A DNA stretch of 48,999 nucleotides, from contig WFOC01000111.1 in the NCBI GenBank assembly GCA_015488295.1, positions 1 through 48,999 of the forward strand, read 5' to 3'. This DNA is from Gammaproteobacteria bacterium (GTDB lineage: Bacteria > Pseudomonadota > Gammaproteobacteria > SZUA-229). Shown one piece after another: positions 1 to 48,999 of this stretch (its first letter is position 1; the number at the start of each line of letters is the position of its first letter). Position numbers and translations under genes: made by a program. Under the pieces are notes generated by a model. It was given only the letters and a program-made list of their open reading frames with translations, made no database searches and was not told where the DNA came from.

Positions 1-469
1 TATCAACGCGGCCGTGAAAATACCGGTGCAGTTCAAGGCTGTTGCGTGCCGGTTTTTTTCCTGATGGGTTGGCGCTGGTGGAGATGATGGCGTGGCCCAG
101 TGCGGTGCATAATTTTTTCACGGTGGCGTTGTCGGTAACGCGTATTGATAGTGTATTGCGCTGGTCTGTTAGCCAGGCTGGAGCCTGTGGCCTGGCATCG
201 GCGATCCAGCTGGTTGGCTCGCTTGCCTGGGTGATTCGTGTTTGCTGTTCGTCGTCGAGAAAAACCAGTGCCTTGATCTGTTCGATGTTACCCGCCAGCA
301 GAATAAACTGCTTGTTTTGCGGGCGTTGCTTCAGCAGGTTGATGTTATGCACTGCGTGTGCATTGTACGGGTCGCAACCCAGACCGTAGATGGTATCGGT
401 CGGGTAGGCGATGATGCCGCCGTTGCGGATGATATGGGCTGTATGGCGTATGGAAAAATCGCTGACCAT
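1..469 (-). CDS. tsaC: Threonylcarbamoyl-AMP synthase, N-terminal part (cut by window edge)
   Basis: Minus-strand frame opening with ATG at 469 and still open at base 1, giving about 156 residues. The enzyme makes threonylcarbamoyl-AMP from threonine, bicarbonate and ATP for the t6A37 modification of ANN-decoding tRNAs in the cytoplasm. The N-terminal segment AYPTDTIYGLGCDP, the stretch LLKQRPQNKQFILL and the later motif STSANPSG, which contains the SxN signature, are typical of the YrdC/TsaC family. Family members are usually about 185 residues, so some 30 C-terminal residues lie outside. The start lies 6 bp after the topA stop on the same strand, so the two are probably cotranscribed. Sua5 would be longer and cannot be excluded from the N-terminus alone, but the short N-terminus favours TsaC. 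Confidence 0.9.
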   Translation of the reverse strand, partial: MVSDFSIRHTAHIIRNGGIIAYPTDTIYGLGCDPYNAHAVHNINLLKQRPQNKQFILLAGNIEQIKALVFLDDEQQTRITQASEPTSWIADARPQAPAWLTDQRNTLSIRVTDNATVKKLCTALGHAIISTSANPSGKKPARNSLELHRYFHGRVD

Positions 470-475
470 GAGGTT

Positions 476-2926
476 TTATTCGTCAGTGGTTTTTTTCACG
501 GTCTTTTTTTTCGCCGCTTTTTTCTTGACGGTTTTCTTTTTCGTGGTTTTTTTCTTTACGGTCTTTTTCTTCGCCGCCGCTTTCTTTTTAACAACTTTCT
601 TCTTGGCGACTTTTTTCTTTTTACCGCGACGGAATGGTGCGGCTTCGAGTAGCGCTTCACATTCTTTCTGGGTCAGCGAACTGGGTTCTTTGTCTTTCGG
701 GATCTTGGCGTTTTTTATGCCATCGGTAATGTAAGGTCCCCAGCGACCGTTGAGTATTTCGATGTCGGTGCCCGGGAAGTCCTTGATGTGTTTGTTGGCA
801 TCAAATTCTTTTTTCGCCGTGACCAGTTCCATCGCCTGTTCATGGGTGATGTTGTACGGGTCGATGCCTTTGTCCTGGTATTCCTTGTTAATGGAAACGA
901 ACTTGCTGGCGTATTTTACGTACGGGCCGAAGCGACCGTAGTTGGTCGATAGCGGTTCGCCTTCCGGGGTTTCGCCCAGATCGCGTGGCAGTTGCAGCAG
1001 GAAGTAAACATCGTCCATGGTGATGTCTGCCATTTTCTGGCCGGGACGCAGGCTGGCGAAACGAGGTTTTTCTTCGTCGTCCTTGTCGCCGATCTGTACG
1101 AATGGGCCGTAAGGTCCCATGCGCACGGAAACCGGTTTGCCGGTTTCTTCGTCGGTGCCGATGTGGCGTGACTGTGCGACATCGGCGCGGCTGACATTTT
1201 CCTCGATGTGGTCGACGGTTTCTTTGAACGGTGACCAGAATTTTTCCAGCAGTGGCACCCACTCGTGCTCGCCGCGGGCGATGCAGTCGAGTTCGTCTTC
1301 CAGCTCGGCGGTGAACTCGTAATCGACATATTTGGCAAAATATTCGGTGAGAAAGCCGTTGACGATGCGGCCGATATCCGTCGGTGTAAAGCGGCGGTTT
1401 TCCAGTTCGACATAGTTGCGATTAACCAGTGTCGAGATAATGCTGGCGTAGGTGGATGGTCGGCCGATGCCGTACTCTTCCAGGGTTTTGACCAGGCTGG
1501 CTTCAGTGAAACGCGGTGGCGGTTCGGTGAAGTGCTGTTCATTGCGAATTTCCAGCAGGTCGATTTTTTCGCCTTCGCTTAATTCTGGCAGCAGTTTTTC
1601 CGAGTTGTCGTCGGCCTTGCCGTCATCATTGCCTTCCATGTATAAGGACATGAAGCCAGGGAACTTGATGGTCGAACCCGAAGCGCGGAAGCTGTTGCCT
1701 TCGCCGCAGCCGAGCTGCACGCTGACGGTGTCCAGTGTGGCGTGGATCATCTGGCAGGCCATGGTGCGTTTCCAGATCAGGTCATACAGTGCGTACTGAT
1801 CGGGTTTTAATTTGTCCTTGATTTCTTCCGGGGTGTGGCGAACCGAGGTCGGGCGGATGGCCTCGTGTGCTTCCTGGGCATTTTTTGATTTGTTTTTGAA
1901 GACGCGAACTTCGTCGGGCAGGTTGTTCTTGCCGTAACGCTCGGCGATTAAATCACGAATTTCAGCGACGGCTTCGTCGGCCAGGTGTAACGAGTCGGTA
2001 CGCATGTAGGTAATCAGACCTACGGTTTCGCCGCCGATGTCGATGCCTTCATACAGGTTCTGTGCGGTGCGCATGGTGCGCTGCGCGGAGAAACGTAATT
2101 TTCTGGCGGCTTCCTGCTGCATGGTCGAAGTGGTGAACGGTGCGGATGGATTGCGTTTGCGTTCTTTTTTCTCGACCTTGTCGACTGTGAGTTTGCCGTT
2201 GGCGGCTTTTAATAACGTGTCGCGGGCAGCGGTGGCAGTTTCAGTATCGGTGATACTGAACTGCTTCATTTTCTCGTTGTTATAGATGTATAACTTGCTG
2301 AGGAAGGGCGATTTGCCCTTGGCGACATCGGCTTCGATGGTCCAGTATTCTTTCGGGTCGAAGGCTTCAATGGCCAGTTCGCGTTCGACGATCAGGCGCA
2401 GTGCCGGGCTTTGTACGCGTCCGGCAGAAAGTCCGCGCTGGACTTTTTTCCATAGCAGTGGTGACAGGTTAAAGCCAACCAGGTAATCCAGGGCTCGCCG
2501 TGTCTGCTGTGCGTTGATCAGGTCGGTGGACAGGTCGCCGGGGTTGTCGATGGCTTCCTGAATGGCGCGTTTGGTGACTTCGTTAAAAGCCACGCGGTGT
2601 ACATTTTTGCCTTCCAGCAGCTCTTTTTCTTTTAGTAGTTCATAGAGGTGCCATGAGATGGCTTCCCCCTCGCGGTCCTGGTCAGTCGCGAGATAAAGCG
2701 TATCGGCTTTTTTTAAAAACTGGATGATCTTGTTGACGTGTTTTTCGTTGCGTTCGATGATCTGGTATTTCATCGCAAAACCGTGTTCGGTATCGATGGC
2801 ATCGGCTTTTGGGATCAGATCACGGACGTGGCCATACGAGGCAAGGACCTTAAAGTCTTTGCCCAGGTATTTTTCGATGGTTTTCGCTTTGGCGGGCGAC
2901 TCTACGATAACAAGGTTTTTGCTCAT
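476..2926 (-). CDS. topA: DNA topoisomerase I
   Basis: An 816-residue type IA topoisomerase that relaxes negative supercoils through a transient 5'-phosphotyrosyl link. The TOPRIM domain has Glu9 in VESPAKAKTIE and the acidic triad in DQDREGE (Asp82, Asp84, Glu86). The active-site tyrosine is Tyr307 in LITYMRTDS. RGLSAGRVQSPALRL at about 165-178 is also diagnostic. The C-terminal region has RMGPYGPFVQ, YGRFGPYVKY and NGRWGPYITDG, which are copies of the topoisomerase C-terminal repeat. I see no tetracysteine zinc fingers of the E. coli type; only one Cys lies in the last 150 residues. The protein ends in about 45 residues of KKK-rich low-complexity tail, probably for nonspecific DNA binding. 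It sits downstream of smg with a 78 bp gap and just upstream of tsaC. Confidence 0.97.
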   Translation of the reverse strand: MSKNLVIVESPAKAKTIEKYLGKDFKVLASYGHVRDLIPKADAIDTEHGFAMKYQIIERNEKHVNKIIQFLKKADTLYLATDQDREGEAISWHLYELLKEKELLEGKNVHRVAFNEVTKRAIQEAIDNPGDLSTDLINAQQTRRALDYLVGFNLSPLLWKKVQRGLSAGRVQSPALRLIVERELAIEAFDPKEYWTIEADVAKGKSPFLSKLYIYNNEKMKQFSITDTETATAARDTLLKAANGKLTVDKVEKKERKRNPSAPFTTSTMQQEAARKLRFSAQRTMRTAQNLYEGIDIGGETVGLITYMRTDSLHLADEAVAEIRDLIAERYGKNNLPDEVRVFKNKSKNAQEAHEAIRPTSVRHTPEEIKDKLKPDQYALYDLIWKRTMACQMIHATLDTVSVQLGCGEGNSFRASGSTIKFPGFMSLYMEGNDDGKADDNSEKLLPELSEGEKIDLLEIRNEQHFTEPPPRFTEASLVKTLEEYGIGRPSTYASIISTLVNRNYVELENRRFTPTDIGRIVNGFLTEYFAKYVDYEFTAELEDELDCIARGEHEWVPLLEKFWSPFKETVDHIEENVSRADVAQSRHIGTDEETGKPVSVRMGPYGPFVQIGDKDDEEKPRFASLRPGQKMADITMDDVYFLLQLPRDLGETPEGEPLSTNYGRFGPYVKYASKFVSINKEYQDKGIDPYNITHEQAMELVTAKKEFDANKHIKDFPGTDIEILNGRWGPYITDGIKNAKIPKDKEPSSLTQKECEALLEAAPFRRGKKKKVAKKKVVKKKAAAKKKTVKKKTTKKKTVKKKAAKKKTVKKTTDE

Positions 2927-3004
2927 GCGTTTTTTTAGTCTGGTCGTTGTTCGGGCCGTTTTTTAAAAGGGTGGTGTCAGGCTGTATATAGATGACAAAT
3001 TCGT

Positions 3005-3499
3005 TTATTGAAGCAGATCGGTCACTTCGTCGAATATAAAATTTTCCATCAGCGCCAGTGCATTTTCTTCGCCGGGGTGGGCGTGCAGTACGATCATGAT
3101 GATCCATTTCATTTGTTCGGTATCCAGCGGGTGGCCTAGTGCTGCAACGCGGTCGAGGATTAATTCGCGTGTAACCGGTGTCAATATGTTGCTTTGTTCG
3201 AGGAAATGCAGAAATCCGATGCTTTCAATGTTGAGCAGCTTTTTTTCCTGTTCGCTGTAAATGCGGCTGCTGGTTTCTTTTACCGGCAGAAACTGCTGTC
3301 TTTCCTGTAAGTCGGCCAGGTCTTCCAGCCAGTCGAATGCCTGGTTGATTTCCTGGTTATGGAAACCCATTTCTTCCAGGCGAATCTGAATGCTGTCGCG
3401 TTTATCGGTGACGCGACTGGTTTCGTTTAGCTCGTCATCATCCAGGTAACGTTCGAATAAAAACATTAAAACATCGACCACGGACTGTTTGATTATCAT
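3005..3499 (-). CDS. smg: Smg family protein (DUF494)
   Basis: A 164-residue acidic, mostly helical cytoplasmic protein beginning MIIKQSVVDVLMFLFERYLDDD, which matches the DUF494/Smg family that lies next to dprA and topA in many gammaproteobacteria. The middle part (VTRELILDRVAALGHPLD) and the C-terminal helix ending FDEVTDLLQ are also typical. Length matches the family (about 155-165). No catalytic residues are known and the molecular role is unsettled. Placement between dprA (91 bp upstream) and topA (78 bp downstream) on the same strand supports the call. Confidence 0.9.
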   Translation of the reverse strand: MIIKQSVVDVLMFLFERYLDDDELNETSRVTDKRDSIQIRLEEMGFHNQEINQAFDWLEDLADLQERQQFLPVKETSSRIYSEQEKKLLNIESIGFLHFLEQSNILTPVTRELILDRVAALGHPLDTEQMKWIIMIVLHAHPGEENALALMENFIFDEVTDLLQ

Positions 3500-3590
3500 T
3501 CAGGAATCCTTTGTATATTATTAATGGACTTTTGGAAATTTTCCGTAAATTACTTTTAAATCAATAAGTAATACAGTTTTCAAAGTGTTG

Positions 3591-4739
3591 TTAAGTTATG
3601 CATGTGTAGCGGCCGTCCTGGCATACGATGATGTCTTCCAACTCCAGAATCAGCAACATGGAGGCGATTTCAGCGGCTTTGAAACCGCTGGCTGCGACCA
3701 GTTCATCGATGCTGGCTGGTTCATAAGCGAGGCATTTGAGCAGTTTTTGGTGATCCGGGTCAAGTGTCTTGTGCGAATCTTCCGGATTTTCATGGATATT
3801 TGAGTCAGTTTTTATGGGATATAAGGTGTTTTTCGCTGCCGGTAGTCGCAGCTCTTCCAGAATGTCATCAGCGGATTCGACCAGTTTTGCACCCTGGCGA
3901 ATCAGCTGGTGACAGCCGCGCGCCATCGGGTTGTGGATGGAGCCGGGAATGGCAAAAACCTCGCGGTTTTGTTCCAGTGCGAAGCGGGCGGTAATTAATG
4001 AGCCGCTTTTCTGTGCAGCCTCGACCACCAGGGTGCCCAGTGAAAAGGCGCTGATCAGGCGGTTGCGCCGGGGGAACAAACCGCGCAATGGCTGCGTGCC
4101 GATGGGCATTTCCGAGACCACAGCACCGTTCTCGCTGATTGCCTGTGCCAGTTTTTGATGTTGTGCAGGGTAGACGATATCGAGGCCGTGTGCCACTACC
4201 GCGATGGTGCCGGCCAGACCGTGCAGTGCGCCTTCATGGCTGGCACCGTCGATGCCGCTGGCCAGCCCGCTGGTAATGGTAATGCCGACTTTGGATAAGT
4301 GCCTGGCAAATTCTTTTGCGGTGCTGCGCCCGGCGGCAGTCGGATTGCGGCTGCCGACCATGGCCAGTTGCGGTTGTTGCAGATAATCCGGGTCACCTCT
4401 TACATATAGTAGCGGTGGCGCATCGGACAGGTCTTTTAACTGCTCCGGATAGCGCTCGTCGAACAGGGTGATAATGTGATGATTCTTTTCCGAGCACCAG
4501 TTGAGGTCGGCTGTAATGTCGGGTTTTTCATCATTGCGCAGCGCACTGAGTGTTTCGGCTCTTATTGGCAGCCCGGAAAGCTGTGATGCGCTGGCGTTCA
4601 GCGCGGCTTCGGCAGAGCCAAAGACATCGAGCAGGGTGTGAAATGTACCGGTGCCAACGCCTGTGATGTGTCGCAGGGTCAGGCAGTGGTCAAGTGAGTT
4701 TTCCGATCCCGCATTCCTTGCAGGTTTGTGATTTGTCAT
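3591..4739 (-). CDS. dprA: DNA processing protein DprA
   Basis: A 382-residue protein that binds incoming single-stranded DNA and loads RecA during natural transformation. The order is an N-terminal helix-hairpin-helix/SAM-like region (to about residue 80), a Rossmann-like core with GSRNPTAAGR, GLASGIDGASHEGAL and SGSLITARFALEQNREVFAIPG, and a C-terminal winged-helix segment (from about residue 320) containing EPASIDELVAASGFKAAEIASM. The length and all three parts are complete. It lies 55 bp downstream of the LysM gene and 91 bp upstream of smg. No competence pilus genes are in the window, so natural competence is only implied. Confidence 0.95.
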   Translation of the reverse strand: MTNHKPARNAGSENSLDHCLTLRHITGVGTGTFHTLLDVFGSAEAALNASASQLSGLPIRAETLSALRNDEKPDITADLNWCSEKNHHIITLFDERYPEQLKDLSDAPPLLYVRGDPDYLQQPQLAMVGSRNPTAAGRSTAKEFARHLSKVGITITSGLASGIDGASHEGALHGLAGTIAVVAHGLDIVYPAQHQKLAQAISENGAVVSEMPIGTQPLRGLFPRRNRLISAFSLGTLVVEAAQKSGSLITARFALEQNREVFAIPGSIHNPMARGCHQLIRQGAKLVESADDILEELRLPAAKNTLYPIKTDSNIHENPEDSHKTLDPDHQKLLKCLAYEPASIDELVAASGFKAAEIASMLLILELEDIIVCQDGRYTCIT

Positions 4740-4794
4740 CCGTGAATATTACACCATAAGCAAGCTGTTTTGCGATGCAGCCTGTTTTAGTGGC

Positions 4795-6006
4795 TTAGAA
4801 TTTGGGAGTGTGCAGGTAGTCGTAATTGCGAATAACACGTCGTGACTCCAGTGTGATGGCATAACTGACGCGGTCGAATGTTTTGAAAACCATGACCAGA
4901 CCGCTGCGCTCATTTGGCAGTTTGACGGGTTTGTTGTTGTGCTTGTTGTTGCGATCACGCACCGTGTCGCCGTTGGTGAAGGTGGCAAGCAGGTGGCCGA
5001 CTTCGATGCCATCGCGTTCGCCCTTGTTGATGACGACGACCTGAAACTGTGCGACACCGGCCAGTGCTTCATTTAATTCCAGTATCTGCGCGCTGACCTG
5101 GTGGTCAGGTATACGAGGAAAATACAGGTTTTCCAGCTTGCTTCGGTCTTCTGGCAATAAACGGTCGCCGATCAAAACTTCGCGTTCAGTGTGAGTAAGG
5201 TCGCCGGAGGCGGGGTCGTTGTAAGTGGTGATGCGAACTTCACCGGTATAGATTGCTTCGTAACCGAGTATTTCATCGGTCGCCGGGTCGCGTAATGCCT
5301 TGCCTGTTCTGAAGACTGAAAAACGGACGCGTTCTTTGTCGATTTCGCCGCGTACATAAACGCGGTCGCCTTCGCCTAAAATCAGATGATTGTCTTCACT
5401 GCCGACAATATACGGAGCATTCTCCAGTTGTTCTTTGGTGACCACGCGGGGTTTGGTCAGAAACTGCCGGATGGCATCACCTGGAATACTGGGGATGCTG
5501 GCGGCGAGTGCCGAGCTGCGAATGCCCGGGCTGAGTTTTTTAACCGGCAGAGCGCCGTTCTGCTGAACGGCTTTGTGTTGTGCCTCATTCAGCATTATCT
5601 GTGGTTCACCGTTGACATAAACAAGGGTTAATACATCGCCGGGGAAGATCAAATGGGGGTTTTTAACCTGCTGGTTTTTTTGCCAGATTTCAGGCCAGTA
5701 CCAGGGGTCCTGCAAAAACAGGCTGGAAATGCCCCATAAAGTATCGCCTTTTTTAACCGTATACTGACGGGGGTATTTTTCTTTAACGCGGATTTTTTTA
5801 ACCGGGGCTTTGATCTCTTTTGCCGGGGTGGTGACCGGCTTGTCTGCTTCAACAACGGGACGGGGCTGTGGTGAGCTGCAGCCGGTGATCAAGCCTGTAC
5901 TAATGGTTAGTAGCCCTGAAAGCAGGAAAAAGGTTACAATATTGCGCGACCCTGGACGTGGTCTGAGAGTGTTCGAAATATTCATTTTTATTTTTATTTT
6001 GCTCAT
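4795..6006 (-). CDS. LysM-domain lipoprotein
   Basis: A 403-residue exported protein. A hydrophobic segment at about 23-41 ends in a lipobox LITG-C with the lipidated Cys at 43, so it is probably a lipoprotein. A LysM domain at about residues 79-130 (YTVKKGDTLWGISSLFLQDPW then PHLIFPGDVLTL) binds peptidoglycan. The remaining 270 residues are predicted to be beta-rich and match proteins encoded upstream of dprA in many gammaproteobacteria. An AAGGA about 15 bases before ATG 6006 is rather far for a Shine-Dalgarno, and ATG at 5985 is an alternative start that would still keep the signal. It is divergent from def across 237 bp. The precise role is unknown; cell-wall attachment is inferred. Confidence 0.88.
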   Translation of the reverse strand: MSKIKIKMNISNTLRPRPGSRNIVTFFLLSGLLTISTGLITGCSSPQPRPVVEADKPVTTPAKEIKAPVKKIRVKEKYPRQYTVKKGDTLWGISSLFLQDPWYWPEIWQKNQQVKNPHLIFPGDVLTLVYVNGEPQIMLNEAQHKAVQQNGALPVKKLSPGIRSSALAASIPSIPGDAIRQFLTKPRVVTKEQLENAPYIVGSEDNHLILGEGDRVYVRGEIDKERVRFSVFRTGKALRDPATDEILGYEAIYTGEVRITTYNDPASGDLTHTEREVLIGDRLLPEDRSKLENLYFPRIPDHQVSAQILELNEALAGVAQFQVVVINKGERDGIEVGHLLATFTNGDTVRDRNNKHNNKPVKLPNERSGLVMVFKTFDRVSYAITLESRRVIRNYDYLHTPKF

Positions 6007-6243
6007 CGGTTCAGGTTCTTTTCCTTGCCCTGGAACTGTGCCCTGGGCCTGTCGCCCTGGGTTTTTATTTTGGGGCCGTTTTTCCTACTATTCTCAACAG
6101 TTTAGTAGACGAACTTCGATTACTAAGGTAAGTTTTTCACTGAGTGTAGCAGAAATAATAAAAGAGGGGCTGATTGCCGGGGTTTTTGATCACGTTTATC
6201 CGGCTGCATTTCTCAGACTTTTTTGAGCAAACAACAAAACATT

Positions 6244-6762
6244 ATGGCGATACTAGATATATTACGTTACCCGGATAAACGGCTGCGCACCGTGGCCAAA
6301 CCGGTAGAAAAAGTTGACGATTCCATCAGGAAACTGGTCGAGGACATGTTTGAAACCATGTACGCAGCGCCCGGTATCGGCCTGGCGGCAACACAGGTTA
6401 ATGTGCACCAGCAGGTGATCGTAATCGACACCTCTGAAGACAAAAATCAGCCGCTGTGCTTGATTAACCCTGAGATCATTACTGAAGAGGGTACAGAAAC
6501 CTGCGATGAAGGCTGCCTGTCAGTGCCGGATATTTACGAGACCGTGCAACGCAGCGAAAAAATCACCGTGAAAGCACTGGATCAGAATGGTGACGAATAC
6601 ACCTTGCAGGCAGATGAAATGCTGGCGGTTTGTATTCAGCATGAAATTGACCACCTGAAAGGCAAGTTGTTTGTTGACTACCTGTCGCCGCTTAAGTTGC
6701 AGCGTATTAAAAAGCGTCTGCAAAAAGCACAGCGTGAAGAACTTCGTCGAGCAACGCTTTAA
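6244..6762 (+). CDS. def: Peptide deformylase
   Basis: Removes the formyl group from the N-terminal methionine of nascent proteins at the ribosome exit. All three metal-site motifs are present: [16 protein letters not shown] (metal Cys) and QHEIDHLKG (two metal His and the catalytic Glu). I choose the ATG at 6244, which gives the canonical start [14 protein letters not shown] and 172 residues. The frame extends back to a TTG at 6223 but that part looks unrelated to the family. Normally fmt follows immediately; here an AT-rich foreign gene separates them. The reverse-strand LysM gene is divergent, so the promoter should lie in 6007-6243. Confidence 0.97.
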
Positions 6763-6810
6763 TATATAAGTTAATGTGCAGACAGTGGAAGTTATCTGAA
6801 AGATATTGAA

Positions 6811-9126
6811 ATGGCAAACGAGAGAAAAACTGAAGTAATTACACGAAAGCACTTTGATAAGTATTTAGATGTTTTGAATATTGAAGAGCAAAGCTCTGAT
6901 AATCCAAAAATTGATAAGTTGTTAAAAAATGCATCTAAGAAAGGGGATGGTAAAGGTTTTCCTGAATTTATTATTACATACAAAACTAACCCTGATTTAT
7001 TAATAGTTATTGAGTGTAAGGCGAATCCTGCCAAGCATGAAAGCAAAGACAGGAAGAAATATTCTGAATACGCAGTAGATGGTGTTTTGCTTTATGCTGC
7101 TTATTTGTCAAAGGGGTTTGATGTTTTAGCTATTGCTATAAGTGGCGAAACAAAACGAGCGTTAAAAGTATCGCACTTTTTGCATTTGAAAGAAAAAAGA
7201 GAGTCCATTCCTGTTTTTGGAGGTAAGCTTTTAAGCGCTGAAGATTATTTGAATGGGTATTTAAAAAATCCTGAAAAATTTAGGCAGGATTATAATGCTC
7301 TTTTAGATTTCACCAAATATCTAAATGAAAAGTTGCATTCTTACAAAATCCTTGAGAGTCAAAGAAGCTTACTAATAAGCTCGATTTTAATTGCCTTGGA
7401 AAACTCTGCTTTTAAAAAATCTTATGCTTCACATGAGCGTCCAGAGAATCTTGCAAGTTCACTTGTTCAAACTGTTTCTGATGAGTTGGAAAGTTCTAAT
7501 ATTTCTGGAGAAAGGCTGAAGAACCTGAATATACAATTTGGGTTTATTAAAACAGATACTTCTCTGTCAAAAAGAAGAGGGGTTTTAAAAGAAATAATTG
7601 ATGAGATTGATGAAAATATTAATGATTTTATTAAGACGCATAAGTATTTTGATGTTTTAGGCCAGCTTTATATTGAATTCTTAAGGTACGCAAATAGTGA
7701 TAAGGGGCTTGGGATTGTTTTAACTCCGCCTCATATAACAGAGCTTTTTGCTGATTTGGCGCAGGTAAATAAAAACTCTGTTGCTTACGATAATTGTACT
7801 GGTACTGGTGGTTTTTTAATTAGTGCTATGAAAAGAATGATTGCTGATGCTAAAGGCGATCAGGATAAGATAAAAAAGATCAAGTCTAAGCAGCTTATAG
7901 GTGCGGAGTACCAATCTCATATTTTTGCTTTAGCTGTATCCAATATGTATATTCATCAGGATGGGAAAACAAACATCATAAATAGAAGTTGTTTTGATGA
8001 TGATGTTATTGAGAAAGTCAAAAAAAATAATCCTACAGTTGGTTTTTTAAACCCGCCTTATAAATCAAATAAAAAAACAGATACAGATGAGTTGGAGTTT
8101 ATTGCAAATAACCTTGAATGTTTGGTTGATGGAGGTACATGTGTCGCTATTGTTCCAATTAGTAGTGCTTTAGCTAAAAGTGGAAAGGTGATGGAGTTAA
8201 AAGCCAACTTGTTAGAGAAGCATACATTGGAGGCGGTTTTGTCAATGCCTGATGAGTTGTTTTTTAACTCAAAGGTTGGTGTTGTTTCAGCAATAATGGT
8301 GTTTACTGCTCATAAACCACACCCGAAAAATAAAGAAACATTTTTTGGTTATTATAAAAATGATGGTTTTGTTAAAGTGAAAAATAAAGGTCGTGTTGAT
8401 CTTTATGGTGCCTGGGATGATGTGAAAGCAAAGTGGGTGAAAAATTATATTAATAAAACGGTGGAGCCAGGCTTTAGTGTTAACAAGGTGGTTTCAGCTT
8501 CAGATGAGTGGGTTTCTGAAGCGTATATAGAGACTGATATAACCAAGCTTGATGAGAACGAGTTTATTAGGTCCACAAGAAATTATTTGTCGTTTTTAAT
8601 AAAAGAAGGTCGCTTTGATTTATTTGATGAATTTGTAAAGAGTAAATTAGAAAATGAGCCGGTCTTGGAGTTTTCAAAATTTGAATATTTCACAATTAAT
8701 GATTTGTTCACGGTGTTAAAAGGGAAGAGAATTACGAAATTAGAAATGGAAAAAGGTAGTACTTACTTTATGGGGTCGTCCGAATATAATAATGCTAATA
8801 CAGCAAAAATAGATAAAGAGCCTATATTTTCAGCTAACACCTTGACAGTGAATTATGATGGCTCGGTAGCTGAAGCATTTTACCAGCCGTTTCCATATTG
8901 GGCTCTGGATAGCGTTAATGTGTTAAATCCAAAATTTGATTTAAATGTTTATATTGGTTTATTTATAGTGACGGTAATTAGACAGGAAAAGTACAGGTTT
9001 AATTATGGTAGGAAATGGGGTAAGGAAATAATGGAGAAGAGCAGAATTAAGTTGCCCGCAAAAAATGGTAGACCGGACTTTTCGTTTATGGAGCGCTATG
9101 TTAGATCTATATCGTATTCTTCATAG
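6811..9126 (+). CDS. Fused nuclease/N6-adenine methyltransferase/target-recognition protein (type IIG-like restriction-modification)
   Basis: A 771-residue protein. Its N-terminus looks like a PD-(D/E)XK nuclease: Pro61-Asp62, five residues, then Glu68-Cys69-Lys70, with Glu52 upstream. The middle is an N6-adenine DNA methylase of the HsdM type, with LTPPHITELF before the SAM motif (Asp327, CTGTGGF at 329-335) and catalytic NPPY at 414-417. From about residue 620 the sequence (FEYFTINDLFTVLKGKRIT) resembles a type I S-subunit target-recognition half. So cutting, methylation and recognition may sit in one chain, as in type IIG or BcgI-A-like enzymes. Codon choice is far more AT-rich than any neighbour. 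It splits the conserved def-fmt pair. A stand-alone modification enzyme with a dead nuclease is the alternative. Confidence 0.88.
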   Translation: MANERKTEVITRKHFDKYLDVLNIEEQSSDNPKIDKLLKNASKKGDGKGFPEFIITYKTNPDLLIVIECKANPAKHESKDRKKYSEYAVDGVLLYAAYLSKGFDVLAIAISGETKRALKVSHFLHLKEKRESIPVFGGKLLSAEDYLNGYLKNPEKFRQDYNALLDFTKYLNEKLHSYKILESQRSLLISSILIALENSAFKKSYASHERPENLASSLVQTVSDELESSNISGERLKNLNIQFGFIKTDTSLSKRRGVLKEIIDEIDENINDFIKTHKYFDVLGQLYIEFLRYANSDKGLGIVLTPPHITELFADLAQVNKNSVAYDNCTGTGGFLISAMKRMIADAKGDQDKIKKIKSKQLIGAEYQSHIFALAVSNMYIHQDGKTNIINRSCFDDDVIEKVKKNNPTVGFLNPPYKSNKKTDTDELEFIANNLECLVDGGTCVAIVPISSALAKSGKVMELKANLLEKHTLEAVLSMPDELFFNSKVGVVSAIMVFTAHKPHPKNKETFFGYYKNDGFVKVKNKGRVDLYGAWDDVKAKWVKNYINKTVEPGFSVNKVVSASDEWVSEAYIETDITKLDENEFIRSTRNYLSFLIKEGRFDLFDEFVKSKLENEPVLEFSKFEYFTINDLFTVLKGKRITKLEMEKGSTYFMGSSEYNNANTAKIDKEPIFSANTLTVNYDGSVAEAFYQPFPYWALDSVNVLNPKFDLNVYIGLFIVTVIRQEKYRFNYGRKWGKEIMEKSRIKLPAKNGRPDFSFMERYVRSISYSS

Positions 9127-9198
9127 AATATATGTGTTTATCAAAAGATAGTTAAGTTTAAGAAGTTGTAATTGTTGTTCGAGGCGGTGTGTGTTTGT

Positions 9199-9225
9199 AT
9201 GGCTAAAATAGTTTTTTTCCTGTGA
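9199..9225 (+). other. Possible 8-codon leader ORF overlapping the fmt start
   Basis: ATG at 9199 opens a short frame MAKIVFFL that ends in TGA at 9223-9225. That stop overlaps the GTG start of fmt (9222-9224) in the GTGA arrangement typical of translational coupling. The fmt start has no clear Shine-Dalgarno of its own, only a T-rich tract. Purine-rich GAGG at 9181 is 14 bases from this ATG, which is long. The leader may be chance or may restore fmt translation after the upstream insertion. Confidence 0.3.
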
Positions 9226-10193
9226 GCCATCCTCTACGCATTATTTATGCCGGTACGCCGGATTTTTCTGTGGCGGCATTGCGTGCGCTGGTCGAGTCTG
9301 GGCACGAGGTGATCGCAGTCTATACGCAGCCGGATCGTCCCGCCGGCAGAGGGCGTGGTCTGGCGATTTCACCGGTGAAGGCCGAAGCGCAGTTACATGA
9401 CATTCCGGTGTATCAGCCGGAATCTTTAAAAGACGAAGCGGCGCAGCAACAGCTACGGGCATTAAATGCCGACCTGATGGTGGTCACGGCTTACGGCCTG
9501 TTGCTGCCGCCGCAGGTGTTGCAGGCTCCGCGACTGGGTTGCATCAATATTCATGCTTCATTGTTACCGCGCTGGCGTGGTGCTGCGCCGATTCAGCGTG
9601 CAATTCTGGCGGGCGATAAAAAAACCGGTATCACCATCATGCAGATGGATGAGGGGCTGGACACCGGCGACATGCTGGCAGTGGCTGAAACTGAAATTAG
9701 CGATGAGGATACCGGAGCCAGCCTGCACGATAAGTTGATGGTGCTGGGTGCGCAAACATTGATGAATACGCTGCCGGCAATTGCCGGGCAGATCGAAGGG
9801 CAGGTGCTGAGTCGTACAAGGCAGAATGATGCCGATGCCTGCTATGCCTCCAAGCTGAGTAAGAATGAAGCAAAAATCGACTGGTCACAGGCGGCGCAGC
9901 AAATCGAGCGTGCGGTCAGGGCTTATAATTCCTGGCCGGTGGCTTACTGCACTTATCAGAGAAAAAATAAAGATGCCAAGCTGCGCCTGTGGCAGGCCGA
10001 AGTGCTGGCGGATGCGCTCGTTGATTCGCAGAAATTGCCCGGAGAAGTTGTTGCAGAATCTTCGCAGGGCATCGACGTGGTCACCGGTGAAGGCCTGCTG
10101 CGCATCACCGAGTTGCAGGCGGAAGGCAAACGCCGGATGCCGGTGGCCGATTTTCTCAATGCCAGCTCATTGCTTGGTCAGGTATTAAAATAA
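9222..10193 (+). CDS. fmt: Methionyl-tRNA formyltransferase
   Basis: Transfers a formyl group from 10-formyltetrahydrofolate to initiator Met-tRNA in the cytoplasm. The 323-residue chain has the expected N-terminus RIIYAGTPDFSVAALRAL, the folate-site region NIHASLLPRWRGAAPIQRAI with the catalytic Asn-His, and MDEGLDTGDML. A C-terminal OB-like domain starts at about 205 (SKNEAKIDW). The start is GTG at 9222; the next family-consistent position is not upstream because TGA closes the other frame there. Its stop is 4 bp before rsmB. It is functionally paired with def, from which it is separated by the inserted restriction gene. Confidence 0.96.
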   Translation: MSHPLRIIYAGTPDFSVAALRALVESGHEVIAVYTQPDRPAGRGRGLAISPVKAEAQLHDIPVYQPESLKDEAAQQQLRALNADLMVVTAYGLLLPPQVLQAPRLGCINIHASLLPRWRGAAPIQRAILAGDKKTGITIMQMDEGLDTGDMLAVAETEISDEDTGASLHDKLMVLGAQTLMNTLPAIAGQIEGQVLSRTRQNDADACYASKLSKNEAKIDWSQAAQQIERAVRAYNSWPVAYCTYQRKNKDAKLRLWQAEVLADALVDSQKLPGEVVAESSQGIDVVTGEGLLRITELQAEGKRRMPVADFLNASSLLGQVLK

Positions 10194-10197
10194 GGCT

Positions 10198-11571
10198 GTG
10201 GAAAAAAATATTCCCCCCAAAAAGAAAAAAAGCCGGCCTTCAAAAGCAAAAGTCAGCGCGGCGCGCAGTGCAAGTTTAAAAGCGCTGAAACAGGTTTTTA
10301 ACGGCCAGTCCCTGTCTGCTGTGCAACCGCACACCACGGATTTACTGGAAGATGCAAGAGACCGCGGTCTGGCGAACGAGATTGTCAACGGCGTTTTGCG
10401 CTGGCGCTGGCAGCTGGAATTTTTTGTTTTGCAATTGTTAAAAAAACCGCTGAAACAAAAAGACCTTGATGTGCAACTGGTTTTGCTGATGGCGCTGTAT
10501 GAATTACAGCAGTGCCGCACGCCGGATTATGCGGTGATTAATGAGTCGGTCGAACTGGTGAGGCAGCCCGGTAAAAACATGGTTGGCAAAAAATGGGCGG
10601 CCGGCCTGGTCAACGGTGTGTTGCGAAATTTCACTCGCGAACAGGAAAAACTCAGCGCCTCGATAAAAGATGGTGTGGTGCGCTATTCACATCCGCCCTG
10701 GTTGCTGGAAAAAATCAAGGCCGACTGGCCGCAAAACTGGCAGCAGATTCTGGACGCGAATAACCAGCACCCGGCATTCTGGTTGCGGGTTAATCATCTA
10801 CAAAGCAGTACTTCGCAATATCAGCAGCGGCTTGAAGAAGACGGCCTTGAATCTGAAGTCGCCGCTTTTGCTGATGCCGCGTTAAAGCTGGCGCACGGTG
10901 TTGATGTGCGTACCCTGCCCGGTTTTGCCGAAGGTGCAGTCTCGGTGCAGGATGCCGGTGCGCAACTGGTTGCCGAACTGCTGGATGTGCCAGCAGGAAG
11001 CAGGGTGCTCGACCTGTGCGCCGCGCCCGGTGGAAAAACCTGTCATCTGCTTGAGCGTTATCCGGACATTGAGCAGCTGCTTGCGGTTGAACTTGAAGAG
11101 CATCGAATGCCTCGTGTCAGTGAAAACCTGCAACGCCTCAAGCTGGAAGCAAGGGCTGAACTGGTTGTTGCTGATGTGCGTGATAGTGAACGCTGGTTTT
11201 CCGGTGAAAAATTTGACCGCATTTTAATTGACGCGCCCTGCTCGGCCAGCGGTGTTATTCGTCGCCATCCGGACATTAAAACATTGCGCCGTGAGTCGGA
11301 TATCGCACCACTGGTGAAGCTGCAGTCGGAAATCCTGTCTGCTGCCTGGCAGGCGCTGGCTGCCGGGGGCGAGCTGTTATATGTCACCTGCTCGGTGTTC
11401 AGGGATGAAAATCAAAACCAGATGCAGGCTTTTTTATCGCGCACGGCTGATGTGACAGAAATAAAAATCAATACGGACTGGGGCGAAGCATGTGAACATG
11501 GTCGTCAGCTGTTTCCCGGTGAGCAGGATGCCGATGGTTTTTATTATTGCCTTTTGAAGAAGAGCGCCTGA
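10198..11571 (+). CDS. rsmB: 16S rRNA (cytosine-967-C5)-methyltransferase
   Basis: A 457-residue SAM-dependent methyltransferase of the RsmB/Fmu family. An N-terminal NusB-like RNA-binding domain spans about 20-160 (DRGLANEIVNGVLRW). The Rossmann domain has the SAM loop DLCAAPGGKT and the two conserved Cys motifs DAPCSASG and VTCSVFRDEN, the latter carrying the catalytic nucleophile. The start is GTG at 10198, 4 bp behind fmt. A lysine-rich extension (about 15 residues, PPKKKKSRPSKAK) precedes the NusB-like domain. It is followed by trkA after 147 bp. Confidence 0.95.
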   Translation: MEKNIPPKKKKSRPSKAKVSAARSASLKALKQVFNGQSLSAVQPHTTDLLEDARDRGLANEIVNGVLRWRWQLEFFVLQLLKKPLKQKDLDVQLVLLMALYELQQCRTPDYAVINESVELVRQPGKNMVGKKWAAGLVNGVLRNFTREQEKLSASIKDGVVRYSHPPWLLEKIKADWPQNWQQILDANNQHPAFWLRVNHLQSSTSQYQQRLEEDGLESEVAAFADAALKLAHGVDVRTLPGFAEGAVSVQDAGAQLVAELLDVPAGSRVLDLCAAPGGKTCHLLERYPDIEQLLAVELEEHRMPRVSENLQRLKLEARAELVVADVRDSERWFSGEKFDRILIDAPCSASGVIRRHPDIKTLRRESDIAPLVKLQSEILSAAWQALAAGGELLYVTCSVFRDENQNQMQAFLSRTADVTEIKINTDWGEACEHGRQLFPGEQDADGFYYCLLKKSA

Positions 11572-11718
11572 AATCAGACGGGCGGGCTCTCATCCGTTGA
11601 AAAGCGGGGTAAACGGGTGTGAAAAACAGGAAGTTTGAGCGTAAACTCCCGCTTATAAAAATCCGTCTATAAAAACGGGCATTACCGTACACAGATTACC
11701 GGGTTACTTGGCTGAATA

Positions 11719-13095
11719 ATGAATATTATAATTTTGGGTGCGGGACAGGTAGGATCAAGTGCAGCGGAGAGTCTGTCGTCAGAAGCGAATGACATTACGC
11801 TGGTCGATATGAATGTTACTCTGCTGGAAGAACTCAGTGATCGACTGGATATTCAGACGGTTGTTGGTCATGCCTCGCATCCCGATGTATTAAAGCGTGC
11901 CGGTATTCGTGACGCGGATATGCTGGTTGCGGTCACGAACAGTGATGAAACCAATATCGTCGCCTGTCAGGTGGCGCATAGTTTATTCCACACGCCGACA
12001 AAAATTGCCCGGGTGCGTTCTCAGGAATATCTTAAATATAAAGAGTTATTCAATAACAGTGTTCTGCCGATTGATGTATTGATCAGCCCTGAGCAGCTGA
12101 TCGCAGAACATATTCAACGCCTGATCGAATACCCCGGCGCACTGCAGGTGCTGGATTTTGCCGGTGGCCGTGCGCGTCTGGTTGGTGTTAAAGCCTATTA
12201 TGGTGGCCCTCTGGTCGGTCATGAAATTTCTGATTTAAAGAAACACATGCCGGGTATCGATTCGCGCGTGGCGGCGATTTTTCGTCGCGGTAAAGGTATT
12301 GTGCCCGACGGGCATCAGGTGATCGAGGCTGACGACGAGGTTTTTTTTATCGCCGCGACCCAGGATATACGTGCGGTTATGTCCGAACTGCGAAAGCTGG
12401 ATAAACCTATAAAACACATCATGCTGGCCGGTGGTGGCAATATTGGTAAGCGACTGGCGCAGGCGCTGGAAGGAAAGTATCACGTAAAAATACTGGAGCG
12501 CAGTGCGCAGCGAGCAGAAGCTCTGTCCCGTGATTTGAACAAGGCCATTGTTCTGCACGGTGATGCGGCTGATGAAGATTTGTTGCTGGAAGAAAATGTC
12601 GACCAGATGGACGTGTTCTGTGCCTTAACCAATGATGATGAAGCAAATATTCTATCGTCGATGCTGACCAAGGGGTTGGGCGCGCGCAAGGTCATGTCGC
12701 TGATCAATCGCCATGCCTATGTTGATTTAATGGAGGAGCAGGGCAGCATCGATGCCGCGATTTCGCCGCAACAGATTACGATTAGTGGCCTGCTTGCGCA
12801 CGTGCGCCGTGGTGATGTGGTCGCCGTGCATTCCCTGCGCCGGGGCGCGGCGGAAGCTATTGAAGCGATTGCGCATGGCGACAGTGCAAATTCAAAAGTT
12901 GTCGGCAGGCGGGTCGAGCAGATCAAGCTGCCAACGGGTACCACCATCGGTGCGATTATTCGCGGTGAAGAGGTGATCATGGCGCACCATGATGTGGTTA
13001 TTAAAAACGAAGATCACCTTATTTTATTCCTGCTGGATAAAAAGAAATTTCACGCAGTTGAAAAACTGTTCCAGGTTGGCGTGACGTTCTTTTAA
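11719..13095 (+). CDS. trkA: Trk potassium uptake NAD-binding gating protein TrkA
   Basis: A 458-residue peripheral cytoplasmic protein that gates the TrkH/TrkG potassium channel in response to nucleotides. It has two RCK modules, each with an NAD-binding Rossmann fold: [15 protein letters not shown] at residue 3 and [16 protein letters not shown] at about 235. TrkA-C subdomains follow each module. Length fits the two-module family. trkH follows after 43 bp, so a complete Trk system is encoded together. Confidence 0.96.
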
Positions 13096-13138
13096 TTATG
13101 GGCGTTCACTCGTGTAAAAAACGTCATCAGGATTTGCC

Positions 13139-14590
13139 ATGCAAGCCGCTGTAATACTGAAGCTCATAGGTCAGTTCGTTATGCTGTTCAGCGTAACGCT
13201 ATTGCCGCCTGTGGTTATCGATCTGATTTACCAGGAAGGCGCGGCGCATAATTTTTTTTATAGCTACCTTTTTTTATTAGGTGTCGGTTTCCTGCTGTAT
13301 TTTCCGGTCAGGAACAAGAAAAGTGATCTGCGCCTGCGTGACGGTTTTGTTGTCGCGGTTTTGTTCTGGCTGGTGCTGGGTGTTGCCGGGGCGCTGCCTT
13401 TTTATACCTATGAAGAAATGGATATCAGCCTGGTCGATGCGCTTTTTGAATCAATCTCAGGGCTGACTACAACAGGGGCGACCGTGCTTGTTGGGCTGGA
13501 TAACCTGCCGCACAGTATTCTTTTTTATCGTCAGGAACTGCAATGGCTGGGCGGCATGGGCATTATCGTGCTGGCAGTTGCGGTGATGCCGATGCTGGGT
13601 GTCGGTGGTATGCAGCTGTATAAAACAGAAACACCGGGGCCGATCAAGGATAACAAGCTGACACCGCGTATCGCTGAGACAGCGAAAGCATTGTGGTATA
13701 TCTATCTGGGTTTAACGGTTACCTGTGCGCTGGCTTACTGGCTGGCAGGAATGACTTTTTTTGATGCGGTCGCGCACAGCTTTTCGACGGTTTCCAATGG
13801 CGGTTTTTCTACACATGACGGCAGCGTAAACTACTTTGATAACTGGCTGATTGAATGGGTTGCTATCGTTTTCATGCTGCTTGGCGGCATAAACTTTGCC
13901 CTGCATTTCACCGTGGTGCGCACCAAAAGCCTGTGGCCGTATCTGCGTGATTCGGAGTTTCGTTTTTATGCGGCGATGCTGATAGTGGTGTTCCTGTTGT
14001 CGACTTATGTGCTGTATACGCAATCAATACTGCATGATTTTCCGCTGGCTTTCCGGGAAGCGATTTTTCAGACGGTTTCGATTACGACAACCTCCGGTTT
14101 TGTGACAACCGATTATTCAACCTGGCCGGTCTTTATTCCGGTGCTGCTGATTTTTTCCAGTTTTATCGGTGGTTGTGCCGGTTCAACCGGTGGCGGTATT
14201 AAAGTGATACGCATCCTGTTGTTGATCAAGCAGGGGCAGCGTGAAGTTATGCGGCTGATTCATCCCAGCGCAAAAGTAACGGTAAAAATCGGCAAGCAAC
14301 CGGTGAAAGATTCGGTGATTGATGCGGTATGGGGGTTCTTCGCGGCTTATGTTGCGCTGTTTACCTTGATGATGCTGATTCTGATGTTTACCGGGCTGGA
14401 TCAGGTGACAGCTTTTTCTGCGGTGGCGGCGACGATGAACAATCTTGGTCCGGGTCTGGGTGAGGTGAGCGCGAACTATGCCAGCCTTTCTGATTTCAAT
14501 AAGTTGTTATTATGTTTTTCCATGTTGCTCGGGCGGCTCGAAATATTCACCTTGCTGGTTTTGTTTATGCCTGCCTTCTGGCGCAAATAG
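13139..14590 (+). CDS. trkH: Trk potassium uptake transmembrane protein TrkH
   Basis: A 483-residue inner-membrane potassium channel/transporter with four M1-P-M2 repeats. The pore loops are visible as TTTGATVL, TVSNGGFSTH, TTTSGFVTT and MNNLGPGLG, with Gly residues at filter positions. Many hydrophobic helices span the length. It works with TrkA, encoded 43 bp upstream. The downstream acyltransferase begins after 21 bp and may be cotranscribed. Confidence 0.96.
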   Translation: MQAAVILKLIGQFVMLFSVTLLPPVVIDLIYQEGAAHNFFYSYLFLLGVGFLLYFPVRNKKSDLRLRDGFVVAVLFWLVLGVAGALPFYTYEEMDISLVDALFESISGLTTTGATVLVGLDNLPHSILFYRQELQWLGGMGIIVLAVAVMPMLGVGGMQLYKTETPGPIKDNKLTPRIAETAKALWYIYLGLTVTCALAYWLAGMTFFDAVAHSFSTVSNGGFSTHDGSVNYFDNWLIEWVAIVFMLLGGINFALHFTVVRTKSLWPYLRDSEFRFYAAMLIVVFLLSTYVLYTQSILHDFPLAFREAIFQTVSITTTSGFVTTDYSTWPVFIPVLLIFSSFIGGCAGSTGGGIKVIRILLLIKQGQREVMRLIHPSAKVTVKIGKQPVKDSVIDAVWGFFAAYVALFTLMMLILMFTGLDQVTAFSAVAATMNNLGPGLGEVSANYASLSDFNKLLLCFSMLLGRLEIFTLLVLFMPAFWRK

Positions 14591-14611
14591 GTGTGACGGT
14601 ATTTCATAACG

Positions 14612-15568
14612 ATGAGCAATAAAGACTCGAATAAAGACAGATACCGGTTTCGTTTATCGCTGCTGCAGCCACGGCACTGGCCGACGTGGGCCGGGCTGGG
14701 CCTGTTTTTTATCATCACATTATTGTTGCCGCTGTCACTGATTGATGCCCTGGGTCGTCGCCTGGGTCGATACGCGGCAAGCAAAAATCAAAAACGTTTT
14801 AATATTGTTAAAACAAACCTTTCTTTATGTTTTCCGGAAAAGTCGGCGACTGAGATTGAGCACATGGCGGTCGCGCATTTTCAGGCGCAGATACGCAGTG
14901 TGTTGCATTATTTTATTCTGTGGTGGCGGCCGGTTTTTTTGCTGAGAAAAAAAGTAGTGAAGACAGGGTTTGAACAGGTTGATGAATATCGCGGGCAGGG
15001 AAAAAATATTATCGTGCTGCTGGTACACAGTGTCGGGCTGGATTTTGCCGGGGCAACGATCTCGATGGATTACGAAGCCGTTGCGCCGTATAAACAGGTG
15101 AGAAATCCGGTGATTGACTGGATAATTGCCAATGCCAGGCTGCGTTTTGGCCGGGCGCATGACGGTAAACTGTTTACCCGTGAGGATGGCTTCCGGCCGC
15201 TGATTCGTGAAGTGCGCAAAGGCAAGATCATGATTTATCTGGCTGATGAAGACCTTGGTGAAAAAAATTCTATTTTTGTGCCGTTTTATGGCGTGGCCAA
15301 AGCGACACTGCCTGTGCTGGGACGACTGGCGCAATCCTGCAAAGCAGTGGTGCTGCCCTGCGTTAGCTGTTATGACGCAGACAAAAAACGTTATCAGGTA
15401 AAACTCTTGCCGAAGATTGAGGGGCTGCCCAGCGGTGATGATGAAGCCGATAGCCTGCGAATGAATCAGGCAATTGAGCAGGCGATTGCACAATGCCCGG
15501 TACAGTATTTATGGACGCTGCGTTATTTTCAGACCCGGCCGCCGGGCGAGGCATCGGTTTATGATTGA
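14612..15568 (+). CDS. LpxL/HtrB-family lysophospholipid or lipid A acyltransferase
   Basis: A 318-residue protein with one N-terminal transmembrane helix (about 25-48) and a cytoplasmic-side acyltransferase domain. The catalytic HX4D motif is HSVGLD, and a downstream block [19 protein letters not shown] resembles the family region that follows the substrate pocket. In the LpxL family these enzymes add secondary acyl chains to lipid A. The exact acyl donor and position cannot be read from the sequence; an ornithine-lipid or glycine-lipid acyltransferase is possible. The stop lies inside the start of ttcA (8 bp overlap), suggesting coupled translation. Confidence 0.85.
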
Positions 15569-16385
15569 AAAAGCCATTACCATCGAGCCGATGAAGCCGG
15601 TGTTGAACGAGCAGCAGTCAAAGCGCTTGCTTAAACGCCTGAAACACAACCTCGGCGATGCGGTCTTGCGTTATAACATGATTGAGGATGGTGACCGCAT
15701 CATGGTTTGTCTGTCTGGCGGCAAAGACAGTTTTACTATGCTGGAACTGCTGCTGATGTTGCAGAAAAAAGCGCCGGTGTCGTTTGAACTGGTGGCGGTA
15801 AATCTTGACCAGAAGCAGCCGGGGTTTCCCGAACACGTGCTGCCACAATATCTTGAAAAGCTGGGCATCGAATACCACATCATCGAGCAGGATACCTACA
15901 GCATCGTCAAGGACAAGATTCCGGAAGGCAAGACCACCTGTGGTTTGTGTTCGCGTTTGCGTCGTGGCATTCTGTATTCGTTCTCTGAAAAAATCGGTGC
16001 CAGCAAAATTGCCCTGGGGCATCATCAGGATGACATCATCGAAACGTTTTTTCTCAATATGTTTTTTAACGGCCAGCTGAAAACCATGCCGCCCAAATTA
16101 TTGAGCGATAACAAAAAACATGTGGTGATTCGCCCTCTGGCCCTGTGTCGGGAAAATGACATTATTGCTTATGCAGCGATGAAGGATTACCCGATTATTC
16201 CCTGCAACCTGTGTGGCTCACAGGAAAATATGCAGCGTAAAGTGGTCAAGAAAATGCTTCAGCAATGGGAGCAGGAAACGCCGGGGCGTTCCGAGATCAT
16301 CATGCGCAGCTTGCAGAATGTTGTACCATCGCACCTGGCAGACGATAAGCTGTTTGATTTCGCCGCACTGCTGAAGCAGGATTGA
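15561..16385 (+). CDS. ttcA: tRNA 2-thiocytidine(32) synthetase TtcA
   Basis: An ATP-dependent enzyme that thiolates C32 of certain tRNAs using an iron-sulfur cluster. From ATG 15561 the chain is 274 residues. The PP-loop is SGGKDS at 52-57. Cluster ligands are CGLC (Cys127, Cys130) and the later CNLC (Cys215/Cys218). The frame opens further upstream inside the acyltransferase gene but that part is not family-like. The start overlaps the upstream stop by 8 bp. Cytoplasmic. Confidence 0.95.
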
Positions 16386-16406
16386 TCGTATATTAACCAG
16401 AGGTGT

Positions 16407-16826
16407 ATGGATGCTATGATCGAGCGAAAGATTTACCATGATGGTTTGTTTGTCGTAACGCGCTGCACGGGCAAGATCACGGCAAAAGAGCTGGTCGCCA
16501 GTCAGTACTGGATGGTTGAAAATTTTGGCACAGGGATCAGGCCGGGTTTCAGCCAGATATTCGATGCTCTGCTGGCGGATGTCGATGCTATTACCGAAGA
16601 CGATATTCATCGTGTAGCGCAAATCAACATACACCATGCGAAAGAGCGCGGCAGCTTTTCGATGGCTATTCTGGCGGCAAAACCCTTCCCGCTGGCACTG
16701 GCCAGGCTGCATAAGCTGTTGTCTTCAGCGGCCAGTATCCGGGTGGAGATTTTTAGCGAAGAGGATGCGGCCTGTCAGTGGCTGGGCATTCAGCCACCGG
16801 CTGAGAGCGGTGAGCGGGGAGATTGA
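16407..16826 (+). CDS. Hypothetical protein, possible SpoIIAA/STAS-like fold
   Basis: A 139-residue soluble protein that I do not firmly recognise. The alternation of short strands and helices (IYHDGLFVVTRCTGKITAKEL, then a helix with FSQIFDALLADVDAIT, then SMAILAAKPFPLALARLHKLL, then IRVEIFSEEDAACQWLG) resembles SpoIIAA-like or STAS proteins of unknown role. A second start, ATG 16416, has the better spaced AGAGGT. It follows ttcA by 21 bp and may be the last gene of that run. Its 3' end faces the minus-strand small RNA. Confidence 0.6.
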   Translation: MDAMIERKIYHDGLFVVTRCTGKITAKELVASQYWMVENFGTGIRPGFSQIFDALLADVDAITEDDIHRVAQINIHHAKERGSFSMAILAAKPFPLALARLHKLLSSAASIRVEIFSEEDAACQWLGIQPPAESGERGD

Positions 16827-16939
16827 TGTTCAGGGGTGGTGGACGGGCTGATATTGTATCGTTACATGGCTGTAACTTATTGGAGCAATGCCGGAGTAAT
16901 TGCCGAGGAGCCAATATCTGGCCGTTTATTCGCGAGCAT

Positions 16940-16969
16940 AAAAAAACCCCAACTATTAAAGTTGGGGTT
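16940..16969 (-). terminator. Intrinsic terminator of the Csr-type RNA
   Basis: Perfect 10-bp stem AACCCCAACT/AGTTGGGGTT with a 5-base loop, followed on the minus strand by seven T. On the plus strand there is no T-run after the stem, so it is directional and cannot serve the plus-strand gene ending at 16826. Confidence 0.92.
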
Positions 16970-17155
16970 CCAGGTCCTTGCTTGGTGTTGAGCCTCGCGC
17001 TATAGCTGTTCCGTAAATTCCTTATCCGTAGAAAAATATTTCAATCCGTGTAAACTGAGCTTCCATATTTGGCTTCCCTAGTCCCTGTCCGTGTCAAAAT
17101 TCCGTAAGCTACCTATCTCCTTATGTCCTTAAGTGGCCCGTTCCCTGTGTCCTTG
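16940..17155 (-). ncRNA. CsrB/RsmY/RsmZ-type regulatory RNA (CsrA-binding)
   Basis: Read on the minus strand, this stretch has 15 GGA triplets in about 190 bases before its terminator, in contexts such as AAGGA, AGGGA, ACGGA and TAAGGA. About three would be expected by chance. The other strand of the same stretch contains none. No long frame covers it. The RNA ends in a strong intrinsic terminator (16940-16969). A possible -10 (CATAAT, minus strand, 17162-17167) sets the 5' end near 17155, which is approximate. In the Csr family such RNAs sequester CsrA/RsmA dimers through GGA loops. A GacA-type palindrome lies about 65 bp upstream. The regulators are not in the window. Confidence 0.82.
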
Positions 17156-17161
17156 ATGAGT

Positions 17162-17167
17162 ATTATG
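17162..17167 (-). promoter_or_regulatory. Candidate -10 element for the Csr-type RNA
   Basis: The minus strand reads CATAAT here, five of six matches to TATAAT. The -35 region 17 bp upstream is poor, which fits an activator-dependent promoter. Position is inferred from the first GGA motifs and the upstream palindrome. Confidence 0.4.
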
Positions 17168-17210
17168 ATCGCACTGTCAGATTTTCGCCATCAGCAGAAA
17201 AGGGAAGCTG

Positions 17211-17230
17211 TTGTAGGAAAAATCCTACAA
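17211..17230 (-). promoter_or_regulatory. GacA/UvrY-type upstream activating palindrome
   Basis: Perfect palindrome TTGTAGGAAAAATCCTACAA. Its core TGTAGG-N6-CCTACA has the same length and spacing as the GacA box TGTAAG-N6-CTTACA known upstream of rsmX/Y/Z in Pseudomonas, with one symmetrical A-to-G change in each half. The centre is about 65 bp upstream of the inferred RNA start, within the usual range for such sites. It is also only 48 bp from the dtd start, so an effect on dtd cannot be excluded. Confidence 0.75.
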
Positions 17231-17277
17231 GCGATTATGTTTGTTATAAGAAGCTTTCGCTTGCCGGTGAGTATTGT

Positions 17278-17742
17278 ATGATTGCTTTGTTGCAACGCAC
17301 CACCTCGGCCTCTGTCACGGTTGATAAACAGGTTATTGCCAGCATCAACCAGGGTTTGCTGGTGCTGCTTGGTGTTGAAAAAAAGGATGAACCGGGCAGT
17401 GTCGAACGACTGGCTGAAAAAATATTAAAATACCGCGTATTTGCCGATGCGGATGACAAAATGAACCTGAGTGTGCTGGATATTAAAGGTGCTGTCCTGA
17501 TGGTGCCACAGTTTACTCTGGCGGCCGACACGCAAAAAGGATTGCGCCCCAGCTTTTCCAATGCGGCAGATCCTGAAAAAGGATTAGCGATGTTTGCTCT
17601 GCTTATTGATATAATGCGGGTAAAAGGTGAGTCACTGTGCCATGATCTGCCGGATAACTGGTTGCAAACCGGCCAGTTTGGTGCTGATATGGCGGTCGAG
17701 CTGGTCAACGACGGACCGGTGACGTTTACCCTGAAAACTTGA
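17278..17742 (+). CDS. dtd: D-aminoacyl-tRNA deacylase
   Basis: Hydrolyses the ester of D-amino acids and glycine wrongly attached to tRNA. The 154-residue chain starts MIALLQRTTSASVTVD and has the two diagnostic motifs in slightly varied form: PQFTLAAD in place of the usual SQFTL, and NDGPVT for the Gly-cisPro motif. Length fits the family (about 145-155). It is divergent from the Csr-type RNA and is 35 bp upstream of hisB. Confidence 0.93.
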   Translation: MIALLQRTTSASVTVDKQVIASINQGLLVLLGVEKKDEPGSVERLAEKILKYRVFADADDKMNLSVLDIKGAVLMVPQFTLAADTQKGLRPSFSNAADPEKGLAMFALLIDIMRVKGESLCHDLPDNWLQTGQFGADMAVELVNDGPVTFTLKT

Positions 17743-17777
17743 TTTATAATGCTAACTTTTAAAATAGCGGAGATGAA

Positions 17778-18371
17778 ATGACGCAGCGTCAGGCAAGTGT
17801 TGAACGCAATACACTGGAAACTCAGATTCAGGTCAAAATAAACCTGGACGGTACGGGCGAATGCAACCTTGATACCGGCGTGCCTTTTCTGGAGCACATG
17901 CTTGATCAGGTAGCGCGTCACGGTTTGATTGATCTTGAGATCAAGGCCACGGGTGATCTGCACATCGACGCGCACCACACGGTGGAAGACATCGGTATTA
18001 CGCTGGGTCAGGCAGTGGCGCAGGCTGTTGGTGACAAAAAAGGCATCGTGCGTTACGGGCACGCTTACGTACCGCTGGACGAGGCGCTGTCCCGCGTGGT
18101 GATTGATTTTTCCGGCCGTCCCGGCATGGAATACAACGTGAATTTTTCGCGCGCCAGCATTGGTACTTTTGATGTCGACCTGTTTCACGAGTTTTTTCAG
18201 GGTTTTATCAACCACGCCAATGTCACACTGCACATCGATAATCTCAGCGGCGACAACGCGCATCACATTGCCGAAACGATTTTTAAAGCTTTTGGTCGTG
18301 CAGTACGCATGGCGCTGGCCGCCGATCCGCGTATGCAGGGCGTAATGCCTAGCACCAAGGGAAGTCTCTAG
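17778..18371 (+). CDS. hisB: Imidazoleglycerol-phosphate dehydratase
   Basis: Sixth step of histidine synthesis: imidazole glycerol phosphate to imidazole acetol phosphate. It is 197 residues, the monofunctional form without the phosphatase domain of E. coli HisB. Metal-binding motifs are [10 protein letters not shown] and the C-terminal [26 protein letters not shown] is also typical. It begins a run of six his genes on the plus strand, ahead of hisH by 119 bp. Confidence 0.97.
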
Positions 18372-18434
18372 TTATTCAGTTTAGTTGTTATGATTTTTCA
18401 TTTTTCATTTTTTATGTCCATGGATGGACGGTAT

Positions 18435-18462
18435 GCTGAAATTCGTCAGGAACGAATTCAGC
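18435..18462 (+). other. Stem-loop between hisB and hisH
   Basis: GCTGAAATTCGT and ACGAATTCAGC can pair with one bulged A and a 5-base loop, followed by GCATTTTTCATTT. The T-rich tail makes it look like a weak terminator or attenuator, so hisB and hisHAFIE might be expressed at different levels. No His-codon leader peptide is visible. Confidence 0.4.
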
Positions 18463-18490
18463 GCATTTTTCATTTAACTGAGCCTGTTTC

Positions 18491-19141
18491 ATGAGTTCAG
18501 TGATAGCTGTCGTAGACTACGGCATGGGCAATCTGCGTTCGGTGTCAAAAGCGCTGGAGCACGTCGCCGCTGATAATCAGCAGGTCATCGTCACCTCGGA
18601 TGCCGATGAGATTGCCCGCGCCGAACGCATCGTGTTTCCCGGCCAGGGCGCAGCGCGTGATTGCATGAAACATCTCAATGACCGCGCCCTGACCGGGGTG
18701 GTGCTGCAGGCAGCACACGAAAAACCGTTTCTCGGCATTTGCATGGGCATGCAGGTCTTGATGGCGCACAGCGAAGAAAATGGCGGCATCAAGTGCATGG
18801 ATATGTATGCCGGCGATGTGTGCGCCTTTGCGGATGAAAGTTTGCAGACGCAGATGCAATCGCTGAAAATTCCGCACATGGGCTGGAATAGGGTGGCGCA
18901 TAAACAGGCGCACCCGTTGTGGCAGAACATTGCTGAAGACAGCCGTTTCTATTTTGTGCACAGCTATTATGTGGCACCGGATGATGACAGCCTGGTTGCT
19001 GGCACGACTGAATACGGCATCGAATTTGTATCCGCCATCGCCCGCGAAAATGTTTTTGCGGCGCAGTTCCACCCGGAAAAAAGTGCGCATGATGGTTTAC
19101 AATTACTGAAAAACTTTTGCCTCTGGCAGGGTCATGTATAA
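18491..19141 (+). CDS. hisH: Imidazole glycerol phosphate synthase, glutamine amidotransferase subunit
   Basis: Supplies ammonia from glutamine to HisF. The 216-residue class I amidotransferase has the N-terminus VDYGMGNLRSV, the nucleophile Cys in GICMGMQVL, and the His-Glu pair in QFHPEKS. It sits upstream of hisA and hisF, as expected for a heterodimer partner. A slightly long insertion around 95-115 (CMDMYAGDVCAFADES) is of no clear meaning. Confidence 0.96.
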   Translation: MSSVIAVVDYGMGNLRSVSKALEHVAADNQQVIVTSDADEIARAERIVFPGQGAARDCMKHLNDRALTGVVLQAAHEKPFLGICMGMQVLMAHSEENGGIKCMDMYAGDVCAFADESLQTQMQSLKIPHMGWNRVAHKQAHPLWQNIAEDSRFYFVHSYYVAPDDDSLVAGTTEYGIEFVSAIARENVFAAQFHPEKSAHDGLQLLKNFCLWQGHV

Positions 19142-19184
19142 ACCCGCGTAAACGGCAGAACTAATTTTTACTGAGACTGGACTG

Positions 19185-19916
19185 ATGTTATTAATACCCG
19201 CAATTGATTTAAAAGATGGACACTGTGTGCGCCTGCGTCAGGGCGACATGAACGATAGTACGGTTTTTTCCGAAGACCCGGTGGCGATGGCTGGTCAATG
19301 GGTAGAAGCAGGCGCGCGGCGTTTGCACATCGTTGATCTGGACGGTGCGTTTGCCGGCAAACCAAAAAATGCTGACATTATTCACGACATCGCTCTGGCT
19401 TATCCGGATTTAAAAATTCAGCTGGGCGGCGGTATTCGTGATGAAGACACCATCGCCGGCTACCTTGATGCCGGGGTTAATTATTTAATCGTTGGCACCC
19501 AGGCGGTGAATGAGCCGCACTTTATTTCTGAAGTGTGTGCCGAATTTCCGACCCACATTATTGTTGGTCTGGATGCCAAAGACGGCAAGGTCGCCATCGA
19601 TGGCTGGTCAAAACTGTCCAAGCACGATGTTATCGACATGGCCAAACGTTTTCAGGACGACGGCGTGGAAGCCATTGTTTACACCGACATTTCACGCGAT
19701 GGCATGATGCAGGGCGTGAACGTGGAAGCCACGGTGAAAATGGCGCAGGCCATCAATATTCCGGTGATCGCTTCCGGCGGCCTGACCTCGATGGACGATG
19801 TCAAAGCACTGAGCGCGGTGGCGGATGAAGGCATCATGGGTGCAATCACCGGTCGTGCAATTTATGAAGGCACGATTGATCTAAAACAAGCGCAGGCCTG
19901 GCTTGATGCGCAATAA
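19185..19916 (+). CDS. hisA: ProFAR isomerase HisA
   Basis: Converts ProFAR to PRFAR in histidine synthesis through an Amadori rearrangement. A 243-residue (beta-alpha)8 barrel starting [20 protein letters not shown], where the Asp of AIDLK is the catalytic base. The second catalytic Asp is in [12 protein letters not shown], and phosphate-binding glycines occur in QLGGGIRDE and ASGGLTS. It is followed by hisF after 39 bp. Confidence 0.97.
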
Positions 19917-19955
19917 TAGCGCCGCGATTTTGGCACTGATAGCGGGATCAGTTTA

Positions 19956-20729
19956 ATGGCTTTAGCAAAACGCATTATTCCCTGCCTGGATGTTGATAAT
20001 GGCCGCGTGGTCAAGGGCGTGCAGTTTGTCGACATTCGCGATGCCGGTGACCCGGTGGAAGTGGCGCGGCGTTATGATGCCGAAGGCGCAGACGAAATTA
20101 CTTTTCTCGACATCACCGCCAGCTCGGATGACCGCGAGACCATCGTACACGTGGTGGAAGAAGTGGCCAATGAAGTGTTTATCCCGCTCACCGTTGGCGG
20201 CGGTATCCGCACATTGGATGATGTGCGCCGTATGCTGAATGCCGGCGCGGACAAGGTTGCGATCAACACCGCCGCTGTGTTTAATCCTGAGTTCGTGCGT
20301 GAAGCATCAGCTTCGGTGGGTTCGCAGTGTATTGTGGTGGCCATCGATGCAAAAAAAGTCAGCGGCGAAGGCGAGCCTTTGCGCTGGGAAATTTTTACCC
20401 ACGGCGGCAGAAAACCCACCGGCCTGGACGCTATCGAGTGGGCGAAGAAAATGGTTGGTTATGGTGCGGGTGAAATCCTGCTTACCAGCATGGACAGAGA
20501 TGGTACCAAGGTTGGTTTTGATTTGCCGCTGACCCGCGCGATTTCCGAAGCGGTGTCGGTGCCGGTGATTGCTTCCGGTGGTGTTGGTGATCTTGATCAC
20601 CTCGCTGATGGCGTGCTGAAAGGCAAGGCCGATGCGGTGCTTGCGGCCAGCATTTTTCATTTTGCTGAATACAGCATCCACGAAGCCAAGCAGCACATGG
20701 CAGATCGTGGCATCGAGATGCGGCTGTAA
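19956..20729 (+). CDS. hisF: Imidazole glycerol phosphate synthase, cyclase subunit
   Basis: Cyclises PRFAR with ammonia from HisH to imidazole glycerol phosphate and AICAR. The 257-residue barrel has [19 protein letters not shown] (catalytic Asp), [26 protein letters not shown] (second catalytic Asp) and [11 protein letters not shown]. The length is standard. hisI begins 11 bp downstream. Confidence 0.97.
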
Positions 20730-20740
20730 GTGGTGCAGTT

Positions 20741-21124
20741 ATGAACTGGTTAGACGAAATTCATTTTGATGACAAAGGCCTGGTGCCGGCCATCGCCCAG
20801 GATGCGAGCAGTGGAAAAATCCTGATGATGGCGTGGATGAATCGCGAGTCATTGCGACTTACCGTTGAGAAAATGGAAGCCGTGTACTGGTCGCGCTCGC
20901 GCAACAAACTCTGGCACAAGGGTGAAGAATCGGGTCATGTGCAAAAAGTGGTCGATATTCGTTTTGACTGCGATGAAGATGTTATCCTGTTAAAGGTCGA
21001 GCAGCAGGGCGGCATCGCCTGTCACACCGGGCGTGAGAGCTGCTTTTATCGCCAGTTGCAGGGTGATCGGTGGGTCGAAGTTGAGTCGGTGATCAAAGAT
21101 CCGAAACAGATTTATTCGAAATAA
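20741..21124 (+). CDS. hisI: Phosphoribosyl-AMP cyclohydrolase
   Basis: Opens the adenine ring of PR-AMP in the third step of histidine synthesis. It is 127 residues and monofunctional. Motifs seen are [29 protein letters not shown] and a metal site with DCDEDV, GIACHTG and ESCFY (Cys/Asp ligands). The pyrophosphohydrolase activity is encoded separately as hisE 116 bp downstream. Confidence 0.96.
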
Positions 21125-21240
21125 CGTGGCACTGGAAAGCCTGTTTTGCAGGGCGGGCACGGCTCATTCTGCGCGGCCAGATGTGAAAGCGGATTTTGTT
21201 AGCTCAAGATAAAAAGTTATACTGCGATTAAAGTTATATA

Positions 21241-21582
21241 ATGAGTGCGATGAGCAATAACGAAATACTGGCACAACTGACAGAAATACTGGAGCAGCGC
21301 AAGGGTGCTGCTCCCGATTCGTCCTACGTCGCCAGCCTGTATGACAAGGGACTGGATGCCATACTTAAAAAGGTTGGCGAAGAAGCCACCGAAACCGTGA
21401 TGGCGGCAAAAGATGTGGCCAGTGGCGGCGATAAAAACAAGCTGGTTTATGAAGTGGCCGACCTCTGGTTTCACACTTTGGTTTTACTGGCAGATCAGAA
21501 TTTATCACCGGATGATGTATTACAGGAGCTGGCGCGCCGTTTTGGCGTTTCCGGACATGATGAAAAAGCTGCGCGCAAATAA
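21241..21582 (+). CDS. hisE: Phosphoribosyl-ATP pyrophosphatase
   Basis: Removes pyrophosphate from PR-ATP in the second step of histidine synthesis. A 113-residue all-alpha NTP-pyrophosphohydrolase with [14 protein letters not shown] and [11 protein letters not shown] carrying the metal-binding Glu/Asp residues. ATG 21250 is an alternative start, giving 110 residues. It is the last his gene; hisG, hisD and hisC are not in the window. tatA follows by 40 bp. Confidence 0.95.
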
Positions 21583-21622
21583 TAAGCGCGGCGGATAATT
21601 AAGAGATAAGAGAGTAGACATT

Positions 21623-21847
21623 ATGGGTATTAGCATTTGGCAATTATTAATTTTACTGGCTGTTGTTATTTTGATCTTCGGCACCAAAAAATTAAAAAAC
21701 GTGGGCGGCGACCTGGGTTCGGCTATCAAAGGTTTTAAGTCAGCGGTTAAAGACAGTGATAGCGATGCGACCAAGCAGGAAAAAGTGGCGCAGGATTCTG
21801 CTGACAGTGTCAGCACCGAGTCAGTGAAAAAAGAAGAAAAGGTTTAA
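21623..21847 (+). CDS. tatA: Sec-independent translocase subunit TatA
   Basis: A 74-residue inner-membrane protein: a single N-terminal helix (about 6-20, [16 protein letters not shown]), the conserved [14 protein letters not shown] hinge, an amphipathic helix containing AIKGFKSAV, and a charged tail. TatA oligomers form the variable pore for folded twin-arginine substrates. It heads a tatABC operon after the his genes. The Tat-dependent oxidase at 31.9-32.9 kb is a likely client. Confidence 0.95.
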
Positions 21848-21917
21848 TTTATTATCTCACCATGGCCGGTTGCTTCAGGTTACCGGTTTAGTGTGGATTA
21901 AATAAAACAATTGTTTC

Positions 21918-22334
21918 ATGTTTGACGTTGGTTTCTGGGAAATTCTGCTGATTTTGGTATTGGCGCTGGTGATTATCGGTCCCGAGCGCCTGCCCAGTGC
22001 CGCCCGAAAAGCGGGCTTTTTTTTCGGCAAGGCGCGGCGTTATATTGAAGGCGTGCGTACAGAAGTTGAGCAGGAACTTGATGTCGGTGAATTTAAACGA
22101 CTGCTGCATAACCAGGAAGTGCAGATTAATGAATTGCAGCAGCAGATAAAATCCAGCGTTGATAATGTTGGTGCCGAAATAAAAAAAGACCTGCCTACCG
22201 CCGATATTCTGAGGGACAGCCCCGCACACACCATTCGTGATGAAGTGCCTGCTGATAAGCCAGAGCAAAGCGCAGAAACTGGTGCTGCGTCTGACGGTGA
22301 AAAAAAGCCGTCGACAGAAAATAACGAAAAATAA
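21918..22334 (+). CDS. tatB: Sec-independent translocase subunit TatB
   Basis: A 138-residue protein with an N-terminal membrane helix and the TatB signature MFDVGFWEILLILVLAL then IGPERLP. A long amphipathic and charged region (EQELDVGEFKRLLHNQEVQ) is followed by a disordered tail. TatB forms the substrate receptor with TatC. It lies 70 bp after tatA and 18 bp before tatC. Confidence 0.95.
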   Translation: MFDVGFWEILLILVLALVIIGPERLPSAARKAGFFFGKARRYIEGVRTEVEQELDVGEFKRLLHNQEVQINELQQQIKSSVDNVGAEIKKDLPTADILRDSPAHTIRDEVPADKPEQSAETGAASDGEKKPSTENNEK

Positions 22335-22352
22335 TAATTGCCAGTTTAAGTA

Positions 22353-23345
22353 ATGTCTGAAAACCAAACCAAGCAAGAAGACCTGTCGGAACACGATCAG
22401 CAGGAACAAAGCCTGATGGATCACCTGATCGAATTACGCGACCGCCTGTTGCACATGGTGCTGGCGATCCTGATCATGTTCATTGCGCTGTTTGCGTTCT
22501 CTGAAGACATTTTCACCATTGCTGCGCAGCCATTGCTTAACCTGATGCCTGAAGGCACATCGATGATTGCGACCGGTGTGACTTCGCCATTTTTAGTGCC
22601 GTTTAAACTGGTACTGCTGCTGTCCGTGTTACTGACAGTGCCTTATCTGCTGCACCAGATGTGGGCGTTTATCGCACCGGGCTTGTACCGCCACGAAAAA
22701 CGCATGGCGACACCGATACTGATTTCCAGCGTGATTCTGTTTTACTGCGGTATCGCTTTTGCTTACTTTGTAATTTTCCCCATCCTGTTTGGCTTTTTCA
22801 TCGGCATCGCACCGGAAGGTGTGGCGGTGATGACTGACATCGGTCAGTACCTGGATTTTATTATTGCCATCTTTCTGGCTTTTGGTATTGCTTTTGAAGT
22901 GCCGGTGGCAACTTTTCTGATTATTGCAGCGGGCGCGACTTCGGCGGACAAGCTGGCGCAGAAGCGGCCTTACATTATTATCGGCGCGTTTGTTATCGGC
23001 ATGTTGTTGACACCGCCGGATGTGATTTCGCAATCGTTGCTGGCGGTGCCTATCTGGTTGTTGTTTGAACTGGGCCTGCTCGCTTCGCGCATCTTTTTGA
23101 AAGAGCCGGCAACAGACGAAGAAGTTATTATGGAGAATGACGAGTTTACTCTGATCGAGGAAAACTCCGCCGTGCCAGACGGTCGCTATCCGGAAGATGA
23201 TCACGATGAAGAAGGCCGGCCGTTGAGTGATGAAGAGATGGAAAAGCTGTTTGATGAAGCCGAGGATGAAGAAGCGGAGAATAGTCGTAATCAGGATAAG
23301 GACGGTTCCAGCGATAAGCCGGATAGTGAACCTGAAAAAAAATAA
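22353..23345 (+). CDS. tatC: Sec-independent translocase subunit TatC
   Basis: The signal-peptide receptor of the Tat system, with six membrane helices in residues about 28-245. Conserved are MDHLIELRDRLLH near the N-terminus, the periplasmic loop region TSPFLVPFKL, WAFIAPGLYRHEKR, FFIGIAPEG and LTPPDVISQ. The protein is 330 residues, whereas typical family members are about 250. The extra 75-80 residues at the C-terminus are strongly acidic (EPATDEEVIMENDE, EDDHDEEGRPLSDEEMEKL) and probably disordered in the cytoplasm. No frameshift is needed to explain it. Confidence 0.96.
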   Translation: MSENQTKQEDLSEHDQQEQSLMDHLIELRDRLLHMVLAILIMFIALFAFSEDIFTIAAQPLLNLMPEGTSMIATGVTSPFLVPFKLVLLLSVLLTVPYLLHQMWAFIAPGLYRHEKRMATPILISSVILFYCGIAFAYFVIFPILFGFFIGIAPEGVAVMTDIGQYLDFIIAIFLAFGIAFEVPVATFLIIAAGATSADKLAQKRPYIIIGAFVIGMLLTPPDVISQSLLAVPIWLLFELGLLASRIFLKEPATDEEVIMENDEFTLIEENSAVPDGRYPEDDHDEEGRPLSDEEMEKLFDEAEDEEAENSRNQDKDGSSDKPDSEPEKK

Positions 23346-23468
23346 AGCTATAACGTGTGTTTGGCCGCATCCGGCACGCGTTTAAATTCGTGAAAATCCT
23401 CTCAATAGTGTAAAATCACGCCCCGAATCCGAACACTTACAAAGCAGAGAGAAGGGCAGAGAGCTCTT

Positions 23469-25004
23469 ATGGTCGATAGAAGCGTCCCCCGAAGACCCAC
23501 CATCCTGATTATCCTGGATGGTTTTGGTGTCAACCCAAGTCGAATAAATAATGCCGTGCAGGAAGCTGACACGCCGCGTTTAGACGAATATTTTTCAAAA
23601 AATTCTCATACCACGCTGGAAGCCTGTGGCAGCTCGGTCGGTTTGCCCGACGGTCAGATGGGTAACTCGGAAGTGGGGCACATGACACTGGGCAGTGGCT
23701 CGGTTATTCGCCAGGATCTGGTGCGCATCAATGACGAAATTGAAAACGGTGAGTTCTTCAAAAACGCTGCGCTGGTCGCTGCGGTGGAAGATGCTGCGTC
23801 AAACGAGCGCCCGTTACACCTTGTCGGATTGACTTCTAATGGTGGTGTGCACAGCCATATCAACCATCTGAAAGCGCTGATTAAACTTTGTGCAGAATAC
23901 AAGGTAAGCCCGGTGGTGCATATGACCGCCGATGGCCGTGATACCGCACAGATGTCTGCACTGGTATTCCTTGCCGAGATCGAAGGCCTGCTGGAAGAGG
24001 CCGGCGGCAGCATTGCTACCGTCAGCGGTCGTTATTATTCCATGGACCGGGACAACCGCTGGGATCGTACCGAACTTGCCTGGAAAGCCATGGTGAGAGG
24101 CGAAGGTCGTCAGGCGGAAAATGCACGTTATGCCATTGAAGCGGCCTACGCGCATGATGAAACCGATGAATTCATCAAACCCACCGTGCTGGAAGATGCC
24201 GAGTTAATTCGTTCCGGTGACAACGTGATCTTTTTTAATTTCCGCAACGACCGCTCGCGTCAGCTGACCGCAGCCCTGAGCCAGGATCATTTTAATGAAT
24301 TTGATACCGGTGATTTTGAAGGCGCACTGGTTACCTGCCTGACAGAATACGATCCCGAGTTTTTATTGCCCATCGGTTATGCGCCTGAGCGTCCGCAGGC
24401 AACGGTTGCCTCGGTGGTCAGTCGTGCCGGTTACAAGCAACTGCATTGCGCCGAAACGGAAAAATACGCGCACGTTACATACTTCTTCAACGGTGGTAAA
24501 AAGAAACCGTTTGCGGGCGAAGACCATGTCATGGTTAATTCACCGGATGTCGCTACCTATGATTTAAAACCGGAGATGAGCGCCGAAGGTGTGGCCGATA
24601 AAATTATCGAAGCCCTGAAATCGGGCGAATATGGTTTTATTCTGGTCAACTTCGCCAACGGTGATATGGTGGGTCATACTGCGGTACGTGAAGCGGTTAT
24701 CCAGGCTGTTGAAGCGCTGGATACACAGGTTGGCCGGGTGCTTGATGCTGCTGCAGAAACCGGTTTTTCAGTAATACTGACAGCCGACCACGGTAACTGT
24801 GACGAGATGGTTGATCCGGTCACGCAGGAACCGCATACCCAGCATACTTTGTATCCTGTGCCCTGCATGGTTATTGATGAAGCACACTGGCATTTGCGTC
24901 CGGGCTGCGACCTGAGTGCTGTTGCACCGACTGTATTGCAGTTGATGGGTTTACAGCAGCCGCCGTCGATGACAGGTAAATCATTGTTGCTGTGTGAGTA
25001 TTAG
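23469..25004 (+). CDS. gpmI: 2,3-bisphosphoglycerate-independent phosphoglycerate mutase
   Basis: Interconverts 3- and 2-phosphoglycerate in glycolysis and gluconeogenesis through a phosphoserine and two manganese ions. The 511-residue chain has LIILDGFGVN, the nucleophile Ser in MGNSEVGHM, TSNGGVHSHINHL, TADGRDT, FNFRNDRSRQL and the metal motif TADHGNCDEM. Length is standard. It is 123 bp downstream of tatC and ends about 45 bp before a strong bidirectional terminator. Confidence 0.97.
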   Translation: MVDRSVPRRPTILIILDGFGVNPSRINNAVQEADTPRLDEYFSKNSHTTLEACGSSVGLPDGQMGNSEVGHMTLGSGSVIRQDLVRINDEIENGEFFKNAALVAAVEDAASNERPLHLVGLTSNGGVHSHINHLKALIKLCAEYKVSPVVHMTADGRDTAQMSALVFLAEIEGLLEEAGGSIATVSGRYYSMDRDNRWDRTELAWKAMVRGEGRQAENARYAIEAAYAHDETDEFIKPTVLEDAELIRSGDNVIFFNFRNDRSRQLTAALSQDHFNEFDTGDFEGALVTCLTEYDPEFLLPIGYAPERPQATVASVVSRAGYKQLHCAETEKYAHVTYFFNGGKKKPFAGEDHVMVNSPDVATYDLKPEMSAEGVADKIIEALKSGEYGFILVNFANGDMVGHTAVREAVIQAVEALDTQVGRVLDAAAETGFSVILTADHGNCDEMVDPVTQEPHTQHTLYPVPCMVIDEAHWHLRPGCDLSAVAPTVLQLMGLQQPPSMTGKSLLLCEY

Positions 25005-25050
25005 GAGGCCTGCGTTATTCTGTAATTATTGCAGCTTCTTTAAAAGGCCA

Positions 25051-25078
25051 AAAAAACCGCTCATATGAGCGGTTTTTT
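25051..25078. terminator. Bidirectional intrinsic terminator
   Basis: A perfect palindrome AAAAAACCGCTCAT/ATGAGCGGTTTTTT gives a GC-rich stem flanked by A6 and T6, so it can end transcripts from both sides. It separates gpmI (plus) from the PepSY-type gene (minus, ending at 25103). Confidence 0.95.
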
Positions 25079-25102
25079 TATTTGGTGTTTTAGTTATTTT
25101 TG

Positions 25103-25669
25103 CTAGCTGGAAGCGATCATCACCACAAAAAGAGCAATACCCATCCCGGTTGAAAGCAGCGTGAGCTGTCGCAGTTTTGGGGTTTGCCAGGCCATAATGA
25201 AACCGGTAAGCAATAATAACAGCAGGGCTGTGGCCAGTGCTGCAGCGTAGACTTTGAACGGGGTGCCGCCTTTGGCTTTGTGTAACTGAACCAGCTGTCT
25301 ATACCAGCTGGTATCCTTGACCTGTAGCTTTGCGAGCAGTGGTTGTGAACCCGGTTCGATAATCACATCCCGGTTTGAACCGGTCCATTCCAGTTTGAAA
25401 GCATCACCGATTTTTTTAATTTTAGCCTGTCCGGTAGGCAGCGAAATATCTCTTTTTGTTAATTCGGTTTCCGCCAGTGCGACAAGTTGCGAGAGTTTTT
25501 TCTGCATTGGCTTGTCGAGCTTTATCTCGTAGACAGTCGTATCGTATTCGCCTTTGATGCCCCAGGTATAAAAGGCACCGGTGATAAAAAACATGATGGC
25601 GACAGGCAGGATGAATGCCGCCATAAGTGCGTGAGCTTTCATCAGTGTCGGTCGGTTGAATATTCCCAT
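25103..25669 (-). CDS. PepSY-associated membrane protein
   Basis: A 188-residue inner-membrane protein with a helix at about 14-34 (ALMAAFILPVAIMFFITGAF), a soluble domain of about 100 residues with a PepSY-like strand-helix pattern (KKIGDAFKLEWTGSNRDVIIEPGSQ), and C-terminal helices at about 140-160 and 170-186. This matches the PepSY-TM superfamily, seen in iron-transport and respiratory gene sets. No substrate can be assigned. It converges on gpmI through the shared terminator. Confidence 0.75.
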   Translation of the reverse strand: MGIFNRPTLMKAHALMAAFILPVAIMFFITGAFYTWGIKGEYDTTVYEIKLDKPMQKKLSQLVALAETELTKRDISLPTGQAKIKKIGDAFKLEWTGSNRDVIIEPGSQPLLAKLQVKDTSWYRQLVQLHKAKGGTPFKVYAAALATALLLLLLTGFIMAWQTPKLRQLTLLSTGMGIALFVVMIASS

Positions 25670-26006
25670 GGATACTCCCCAGGTTTGTTAATGTTGCTCG
25701 TTCGATGCCGGATGCGGTCTAAAGGTTCACTATTGATGAAAAATCAATATGTTTTCAGGTTGGCAACGTTTTATGTTTGTTATTTACCAACGGCGTTGTC
25801 TTCGACAGGTAAAGATTGTTCCATTGCCAGCGAATTCTTTACATATAGTAACTTGGACGCAGGCAGAAAAAAACAGTTTATTTTTTATTGACAGTGTGGG
25901 TAAGACGGGCCACTTCTGCTGTGGCTTGATTTTTTAATCAGCGCTTCCTTAAGAATTATCTGTGCTTACCGATTATATGAATCACGGAATAAACAAAGAA
26001 TAAGAT
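25670..26006. other. Intergenic region, 337 bp
   Basis: It lies between the divergent PepSY-type gene and the CheZ-like pair and should carry both promoters. It contains A/T-rich tracts and a short hairpin-like TGATTTTTTAATCA near 25928. Frames that cross it are short and unlike any family. I see no convincing promoter or RNA. Confidence 0.6.
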
Positions 26007-26534
26007 ATGAGTGTAAAAAATCCAAAGGATCAGTTGTTCTATCAACTTCTCTGTGAATTATCAGATGATATTGTCAATGATACGCAATCGGCAGCCGATA
26101 AAACCATTGATTTATCTTCCCAGTTTCTCGGTAAAAATGGCCAGAGTCTGGTGGATGATTTTCGTACTTTATGTGTCAGTGATGAAAGCACCGATACGGT
26201 TGAGCAAATGAAGGTTGTGCAGAAAAATATGGCGCAGGTGGCGGAGAAAGATTCTGCCATTCGTGCAGAGGTGAATGTGGTGCTGGGAGCCATGCAGTTC
26301 TCTGAGTTTTTGCGCCAGCATCTGGCCGGTTTACGCCACTCGTTTGATACCATGATAAATTTTGATGCGCAAAATCCTGGTGTGGATAACGCTGATCAGA
26401 TCAGGCTTGCCATGCAAAAACAGATGCATACCTTTGATGAGCGCAAGGCTTTTCATGAGCACGTTATGCATGAACAGATGCCGGTGGAAGACCAGGAAGT
26501 CACGCAGGATCTGATTGATCAGTTGATAGGGTAA
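26007..26534 (+). CDS. Helical protein with CheZ-like ExxxQ motif, first of a paralogous pair
   Basis: A 175-residue soluble, helix-rich protein not matched to a named family. Around residues 95-106 it reads MQFSEFLRQHLAGL, with Glu100 and Gln104. The equivalent stretch of the next protein has Asp100 and Gln104, exactly the same residue numbers, so the two appear to be paralogues. In E. coli CheZ the dephosphorylating pair is Asp143 and Gln147 in FQDLTGQ, the same D-x3-Q spacing. The role is therefore inferred to be regulation of a response regulator. The next gene starts 1 bp after the stop, so they are one operon. Confidence 0.6.
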   Translation: MSVKNPKDQLFYQLLCELSDDIVNDTQSAADKTIDLSSQFLGKNGQSLVDDFRTLCVSDESTDTVEQMKVVQKNMAQVAEKDSAIRAEVNVVLGAMQFSEFLRQHLAGLRHSFDTMINFDAQNPGVDNADQIRLAMQKQMHTFDERKAFHEHVMHEQMPVEDQEVTQDLIDQLIG

Positions 26535-26535
26535 G

Positions 26536-27039
26536 GTGATGTCACATATAACAAAAGAATTGTCTGCGGACTGGTTGAACTTTGCTAAAGCCTCGCTGGC
26601 AACGCGGATACAGGATACCGAACAGTCGACGGCTAAGGTTCTGAATGCGGTTCAGGCGATTGCTGCGCAACTGGACAATAAGCAGGAGCTGGCTGCACTG
26701 TTGACTATCAGCAGTGACAGAACAGTGCCTTCAGAAGTTTTACCTTTGTTGCAGGATATTCTGAAACACCTGGATTCACAGGGTGAACTCTCCCAGCTGA
26801 TTGCGCCGTTATACATGGCACTGCAGTTTGAAGACCGGACGCGGCAGAAGCTGGAAGGCCTGCTGGCGATCATGGCAGTGTGGGCGGAAGTGCGCAATGA
26901 TGATGCCATCAGTGATGAAGCACTGGCAGCCATGTTGATGCAACACGTTGTATCAATGGAGCAGCAGACGATTCTTGCTAAATATTTTCCAGACAGCATT
27001 CAGGCTGAAGAAGTGAATGAGGAAATGGAATTTTTTTAG
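26536..27039 (+). CDS. Helical protein with CheZ-like DxxxQ motif, second of a paralogous pair
   Basis: A 167-residue helical protein. Residues 94-108 read MALQFEDRTRQKLEG, placing Asp100 and Gln104 in the D-x3-Q spacing of the CheZ active site (Asp143/Gln147). It lacks CheZ's length (about 214) and I see no CheY-binding C-terminal peptide of the E. coli type; the end is EEVNEEMEFF, a short acidic tail with aromatic residues. It follows the first member by one base. No chemotaxis or flagellar genes are nearby. Function as a phosphatase is inference. Confidence 0.6.
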   Translation: MMSHITKELSADWLNFAKASLATRIQDTEQSTAKVLNAVQAIAAQLDNKQELAALLTISSDRTVPSEVLPLLQDILKHLDSQGELSQLIAPLYMALQFEDRTRQKLEGLLAIMAVWAEVRNDDAISDEALAAMLMQHVVSMEQQTILAKYFPDSIQAEEVNEEMEFF

Positions 27040-27055
27040 CTACGGCTGTTTTCTG

Positions 27056-27589
27056 CTACAGCGGAATGCCAAGGTGAATGCCTACTTTATAGTGCTCGTC
27101 CTCGTGAGTTTTTGAATAACCTATCACCGGGCCAATATGAAAATGCGGTGTTTCAAAAACATAGTTTGCTTCTATGTGCGTGGCATAGGCTGACTCGGTT
27201 TCACCATCATGTTGCTTCCATTCGACACCGGGTGACACGGAAAGTGTAAGCCCCGCCCACGGATGTACCGCCAGTGTTGCCATGGCACCGTAATGTTTGT
27301 CATCGGCCAGTATGGTTTCAGCTCCCAGACCAACAGAAAAATATCTTTGCAGGCCATCACCGGAAAGGCGTTTCATCAGGTGGGCGTGTATAACCGTACC
27401 GTTTTCTTTTTCTTCTTTTAAATAGGCGTAACCAACTGACAGCCCCAGCTCAAAACCGGCTTCTTCATGGCTTTGATGTGAGTTGTCGATGCCGGAAGCC
27501 ATGGCCGTATTCAGGCAGGCCGTGCTACTTAAAAGTGGCAACAGGCAGAAAGTGAAAAGATTTTTTTTGTTCAAAAATTTTTTATACAT
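27056..27589 (-). CDS. Exported beta-rich protein, outer-membrane-like
   Basis: A 177-residue protein with a signal peptide of about 31 residues (positive start, then LFTFCLLPLLSSTACLNTAMA before SGIDN). The mature part alternates short amphipathic strands (ELGLSVGYAYLKEEKEN, YFSVGLGAETILADD, LTLSVSPGVEWKQHD, FHIGPVIGYSKTHED) and ends KVGIHLGIPL, like a small outer-membrane barrel. No family is certain. It is histidine-rich for its size. It converges on the CheZ-like pair, 16 bp apart. Confidence 0.7.
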   Translation of the reverse strand: MYKKFLNKKNLFTFCLLPLLSSTACLNTAMASGIDNSHQSHEEAGFELGLSVGYAYLKEEKENGTVIHAHLMKRLSGDGLQRYFSVGLGAETILADDKHYGAMATLAVHPWAGLTLSVSPGVEWKQHDGETESAYATHIEANYVFETPHFHIGPVIGYSKTHEDEHYKVGIHLGIPL

Positions 27590-27675
27590 AACAAATATCA
27601 GCCAGAGTGATTCCTCAGTGGAAACGATCCGGTGTTTTTATACGAGGATGTGAAAAATAAAAAGTACGAGGATTC

Positions 27676-28320
27676 TCATACCTGTGAATCAGAGGTGCAC
27701 TGGGCGAAATCTACACCAGTCCCGCCCAGACCGCAATAACCGTTCGGGTTTTTTGCCAGATATTGTTGGTGATAATCTTCAGCATAATAAAATTCCGGTG
27801 CGTCGAGAATTTCTGTGGTGATAATGCCGTAATTATTTTTTGTCAGCAGCTGCTGGTAAAACTGGCGTGAAGCTTCTGCTGCCTGACGTTGCTGTTCGTT
27901 AAAAACATAGATGCCGGAGCGGTATTGTGTGCCGCGATCATTGCCCTGTTGCATGCCCTGCGTCGGGTTGTGTGATTCCCAGAAAACCCTGAGCAGTTGT
28001 TCGATACTGATTTTTTTCGGGTCGTACACCACCAGCACCACTTCATTGTGGCCGGTGTTGCCAGAGCATACTTCGTGATAGGTCGGGTTGGTCGTGAAGC
28101 CGGCAGCGTAACCGACCGCCGTGGTGTACACGCCTTCGAGTTGCCAGAATTTTCGTTCAGCGCCCCAGAAGCAACCCATGCCAAACAGGATGGATTGCAG
28201 GTGGTCGTAGAATGGTGGTTGCAAAACATTGCCGTTGACGAAGTGTTTGTTGGTGATGACCATACGCGCTTCGCGGCCGGGCAATGCCTGATTTTTGTCC
28301 GGTAGTGTTTGTGATGCCAT
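27676..28320 (-). CDS. msrA: Peptide methionine sulfoxide reductase A
   Basis: Reduces methionine-S-sulfoxide in proteins using thioredoxin. A 214-residue chain with the catalytic Cys50 in [13 protein letters not shown], the recognition segment [10 protein letters not shown] and [12 protein letters not shown], and a resolving Cys in the C-terminal [12 protein letters not shown]. Length fits E. coli-type MsrA with an N-terminal extension. No export signal, so cytoplasmic. It is divergent from the SulP gene, with the 155 bp between them holding promoters. Confidence 0.95.
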
Positions 28321-28475
28321 AACGTGTGATTTTATAGTGTCTGAACAATAACTTATAGACCGATAGGGTTATATTCTGTGGTTCTGTCATCTGCTACAAT
28401 TCGCGCCTGCTTTAAGAAAGCGCTATCCAGTACCTTCTTAATATCTATTTTCAAACGATTTGATGAGTAAAAACT

Positions 28476-30002
28476 ATGTTCCGACTGGGATGTGATAACC
28501 GCGTCTGCGCGCAAAGTGAAATTCTGTCCGGCCTGACGGTGGCGTTGGCGCTGGTGCCAGAGGCGGTGGCATTTGCTTTTGTTGCCGGTGTTGAGCCGCT
28601 GGTCGGACTGTATGCTGCGTTTATGGTGGGTTTGCTGGCCTCGATTTTTGGTGGTCGCCCGGGCATGATTTCTGGTGCCACCGGTGCCATGGCGGTGGTG
28701 ATGGTTTCGCTGGTGGCCGAGCATGGCGTGGAATACCTGTTTGCTGCTGTGGTGCTTACCGGGCTGTTGCAGATTCTTGCCGGTGTGCTGAAGCTGGGTA
28801 AATTCATTCGTATTGTGCCGCACCCGGTGATGCTGGGATTTGTTAATGGCCTGGCGATTGTTATTTTTCTGGCGCAGCTACAGAGCTTCCAGGTTGATGT
28901 TGATGGCGTTACCGAGTGGATGAGCGGCCAGCCGTTGATGATTTTTTCCGGCCTGATTATTCTGACCATGGCGATTATTCATTTTCTGCCAAAGTTCACC
29001 ACCAAGGTGCCATCGTCACTGGTGGCCATTGTTTCTGTTTCCCTGCTGGTCATCTTTTTAAATATCGATACCAAAACGGTTGGCGATATGGCTTCCATCA
29101 AAGGTGGTTTGCCGCAGTTCCATATTCCTGATGTGGCGTTCAACCTGGAAACATTGAAAATTATTTTTCCCTACGCGGTTATTCTGGCGGCAATTGGCCT
29201 GATCGAATCCTTGCTGACGCTGTCTCTGATCGATGAAGTGACCAACACCCGCGGTCGCGGTAATCGTGAATGTGTTGGTCAGGGCATCGCCAATACGGTG
29301 ACCGGCATGTTTGGTGGTATGGGTGGTTGTGCCATGATTGGCCAGAGCATGATCAATGTGAATTCTGGCGGGCATAAACGTCTGTCCGGTGTTTCGGCAG
29401 CGCTGTTTCTGCTGGCGTTTATTCTGTTTGCTTCCAGCCTGATCGAGCAGATTCCGATGGCAGCGCTGGTGGGCGTGATGTTTATCGTGGTGATCGGCAC
29501 CTTTGAATGGTCGAGTATTCGCATTTTCAACAAGATTCCACGGCACGATGCCTTTGTGCTGGTGCTGGTTTCCGGTGTGACGGTTGCTACCGATCTTGCG
29601 ATTGCGGTTATCGTTGGCGTGATTGTTTCGGCGCTGGTGTTTGCCTGGGAAAATGCCAAACACATTCATGTGAACACTTACATCGATGAAAACGGTTCGA
29701 AAGTTTACGAGCTGAACGGTCCGCTGTTTTTTGGTTCGGTAAAAAATTTCCGCGAGCTGTTTTCACCGGAAGATGATCCGGCAGATGTGGTCATCGAATT
29801 TCAGAACTCACGGGTGGCCGACCACTCAGCTATCGAGGCTATCGATTCGCTGGCTGAACAATACATCAAGGCCGGTAAAAAACTGCACCTGCGCCACCTG
29901 TCGGAAGAGTGCAGGCAACTGCTGGACAAGGCGGGTGATCTGGTTGAGGTCAACCGGCTGGAAGACCCGAGCTACCATGTGGCGGATGACAAGCTGGCTT
30001 GA
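28476..30002 (+). CDS. SulP-family anion transporter with C-terminal STAS domain
   Basis: A 508-residue inner-membrane protein with about 10-12 hydrophobic segments between residues 15 and 390 and a cytoplasmic STAS domain from about 405 ([15 protein letters not shown] ... [20 protein letters not shown]). The first helix [22 protein letters not shown] matches the SulP signature, and [20 protein letters not shown] is a conserved core region. Substrate may be sulfate, bicarbonate or another anion and is not readable. The N-terminus is very short before the first helix. Confidence 0.92.
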
Positions 30003-30024
30003 TTTATTTGCCGGGCTGATCTGA

Positions 30025-30378
30025 CTAGTCGATTTGCCAGTCGGCAACAAACTGCTCAATGGATTCGACAAAATCAGCGTCGTGCTGTTTTTTGGCGATG
30101 GTGCAGTGAATGATAATCTCGTTGCTGCCTTCGTCGCAGGTGATGGTCCAGGCCAGTGCGTTCGGACAGTGCGGTAGTGAGAAACGAACGCCGTCACTCA
30201 GCTCTTCGCGGTTGATTTTAAAATCGCCCCACAGGCAGTAGATTTCACCATGATCGATGTTGTCGTGAATAACCGTGTCGATTGATTGGCACAATTCGGG
30301 CAGTCGTGCGATGGATAGTTTTTCCTTCAAACGATCTTTATTGATGTCTTTGTTTTTAATCTCTGCAAAAAATTCCAC
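30025..30378 (-). CDS. Hypothetical protein
   Basis: A 117-residue acidic soluble protein without signal or membrane segment. I do not recognise a family. It has an N-terminal helix (KDRLKEKLSIARLPELCQSID), then strands around GEIYCLWGDFKINREEL and CPNALAWTITCDEGSNEIIIHCTI, and a C-terminal helix ending FVADWQID. Four cysteines are present without a metal-like spacing. It converges with the SulP gene with a 22 bp gap. Confidence 0.75.
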   Translation of the reverse strand: MEFFAEIKNKDINKDRLKEKLSIARLPELCQSIDTVIHDNIDHGEIYCLWGDFKINREELSDGVRFSLPHCPNALAWTITCDEGSNEIIIHCTIAKKQHDADFVESIEQFVADWQID

Positions 30379-30425
30379 GGTTCACTTCCTCGTCCTTTTG
30401 CTATTGTAGAACATTGTCGGGGCAT

Positions 30426-30453
30426 AAAAAAAGACCGGTCAATGACCGGTCTT
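30426..30453 (-). terminator. Intrinsic terminator of the DUF2892 gene
   Basis: Stem AAGACCGGTC/GACCGGTCTT with a 3-base loop; the minus strand then runs into seven T. It is 22 bp downstream of the small membrane gene that ends at 30475 and upstream of the hypothetical at 30025-30378. Confidence 0.9.
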
Positions 30454-30474
30454 CGGGGCTGGCTTTTTTGTTGC

Positions 30475-30702
30475 TTACAACTTGCAGCCAGACTGCTGAT
30501 CTTTGATACCAATCGCATAAAGTGCTTTAGTGGCCGGGCAGAAACCGGTGAAACCCATCTGGAACAGGTTGGCACCAACGAAGAAGGTAAGCCATAACCA
30601 GCTCATTTCTGTCAGGTCTACCTGGCCGGTAAAGTGAGCTGCTGTCAGGCTTCCCATGATGACCAGGCCGGCAAAAATTCCGATTACGCTAAAAACTTTC
30701 AT
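30475..30702 (-). CDS. DUF2892 (YgaP-like transmembrane) protein
   Basis: A 75-residue protein with two membrane helices (about 6-22 and 35-52) and the family motif [22 protein letters not shown]. This is the membrane-anchor domain seen alone or fused to rhodanese in YgaP. Role unknown; often found near sulfur or redox genes. It is followed by a strong terminator. Confidence 0.9.
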
Positions 30703-30891
30703 TTCTTTAATCTCTATGTTGGTTAATGGAGTGGTTTTTATAAACCGGCATTATTACATATATTAGCGTTTACTTATGTGACTTATGTTACATACCGAAA
30801 AATTAACACGGATGCAGGAAGGCCGGGAAAGGGCGAGGCAAAGGCAGGCATCAGGCTGCCAGCAGGGTGCGGACAGCCCGATGTGTTCACT

Positions 30892-31941
30892 CTAGACGAC
30901 GGTGATTTTTGCCCGGGTTGTACCCAGCACTTCACCTGTTACCCAGTGAATAATATCGGTTTCGATAATATATTCACCCGGTTCGGTGGGTTCAAAGATA
31001 ACATCGTAGCGTTCGGCCGAATGCGCACGCAGTTCGGTTGCCTGCACAGGGTTTGGCAGCGCTCGTCCGTCAGACATGTGAACCGTGCCGGTCAGGCCAC
31101 CGAAGCGAATATGCTGCGGGTGATAGCCGGCGCAGATATAACGTGCCAGCAGTTTTTGGCCAACCTGTACTGTTGGTGAAATGGCGGCTGCGCCAAAGGC
31201 CGAATTGCCACTGCCGTCAACGCCGGTGATAACAAAATAATCCGGGTTCAGGTCATTCAGGCCAACGTCTGCACCACAGGTGCCAGCATCCCAGGGCAGA
31301 GTGTGCCAGGCGGAGTCGATCTCGTCTACCACCCAGAAGCATTCCAGGTCGTATTGCGGGCCGTTTTCATACAGTGTGCCGATGCCTTCTGGCGGATCGA
31401 CGATCAGCGCGCCATACATGCCCATCTCGGCGTGTAATACAGTGTTGGTATGGCAGTGATAAAAATATGTGCCAGCATGCATTGGCCGCCACTGGTAGGT
31501 GTAGGTATTGCCCTGAATGTCGAAAGTAATGTGACCAACACCGTCGCTTTCATATCCCGGCTCAATACCGTGGTGATGAATGGTGTGCGCCCACATCATA
31601 TTGACCGAGAGCACAGTGTGAACGATCTGCCCCTGGGTAACGCGCATGGCAGCGGACGGGAAAGTGCCGTTGCCCATGCCGCCCATACCGCCGCCACCGC
31701 CTTCGGTGAAGCCCCACATATTGATGGTGCGACCGTCATCCATGGTCAGTGGAATGCTCATGTCGATGCCACGGTTATAGATCACATCGGGTGTGACCAG
31801 AGTGGTATTCGGCCGCTGGTTTTCATCATAGATAAAGCAGGCACCGCCCATGCCGCCACCGCCCGTGCCGCCGCCTCCACCGCCGCCGCGGTGCATCATC
31901 TGAACGGGTCGCTTGATTTTGCTGTTTGTTGAATGTTTCAT
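30892..31941 (-). CDS. Multicopper-oxidase-like subunit, no signal peptide, glycine/methionine-rich N-terminus
   Basis: A 349-residue protein with two cupredoxin domains. Copper ligands are visible as AHTIHHHG (about 119-126) and FYHCHTNTVLHAEMGMYG, where HCH, His and Met would form the type 1/type 3 site. A second domain lies at about 230-349 and ends in IHWVTGEVLGTTRAKITVV. The N-terminus is unusual: MMHRGGGGGGGTGGGGMGG and later EGGGGGMGGMGNG. No Sec or Tat signal is present, although such oxidases act outside the cytoplasm. It starts 11 bp after the Tat-signal partner with a good SD (GGGAGAA). Cotranslocation with that partner is inferred. Confidence 0.82.
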   Translation of the reverse strand: MKHSTNSKIKRPVQMMHRGGGGGGGTGGGGMGGACFIYDENQRPNTTLVTPDVIYNRGIDMSIPLTMDDGRTINMWGFTEGGGGGMGGMGNGTFPSAAMRVTQGQIVHTVLSVNMMWAHTIHHHGIEPGYESDGVGHITFDIQGNTYTYQWRPMHAGTYFYHCHTNTVLHAEMGMYGALIVDPPEGIGTLYENGPQYDLECFWVVDEIDSAWHTLPWDAGTCGADVGLNDLNPDYFVITGVDGSGNSAFGAAAISPTVQVGQKLLARYICAGYHPQHIRFGGLTGTVHMSDGRALPNPVQATELRAHSAERYDVIFEPTEPGEYIIETDIIHWVTGEVLGTTRAKITVV

Positions 31942-31952
31942 TTGTTTCTCCC

Positions 31953-32954
31953 TTATTCAAAAAAGATTTCGGTGATTGAGCCGAACATGTAGTAACCACC
32001 GGCTGCGGTCTGCGACATTTCTGAATGCAGGTGCATTGGATATTTTCCGGTGGGAGCCGGTGGCCAGGAGTCGGGTGGCACTTCGAAGGGGTAGATCATA
32101 TCGAGTGTGCCACGATTACCGTCAAGATAGAGGCAGTCTTTGGACCAGACATCAGTACGGTTCTCGCCATTCATGGACAGCCATTCCATGTGGTTGCCGT
32201 GGACATGAACAGACTGTGATGCCAGGCCGGCATTGAGAATACGTACCAGGGTGCGGTCACCGATGCTGCCGCGCAATACCGAACGCGGGTCGGCCATGCT
32301 GTCGATGGCAGGATCCATGCTGCCCGCTGAACCTGGTGGGCGACCGCTAAGACCATTGATGGTGAAGTAACGCGGCACGTAAGCTGTGTTTGGTGTACGC
32401 CCCCGGCGCAGACGGTCATGCCAGGTGGGGTCGATGTCATGGAACAGCCAGAACTGCTGTTTGACGAAGGTGTTGCTGCCCGGATACAGCTCGTTGGAGC
32501 TATTTTGCGGCATCACAGCCATAGCGCCATGCAAACCCAGTAGCTGGTTGTAGTTACTGTTGGCGTTGTCATAAAACATATAAGTGCCAGGATCGCCTGC
32601 TGTAAAGCTGAAAGTTTTACTGTCGCCGCCGTTGATGATGCCGCTGTCGACCACGCCGTCGATAACAAAATTGTGGCGGGTATTCAGTGTGTTGATCAGC
32701 GTGATATTGACGGTATCACCCTGCTGTATGACGATGGATTCGCCGGGGACGTTCAGCGTGTTGGAGGCATCGCTGTAGCCCCGGAAGTACACATTGGTAC
32801 CGTCGATCTGCTGGATGAATCCATCGGTGATGTAGATGGTTTTGTTGATGGTTGCAGCGTGGGCACGTGGTGTCCAGCTGATCAGGCCAACGCCTGCAAG
32901 AATAGAGCCGGTCAGGCCGGCGGTGCCGACCCTCAAAAAGTCTCTGCGTTTCAT
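31953..32954 (-). CDS. Multicopper-oxidase-like subunit with Tat signal
   Basis: A 333-residue protein opening MKRRDFLRVGTAGLTG, a twin-arginine signal with cleavage near HAAT (about 33-34). Two cupredoxin-like domains follow. In the first, the position where the partner has HCH reads GTYMFYDNANSN, so type 1 Cys and His ligands are lost. In the second, HVHGNHME and YPMHLHSEM keep histidines that could bind copper. This complements the partner, whose first domain has the complete HCH site. The pair may form one active oxidase. SD AGAGGGAAG lies upstream, and tandem Crp-type operators lie about 300 bp upstream. Confidence 0.82.
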   Translation of the reverse strand: MKRRDFLRVGTAGLTGSILAGVGLISWTPRAHAATINKTIYITDGFIQQIDGTNVYFRGYSDASNTLNVPGESIVIQQGDTVNITLINTLNTRHNFVIDGVVDSGIINGGDSKTFSFTAGDPGTYMFYDNANSNYNQLLGLHGAMAVMPQNSSNELYPGSNTFVKQQFWLFHDIDPTWHDRLRRGRTPNTAYVPRYFTINGLSGRPPGSAGSMDPAIDSMADPRSVLRGSIGDRTLVRILNAGLASQSVHVHGNHMEWLSMNGENRTDVWSKDCLYLDGNRGTLDMIYPFEVPPDSWPPAPTGKYPMHLHSEMSQTAAGGYYMFGSITEIFFE

Positions 32955-33228
32955 TCTGCTTCCCTCTGGTTTGGTTTCATGTTTTTATTTTTGCCGCAGC
33001 TGTGCGACGGCAAAATTATTGCCCGAAAACTGCAGGGCAGTGCCTGATATTCCTGAAGGTGAAAATAGTTTTTGTGAGTTTGATTCGGTGGGTGGTTGAC
33101 ACAGCTTTGATCGGTTTCACTTATTTACGGCGCTTCAATGTTTATTGAAAAAGCCGTTCAGGATTATTCTTGCATCCTGATGCAATATTCGGGTTGGCTT
33201 CATTGAAGCAAATTAAAAAAAAGCTGTC

Positions 33229-33244
33229 AGTGATAAATGTCACT
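33229..33244 (-). promoter_or_regulatory. Crp-type operator 1
   Basis: AGTGA-N6-TCACT, a Crp-style inverted repeat, centred 22 bp (two helical turns) from operator 2. Probably controls the oxidase genes on the minus strand. Confidence 0.55.
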
Positions 33245-33249
33245 TGCTT

Positions 33250-33267
33250 GTGTGACTAAAATCACAC
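33250..33267 (-). promoter_or_regulatory. Crp-type operator 2
   Basis: GTGTGA-N6-TCACAC, a perfect palindrome matching the Crp core TGTGA-N6-TCACA. It lies 98 bp after the stop of the Crp-family gene and about 300 bp upstream of the oxidase start. Confidence 0.65.
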
Positions 33268-33279
33268 AGCAATTAAAGG

Positions 33280-33313
33280 GGCTTTTGCCGTGCGGTTTGC
33301 AGTGGCAAAAGCC
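33280..33313 (-). other. Stem-loop after the Crp-family gene
   Basis: GGCTTTTGCC and GGCAAAAGCC form a perfect 10-bp stem with a 14-base loop, 52 bp after the regulator stop. The following minus-strand bases are only weakly T-rich, so it may be a weak terminator or an mRNA structure. Confidence 0.5.
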
Positions 33314-33364
33314 TGAAAATTTAATTTGAAAAAAGTTTTGTGAAGCGGGGAACGGGAAGGTGGT

Positions 33365-34066
33365 TTAGAGAAGGCCGGGCATCTGTTTGTTTTCACCAAC
33401 AAGAATCTTGCCGCGTTTTAGTACGATGCATTCCTGCTGTTCGAGTTTTTTCAGCAGGCGGCTGACAACTTCGCGCGTGGTGCCCAGTTCCTGAGACAGC
33501 TCCTGGTGGGTGATGTCGAGTGAGTCTGAGCCGGCGCGTTCGAACAGTCGACCCAGCAGGCAGGCAAGGCGCATGTCCAGTGGTTCGAAAGCTGTGTCGT
33601 AAAAAGACTGCACCATGGTGCAGACAGTGTCGACCAGGCTGGAGAGAATCAGCATGCGAAAGGCATCGGATGCTTTCATGGCCTTATGAAATTCATCAGC
33701 ACGGAATAAAATCATGCTGATGTCGGTTTCGGATTTTGCATTGGCGCGAAACGGGCGTTCGTGAATCAGGCTGTTCAGGCTCATCAGGCAAACATCGCCG
33801 GGAGAAATTCGGTACAGCGTCATCTCGCGACCGTTTTCGTCGTCCTGATAAACACGTACATCGCCATCGAGTAACAGCATAAAATTTGTGCAGTTGGAGC
33901 CAACCGTGGCCAGCACGGTATCAGCAGGAGCATCCATCATCTGTGTGTTATTGAGGATGTTCAGCCACTCTTCTGACTGCTCGTTTTCGAGCTGTGGATA
34001 GAGTTTGAGCAACTGGCGAATCGATGAAACGCGTGATTCGGATGATAAAAGCGGGCTTGCTGGCAT
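33365..34066 (-). CDS. Crp/Fnr-family transcription regulator
   Basis: A 233-residue protein: an effector-binding beta-roll domain at about 45-150 (LLLDGDVRVYQDDENGREMTLYRISPGDVC), a long helix, and a C-terminal winged helix-turn-helix with DITHQELSQELGTTREVVSRLLKKLE. The recognition helix has R-E-V-V-S-R. Crp uses R-E-x-x-G-R to read TGTGA, while Fnr has E-x-x-S-R without the leading Arg. No N-terminal Cys cluster for an Fnr-type iron-sulfur sensor. The tandem TGTGA-type sites next to it fit its recognition helix. The ligand is unknown. It likely regulates the oxidase pair and itself. Confidence 0.9.
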   Translation of the reverse strand: MPASPLLSSESRVSSIRQLLKLYPQLENEQSEEWLNILNNTQMMDAPADTVLATVGSNCTNFMLLLDGDVRVYQDDENGREMTLYRISPGDVCLMSLNSLIHERPFRANAKSETDISMILFRADEFHKAMKASDAFRMLILSSLVDTVCTMVQSFYDTAFEPLDMRLACLLGRLFERAGSDSLDITHQELSQELGTTREVVSRLLKKLEQQECIVLKRGKILVGENKQMPGLL

Positions 34067-34324
34067 GGGGTAAATATCTCAGAGTTGTACTGATACTAAG
34101 AATTGATATTACATTAAATGCAACATCGAGCCAAACTATTATCAGGAATAAGTTAAATTAATACAATAGCTTATTGCTGCTCATTTAGAATTGATATAAC
34201 TGACGGAGAGTGGGTGGTTGCAAATTTAGCCGTATGCTACGGGGTTTTTCTGCAGCGGCATTGTTATAAACAGGCGTGTAATGTGTCATATTAAACGGCA
34301 TTAAAGCAGGCAGAGAAACCGTTT

Positions 34325-35188
34325 ATGACAACGCAGCAACCTGAAGCGCACTGGGGGGAATTATCCCCGCTACATGATCCGTATATACTGGCAAATTTTC
34401 AGGCACGCGACAGTGATGTGCTGATTACCACGCCGCCCAAAGCGGGCACCACCTGGATGCAGCAGATTTTGCATCAGCTGCGAACCGGTGGTGATGCATC
34501 CTTTTCATCCATTGATGAAGTTGTGCCCTGGCTGGAGATTCAACGTTCGGGAAAAAGCTGGCAGCAGGTGTTGCAGCATTTTGAAACGCTGGCTGAGCCG
34601 CGTATTTTCAAGACCCACTGTACGGCAGAGCAGACTCCGGGCATTGGCACTGCCAAAATCATTCTGTCGTCACGGGATCCGCGTGATTGCTGTGTGAGTT
34701 TTTATTTTCATATTATGAATATGACAGATGAGGCACGAACAAAAGCCGGTATAGAAATGCCGGCATCGTTCGAGCAGCATGTCGAGCAGTGGCTGGCATT
34801 CGCTGCCTGGTACCGTAACGTGGCAAGCTGGTGGCCGTATTTTGATCATGAGAAAGTTCTGTGGCTGCGTTATCAGGATATGAAGGCCGACCTGGCAGCC
34901 ACGGTTGATCGCATCACTGAATTTTTACAGTGGCAGGTCTCGCCAGCGCAGAAACAGCGGGTGCTGGCGTACAGCGCATTTTCCTGGATGAAAGCGAATG
35001 ATGAAAAATTTTCCACACAGGGCGGTGCGAACAAGCCGGTATTCAAACCTGGCAAGTTTGTGCGGCAGGGAACGGTGGGTGGTTATCGCGAACTGATGAC
35101 AGCCGAACAGGAAGCACGCATTTTGCACAAGGCGCATCAGGTGCTGGCAGCCGATTGCCTGGATTTTCTAGGATTGAACGGGCGGTGA
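34325..35188 (+). CDS. Sulfotransferase domain protein
   Basis: A 287-residue PAPS-dependent sulfotransferase of the cytosolic type. The 5'-phosphosulfate loop is TPPKAGTTWMQ (about 37-47), and the 3'-phosphate site is SSRDPRDCCVSFY with the conserved Arg and Ser. The C-terminal region has FKPGKFVRQGTVGGYR, similar to the RKGxxG loop. The acceptor cannot be guessed. The upstream 258 bp is AT-rich with an 11-bp direct repeat AGAATTGATAT (34099 and 34187). Its end overlaps the convergent YihY gene by 21 bp. Confidence 0.9.
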   Translation: MTTQQPEAHWGELSPLHDPYILANFQARDSDVLITTPPKAGTTWMQQILHQLRTGGDASFSSIDEVVPWLEIQRSGKSWQQVLQHFETLAEPRIFKTHCTAEQTPGIGTAKIILSSRDPRDCCVSFYFHIMNMTDEARTKAGIEMPASFEQHVEQWLAFAAWYRNVASWWPYFDHEKVLWLRYQDMKADLAATVDRITEFLQWQVSPAQKQRVLAYSAFSWMKANDEKFSTQGGANKPVFKPGKFVRQGTVGGYRELMTAEQEARILHKAHQVLAADCLDFLGLNGR

Positions 35189-36499
35189 CTGAATCAGCTC
35201 TTTAAGCGAGATTGTTTTTGTTGAATCATTTATTGCTTTTTCTACCTGCTTGATTACCTGTGTAACCTGTGGCGCTGCTTCGACATCATCCGGTCGCAGC
35301 AGTGGTGTTTCCTCAGCGCTGCGCGCAGCTTCCAGAATCATATTCAGCGAAATGTTTTCCAGCGACTGAGCGGGCAGGTAATACTGGTTTCGTTCACCGC
35401 TGCGCAGCAGCAGATTGTTTTTTAGCAGTGCAGAAATAATTATCATCAGTGCCTGTTCGGAAATCTTGATGGTTTTTGCCAGTCGTTTTAGCGTCCAGGG
35501 TTTTTCGTTGTGATGAAAACTGCTGGCGATAAGCTGCATTATTGCCAGCGCCAGCTTTTCACGCAGCCGGCAGCTGAGACGGATAACCTGTGACTGGTCG
35601 CTGGTGCGATCCGGGTTCTGGTGATAATACGAAATAGACGCACCGGTAAGCACAATAAGCCAGCTGATATAAATCCACAGCATGAAAATAATGAGGATGG
35701 CAAAGGTCGAATAAATGGCGGTGTAGTTGGTTGAGTCAACGATGAATGCTGTGAACAGTGCGCCGATCAGCTTCCATAAAATTGTTGCTGTAATCGCGCC
35801 GTACAACGCCGAGCGGAATCTGACTTTTGTGTTCGGGATTAAAATGTAGATCAGGGTGAAAGTGATGGTGGTAAGCACAAAAGGCAGTGCCTCACCGATG
35901 ATCAATAATAAGGTGCCGAAAGGTTCGATGGATAAAAGCGTTTCGACAACAGTGGATGAGTTGAAAGAAGCGGTAAGGCCGGCGGCGGTAAATAACAGCA
36001 GCGGGCCGACCAGAATGACGCTGAGATAGTTGCTGAAACGCTGAAAAATGTTGCGCGTGATTTTGATGCGCCAGGTGTAGTTAAAAGCGTTCTCGATTTT
36101 TTTGACCAGAGATAAAACAGTGAAAATGAGAAAGAATAAACCCAGCGAGCCAAGCACGCCGACTTTCATGTTGTCGACGAAAGAAATGATTTGCTGGCTG
36201 ACCTGTATGCCTTTTTCGCCCAGTGGTTCCAGCAAGCTTATTAAAAACGGTTCCAGCTGGTTATGCGCGCCGAAACCTTTTAACACGGAAAAGCTGACCG
36301 CGAGCAAGGGCACAATGGATAACAGCGTGGTGTAGACCAGGCTGGTGGCGCGCAGGGATGGCAGGCCGCCGCTCAGGTCACGACTGGTGGCATAAAAGAT
36401 TCTAAGTGCGCGTATCAGGGAAGCCTGAAAAATATTCAAGTTTTTCGGGTTTGTATTCCATAACAGTGTATTGAACTTTTCCTGAATATTTTTCAGCAT
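35168..36499 (-). CDS. YihY/BrkB-family inner-membrane protein
   Basis: A 443-residue protein with six or more membrane segments over residues about 45-285, including TSLVYTTLLSIVPLLAVSFSVLKGFG, typical of YihY (formerly confused with RNase BN). The C-terminal 150 residues are soluble and helical (LKRLAKTIKISEQALMIIISALLKNN) and resemble a winged helix, as seen in long family members. Function unknown. Its tail overlaps the sulfotransferase by 21 bp and the upstream thioredoxin gene ends 25 bp before its start. Confidence 0.9.
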   Translation of the reverse strand: MLKNIQEKFNTLLWNTNPKNLNIFQASLIRALRIFYATSRDLSGGLPSLRATSLVYTTLLSIVPLLAVSFSVLKGFGAHNQLEPFLISLLEPLGEKGIQVSQQIISFVDNMKVGVLGSLGLFFLIFTVLSLVKKIENAFNYTWRIKITRNIFQRFSNYLSVILVGPLLLFTAAGLTASFNSSTVVETLLSIEPFGTLLLIIGEALPFVLTTITFTLIYILIPNTKVRFRSALYGAITATILWKLIGALFTAFIVDSTNYTAIYSTFAILIIFMLWIYISWLIVLTGASISYYHQNPDRTSDQSQVIRLSCRLREKLALAIMQLIASSFHHNEKPWTLKRLAKTIKISEQALMIIISALLKNNLLLRSGERNQYYLPAQSLENISLNMILEAARSAEETPLLRPDDVEAAPQVTQVIKQVEKAINDSTKTISLKELIQSPPVQS

Positions 36500-36524
36500 T
36501 TTTACCGGGAAATCCCTGTATTTA

Positions 36525-37556
36525 TTATTTGCTCAGCTTTCTCTGTTGTAAGCGCCAGCTCTGGTAATCTTCAGAGTTTGTGTAACCTTTTTGATTGACG
36601 TACTCCAGCACGCCCCATAAACGATAAAACTGTGTGACCGAATCGAGGCGAATAATTTCTTCACCGTTCTCGTCAAAGAAGACGATGGTGGGTGCGTAAA
36701 AAATCCCCAGTGATTTTGCCCATTCTTTTGCAGTTATTTTTTTGCCCTGCGGTGTGGTCACCGGCGTGCTGGCCCACATGTTGAGCTGAATAGCGTTCAT
36801 CTTTTTAATTTCCTGAATGCTTTCTTCCCTGGACAGCGGGTCGGTGTGCAGCAGGTCGCAGGTGTGACAGTTTCCCTGCTCAAAAAAAACGGCTGTTGGC
36901 TTGCCGCTTTTCTGTAGCGTGGCGATGTCGTAAGGTGGCTCAAGGAAAAAGTCACGTTCGGTCAGGCCGCCGAGAAGAAAAAATTCACCGGGGTTGGCGC
37001 GTGCAAAGTAGTCAGGAAACTTCTCGCTTTTGTAAAAACCTTCAGTAACGTATTGCAGCGCGGCGCGAAATTTATACGGCGGGTAGTAGCCGCGCAGGCG
37101 GAATACCGGTGTGCCTTCACGGTCATAGAAAATCAATGAGGGTGTGAAGTTTGTTTTGTAATGCACCGACAGTTCACGCTCAGAATATTCCTTGCCGTCG
37201 GTATCGATGATGTCGTCGATGCCCCAGATATCGAAGGCGATGACATCGTAGTGTTCTCTTAAATAGTTCTGTATGTCGGTATCAGCGAGACTGGTCTCGA
37301 AAAACTGTTTGCAGTAAGCGCAGCGCTTCTGGCCGAAATAAGTGATAATGCCGATCTTTCCATCTTTTACTGCCTTGTCCAGATCATCGCCAAGATCACC
37401 CAGTGAAAGCTTGAACCAGTCAGGGTAGGACAGTTCATCTTCCAGCATGGTATCGTCGAACACCAGGTCAGAGTCATTTGAATAGGGCTCTGCCGCGTGA
37501 GCTGTTATTGAAAAGAACAATAACAGTGTAGAAAGTGTGGAGAGAATTTTGTACAT
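36525..37556 (-). CDS. Periplasmic protein with two thioredoxin domains
   Basis: A 343-residue protein with a signal peptide of about 21 residues (SITAHA-A). Two thioredoxin folds follow: the first has Cys79-AY-Cys82 (KRCAYCKQF) and cis-Pro segment NFTPSLIFYD, the second has Cys230-HT-Cys233 (GNCHTCDLL) and APTIVFFD. Both resemble SoxW/thioredoxin-fold reductases. A tandem of two CxxC domains in one exported chain suggests disulfide exchange in the periplasm. It may be coexpressed with the YihY gene and is divergent from the thioredoxin-HEAT gene by 37 bp. Confidence 0.85.
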   Translation of the reverse strand: MYKILSTLSTLLLFFSITAHAAEPYSNDSDLVFDDTMLEDELSYPDWFKLSLGDLGDDLDKAVKDGKIGIITYFGQKRCAYCKQFFETSLADTDIQNYLREHYDVIAFDIWGIDDIIDTDGKEYSERELSVHYKTNFTPSLIFYDREGTPVFRLRGYYPPYKFRAALQYVTEGFYKSEKFPDYFARANPGEFFLLGGLTERDFFLEPPYDIATLQKSGKPTAVFFEQGNCHTCDLLHTDPLSREESIQEIKKMNAIQLNMWASTPVTTPQGKKITAKEWAKSLGIFYAPTIVFFDENGEEIIRLDSVTQFYRLWGVLEYVNQKGYTNSEDYQSWRLQQRKLSK

Positions 37557-37593
37557 TAGGACTCTAGTATTTATTAGTATCTGATTCGATTAT

Positions 37594-38250
37594 ATGACAA
37601 ATGAACGCAAAAATATCACCCCTCCGACAGTTTTAATGTTGATGGGTTCGCAATGCAGTTATTGTGGGCCGATGATGCAAATACTGAGCGAGTTAATGAA
37701 GGCTGGCAAGATGGCAGAATTGCGCATAGTCAATATCGAAAACGCCCCGCAGCTGGCATCGGAGCTAGGTGTGAGGAGCGTACCGTGGTTGCAGATCGGG
37801 CCTTTTGAGCTGACCGGCTCGCGCACAAAACAGGAGCTGACATTATGGCTGGAACGTGCTTCAAGCTTTGACGGGGTAACCGACTATCTCGAAGAAGTGC
37901 TGGCGGAAGGCAATATAAATTATGCGCGCAAGCTGATCGAGCGTTACCCGCAGGCGCTGGAAAACGTTATTGACCTGATGGCGAACCCGGAAGCAAAAAT
38001 AAATGTGCGCCTCGGAATCGGTGTGATTATTGAAGAAATGGCCGAAACCGAGCCGTTCAAAAAGGTGATTCCGCGCCTGATCGAATACCTTTCTGATGAG
38101 GACGCACGCATTCGCGGTGATGCTTGTCACTATTTGTCACTGACCAGAGATCCATCGTATATCCCGTACATCGAAAAACTGCTATCGGATGAAAGTGAAG
38201 AAGTTCGGGAAATTGCGCAGGATAGCCTGGATGAACTGGCGGAAAAGTAA
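37594..38250 (+). CDS. Thioredoxin-fold protein fused to HEAT-like repeats
   Basis: A 218-residue cytoplasmic protein without signal. Residues about 8-90 form a thioredoxin fold with Cys21-SY-Cys24 and the cis-Pro segment RSVPWLQIG. From about residue 95 to the end are helical pairs such as ARIRGDACHYLSLTRDPSYIPYIEKLLSDES then EEVREIAQDSLDELAEK, which look like HEAT repeats. This is a redox domain with a likely protein-binding scaffold. Divergent from the periplasmic double-thioredoxin gene. Partner proteins are unknown. Confidence 0.82.
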   Translation: MTNERKNITPPTVLMLMGSQCSYCGPMMQILSELMKAGKMAELRIVNIENAPQLASELGVRSVPWLQIGPFELTGSRTKQELTLWLERASSFDGVTDYLEEVLAEGNINYARKLIERYPQALENVIDLMANPEAKINVRLGIGVIIEEMAETEPFKKVIPRLIEYLSDEDARIRGDACHYLSLTRDPSYIPYIEKLLSDESEEVREIAQDSLDELAEK

Positions 38251-38280
38251 GGCTTGCTCCGGCGCTGAAAAGGCCGGACT

Positions 38281-39297
38281 GTGACATCAGGTCGTGCGCT
38301 GAAAGTCAGCATTCTGATGCCGGTGTTTAATGCGCAGGCTACCTTGCGTGAATGTCTCGACAGTATTTTTCAGCAATCACTTCAGAATTTTGAAATCATC
38401 GCGGTCGATGATTTTTCCAGCGATGACTCAGTCAGCCTCATGCAGTCGTATGATGATCCGCGTATCCGTATCATCAAAAATAAAAACAAAGGTATTGTGC
38501 CGGCACTGAATACCGGGCTGCTGCATTGTCGTTCGGATTATGTTGCGCGCATGGATGCCGATGATGTGATGCATCCGCAGCGCCTGCAGAAACAATATGA
38601 GGTTTTGCAGCAAGATGATGGCATCACCCTGTGTGCCACACAGGCAAAAAAATTTCCTGAAGAAATTATCCGGGCAGGTTATATCGAATACATGCGCTGG
38701 CAAAATGCCTGCCTGAGCATGCAGGACATAAAAAACCAGATCTACATCGAATCCCCGTTTGCGCATCCTTCGGTGATGTTTCGCAAACAACGAATTATAG
38801 CCGCCGGTGCCTACAGAGATGGTGAGTTTGCCGAAGATTATGAACTGTGGCTGCGCCTGTTTCATGACGAACACAAAATGATGAAGCTGGATGAAGTGCT
38901 GCTGGACTGGCGTGAATCGGATGGTCGTCTGTCGAGAACATCCAGCCGTTACTCAGATGTCGCTTTCGAAAAACTTCGCGCATATTACCTGGCAAAAGAT
39001 GCACGCTTACAGGGCAGAGAGATTGTGTTCTGGGGTGCGGGCAGAAAAACCCGGCAGCGTGCGCAGCACCTGATCGATAATGGCATTACACCATCAGCGT
39101 GGATAGATATCGATGCCAATAAAATCGGCAACGTTTATCAGCAGGCAAAAACACACGCGCCAGAGTGGCTATGCCAGTGCAACACAAAACCTTTCGTATT
39201 GAATTATGTACGTAACCACGGCGCGCGCGAATATTGCCGCGCCCACCTTGATGCGGCGGGTTATGTGATGGGGGAGGATTATCTGGATGTGGCTTAG
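38281..39297 (+). CDS. Glycosyltransferase family 2
   Basis: A 338-residue GT-A glycosyltransferase with VSILMPVFNAQATL at the N-terminus, AVDDFSSDDS, the metal-binding DxD in ARMDADDV, and EDYELWLRL. A C-terminal segment from about 240 reads REIVFWGAGRKTRQRAQHLI, resembling a Rossmann-type nucleotide site appended to some GT2 enzymes. The start is GTG at 38281. No other polysaccharide genes are nearby, so the acceptor is unknown. It follows the thioredoxin-HEAT gene by 30 bp. Confidence 0.88.
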   Translation: MTSGRALKVSILMPVFNAQATLRECLDSIFQQSLQNFEIIAVDDFSSDDSVSLMQSYDDPRIRIIKNKNKGIVPALNTGLLHCRSDYVARMDADDVMHPQRLQKQYEVLQQDDGITLCATQAKKFPEEIIRAGYIEYMRWQNACLSMQDIKNQIYIESPFAHPSVMFRKQRIIAAGAYRDGEFAEDYELWLRLFHDEHKMMKLDEVLLDWRESDGRLSRTSSRYSDVAFEKLRAYYLAKDARLQGREIVFWGAGRKTRQRAQHLIDNGITPSAWIDIDANKIGNVYQQAKTHAPEWLCQCNTKPFVLNYVRNHGAREYCRAHLDAAGYVMGEDYLDVA

Positions 39298-39408
39298 GTT
39301 ATTTGAAACTTGCTTATAATAGCTGTCAGCATTTGTTCTGCCAGCAAGGGTCGGAGAGATTTAAGTTTAACCAATTTGGGGATCTTCTATGGGTGGCAGG
39401 TTTTACAG

Positions 39409-39651
39409 TTATTCCAGCCACTCAACAAGATAATAAATATACTGCCCTTCCGAAGACTTCGATGGCCCGCTGACACGTGCGGCAAAGTATTTGTTGTCCG
39501 GGTCGGCGTTGTCCAGTGCATCGGCGGCGCAGGATTTAATCTCGACGCAGTTGGCAGAAAAACGGTTGCGGCTGCGTTTGGGTACGTAGATTACAGCGTA
39601 TTCCAGATTCGAGGTGCTGGACTCGGGGTCGGGTGGTACCATTCCACGCAT
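39409..39651 (-). CDS. Small hypothetical protein downstream of the UPF0114 gene
   Basis: An 80-residue protein from ATG 39651, preceded by AAAGG about 7 bases upstream, 10 bp after the UPF0114 stop. The frame is open further upstream to 39714 but that would overlap the UPF0114 gene. Its core reads EYAVIYVPKRSRNRFSANCV then KYFAARVSGPSKSSEGQYI and it ends YYLVEWLE, a strand-rich composition unlike a shadow frame. No family recognised. The opposite-strand frame (39310-39675) looks random. Confidence 0.65.
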   Translation of the reverse strand: MRGMVPPDPESSTSNLEYAVIYVPKRSRNRFSANCVEIKSCAADALDNADPDNKYFAARVSGPSKSSEGQYIYYLVEWLE

Positions 39652-39661
39652 GACCGGGCCT

Positions 39662-40150
39662 TTAGTGTTTGTTGATGCTGTCGACGTAGGCCATGCCGAT
39701 GGCGGAGAGAACAAAGGTCATGTGGATGATGACGTACCACATCAGTTTATCGTTATCGACCGATTGCGCGTTCATGAAAATTTTCAGCAGGTGAATCGAT
39801 GAAATGGCGACGATAGACGCGGCTACTTTCTGTTTCAGCGAACCGGCATCCATCTTGCCCAGCCAGTGCAGCTTTTCAGTGTTTTTATCCAGATCGATGT
39901 TGGAAACAAAGTTCTCGTAGCCGCTGAGCATTACCATTACGATCAGGCCGCCGACCAGTGACAGGTCGATCAGGCTTAAGATCACTAGTACCAGGTTGGC
40001 TTCCGTCATGGAAAAAATCAGTGGCATGATGTGGAAAACTTCCTGGAAGAACTTGATGCCCAGGATTAACAGGCCGGCGCTGAGGCCCAGGTAAATCGGT
40101 GCTAACAACCAGCGACTGGCGTAAAGAAATTTTTCTGCAAAGGCTTCCAT
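39662..40150 (-). CDS. UPF0114 (YqhA-like) membrane protein
   Basis: A 162-residue inner-membrane protein with about four helices. The start [20 protein letters not shown], the loop [11 protein letters not shown] and [19 protein letters not shown] are characteristic of the TIGR00645/UPF0114 family. Function is unknown. It lies in the same orientation as the small hypothetical, probably cotranscribed. Confidence 0.93.
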
Positions 40151-40197
40151 AGTATTTTGTATCTCGTGTAAAAGGTTGCGGCGAATTATAAGGCTTT

Positions 40198-40878
40198 TCA
40201 GGATTCGTTCAATAACTGTCGAACATCGGCTTCCAGCGTAGTGACAGCGCCAAACAGTGTTTTTCGCAGTATACCTTTTTTATCGATCAGAATACTCGAA
40301 GGTGTGCCCTGTAGCTGGTACATTTCAAAAGTAAGGGCGTGGTAGCGCCTGTTATTAAGATGTGCCTCGGCCTGCTGGTAGATGGATTGCTTTCGTCCGT
40401 CCTCCCAGTCGCGTTGATGAAAATCCGGTATTTGTCCAAGGATGAATTGCTCGACGGTTTCATCATCGGCGGTGTTTTCATTTTTAACCAGCTTGTCCAT
40501 GGCAACGCTGAACGGGATGGTATAGGGCAGCATGGCTTTACCGGAGGTCTCTTCCAGAAAACCGGCCTTGCCCAGCTGCGACAATGGATCGCCGATCAGC
40601 TCGCCGTGTTGCAGCAGGCGTTGCAGGTTTTCCAGTGTGTTCTGCTCGAAATGTTCAAATGCGGTGGCGATGGCAAAAACCTTAAGCCCCTGCGTTGCAT
40701 ATTTTTCGTGCAGACGTATCACCTCAGGCAGTGCATGAACGAAACAGCCGGGGCAATTAACCTGTATCATCTCGATCAGGATAACCTGTCCGGCCAGTTC
40801 AGAAAGCGCCGGTTCAGCGCCCTGCACCCAGCATTCAATTTCCGGTTGCGGCGCGGGTTTGTTTATTATGGCGACCAT
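40198..40878 (-). CDS. TlpA/redoxin-like thioredoxin-fold protein
   Basis: A 226-residue thioredoxin-fold protein starting at ATG 40878 ([17 protein letters not shown]). A CxxC appears as VNCPGCFVH at about residue 43-46, with LIEMIQ before it, similar to peroxiredoxin/TlpA proteins. A C-terminal [13 protein letters not shown] carries the cis-Pro and beta-strand. The frame is open to 40953, but that start would overlap srkA and adds an unrelated hydrophobic stretch. No clear export signal in the short form. Only 17 bp separate its start from divergent srkA. Confidence 0.8.
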
Positions 40879-40895
40879 GAATACAATCTTAAACC

Positions 40896-41900
40896 ATGCA
40901 AGAAGAAGCTTTAAGCGAAAATAATTTAAAACAGGATTATGCTGATCTAACACCCGAAACCATACTGGATGCGGTGGAGTCTGCCGGTTATGAAACCAGT
41001 GGTCGTCTGCTGGCGCTCAACAGTTATGAGAACCGGGTGTATCGCTGTGAACTGGAAGCCGGCGGTGCGGTTATCACCAAGTTTTACCGACCCGGTCGCT
41101 GGAGCGATGCCGCTATCGACGAAGAACACCAGTTTGCGCTGGAGTTGCTGGAAGCAGAGATTCCCGTGGTCGCGCCGATTATTATCGATGGTGCTTCCCT
41201 GCTCAAACATCAGGGCTACCGTTTTTCGGTGTACCCGCTGCGCGGTGGTCGCTGGCCGGATCTGGAAACGCGTGATGACCTGAACTGGATGGGGCGCTTC
41301 ATCGCGCGTATTCACAATGTCGGGCGCACGGCATCGTTTGAGCATCGTCACCAGATCGAGATAAAAAGAATGGGTGAAGACTCCTCGGCGTTTTTGCAGG
41401 CGCAGGGTTTTATCCCTGACTATTTGCAGGAAGCCTACCGAACCCTGGTCGCCGACCTGCTGAAAGAAATTCAGGCGGCTTTTGACCGTTGCGGCAATTA
41501 TCAGCAGATACGCCTGCACGGTGACTGCCATCGCAGCAATGTTCTGTGGACAGAAGACGGCCCGCATTTTGTCGACCTGGATGACTGCTGCAACGGCCCG
41601 GCAATTCAGGATTTGTGGATGTTGTTATCGGGCGAACGCCAGGAAATGACCGAACAAATGTGTGACCTGCTGGAAGGCTATGAAGAGTTTGCCGAGCTGG
41701 ATCTGAAAGAGTTGCATCTGATCGAAGCCTTGCGAAGCCTGCGCATGATGCATTACGCCGCGTGGCTGGCAAAACGCTGGAACGATCCGGCCTTTCCGCT
41801 GGCGTTCCCCTGGTTTAATACCACGCAGTACTGGGAGCAGCACGTGCTGGAATTGCGTGAGCAGTTATCGCGCTTGCACGAGCCGGTGCTGGTTGTTTAA
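40896..41900 (+). CDS. srkA: Stress response serine/threonine kinase SrkA (YihE)
   Basis: A 334-residue aminoglycoside-phosphotransferase-like kinase. The ATP-site strand with Lys is AVITKFYRPGRW, the catalytic loop is LHGDCHRSNVLW, and the metal-binding segment is FVDLDDCCNG. E. coli SrkA (RdoA) is about 328 residues and protects against stress-induced death. It starts 17 bp from the divergent TlpA-like gene, an unusually tight spacing; its promoter must lie partly inside that gene. Confidence 0.93.
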   Translation: MQEEALSENNLKQDYADLTPETILDAVESAGYETSGRLLALNSYENRVYRCELEAGGAVITKFYRPGRWSDAAIDEEHQFALELLEAEIPVVAPIIIDGASLLKHQGYRFSVYPLRGGRWPDLETRDDLNWMGRFIARIHNVGRTASFEHRHQIEIKRMGEDSSAFLQAQGFIPDYLQEAYRTLVADLLKEIQAAFDRCGNYQQIRLHGDCHRSNVLWTEDGPHFVDLDDCCNGPAIQDLWMLLSGERQEMTEQMCDLLEGYEEFAELDLKELHLIEALRSLRMMHYAAWLAKRWNDPAFPLAFPWFNTTQYWEQHVLELREQLSRLHEPVLVV

Positions 41901-41917
41901 AGGTCAAAAACTATTGT

Positions 41918-42004
41918 CCACAGATAAACGCAGATGAACACAGATAAGCGCCCATTGTTTTTCGTCGTAGACGAAAAATAAAAAACATCTGTGTTTATCT
42001 GTGG
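41918..42004. repeat. Nested inverted repeat after srkA
   Basis: Outer arms at 41918-41936 and 41986-42004 pair in 18 of 19 positions (CCACAGATAAACGCAGATG and CATCTGTGTTTATCTGTGG). An inner perfect 9-bp stem TTTTTCGTC/GACGAAAAA lies at 41958-41978. The outer motif also appears as a shifted direct copy at 41938 (ACACAGATAAGCG). Such hairpins are common in gammaproteobacterial gaps and may be a mobile palindromic element. No protein is encoded. Confidence 0.8.
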
Positions 42005-42057
42005 AAAAATTTATTTTTTGTTAGTATGGGTTATCAAATTTTTATCAGGTTAAAACT

Positions 42058-42672
42058 ATGAAAATAGGCATCATCAGCGGCAGTCACCGCAACCCTTCAC
42101 AAAGCGAAAAAGTGGCGCGTTATCTGGAAAAAACACTGAACAGTGGTTTCGAAAACATCGAGCCATGGGTTTTTTCTCTGGCCGATAATCCACTGCCGTT
42201 GTGGGATCAGACCTTGTGGGAAGACAATGACGAATGGAATCAGCGCCTTGCGCCTATTAAAAAACAACTGAGCGAGAGCGATGGTTTTATTATTATTTCA
42301 CCGGAATGGCACGGTCAGGTGCCGGCGGGATTAAAAAACTTTTTCCTGATGTTCAATCGTTTTGAGCTGGGCCATAAACCGGCGCTGATTGTAACCGTGT
42401 CGTCGGCTGATGGTGGTGCGTATCCGGTCGCCGAGCTGCGCATGAGCAGTTATAAAAACAACCGCCTGTGTTATATCCCGGAGCAGCTGGTATTGCGCAA
42501 CGTCGAAAAAATTCTGAATGAAGATACGGCGGATAACGATGCCGAGGCAGATGCGTATTTCAGAGAACGCATCTCCTGGACGCTGGGCATTTTGTCGGGT
42601 TACGCGGCGGCGTTAAAAAACATGCGCGAGTCCACCGAAATCCACCACGATAAATTCGGCAACGGTATGTAG
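42058..42672 (+). CDS. NADPH-dependent FMN reductase family protein
   Basis: A 204-residue flavodoxin-like reductase. The N-terminal phosphate loop is IGIISGSHRNPSQSEKVAR, the aromatic flavin-binding loop is SPEWHGQVPAGLKNFF, and VTVSSADGGAYP is a further family block. Likely reduces flavin or quinones in the cytoplasm. The C-terminal 60 residues (from about 140) are an unusual helical extension ending KFGNGM. The gene follows the inverted repeat by 53 bp. Confidence 0.88.
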   Translation: MKIGIISGSHRNPSQSEKVARYLEKTLNSGFENIEPWVFSLADNPLPLWDQTLWEDNDEWNQRLAPIKKQLSESDGFIIISPEWHGQVPAGLKNFFLMFNRFELGHKPALIVTVSSADGGAYPVAELRMSSYKNNRLCYIPEQLVLRNVEKILNEDTADNDAEADAYFRERISWTLGILSGYAAALKNMRESTEIHHDKFGNGM

Positions 42673-42837
42673 AGAAAAGGCCATTTTTAGTTTTAAATTT
42701 AAAACTCACAATTCACCTGGATAGTCTGTGTGGTGCCGGCCATGTTTTCTCGCAGAACAATGTGCGCGCCGGGTAGCTACCCGTTGTTTGGGGCAAAAAC
42801 GGCACCGACCGATGCCCTCTTTTGGACGATGCTTTAA
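42673..42837. other. Intergenic region with short palindromes
   Basis: It holds a perfect 18-bp palindrome AGTTTTAAATTTAAAACT at 42689-42706 and CGGGTAGCTACCCG at 42770-42783, with complementary GGTGCCG/CGGCACC segments flanking the latter. Could be a folded RNA or terminator for the convergent genes. No T-run follows, so I do not call a terminator. Confidence 0.4.
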
Positions 42838-43818
42838 TCAGATGAGCGAATGCTGGGTTTCGATATATTCGATGGTCTCGGTGACTTTGTCCCGGGTTTC
42901 TGGCTGGTTCGAACGGCGCATCATGGCTTCGACCCGCGCGCTATTGATGGCCTGCTGGTCAATAACTCTGGGGTAGAGTGGATACATTTTGTCGACCAGC
43001 AGGGCATGTTGCCTGGCAGATTGTTCCAGCGTCTCACGCTGGGCATCTCTTAAAAAATCCAGCACCAGCAAATAGGGAGACAGCCAGCTGATGAAGGCAT
43101 TAATCAGTGTTGCATCGGACGGGTTCTGCCATTGCTGCTGCACCAGCATTTTGGGAAACAGTCTGGCAGATAATTCCCGGCCGGCAAGCTTGTTTTCCAG
43201 ATTGATGCCGCCCAGACCTTTTCCATAATCAAAACGGTCGCGGTAAAACCACTGTGCAGAAGGGTGCGCACCGGCGCGCTGATTGATGAGCTGGTTAAGC
43301 AGCTCGCCGGTCGAGTTTAGGCGTTTGTCGGCGACTGAAAAGTCTTTCAGGAATTCCTGCTTGCAGCGCAGACCGGCTTCCCAGTTCAGGCTTTCAGGAA
43401 TACCAATCTCGGCCTGTTTGCAGACGCTGTTGAGTAATGCCAGAGGTTCTCTGGTTTTTTCATCGAGTAGCCAGAGCTCGTATTTGTCTTCAAAAGCAAA
43501 GGGGCACTGGCTGGCATGCTGTTTTACCGCATCGAGCAATACGTGGCCGATGGCCTGGATCTCGTTGTAATGATAGGAGTCGATCAGTGGTGAAGGCTTC
43601 AGCCCTGATTTCCTGTCCCAGTCGCCGAAGCGAATATCCGGCATGTCGATTTCAAAAAACTCTTCCGGGTCATCGGTGGGGCAGTCGAAGGTATCGTGAA
43701 TGTACAGTGTCCAGTGGTGGCCGTCGATGGTGACCGCATCTGCGCCGCCGATGGAGATGATGTTCATCACGCCGCGAAACGGGTTGAGAATTCTCTGGCT
43801 GTAACAACGGATCGTCAT
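42838..43818 (-). CDS. Hypothetical protein
   Basis: A 326-residue soluble protein I do not recognise. Residues 1-60 form strands around NIISIGGADAVTIDGHHWTLYIHD, followed by a charged mid-part and helices with LLDAVKQHASQCPFAFEDKYELWLLDE, and a C-terminal helical segment ending EYIETQHSLI. No signal or membrane segment. An alternative start at ATG 43767 (MNIISIGGADA) is plausible because the preceding residues look less structured. Divergent from slyD. Confidence 0.72.
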   Translation of the reverse strand: MTIRCYSQRILNPFRGVMNIISIGGADAVTIDGHHWTLYIHDTFDCPTDDPEEFFEIDMPDIRFGDWDRKSGLKPSPLIDSYHYNEIQAIGHVLLDAVKQHASQCPFAFEDKYELWLLDEKTREPLALLNSVCKQAEIGIPESLNWEAGLRCKQEFLKDFSVADKRLNSTGELLNQLINQRAGAHPSAQWFYRDRFDYGKGLGGINLENKLAGRELSARLFPKMLVQQQWQNPSDATLINAFISWLSPYLLVLDFLRDAQRETLEQSARQHALLVDKMYPLYPRVIDQQAINSARVEAMMRRSNQPETRDKVTETIEYIETQHSLI

Positions 43819-44030
43819 AATTGAAATCTAGCTGAAATCCGCTGGTTTTCACTGGTTTCTGGCATAAATTAATCGATGTGTTTTTGTTTTTCAGCTTGCG
43901 GCTGTGCAAGTGGTCACGGTGTTTTCCTGTGTGTATTCTGGCTGGCAATTCTGGGGGCTGTCGCAACTGTTTAAAATGTTACGTTCCTGTTAAAATTAGC
44001 GCCCTTTTTAAACCAGCCTGGACATGAAAT

Positions 44031-44543
44031 ATGCAAATCGAAGAAAACTCTGTTGTAACTCTTCATTACACACTGAAAGATGATGATGGCAGAATTATTG
44101 ACTATTCAAATGACGGTACTTTTTTATATCTGCATGGCGCGATGAATATTATTCCAGGGCTGGAAAACGCGTTGACAGGTAAATCTGCTGGCGATGAATT
44201 AACGGTCAAGGTTTCACCGGCAGACGGTTATGGCGAGAAAGAAGCCAGCCGTATTCAGGAAGTGCCCAAAGACATGTTTGATAAATCTGAAGAAATCAAG
44301 GTTGGTGCGCAGTTTCACGCGCAGAGCCCGGATGGCACAGATATTGTTGTTACCGTAACTGAAGTGAAAGATGATGTTGTTGTCATCGACGGTAATCATG
44401 CACTTGCTGGCATGGAATTAAATTTTGATGTGAAAGTCATCAAGGTGCGCGCCGCTACAGCAGAAGAAATCGAACACGGTCACGTTCACGGCCCGGATGG
44501 TCATGGGCTCGAACAAGAAAAAGAGCAAAAACAGGAACATTAA
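44031..44543 (+). CDS. slyD: FKBP-type peptidyl-prolyl isomerase SlyD
   Basis: A 170-residue prolyl isomerase and chaperone. The FKBP domain contains VTLHYTLKDDDGRIID and PGLENALTGKSAGD, split by an insert-in-flap domain with DGYGEKEASRIQEVPKDMF. The C-terminal tail (HGHVHGPDGHG) holds several His that could bind nickel, though shorter than the E. coli tail. The upstream 212 bp should hold the promoter; TTAAAATTAGCG about 43990-44000 is a weak -10 candidate. Confidence 0.94.
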   Translation: MQIEENSVVTLHYTLKDDDGRIIDYSNDGTFLYLHGAMNIIPGLENALTGKSAGDELTVKVSPADGYGEKEASRIQEVPKDMFDKSEEIKVGAQFHAQSPDGTDIVVTVTEVKDDVVVIDGNHALAGMELNFDVKVIKVRAATAEEIEHGHVHGPDGHGLEQEKEQKQEH

Positions 44544-44579
44544 AGGTGTTTTATAGAACGATTTTGTGAGCAAAGTATA

Positions 44580-44903
44580 ATGTTATCCGAAGAGCAATTG
44601 CATAAACTGTTTTATAAAAAAAAATCCGGTATTCATGGCGACGGTTTATTTGCCCGTAAAAAAATCAAAGAAGGGGATTACATGGGTGAGTATGACGGGC
44701 CGGTGGTTAATGATAACGGCTCGCATGTTTTGTGGGTGGAAAAGTATGACGATATCTGGGTTGGGCGTGATGGAAAAAACCTGCTGCGATATTTAAACCA
44801 CAGCACCGATCCGCAGGCTGAATTTGTCGGCTTTGAATTATACGCGCTGCGTGATATTCAGCCCGATGAAGAAATCACCATTGATTACGGGGAAGAACCT
44901 TAA
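44580..44903 (+). CDS. Small SET-domain protein
   Basis: A 107-residue protein made almost only of a SET domain: GIHGDGLFARKKIKEGDYMGEY, LRYLNHSTDPQAEF (NHS motif) and ITIDYGEEP with the conserved Tyr near the C-terminus. SET domains methylate lysine in proteins using SAM. The protein is too short for pre-SET or post-SET zinc clusters. Bacterial SET proteins are of uncertain substrate. It starts 37 bp after slyD and may be cotranscribed with it. Confidence 0.87.
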   Translation: MLSEEQLHKLFYKKKSGIHGDGLFARKKIKEGDYMGEYDGPVVNDNGSHVLWVEKYDDIWVGRDGKNLLRYLNHSTDPQAEFVGFELYALRDIQPDEEITIDYGEEP

Positions 44904-44927
44904 TCCCGCTATTCGTTTCTGATGTTT

Positions 44928-45494
44928 TCAGGTGAGTGCTTCGGCCTGTTGCAGTACCTGTTTGCAGTGGATGCAATAATACCGAAAACGGCGTTTCTTG
45001 ATTCTGTTGTGCCTTATCGAGCTTAACTGATGTTCCCGGCAGTCGCACCGATAAATAAATAGGGACTGTTTTTTTAGCGGGATGCCGGCAAGATCATAAT
45101 CAGCCGTAACGCTGGCATCGGCATCAAACGCCGCCATCACCGCCTGCCATTCCTTGCCATGCGGTTTTATATTTTTTAGTCCATAAAGAATATCGGTGAC
45201 ATAGTGTGCCACTTCATGCGGGATAGTGGTCGCGTAATTGTCTGCAAAATATTTGGCGAAGATAAAAGTGTTGTAGCGAATTTCCCGCTGTGTGTGCCTG
45301 AAAATATGTCCCTTGCCCTGCTTCACCCGGTACATGCCGGCGGCGCGTCCTTTCAGATCAAAAGTAATTTCCAGTGTTTTATCTTTCAGCTTGAACAGCT
45401 GCTGTGCCTGTTTTATATAAACCTGCGTTTGTGCGATGACTTTTTGTTGCTGCTCGCTGGAAAGCGGCGCGATGATATTTGTGGCCTGGTTCAT
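44928..45494 (-). CDS. SprT-like zinc metalloprotease
   Basis: A 188-residue SprT-family protein. The zinc-binding HEVAH (HExxH) is in TTIPHEVAHYVTDI, and a C-terminal zinc ribbon has CDCREH followed by YYCIHCKQ. In bacteria the role is poorly known; the eukaryotic SPRTN relatives cut DNA-protein crosslinks. Its start is 9 bp from the efpL stop, so they share an operon on the minus strand. Confidence 0.9.
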   Translation of the reverse strand: MNQATNIIAPLSSEQQQKVIAQTQVYIKQAQQLFKLKDKTLEITFDLKGRAAGMYRVKQGKGHIFRHTQREIRYNTFIFAKYFADNYATTIPHEVAHYVTDILYGLKNIKPHGKEWQAVMAAFDADASVTADYDLAGIPLKKQSLFIYRCDCREHQLSSIRHNRIKKRRFRYYCIHCKQVLQQAEALT

Positions 45495-45503
45495 CGGTGG
45501 CGA

Positions 45504-46067
45504 TCAGGCGCGGGAGATGAACTCACGTGTCTCGGTATTGATCTTGATGGTTTCACCCGGTGTCAGGTATTCAGGCACCTGTACCACCAGCCCTGTGGTC
45601 AGTGTTGCCGGCTTGGTCCGGGCGGAAGATGATGCGGCTTTTATGCCGGGTGCGCACTCGGTTATTTCAAAATTCATGGTGTTGGGCAGCTCTATGCCAA
45701 GTACCTGCTCATCACTGATCAGCGCGCTGAGACCTTCCAGACCATCGTAAAGAAACCGGGCTTCATCCTCCAGAGTTTCTGCCGCTAAAACATACTGGTC
45801 GTAGTTTTCACTGTCCATGAAAGTATAGCTTTCACTGTCGCTGTACAATAGCTGCACGGTGCGACGAGCAACCTCAACCTGTGTGACGTTTTCGTCGCCT
45901 TTGAAACTGCGCTCAAATTTCTGGCCGCTGGCTATATCGCTGCCGGCCATTTTATATAAAGTGCTGCCGCCGCGAGAGTGTGGAGACTGTACAAATATTT
46001 TTTTAATAAGGATGTTTTTGTTATCTTGATCGATAACCATGCCTTTTTTGATTTCGTTTGCTTTCAT
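45504..46067 (-). CDS. efpL: Elongation factor P-like protein EfpL (YeiP)
   Basis: A 187-residue three-domain protein of the EF-P family that helps ribosomes with difficult proline-containing and related motifs. The tip loop reads VQSPHSRGGSTLYKM. YeiP/EfpL has an Arg at this loop, in place of the modified Lys of EF-P (PGKGQ). Length fits. No EpmA/EpmB modification genes are seen nearby, consistent with the unmodified subfamily. It is divergent from arfB by 50 bp. Confidence 0.92.
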   Translation of the reverse strand: MKANEIKKGMVIDQDNKNILIKKIFVQSPHSRGGSTLYKMAGSDIASGQKFERSFKGDENVTQVEVARRTVQLLYSDSESYTFMDSENYDQYVLAAETLEDEARFLYDGLEGLSALISDEQVLGIELPNTMNFEITECAPGIKAASSSARTKPATLTTGLVVQVPEYLTPGETIKINTETREFISRA

Positions 46068-46117
46068 GAAGAGTGTTTTTTTGATTTATAATTTTTGTTC
46101 ATTATAAGAGACCTGCC

Positions 46118-46525
46118 ATGCGGATTAAACATTTAAATATTCCTGACCACGAGATCGTGATGACAGCGATACGCTCGCAGGGTGCGGGCGGGCAGAATGT
46201 AAACAAGGTTGCCACCGCGATACATCTGAAGTTTGATATTGCCGCTTCCAGCCTGCCGGTGACGGTCAGGCAGCGCCTGCTGGCGTTAAATGATCAGCGG
46301 GTGACGAAAGAAGGCGTGTTTATTCTCAAGTCGCAACAAACACGTAGCCAGTTGAAAAATAAAGAGCTGGCGCTGTCACGTTTGCGCTCATTCATTGCGC
46401 AGGCTCTGGTCAGCAGAAAAGTGCGCAGGAAAACCCGGCCAACAAAGGCCTCGAAACTGCGTCGGCTGGCCTCTAAAAGCAAACGTGCTGCGTTGAAAAA
46501 AGACCGGCAGAAAGTTAGCGAATAA
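46118..46525 (+). CDS. arfB: Peptidyl-tRNA hydrolase ArfB (ribosome rescue)
   Basis: A 135-residue release-factor-like hydrolase that rescues stalled ribosomes without a stop codon. The catalytic GGQ is in RSQGAGGQNVNKV, followed by ATAIHLKFD. The C-terminal tail is rich in Lys and Arg (VRRKTRPTKASKLRRLASK), which in ArfB inserts into the mRNA channel. Divergent from efpL, another stalled-ribosome factor. Confidence 0.95.
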   Translation: MRIKHLNIPDHEIVMTAIRSQGAGGQNVNKVATAIHLKFDIAASSLPVTVRQRLLALNDQRVTKEGVFILKSQQTRSQLKNKELALSRLRSFIAQALVSRKVRRKTRPTKASKLRRLASKSKRAALKKDRQKVSE

Positions 46526-46635
46526 GGCTTTTAGAGCTGATGAGGCTCTAGAATGTTACTGCGCGGAAAAAACAATATATTTAATATTTATCTCTGCGAG
46601 AGAATCATTTGTTTTAATGTTGACGAAAAATGATC

Positions 46636-47436
46636 TTACTGCTGCTTTAAAAAACCCGAGCCCAGATGGTCGGTTTTATACAGCTCTTCCGGAATCCTGT
46701 CTTTGATTTTCTCGTGCAGCTCGGGCAGTAAAGACCAGTGCAGCCCCTGCTTGTGGTGATGCGCTGTGTGGTAACCGAGGTTGCCGGTCAGGGTGTTGTA
46801 GATTGGTGTCATGATGTTATAGGACGCTTCAAAATCATTGTCCACATCCAGTCCGGCGTGATGTGCGTAGGTGACCCAGGCGGTGAAAAACAGGCTGCTG
46901 ATCATGGGTACAACAAAAACCAGTAATGCTGGCACCGGGCGATACCAGACCAGCGCAGCAACCACCAGCAGGGTGACCGTTGAAGCAATAAAAAATATTT
47001 TCAGCGGGCGCGGGTGACGTTTGCCGACCTGGTAGGCGCGGTAATACGCGGTTAGCATGACATCCATGGAATATCTGAAGCGCCCCATGATGTTGCCTTT
47101 TCTGTCTTTCCAGCGACTTTCGTCTTTGCTCTGGTCGAGGTAATGGTGGTGATGGCCCAGCACGTGATGCAGCACCCACAACTTTGAAGTAGCACCAGTC
47201 TGCAACGCGTACATCTGTTCCAGCAGGTAGTTGAGAGTGGTGATTTTGAAGGTCGGCAGATGCTGGTGATGGTGGTTCCAGGCACAGATAATGCCTTTGG
47301 GTGCAATCATGATCAGCCAGAATGCGATCAGTAACCAGATGTTGTCGATCAGCAGATAGGCAAGTATGTCGAGGGCAAAAAGTAAAGTGATAATTACAAC
47401 AGGAATTCGGTCAGCGCGGTATTTAAATAATGTCAT
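46636..47436 (-). CDS. Fatty acid desaturase
   Basis: A 266-residue membrane desaturase. Three histidine boxes typical of the di-iron site are visible: WNHHHQHLP, LHHVLGHHHHYLD and HTAHHHKQGLHW. Hydrophobic segments at about 15-50 and 150-190 place it in the inner membrane. Substrate chain position is not readable. It lies in the gap between arfB and the HIT gene, 110 bp from arfB. Confidence 0.9.
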   Translation of the reverse strand: MTLFKYRADRIPVVIITLLFALDILAYLLIDNIWLLIAFWLIMIAPKGIICAWNHHHQHLPTFKITTLNYLLEQMYALQTGATSKLWVLHHVLGHHHHYLDQSKDESRWKDRKGNIMGRFRYSMDVMLTAYYRAYQVGKRHPRPLKIFFIASTVTLLVVAALVWYRPVPALLVFVVPMISSLFFTAWVTYAHHAGLDVDNDFEASYNIMTPIYNTLTGNLGYHTAHHHKQGLHWSLLPELHEKIKDRIPEELYKTDHLGSGFLKQQ

Positions 47437-47565
47437 GTGAAATAGTGCAAAAAAAGAGGGTCAGTTTCAAGGTTAACTCAGCTTGTGATTGAGTATTGCT
47501 GACCGGGTAAATAAAAGATTTTCGCGGATTATAACAGAAGGTTCCTGCAGAAGTAGTTCAGTTGA

Positions 47566-48012
47566 TTAGTCCGTAGCCGCTTCGTGCCAGTGGAAAGCTT
47601 GTTCAGGATGCCTGTTGAACCATTCAAGCAGCTGATTTTTAATGGTCTCCCGTTGTGCCGGCTGGTAAGGGATAGCATCGACCGCGCCCCATACCGGTGC
47701 CGGCCAGCAGGCATCGTTGCGAAATCGGGCGATATGATGGATGTGCAGCTGCGGCACAACATTGCCCAGTGCCGCGATGTTGAGTTTGTCGGGCTGAAAA
47801 ACCTGTTGCAGGCAGCGGCTGAAATACATCGACTCGGCCATCAGCTGCTGCTGGTCAGGCTCGGTTAGCAGATGTATCTCACGTGCGTCTTCACGGTTTG
47901 GCAGCAGGATGAACCAGGGGTAGTTGGCATCGTTGAGCAGTAAAAGTGTGCACAGGCTGAACTCGCCAAGCGCAAAGCAGTCTTTTTTTAATTGAGGGTG
48001 TAGCGCTATCAT
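47566..48012 (-). CDS. HIT-domain protein
   Basis: A 148-residue histidine-triad-fold protein with the signature VPQLHIHHIARFRND: two His of the HxHxHxx triad are present and the third is Ile, as in a gammaproteobacterial subfamily. ANYPWFILLPNRED and APVWGAVDAIPYQ are also typical. Expected to act on nucleotide conjugates, though the substrate is unknown. Divergent from the ferredoxin-NADP reductase gene. Confidence 0.9.
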   Translation of the reverse strand: MIALHPQLKKDCFALGEFSLCTLLLLNDANYPWFILLPNREDAREIHLLTEPDQQQLMAESMYFSRCLQQVFQPDKLNIAALGNVVPQLHIHHIARFRNDACWPAPVWGAVDAIPYQPAQRETIKNQLLEWFNRHPEQAFHWHEAATD

Positions 48013-48068
48013 AAATATGGTTATCTATCGTAGTAGATGGCTTAGTATAAAGAATGCAACGGATGCCG

Positions 48069-48117
48069 GGGTGATTAATAACCGGGTGATTAAATCGGGT
48101 GACTAACAACAGGGTGA
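48069..48117 (+). repeat. Four tandem GGGTGA repeats before fpr
   Basis: GGGTGA followed by TTA or CTA occurs at 48069, 48084, 48097 and 48112, spaced 15, 13 and 15 bp. The last copy sits just before the fpr ATG and may serve as its Shine-Dalgarno (AGGG). The set could be a repeated operator or a repeat-expanded leader. Confidence 0.6.
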
Positions 48118-48121
48118 CTAT

Positions 48122-48862
48122 ATGGCGAACTGGTTGACAGGCAAAGTGATCGAAAAAATTCAGTGGAATGAGCGGCTGTTCTCGCTGCGTATCCAGTGTG
48201 TCCTTGAAAATTTTGAATCGGGTCAGTTTGTCCGGGTGGCGCTGGACATCGACGGTGAACGCGTAGCGCGGCCTTATTCGCTGGTTAATACGCCCGATGA
48301 TGATTATCTGGAAATCTATTTTAATATTGTGGAAGAAGGGCCGTTAACGCCCCGGCTGGCACTGCTGGAAGTTGGCGATGAAATTTTTGTTACCGACAGG
48401 GCCAATGGTTTTTTAACCGTCAGCGAAATACCGGCGTGTAAAAACCTGTGGCTGCTGGCAACCGGCACCGGTGTCGGGCCTTTTCTCTCTATATTAAAGG
48501 GGGAAAAAGTCTGGCAGCGTTTTGAAAAAATCGTGCTGGGTTATTCGGTGAGAAACCTTTCCGAACTGTCATATCGCGAGCAGATCGCCGCTATCGAAAA
48601 ACAGCACGCACAGCAGTTTGTCTTTGTGCCGTTTATCACTCGCGAAAAAGTTGAGGGCGCAATGGCGCAGCGCATCACGGCCTGCATCGAAGACGGTTCC
48701 TTTGAACAGCGGGCGGGTGTCAATATTGATGAAAACTCGCACATTATGATGTGTGGTAATTCAGCGATGCTTGGCAGCGTTACTGAGCTGCTGGAAAAAC
48801 GCGGCCTGCGAAAACACCGTCGCCGCGAGCCGGGGCATATCACCACCGAAAAATATCACTAG
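48122..48862 (+). CDS. fpr: Ferredoxin/flavodoxin-NADP reductase
   Basis: A 246-residue cytoplasmic flavoprotein exchanging electrons between NADPH and ferredoxin or flavodoxin. The FAD-binding motif RPYSLVN lies at about 56-62, and the NADP loop is ATGTGVGPFLSIL at about 117-129. The C-terminal MMCGNSAML and the ending HITTEKYH also match the subfamily. The immediate upstream gap has four tandem GGGTGA repeats. Its end is followed by an inverted-repeat element. Confidence 0.94.
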   Translation: MANWLTGKVIEKIQWNERLFSLRIQCVLENFESGQFVRVALDIDGERVARPYSLVNTPDDDYLEIYFNIVEEGPLTPRLALLEVGDEIFVTDRANGFLTVSEIPACKNLWLLATGTGVGPFLSILKGEKVWQRFEKIVLGYSVRNLSELSYREQIAAIEKQHAQQFVFVPFITREKVEGAMAQRITACIEDGSFEQRAGVNIDENSHIMMCGNSAMLGSVTELLEKRGLRKHRRREPGHITTEKYH

Positions 48863-48900
48863 GGATACTCTGATCAAGTCCGTTATTGAGTCAAAGGCGA

Positions 48901-48993
48901 AGTTGGCAGTTATCAGTTGGCAGTAAAAAGCAAAAGCATTGCTTGTGCGGCAAATTATGCGGTTTTCAGGTTTTTAACTGATAACTGCCGACT
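48901..48993. repeat. Long inverted repeat near window end
   Basis: AGTTGGCAGTTATCAGTT at 48901-48918 pairs in 17 of 18 positions with AACTGATAACTGCCGACT at 48976-48993. Unrelated in sequence to the repeat at 41.9 kb. Likely a dispersed palindromic element; no coding sequence is in the loop. Confidence 0.75.
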
Positions 48994-48999
48994 GCAAAC

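Follow-up and report, generated by a model that had tools for sequence, protein, structure and literature searches.

The minus strand between two plus-strand genes of this uncultured gammaproteobacterium carries a small RNA locus that is Csr/Rsm-type by design and lies, by covariance, outside the curated Rfam families. By analogy with characterised systems, we consider it highly probable that the locus encodes a decoy RNA of about 216 nt that would sequester CsrA, placed under a GacA/UvrY box with a BarA/GacS-type kinase upstream in the pathway. In the window, that is, the whole stretch of 48,999 nucleotides analysed, the locus and its surroundings comprise the following elements:

17278..17742 (+), dtd, D-aminoacyl-tRNA deacylase, divergent neighbour (TIGR00256 above cut-off)
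17212..17229 (-), GacA/UvrY-type box TGTAGG-N6-CCTACA, here TGTAGGATTTTTCCTACA (assembly scan and homologues)
17187..17194 (-), CTGATGGC, conserved CTGATRGC block upstream of the -35 position, between box and -10 (alignments)
17162..17167 (-), -10-like element CATAAT, about 7 nt upstream of the predicted start and retained by almost all homologues
16940..17155 (-), Csr/Rsm-type small RNA, about 216 nt, with a predicted start near 17155 (covariance-model match and family-wide conservation)
16969..17152 (-), array of 15 GGA motifs (direct count)
17107..17140 (-), 5' arms of the closing helices, CGGGCC at 17140-17135 and GTAGCT at 17112-17107 (compensatory changes)
16990..17007 (-), 3' arms of the closing helices, AGCTAT at 17007-17002 and GAGGCTC at 16996-16990 (compensatory changes)
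16984..16992 (-), CTCAACACC, local form of a conserved C(A)AUCACC motif (comparison across homologues)
16943..16971 (-), intrinsic terminator hairpin followed by a T run (terminator search)
16407..16826 (+), gene for a 139-aa hypothetical protein without Pfam or NCBIfam match, present at six homologue loci

The first-pass annotation had described a minus-strand GGA array between two plus-strand genes, confined to one strand, closed by a strong intrinsic terminator, preceded by TGTAGG-N6-CCTACA about 65 bp upstream of the supposed start and not explained by any coding frame, and all of these points were borne out. There are 15 GGA motifs in 184 nt (17152-16969, minus strand), and the 190-nt core (17161-16972, minus strand) contains 14 GGA and no TCC. 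Dinucleotide shuffles of this core gave a mean of 7.8 GGA (sd 1.7), with 14 or more in only 1 of 2000, and within the 49-kb sequence a density of at least 10 GGA per 190-nt window is reached only at the sRNA locus and only on the sRNA strand. Stops are present in all three reading frames of the sRNA stretch and the GGAs are spread over all phases; thus, no coding frame accounts for the pattern, and a coding explanation was ruled out.

The terminator at 16971-16943 (-) is the sole one found in the interval 16800-17400, and TGTARG-N6-CYTACA occurs at a single site in the 2.71-Mb assembly, at 17212-17229. The position of CATAAT (17162-17167) places the probable start near 17155 and the centre of the box about 66 bp upstream of it (about -66). 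The promoter search found no sigma-70 -35 match upstream of CATAAT, as expected of an activated promoter. The CTGATRGC block at 17187-17194 (-) is possibly a second activator contact.

Conservation and folding of the RNA

A first covariance model, built from 13 sequences and with the box left out, identified homologues in 38 of the 54 family genomes (E<=0.1), and in these genomes the GGA array, the terminator and the promoter box are conserved as a unit. This model has one match in the source genome, the next having an E of 2.9, and with both models R1 and R2 the region 16940-17155(-) is the only significant match in the genome. All 39 homologues for which upstream sequence is available have the GacA-type box, 34 of them in exact form and five with one mismatch. 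Measured from its centre to the -10 (L121 excluded), the spacing is 52-53 bp, except for nine divergent members with 75-76 bp; the box of L133, L134 and L141-L147 has moved away from the -10 by 22-23 bp, or roughly two turns of the helix. The terminator is also conserved among homologues. The number of GGAs per homologue is 9-17, the sequence between them diverges, and at least 382 of the 496 GGAs in 40 homologues (at least 77%) have an A two bases before, in the ANGGA context that is the known CsrA core. Second, more diverged copies of the sRNA were observed at L121, L137, L138 and L139, away from dtd; the three genomes concerned (G007, G006 and G010) belong to the genus.

Two helices close the sRNA, one pairing GAGCC with GGCUC and the other GUAGCU with AGCUAU. 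Compensatory changes support them, from C-G to U-A in eight sequences and from U-A to A-U in nine. The arms can pair in 85% of cells (39 sequences), as opposed to 25-43% when the partner is slid. Moreover, the covariation score was reached by none of 500 shuffles, which ignore relatedness, and was far lower in the slid versions, a control that does not ignore it. The overall fold z-score of the source-genome sRNA is only -1.5, which is not convincing, and it was set aside as evidence.

These data bear on the possibility that the pattern reflects only chance or composition, with a palindrome that arose by accident in purine-rich intergenic DNA. The intergenic composition is indeed A-rich, with common GG and GA dinucleotides, but chance would hardly produce conservation throughout the family, with covariation and a constant box that occurs once in the genome, and a compositional origin, whose probability we regard as negligible, is refuted by this conservation.

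Within the genus, dtd could be located in 13 genomes; the sRNA adjoins it in 12 of these, and in the remaining one the locus (L100) is at a contig end. Given its position between two plus-strand genes and a dtd linkage that is widely conserved, the transcript might be taken for a leader or antisense RNA of dtd or of the upstream 139-aa gene. However, it is encoded on the opposite strand and has promoter elements and a terminator of its own. In addition, G006, G007 and G010 carry paralogous copies away from dtd, and no more than 6 of the loci include the 139-aa gene. We therefore judge this origin very improbable and retain that of an independent sRNA.

The first-pass annotation had proposed folding the RNA to see whether the GGAs fall in loops, and the predicted folds support this only partly. 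As a family trend it stands: in 37 of the 40 homologues pairing is lower for the Gs of GGA than for the remaining Gs, with a family mean accessibility of 0.55 versus 0.40. In the source-genome member the effect is weak (0.46 versus 0.42 for other Gs), while in E. coli CsrB the same values are 0.85 and 0.30.

Relation to known Csr/Rsm systems

An assignment to the known families by their Rfam models, suggested in the first-pass annotation, failed. No match to CsrB (RF00018), CsrC (RF00084), RsmY (RF00195) or RsmX/RsmZ was found in the window at the gathering score, none at the sRNA locus even at E<=10, and the loci of 15 homologues likewise gave nothing at E<=1; the same search detects E. coli csrB and csrC. 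The Rfam matches that did appear at the sRNA locus, at gathering and permissive thresholds, were only terminator look-alikes and were discarded. RsmY was matched once, weakly, at the distant locus L179, with an E of 0.01 and a score below gathering.

The arrangement of the locus is close to that of RsmY, RsmZ and RsmX of Pseudomonas, which also have a GacA-type palindrome upstream of the promoter, a short GGA-rich intergenic RNA and a Rho-independent terminator. The GacA sites of rsmY and rsmZ are located at -75 and -196 (PMC4950607), the former being close to the position found here. On the other hand, the new family has no Rfam match, carries 9-17 GGAs versus seven in RsmY, adjoins dtd and has a CAAUCACC motif, and its half-site differs, TGTAGG-N6-CCTACA instead of TGTAAG-N6-CTTACA. 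The number of GGAs is similar to that of E. coli CsrC (14), and activation is predicted, by analogy, to be of the UvrY type as in CsrB and CsrC. The known UvrY box is TGTAAGNNNNNNCTTACA, and UvrY binds upstream of its targets (PMC4682653). Unlike the new sRNA, CsrB is longer and has its UvrY site at about -183 (PMC4682653), much further away than here; CsrB and CsrC have no TCACC motif, have their GGAs far more clearly in loops, and are matched by Rfam. RsmW of P. aeruginosa is likewise GGA-rich and binds CsrA/RsmA, as the new sRNA would by analogy, but it derives from an mRNA 3' end and has a weak GacA site 830 bp off (PMC4950607), whereas the new sRNA has its own close box. Several GGA motifs are needed in such RNAs (PMC2375449).

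The genome also encodes the likely partners. A search for gacA, proposed in the first-pass annotation, recovered a GacA/UvrY homologue with 50% identity to E. coli UvrY in the order gacA-uvrC-pgsA, which is the same in E. coli; among NCBIfam models NF007018 matches it best, with a score slightly below the equivalog cut-off. A BarA-like kinase covers positions 1-909 of 920, also under the NCBIfam equivalog cut-off. Both proteins are thus taken as homologues, supported by synteny for gacA and by full length for BarA. Together with the conserved unit and the helix covariation, they favour the GacA-RsmX/Y/Z or UvrY-CsrB type of architecture that had been proposed.

The search for csrA had a mixed outcome, since the gene was not found in the source assembly, which is 88% complete, but 39 of the 58 relatives have it, other members of the genus among them. 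The gene order in relatives is alaS-lysC-csrA; in the source genome about 100 nt separate the end of alaS from that of its contig, and lysC was likewise not found in the assembly. Because alaS is at the contig end and lysC is also missing, the absence of csrA is best read as an assembly gap, and a true absence is held to be unlikely given that the contig breaks where close relatives have lysC-csrA.

According to the model that we favour, a BarA/GacS-type kinase would phosphorylate and so activate GacA/UvrY, and the phosphorylated regulator would bind the 18-bp palindrome centred near -66 and turn on the CATAAT promoter. The resulting sRNA, ending at the intrinsic terminator, would display ANGGA motifs, about 15 in all, of which some would lie in hairpin loops and many would probably be single-stranded inside the closing helix pair. 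It could then bind several CsrA dimers and relieve the mRNAs bound by CsrA; very probably, it soaks up this global regulator. We infer transcription, GacA binding, CsrA binding and mRNA derepression from what is established for CsrB/C and RsmX/Y/Z.

Linkage to dtd and a shared motif

The gene dtd is present at 30 of the 40 homologue loci. A class-wide scan, based on TGTAGG-N6-CCTACA in 370 genomes sampled across the class plus weak covariance-model matches, yielded, in 16 genomes from 13 other families, sites that have dtd or a TtcA-like gene as neighbour. At these loci a box and a GGA-bearing stretch lie by dtd, in divergent orientation, or by the TtcA-like gene (L179, L196, L205, L211, L213, L215, L222, L223, L235, L236, L256, L257, L259, L284, L286 and L290), and wherever dtd is the neighbour the stretch is divergent from it. 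At L256 and L257 the automatic strand choice fell on the other strand, the box being palindromic; the sequences, read directly, show that the divergent strand has stretches with GGA that run into terminators. Some loci outside the family carry modest numbers of GGA (5-7), and the weakest of them are candidates only. Most of the weak class-wide R2 matches were rejected as short terminator matches; L200, a 23S-5S spacer, and L204, which has no box, were rejected as well. Since neither the box scan nor the model search used dtd, its linkage is independent evidence, and RNAs with a box and GGAs of the same design appear to adjoin dtd in about a dozen other gammaproteobacterial families.

Many of the box and GGA RNAs have a CAAUCACC-like motif shortly before the terminator, a motif that resembles the 3' end of 16S rRNA. 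It lies at 16984-16992 (-) in the window and was also seen at L187, L205, L222, L223, L228, L231, L234, L245 and L259. TCACC is found in 35 of the 40 family homologues, and ATCACC in 9 of 25 box and GGA RNAs outside the family versus 1.1 expected, a rough count, since box and GGA content guided the choice of these loci and a few of them come from the same family. A limited literature search found no mention of the dtd link or of the CAAUCACC motif.

This motif raises the question of whether the GGA-rich RNA, though genuine, works chiefly by some other mechanism, such as that of an antisense or base-pairing sRNA in which the GGA repeats are purine-rich linkers. A non-GGA motif that is as well conserved as the GGAs and common to other families would fit such a function, as would the weak loop exposure of the GGAs in the source-genome member. 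Against it, the GGA number remains high (9-17) despite the divergence between the motifs, the ANGGA context fits CsrA and the GacA-type box is constant, so that we hold this function to be improbable and prefer CsrA sequestration. A more tentative idea, rather doubtful at present, is that the dtd-linked RNA is an ancestral gammaproteobacterial Csr RNA that stayed beside dtd, its sequence having drifted past the family models, and that CAAUCACC is a second functional element with a non-GGA role.

The design of the locus is known, and what is added here is a Csr/Rsm-type RNA family new to Rfam, from uncultured gammaproteobacteria. Where sequence models fail, CsrA sponges might be sought divergent from dtd with a GacA-type box. 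The fixed place by dtd suggests an old origin, as opposed to repeated invention, for some of the Csr RNA repertoire at least, and the shared CAAUCACC motif offers a concrete thing to test.

Downstream of the sRNA, the interval 16846-16925 is rich in palindromes and has matches of 88-93% at other loci of relatives, including one near a csrA locus (L007); it is probably a dispersed repeat.
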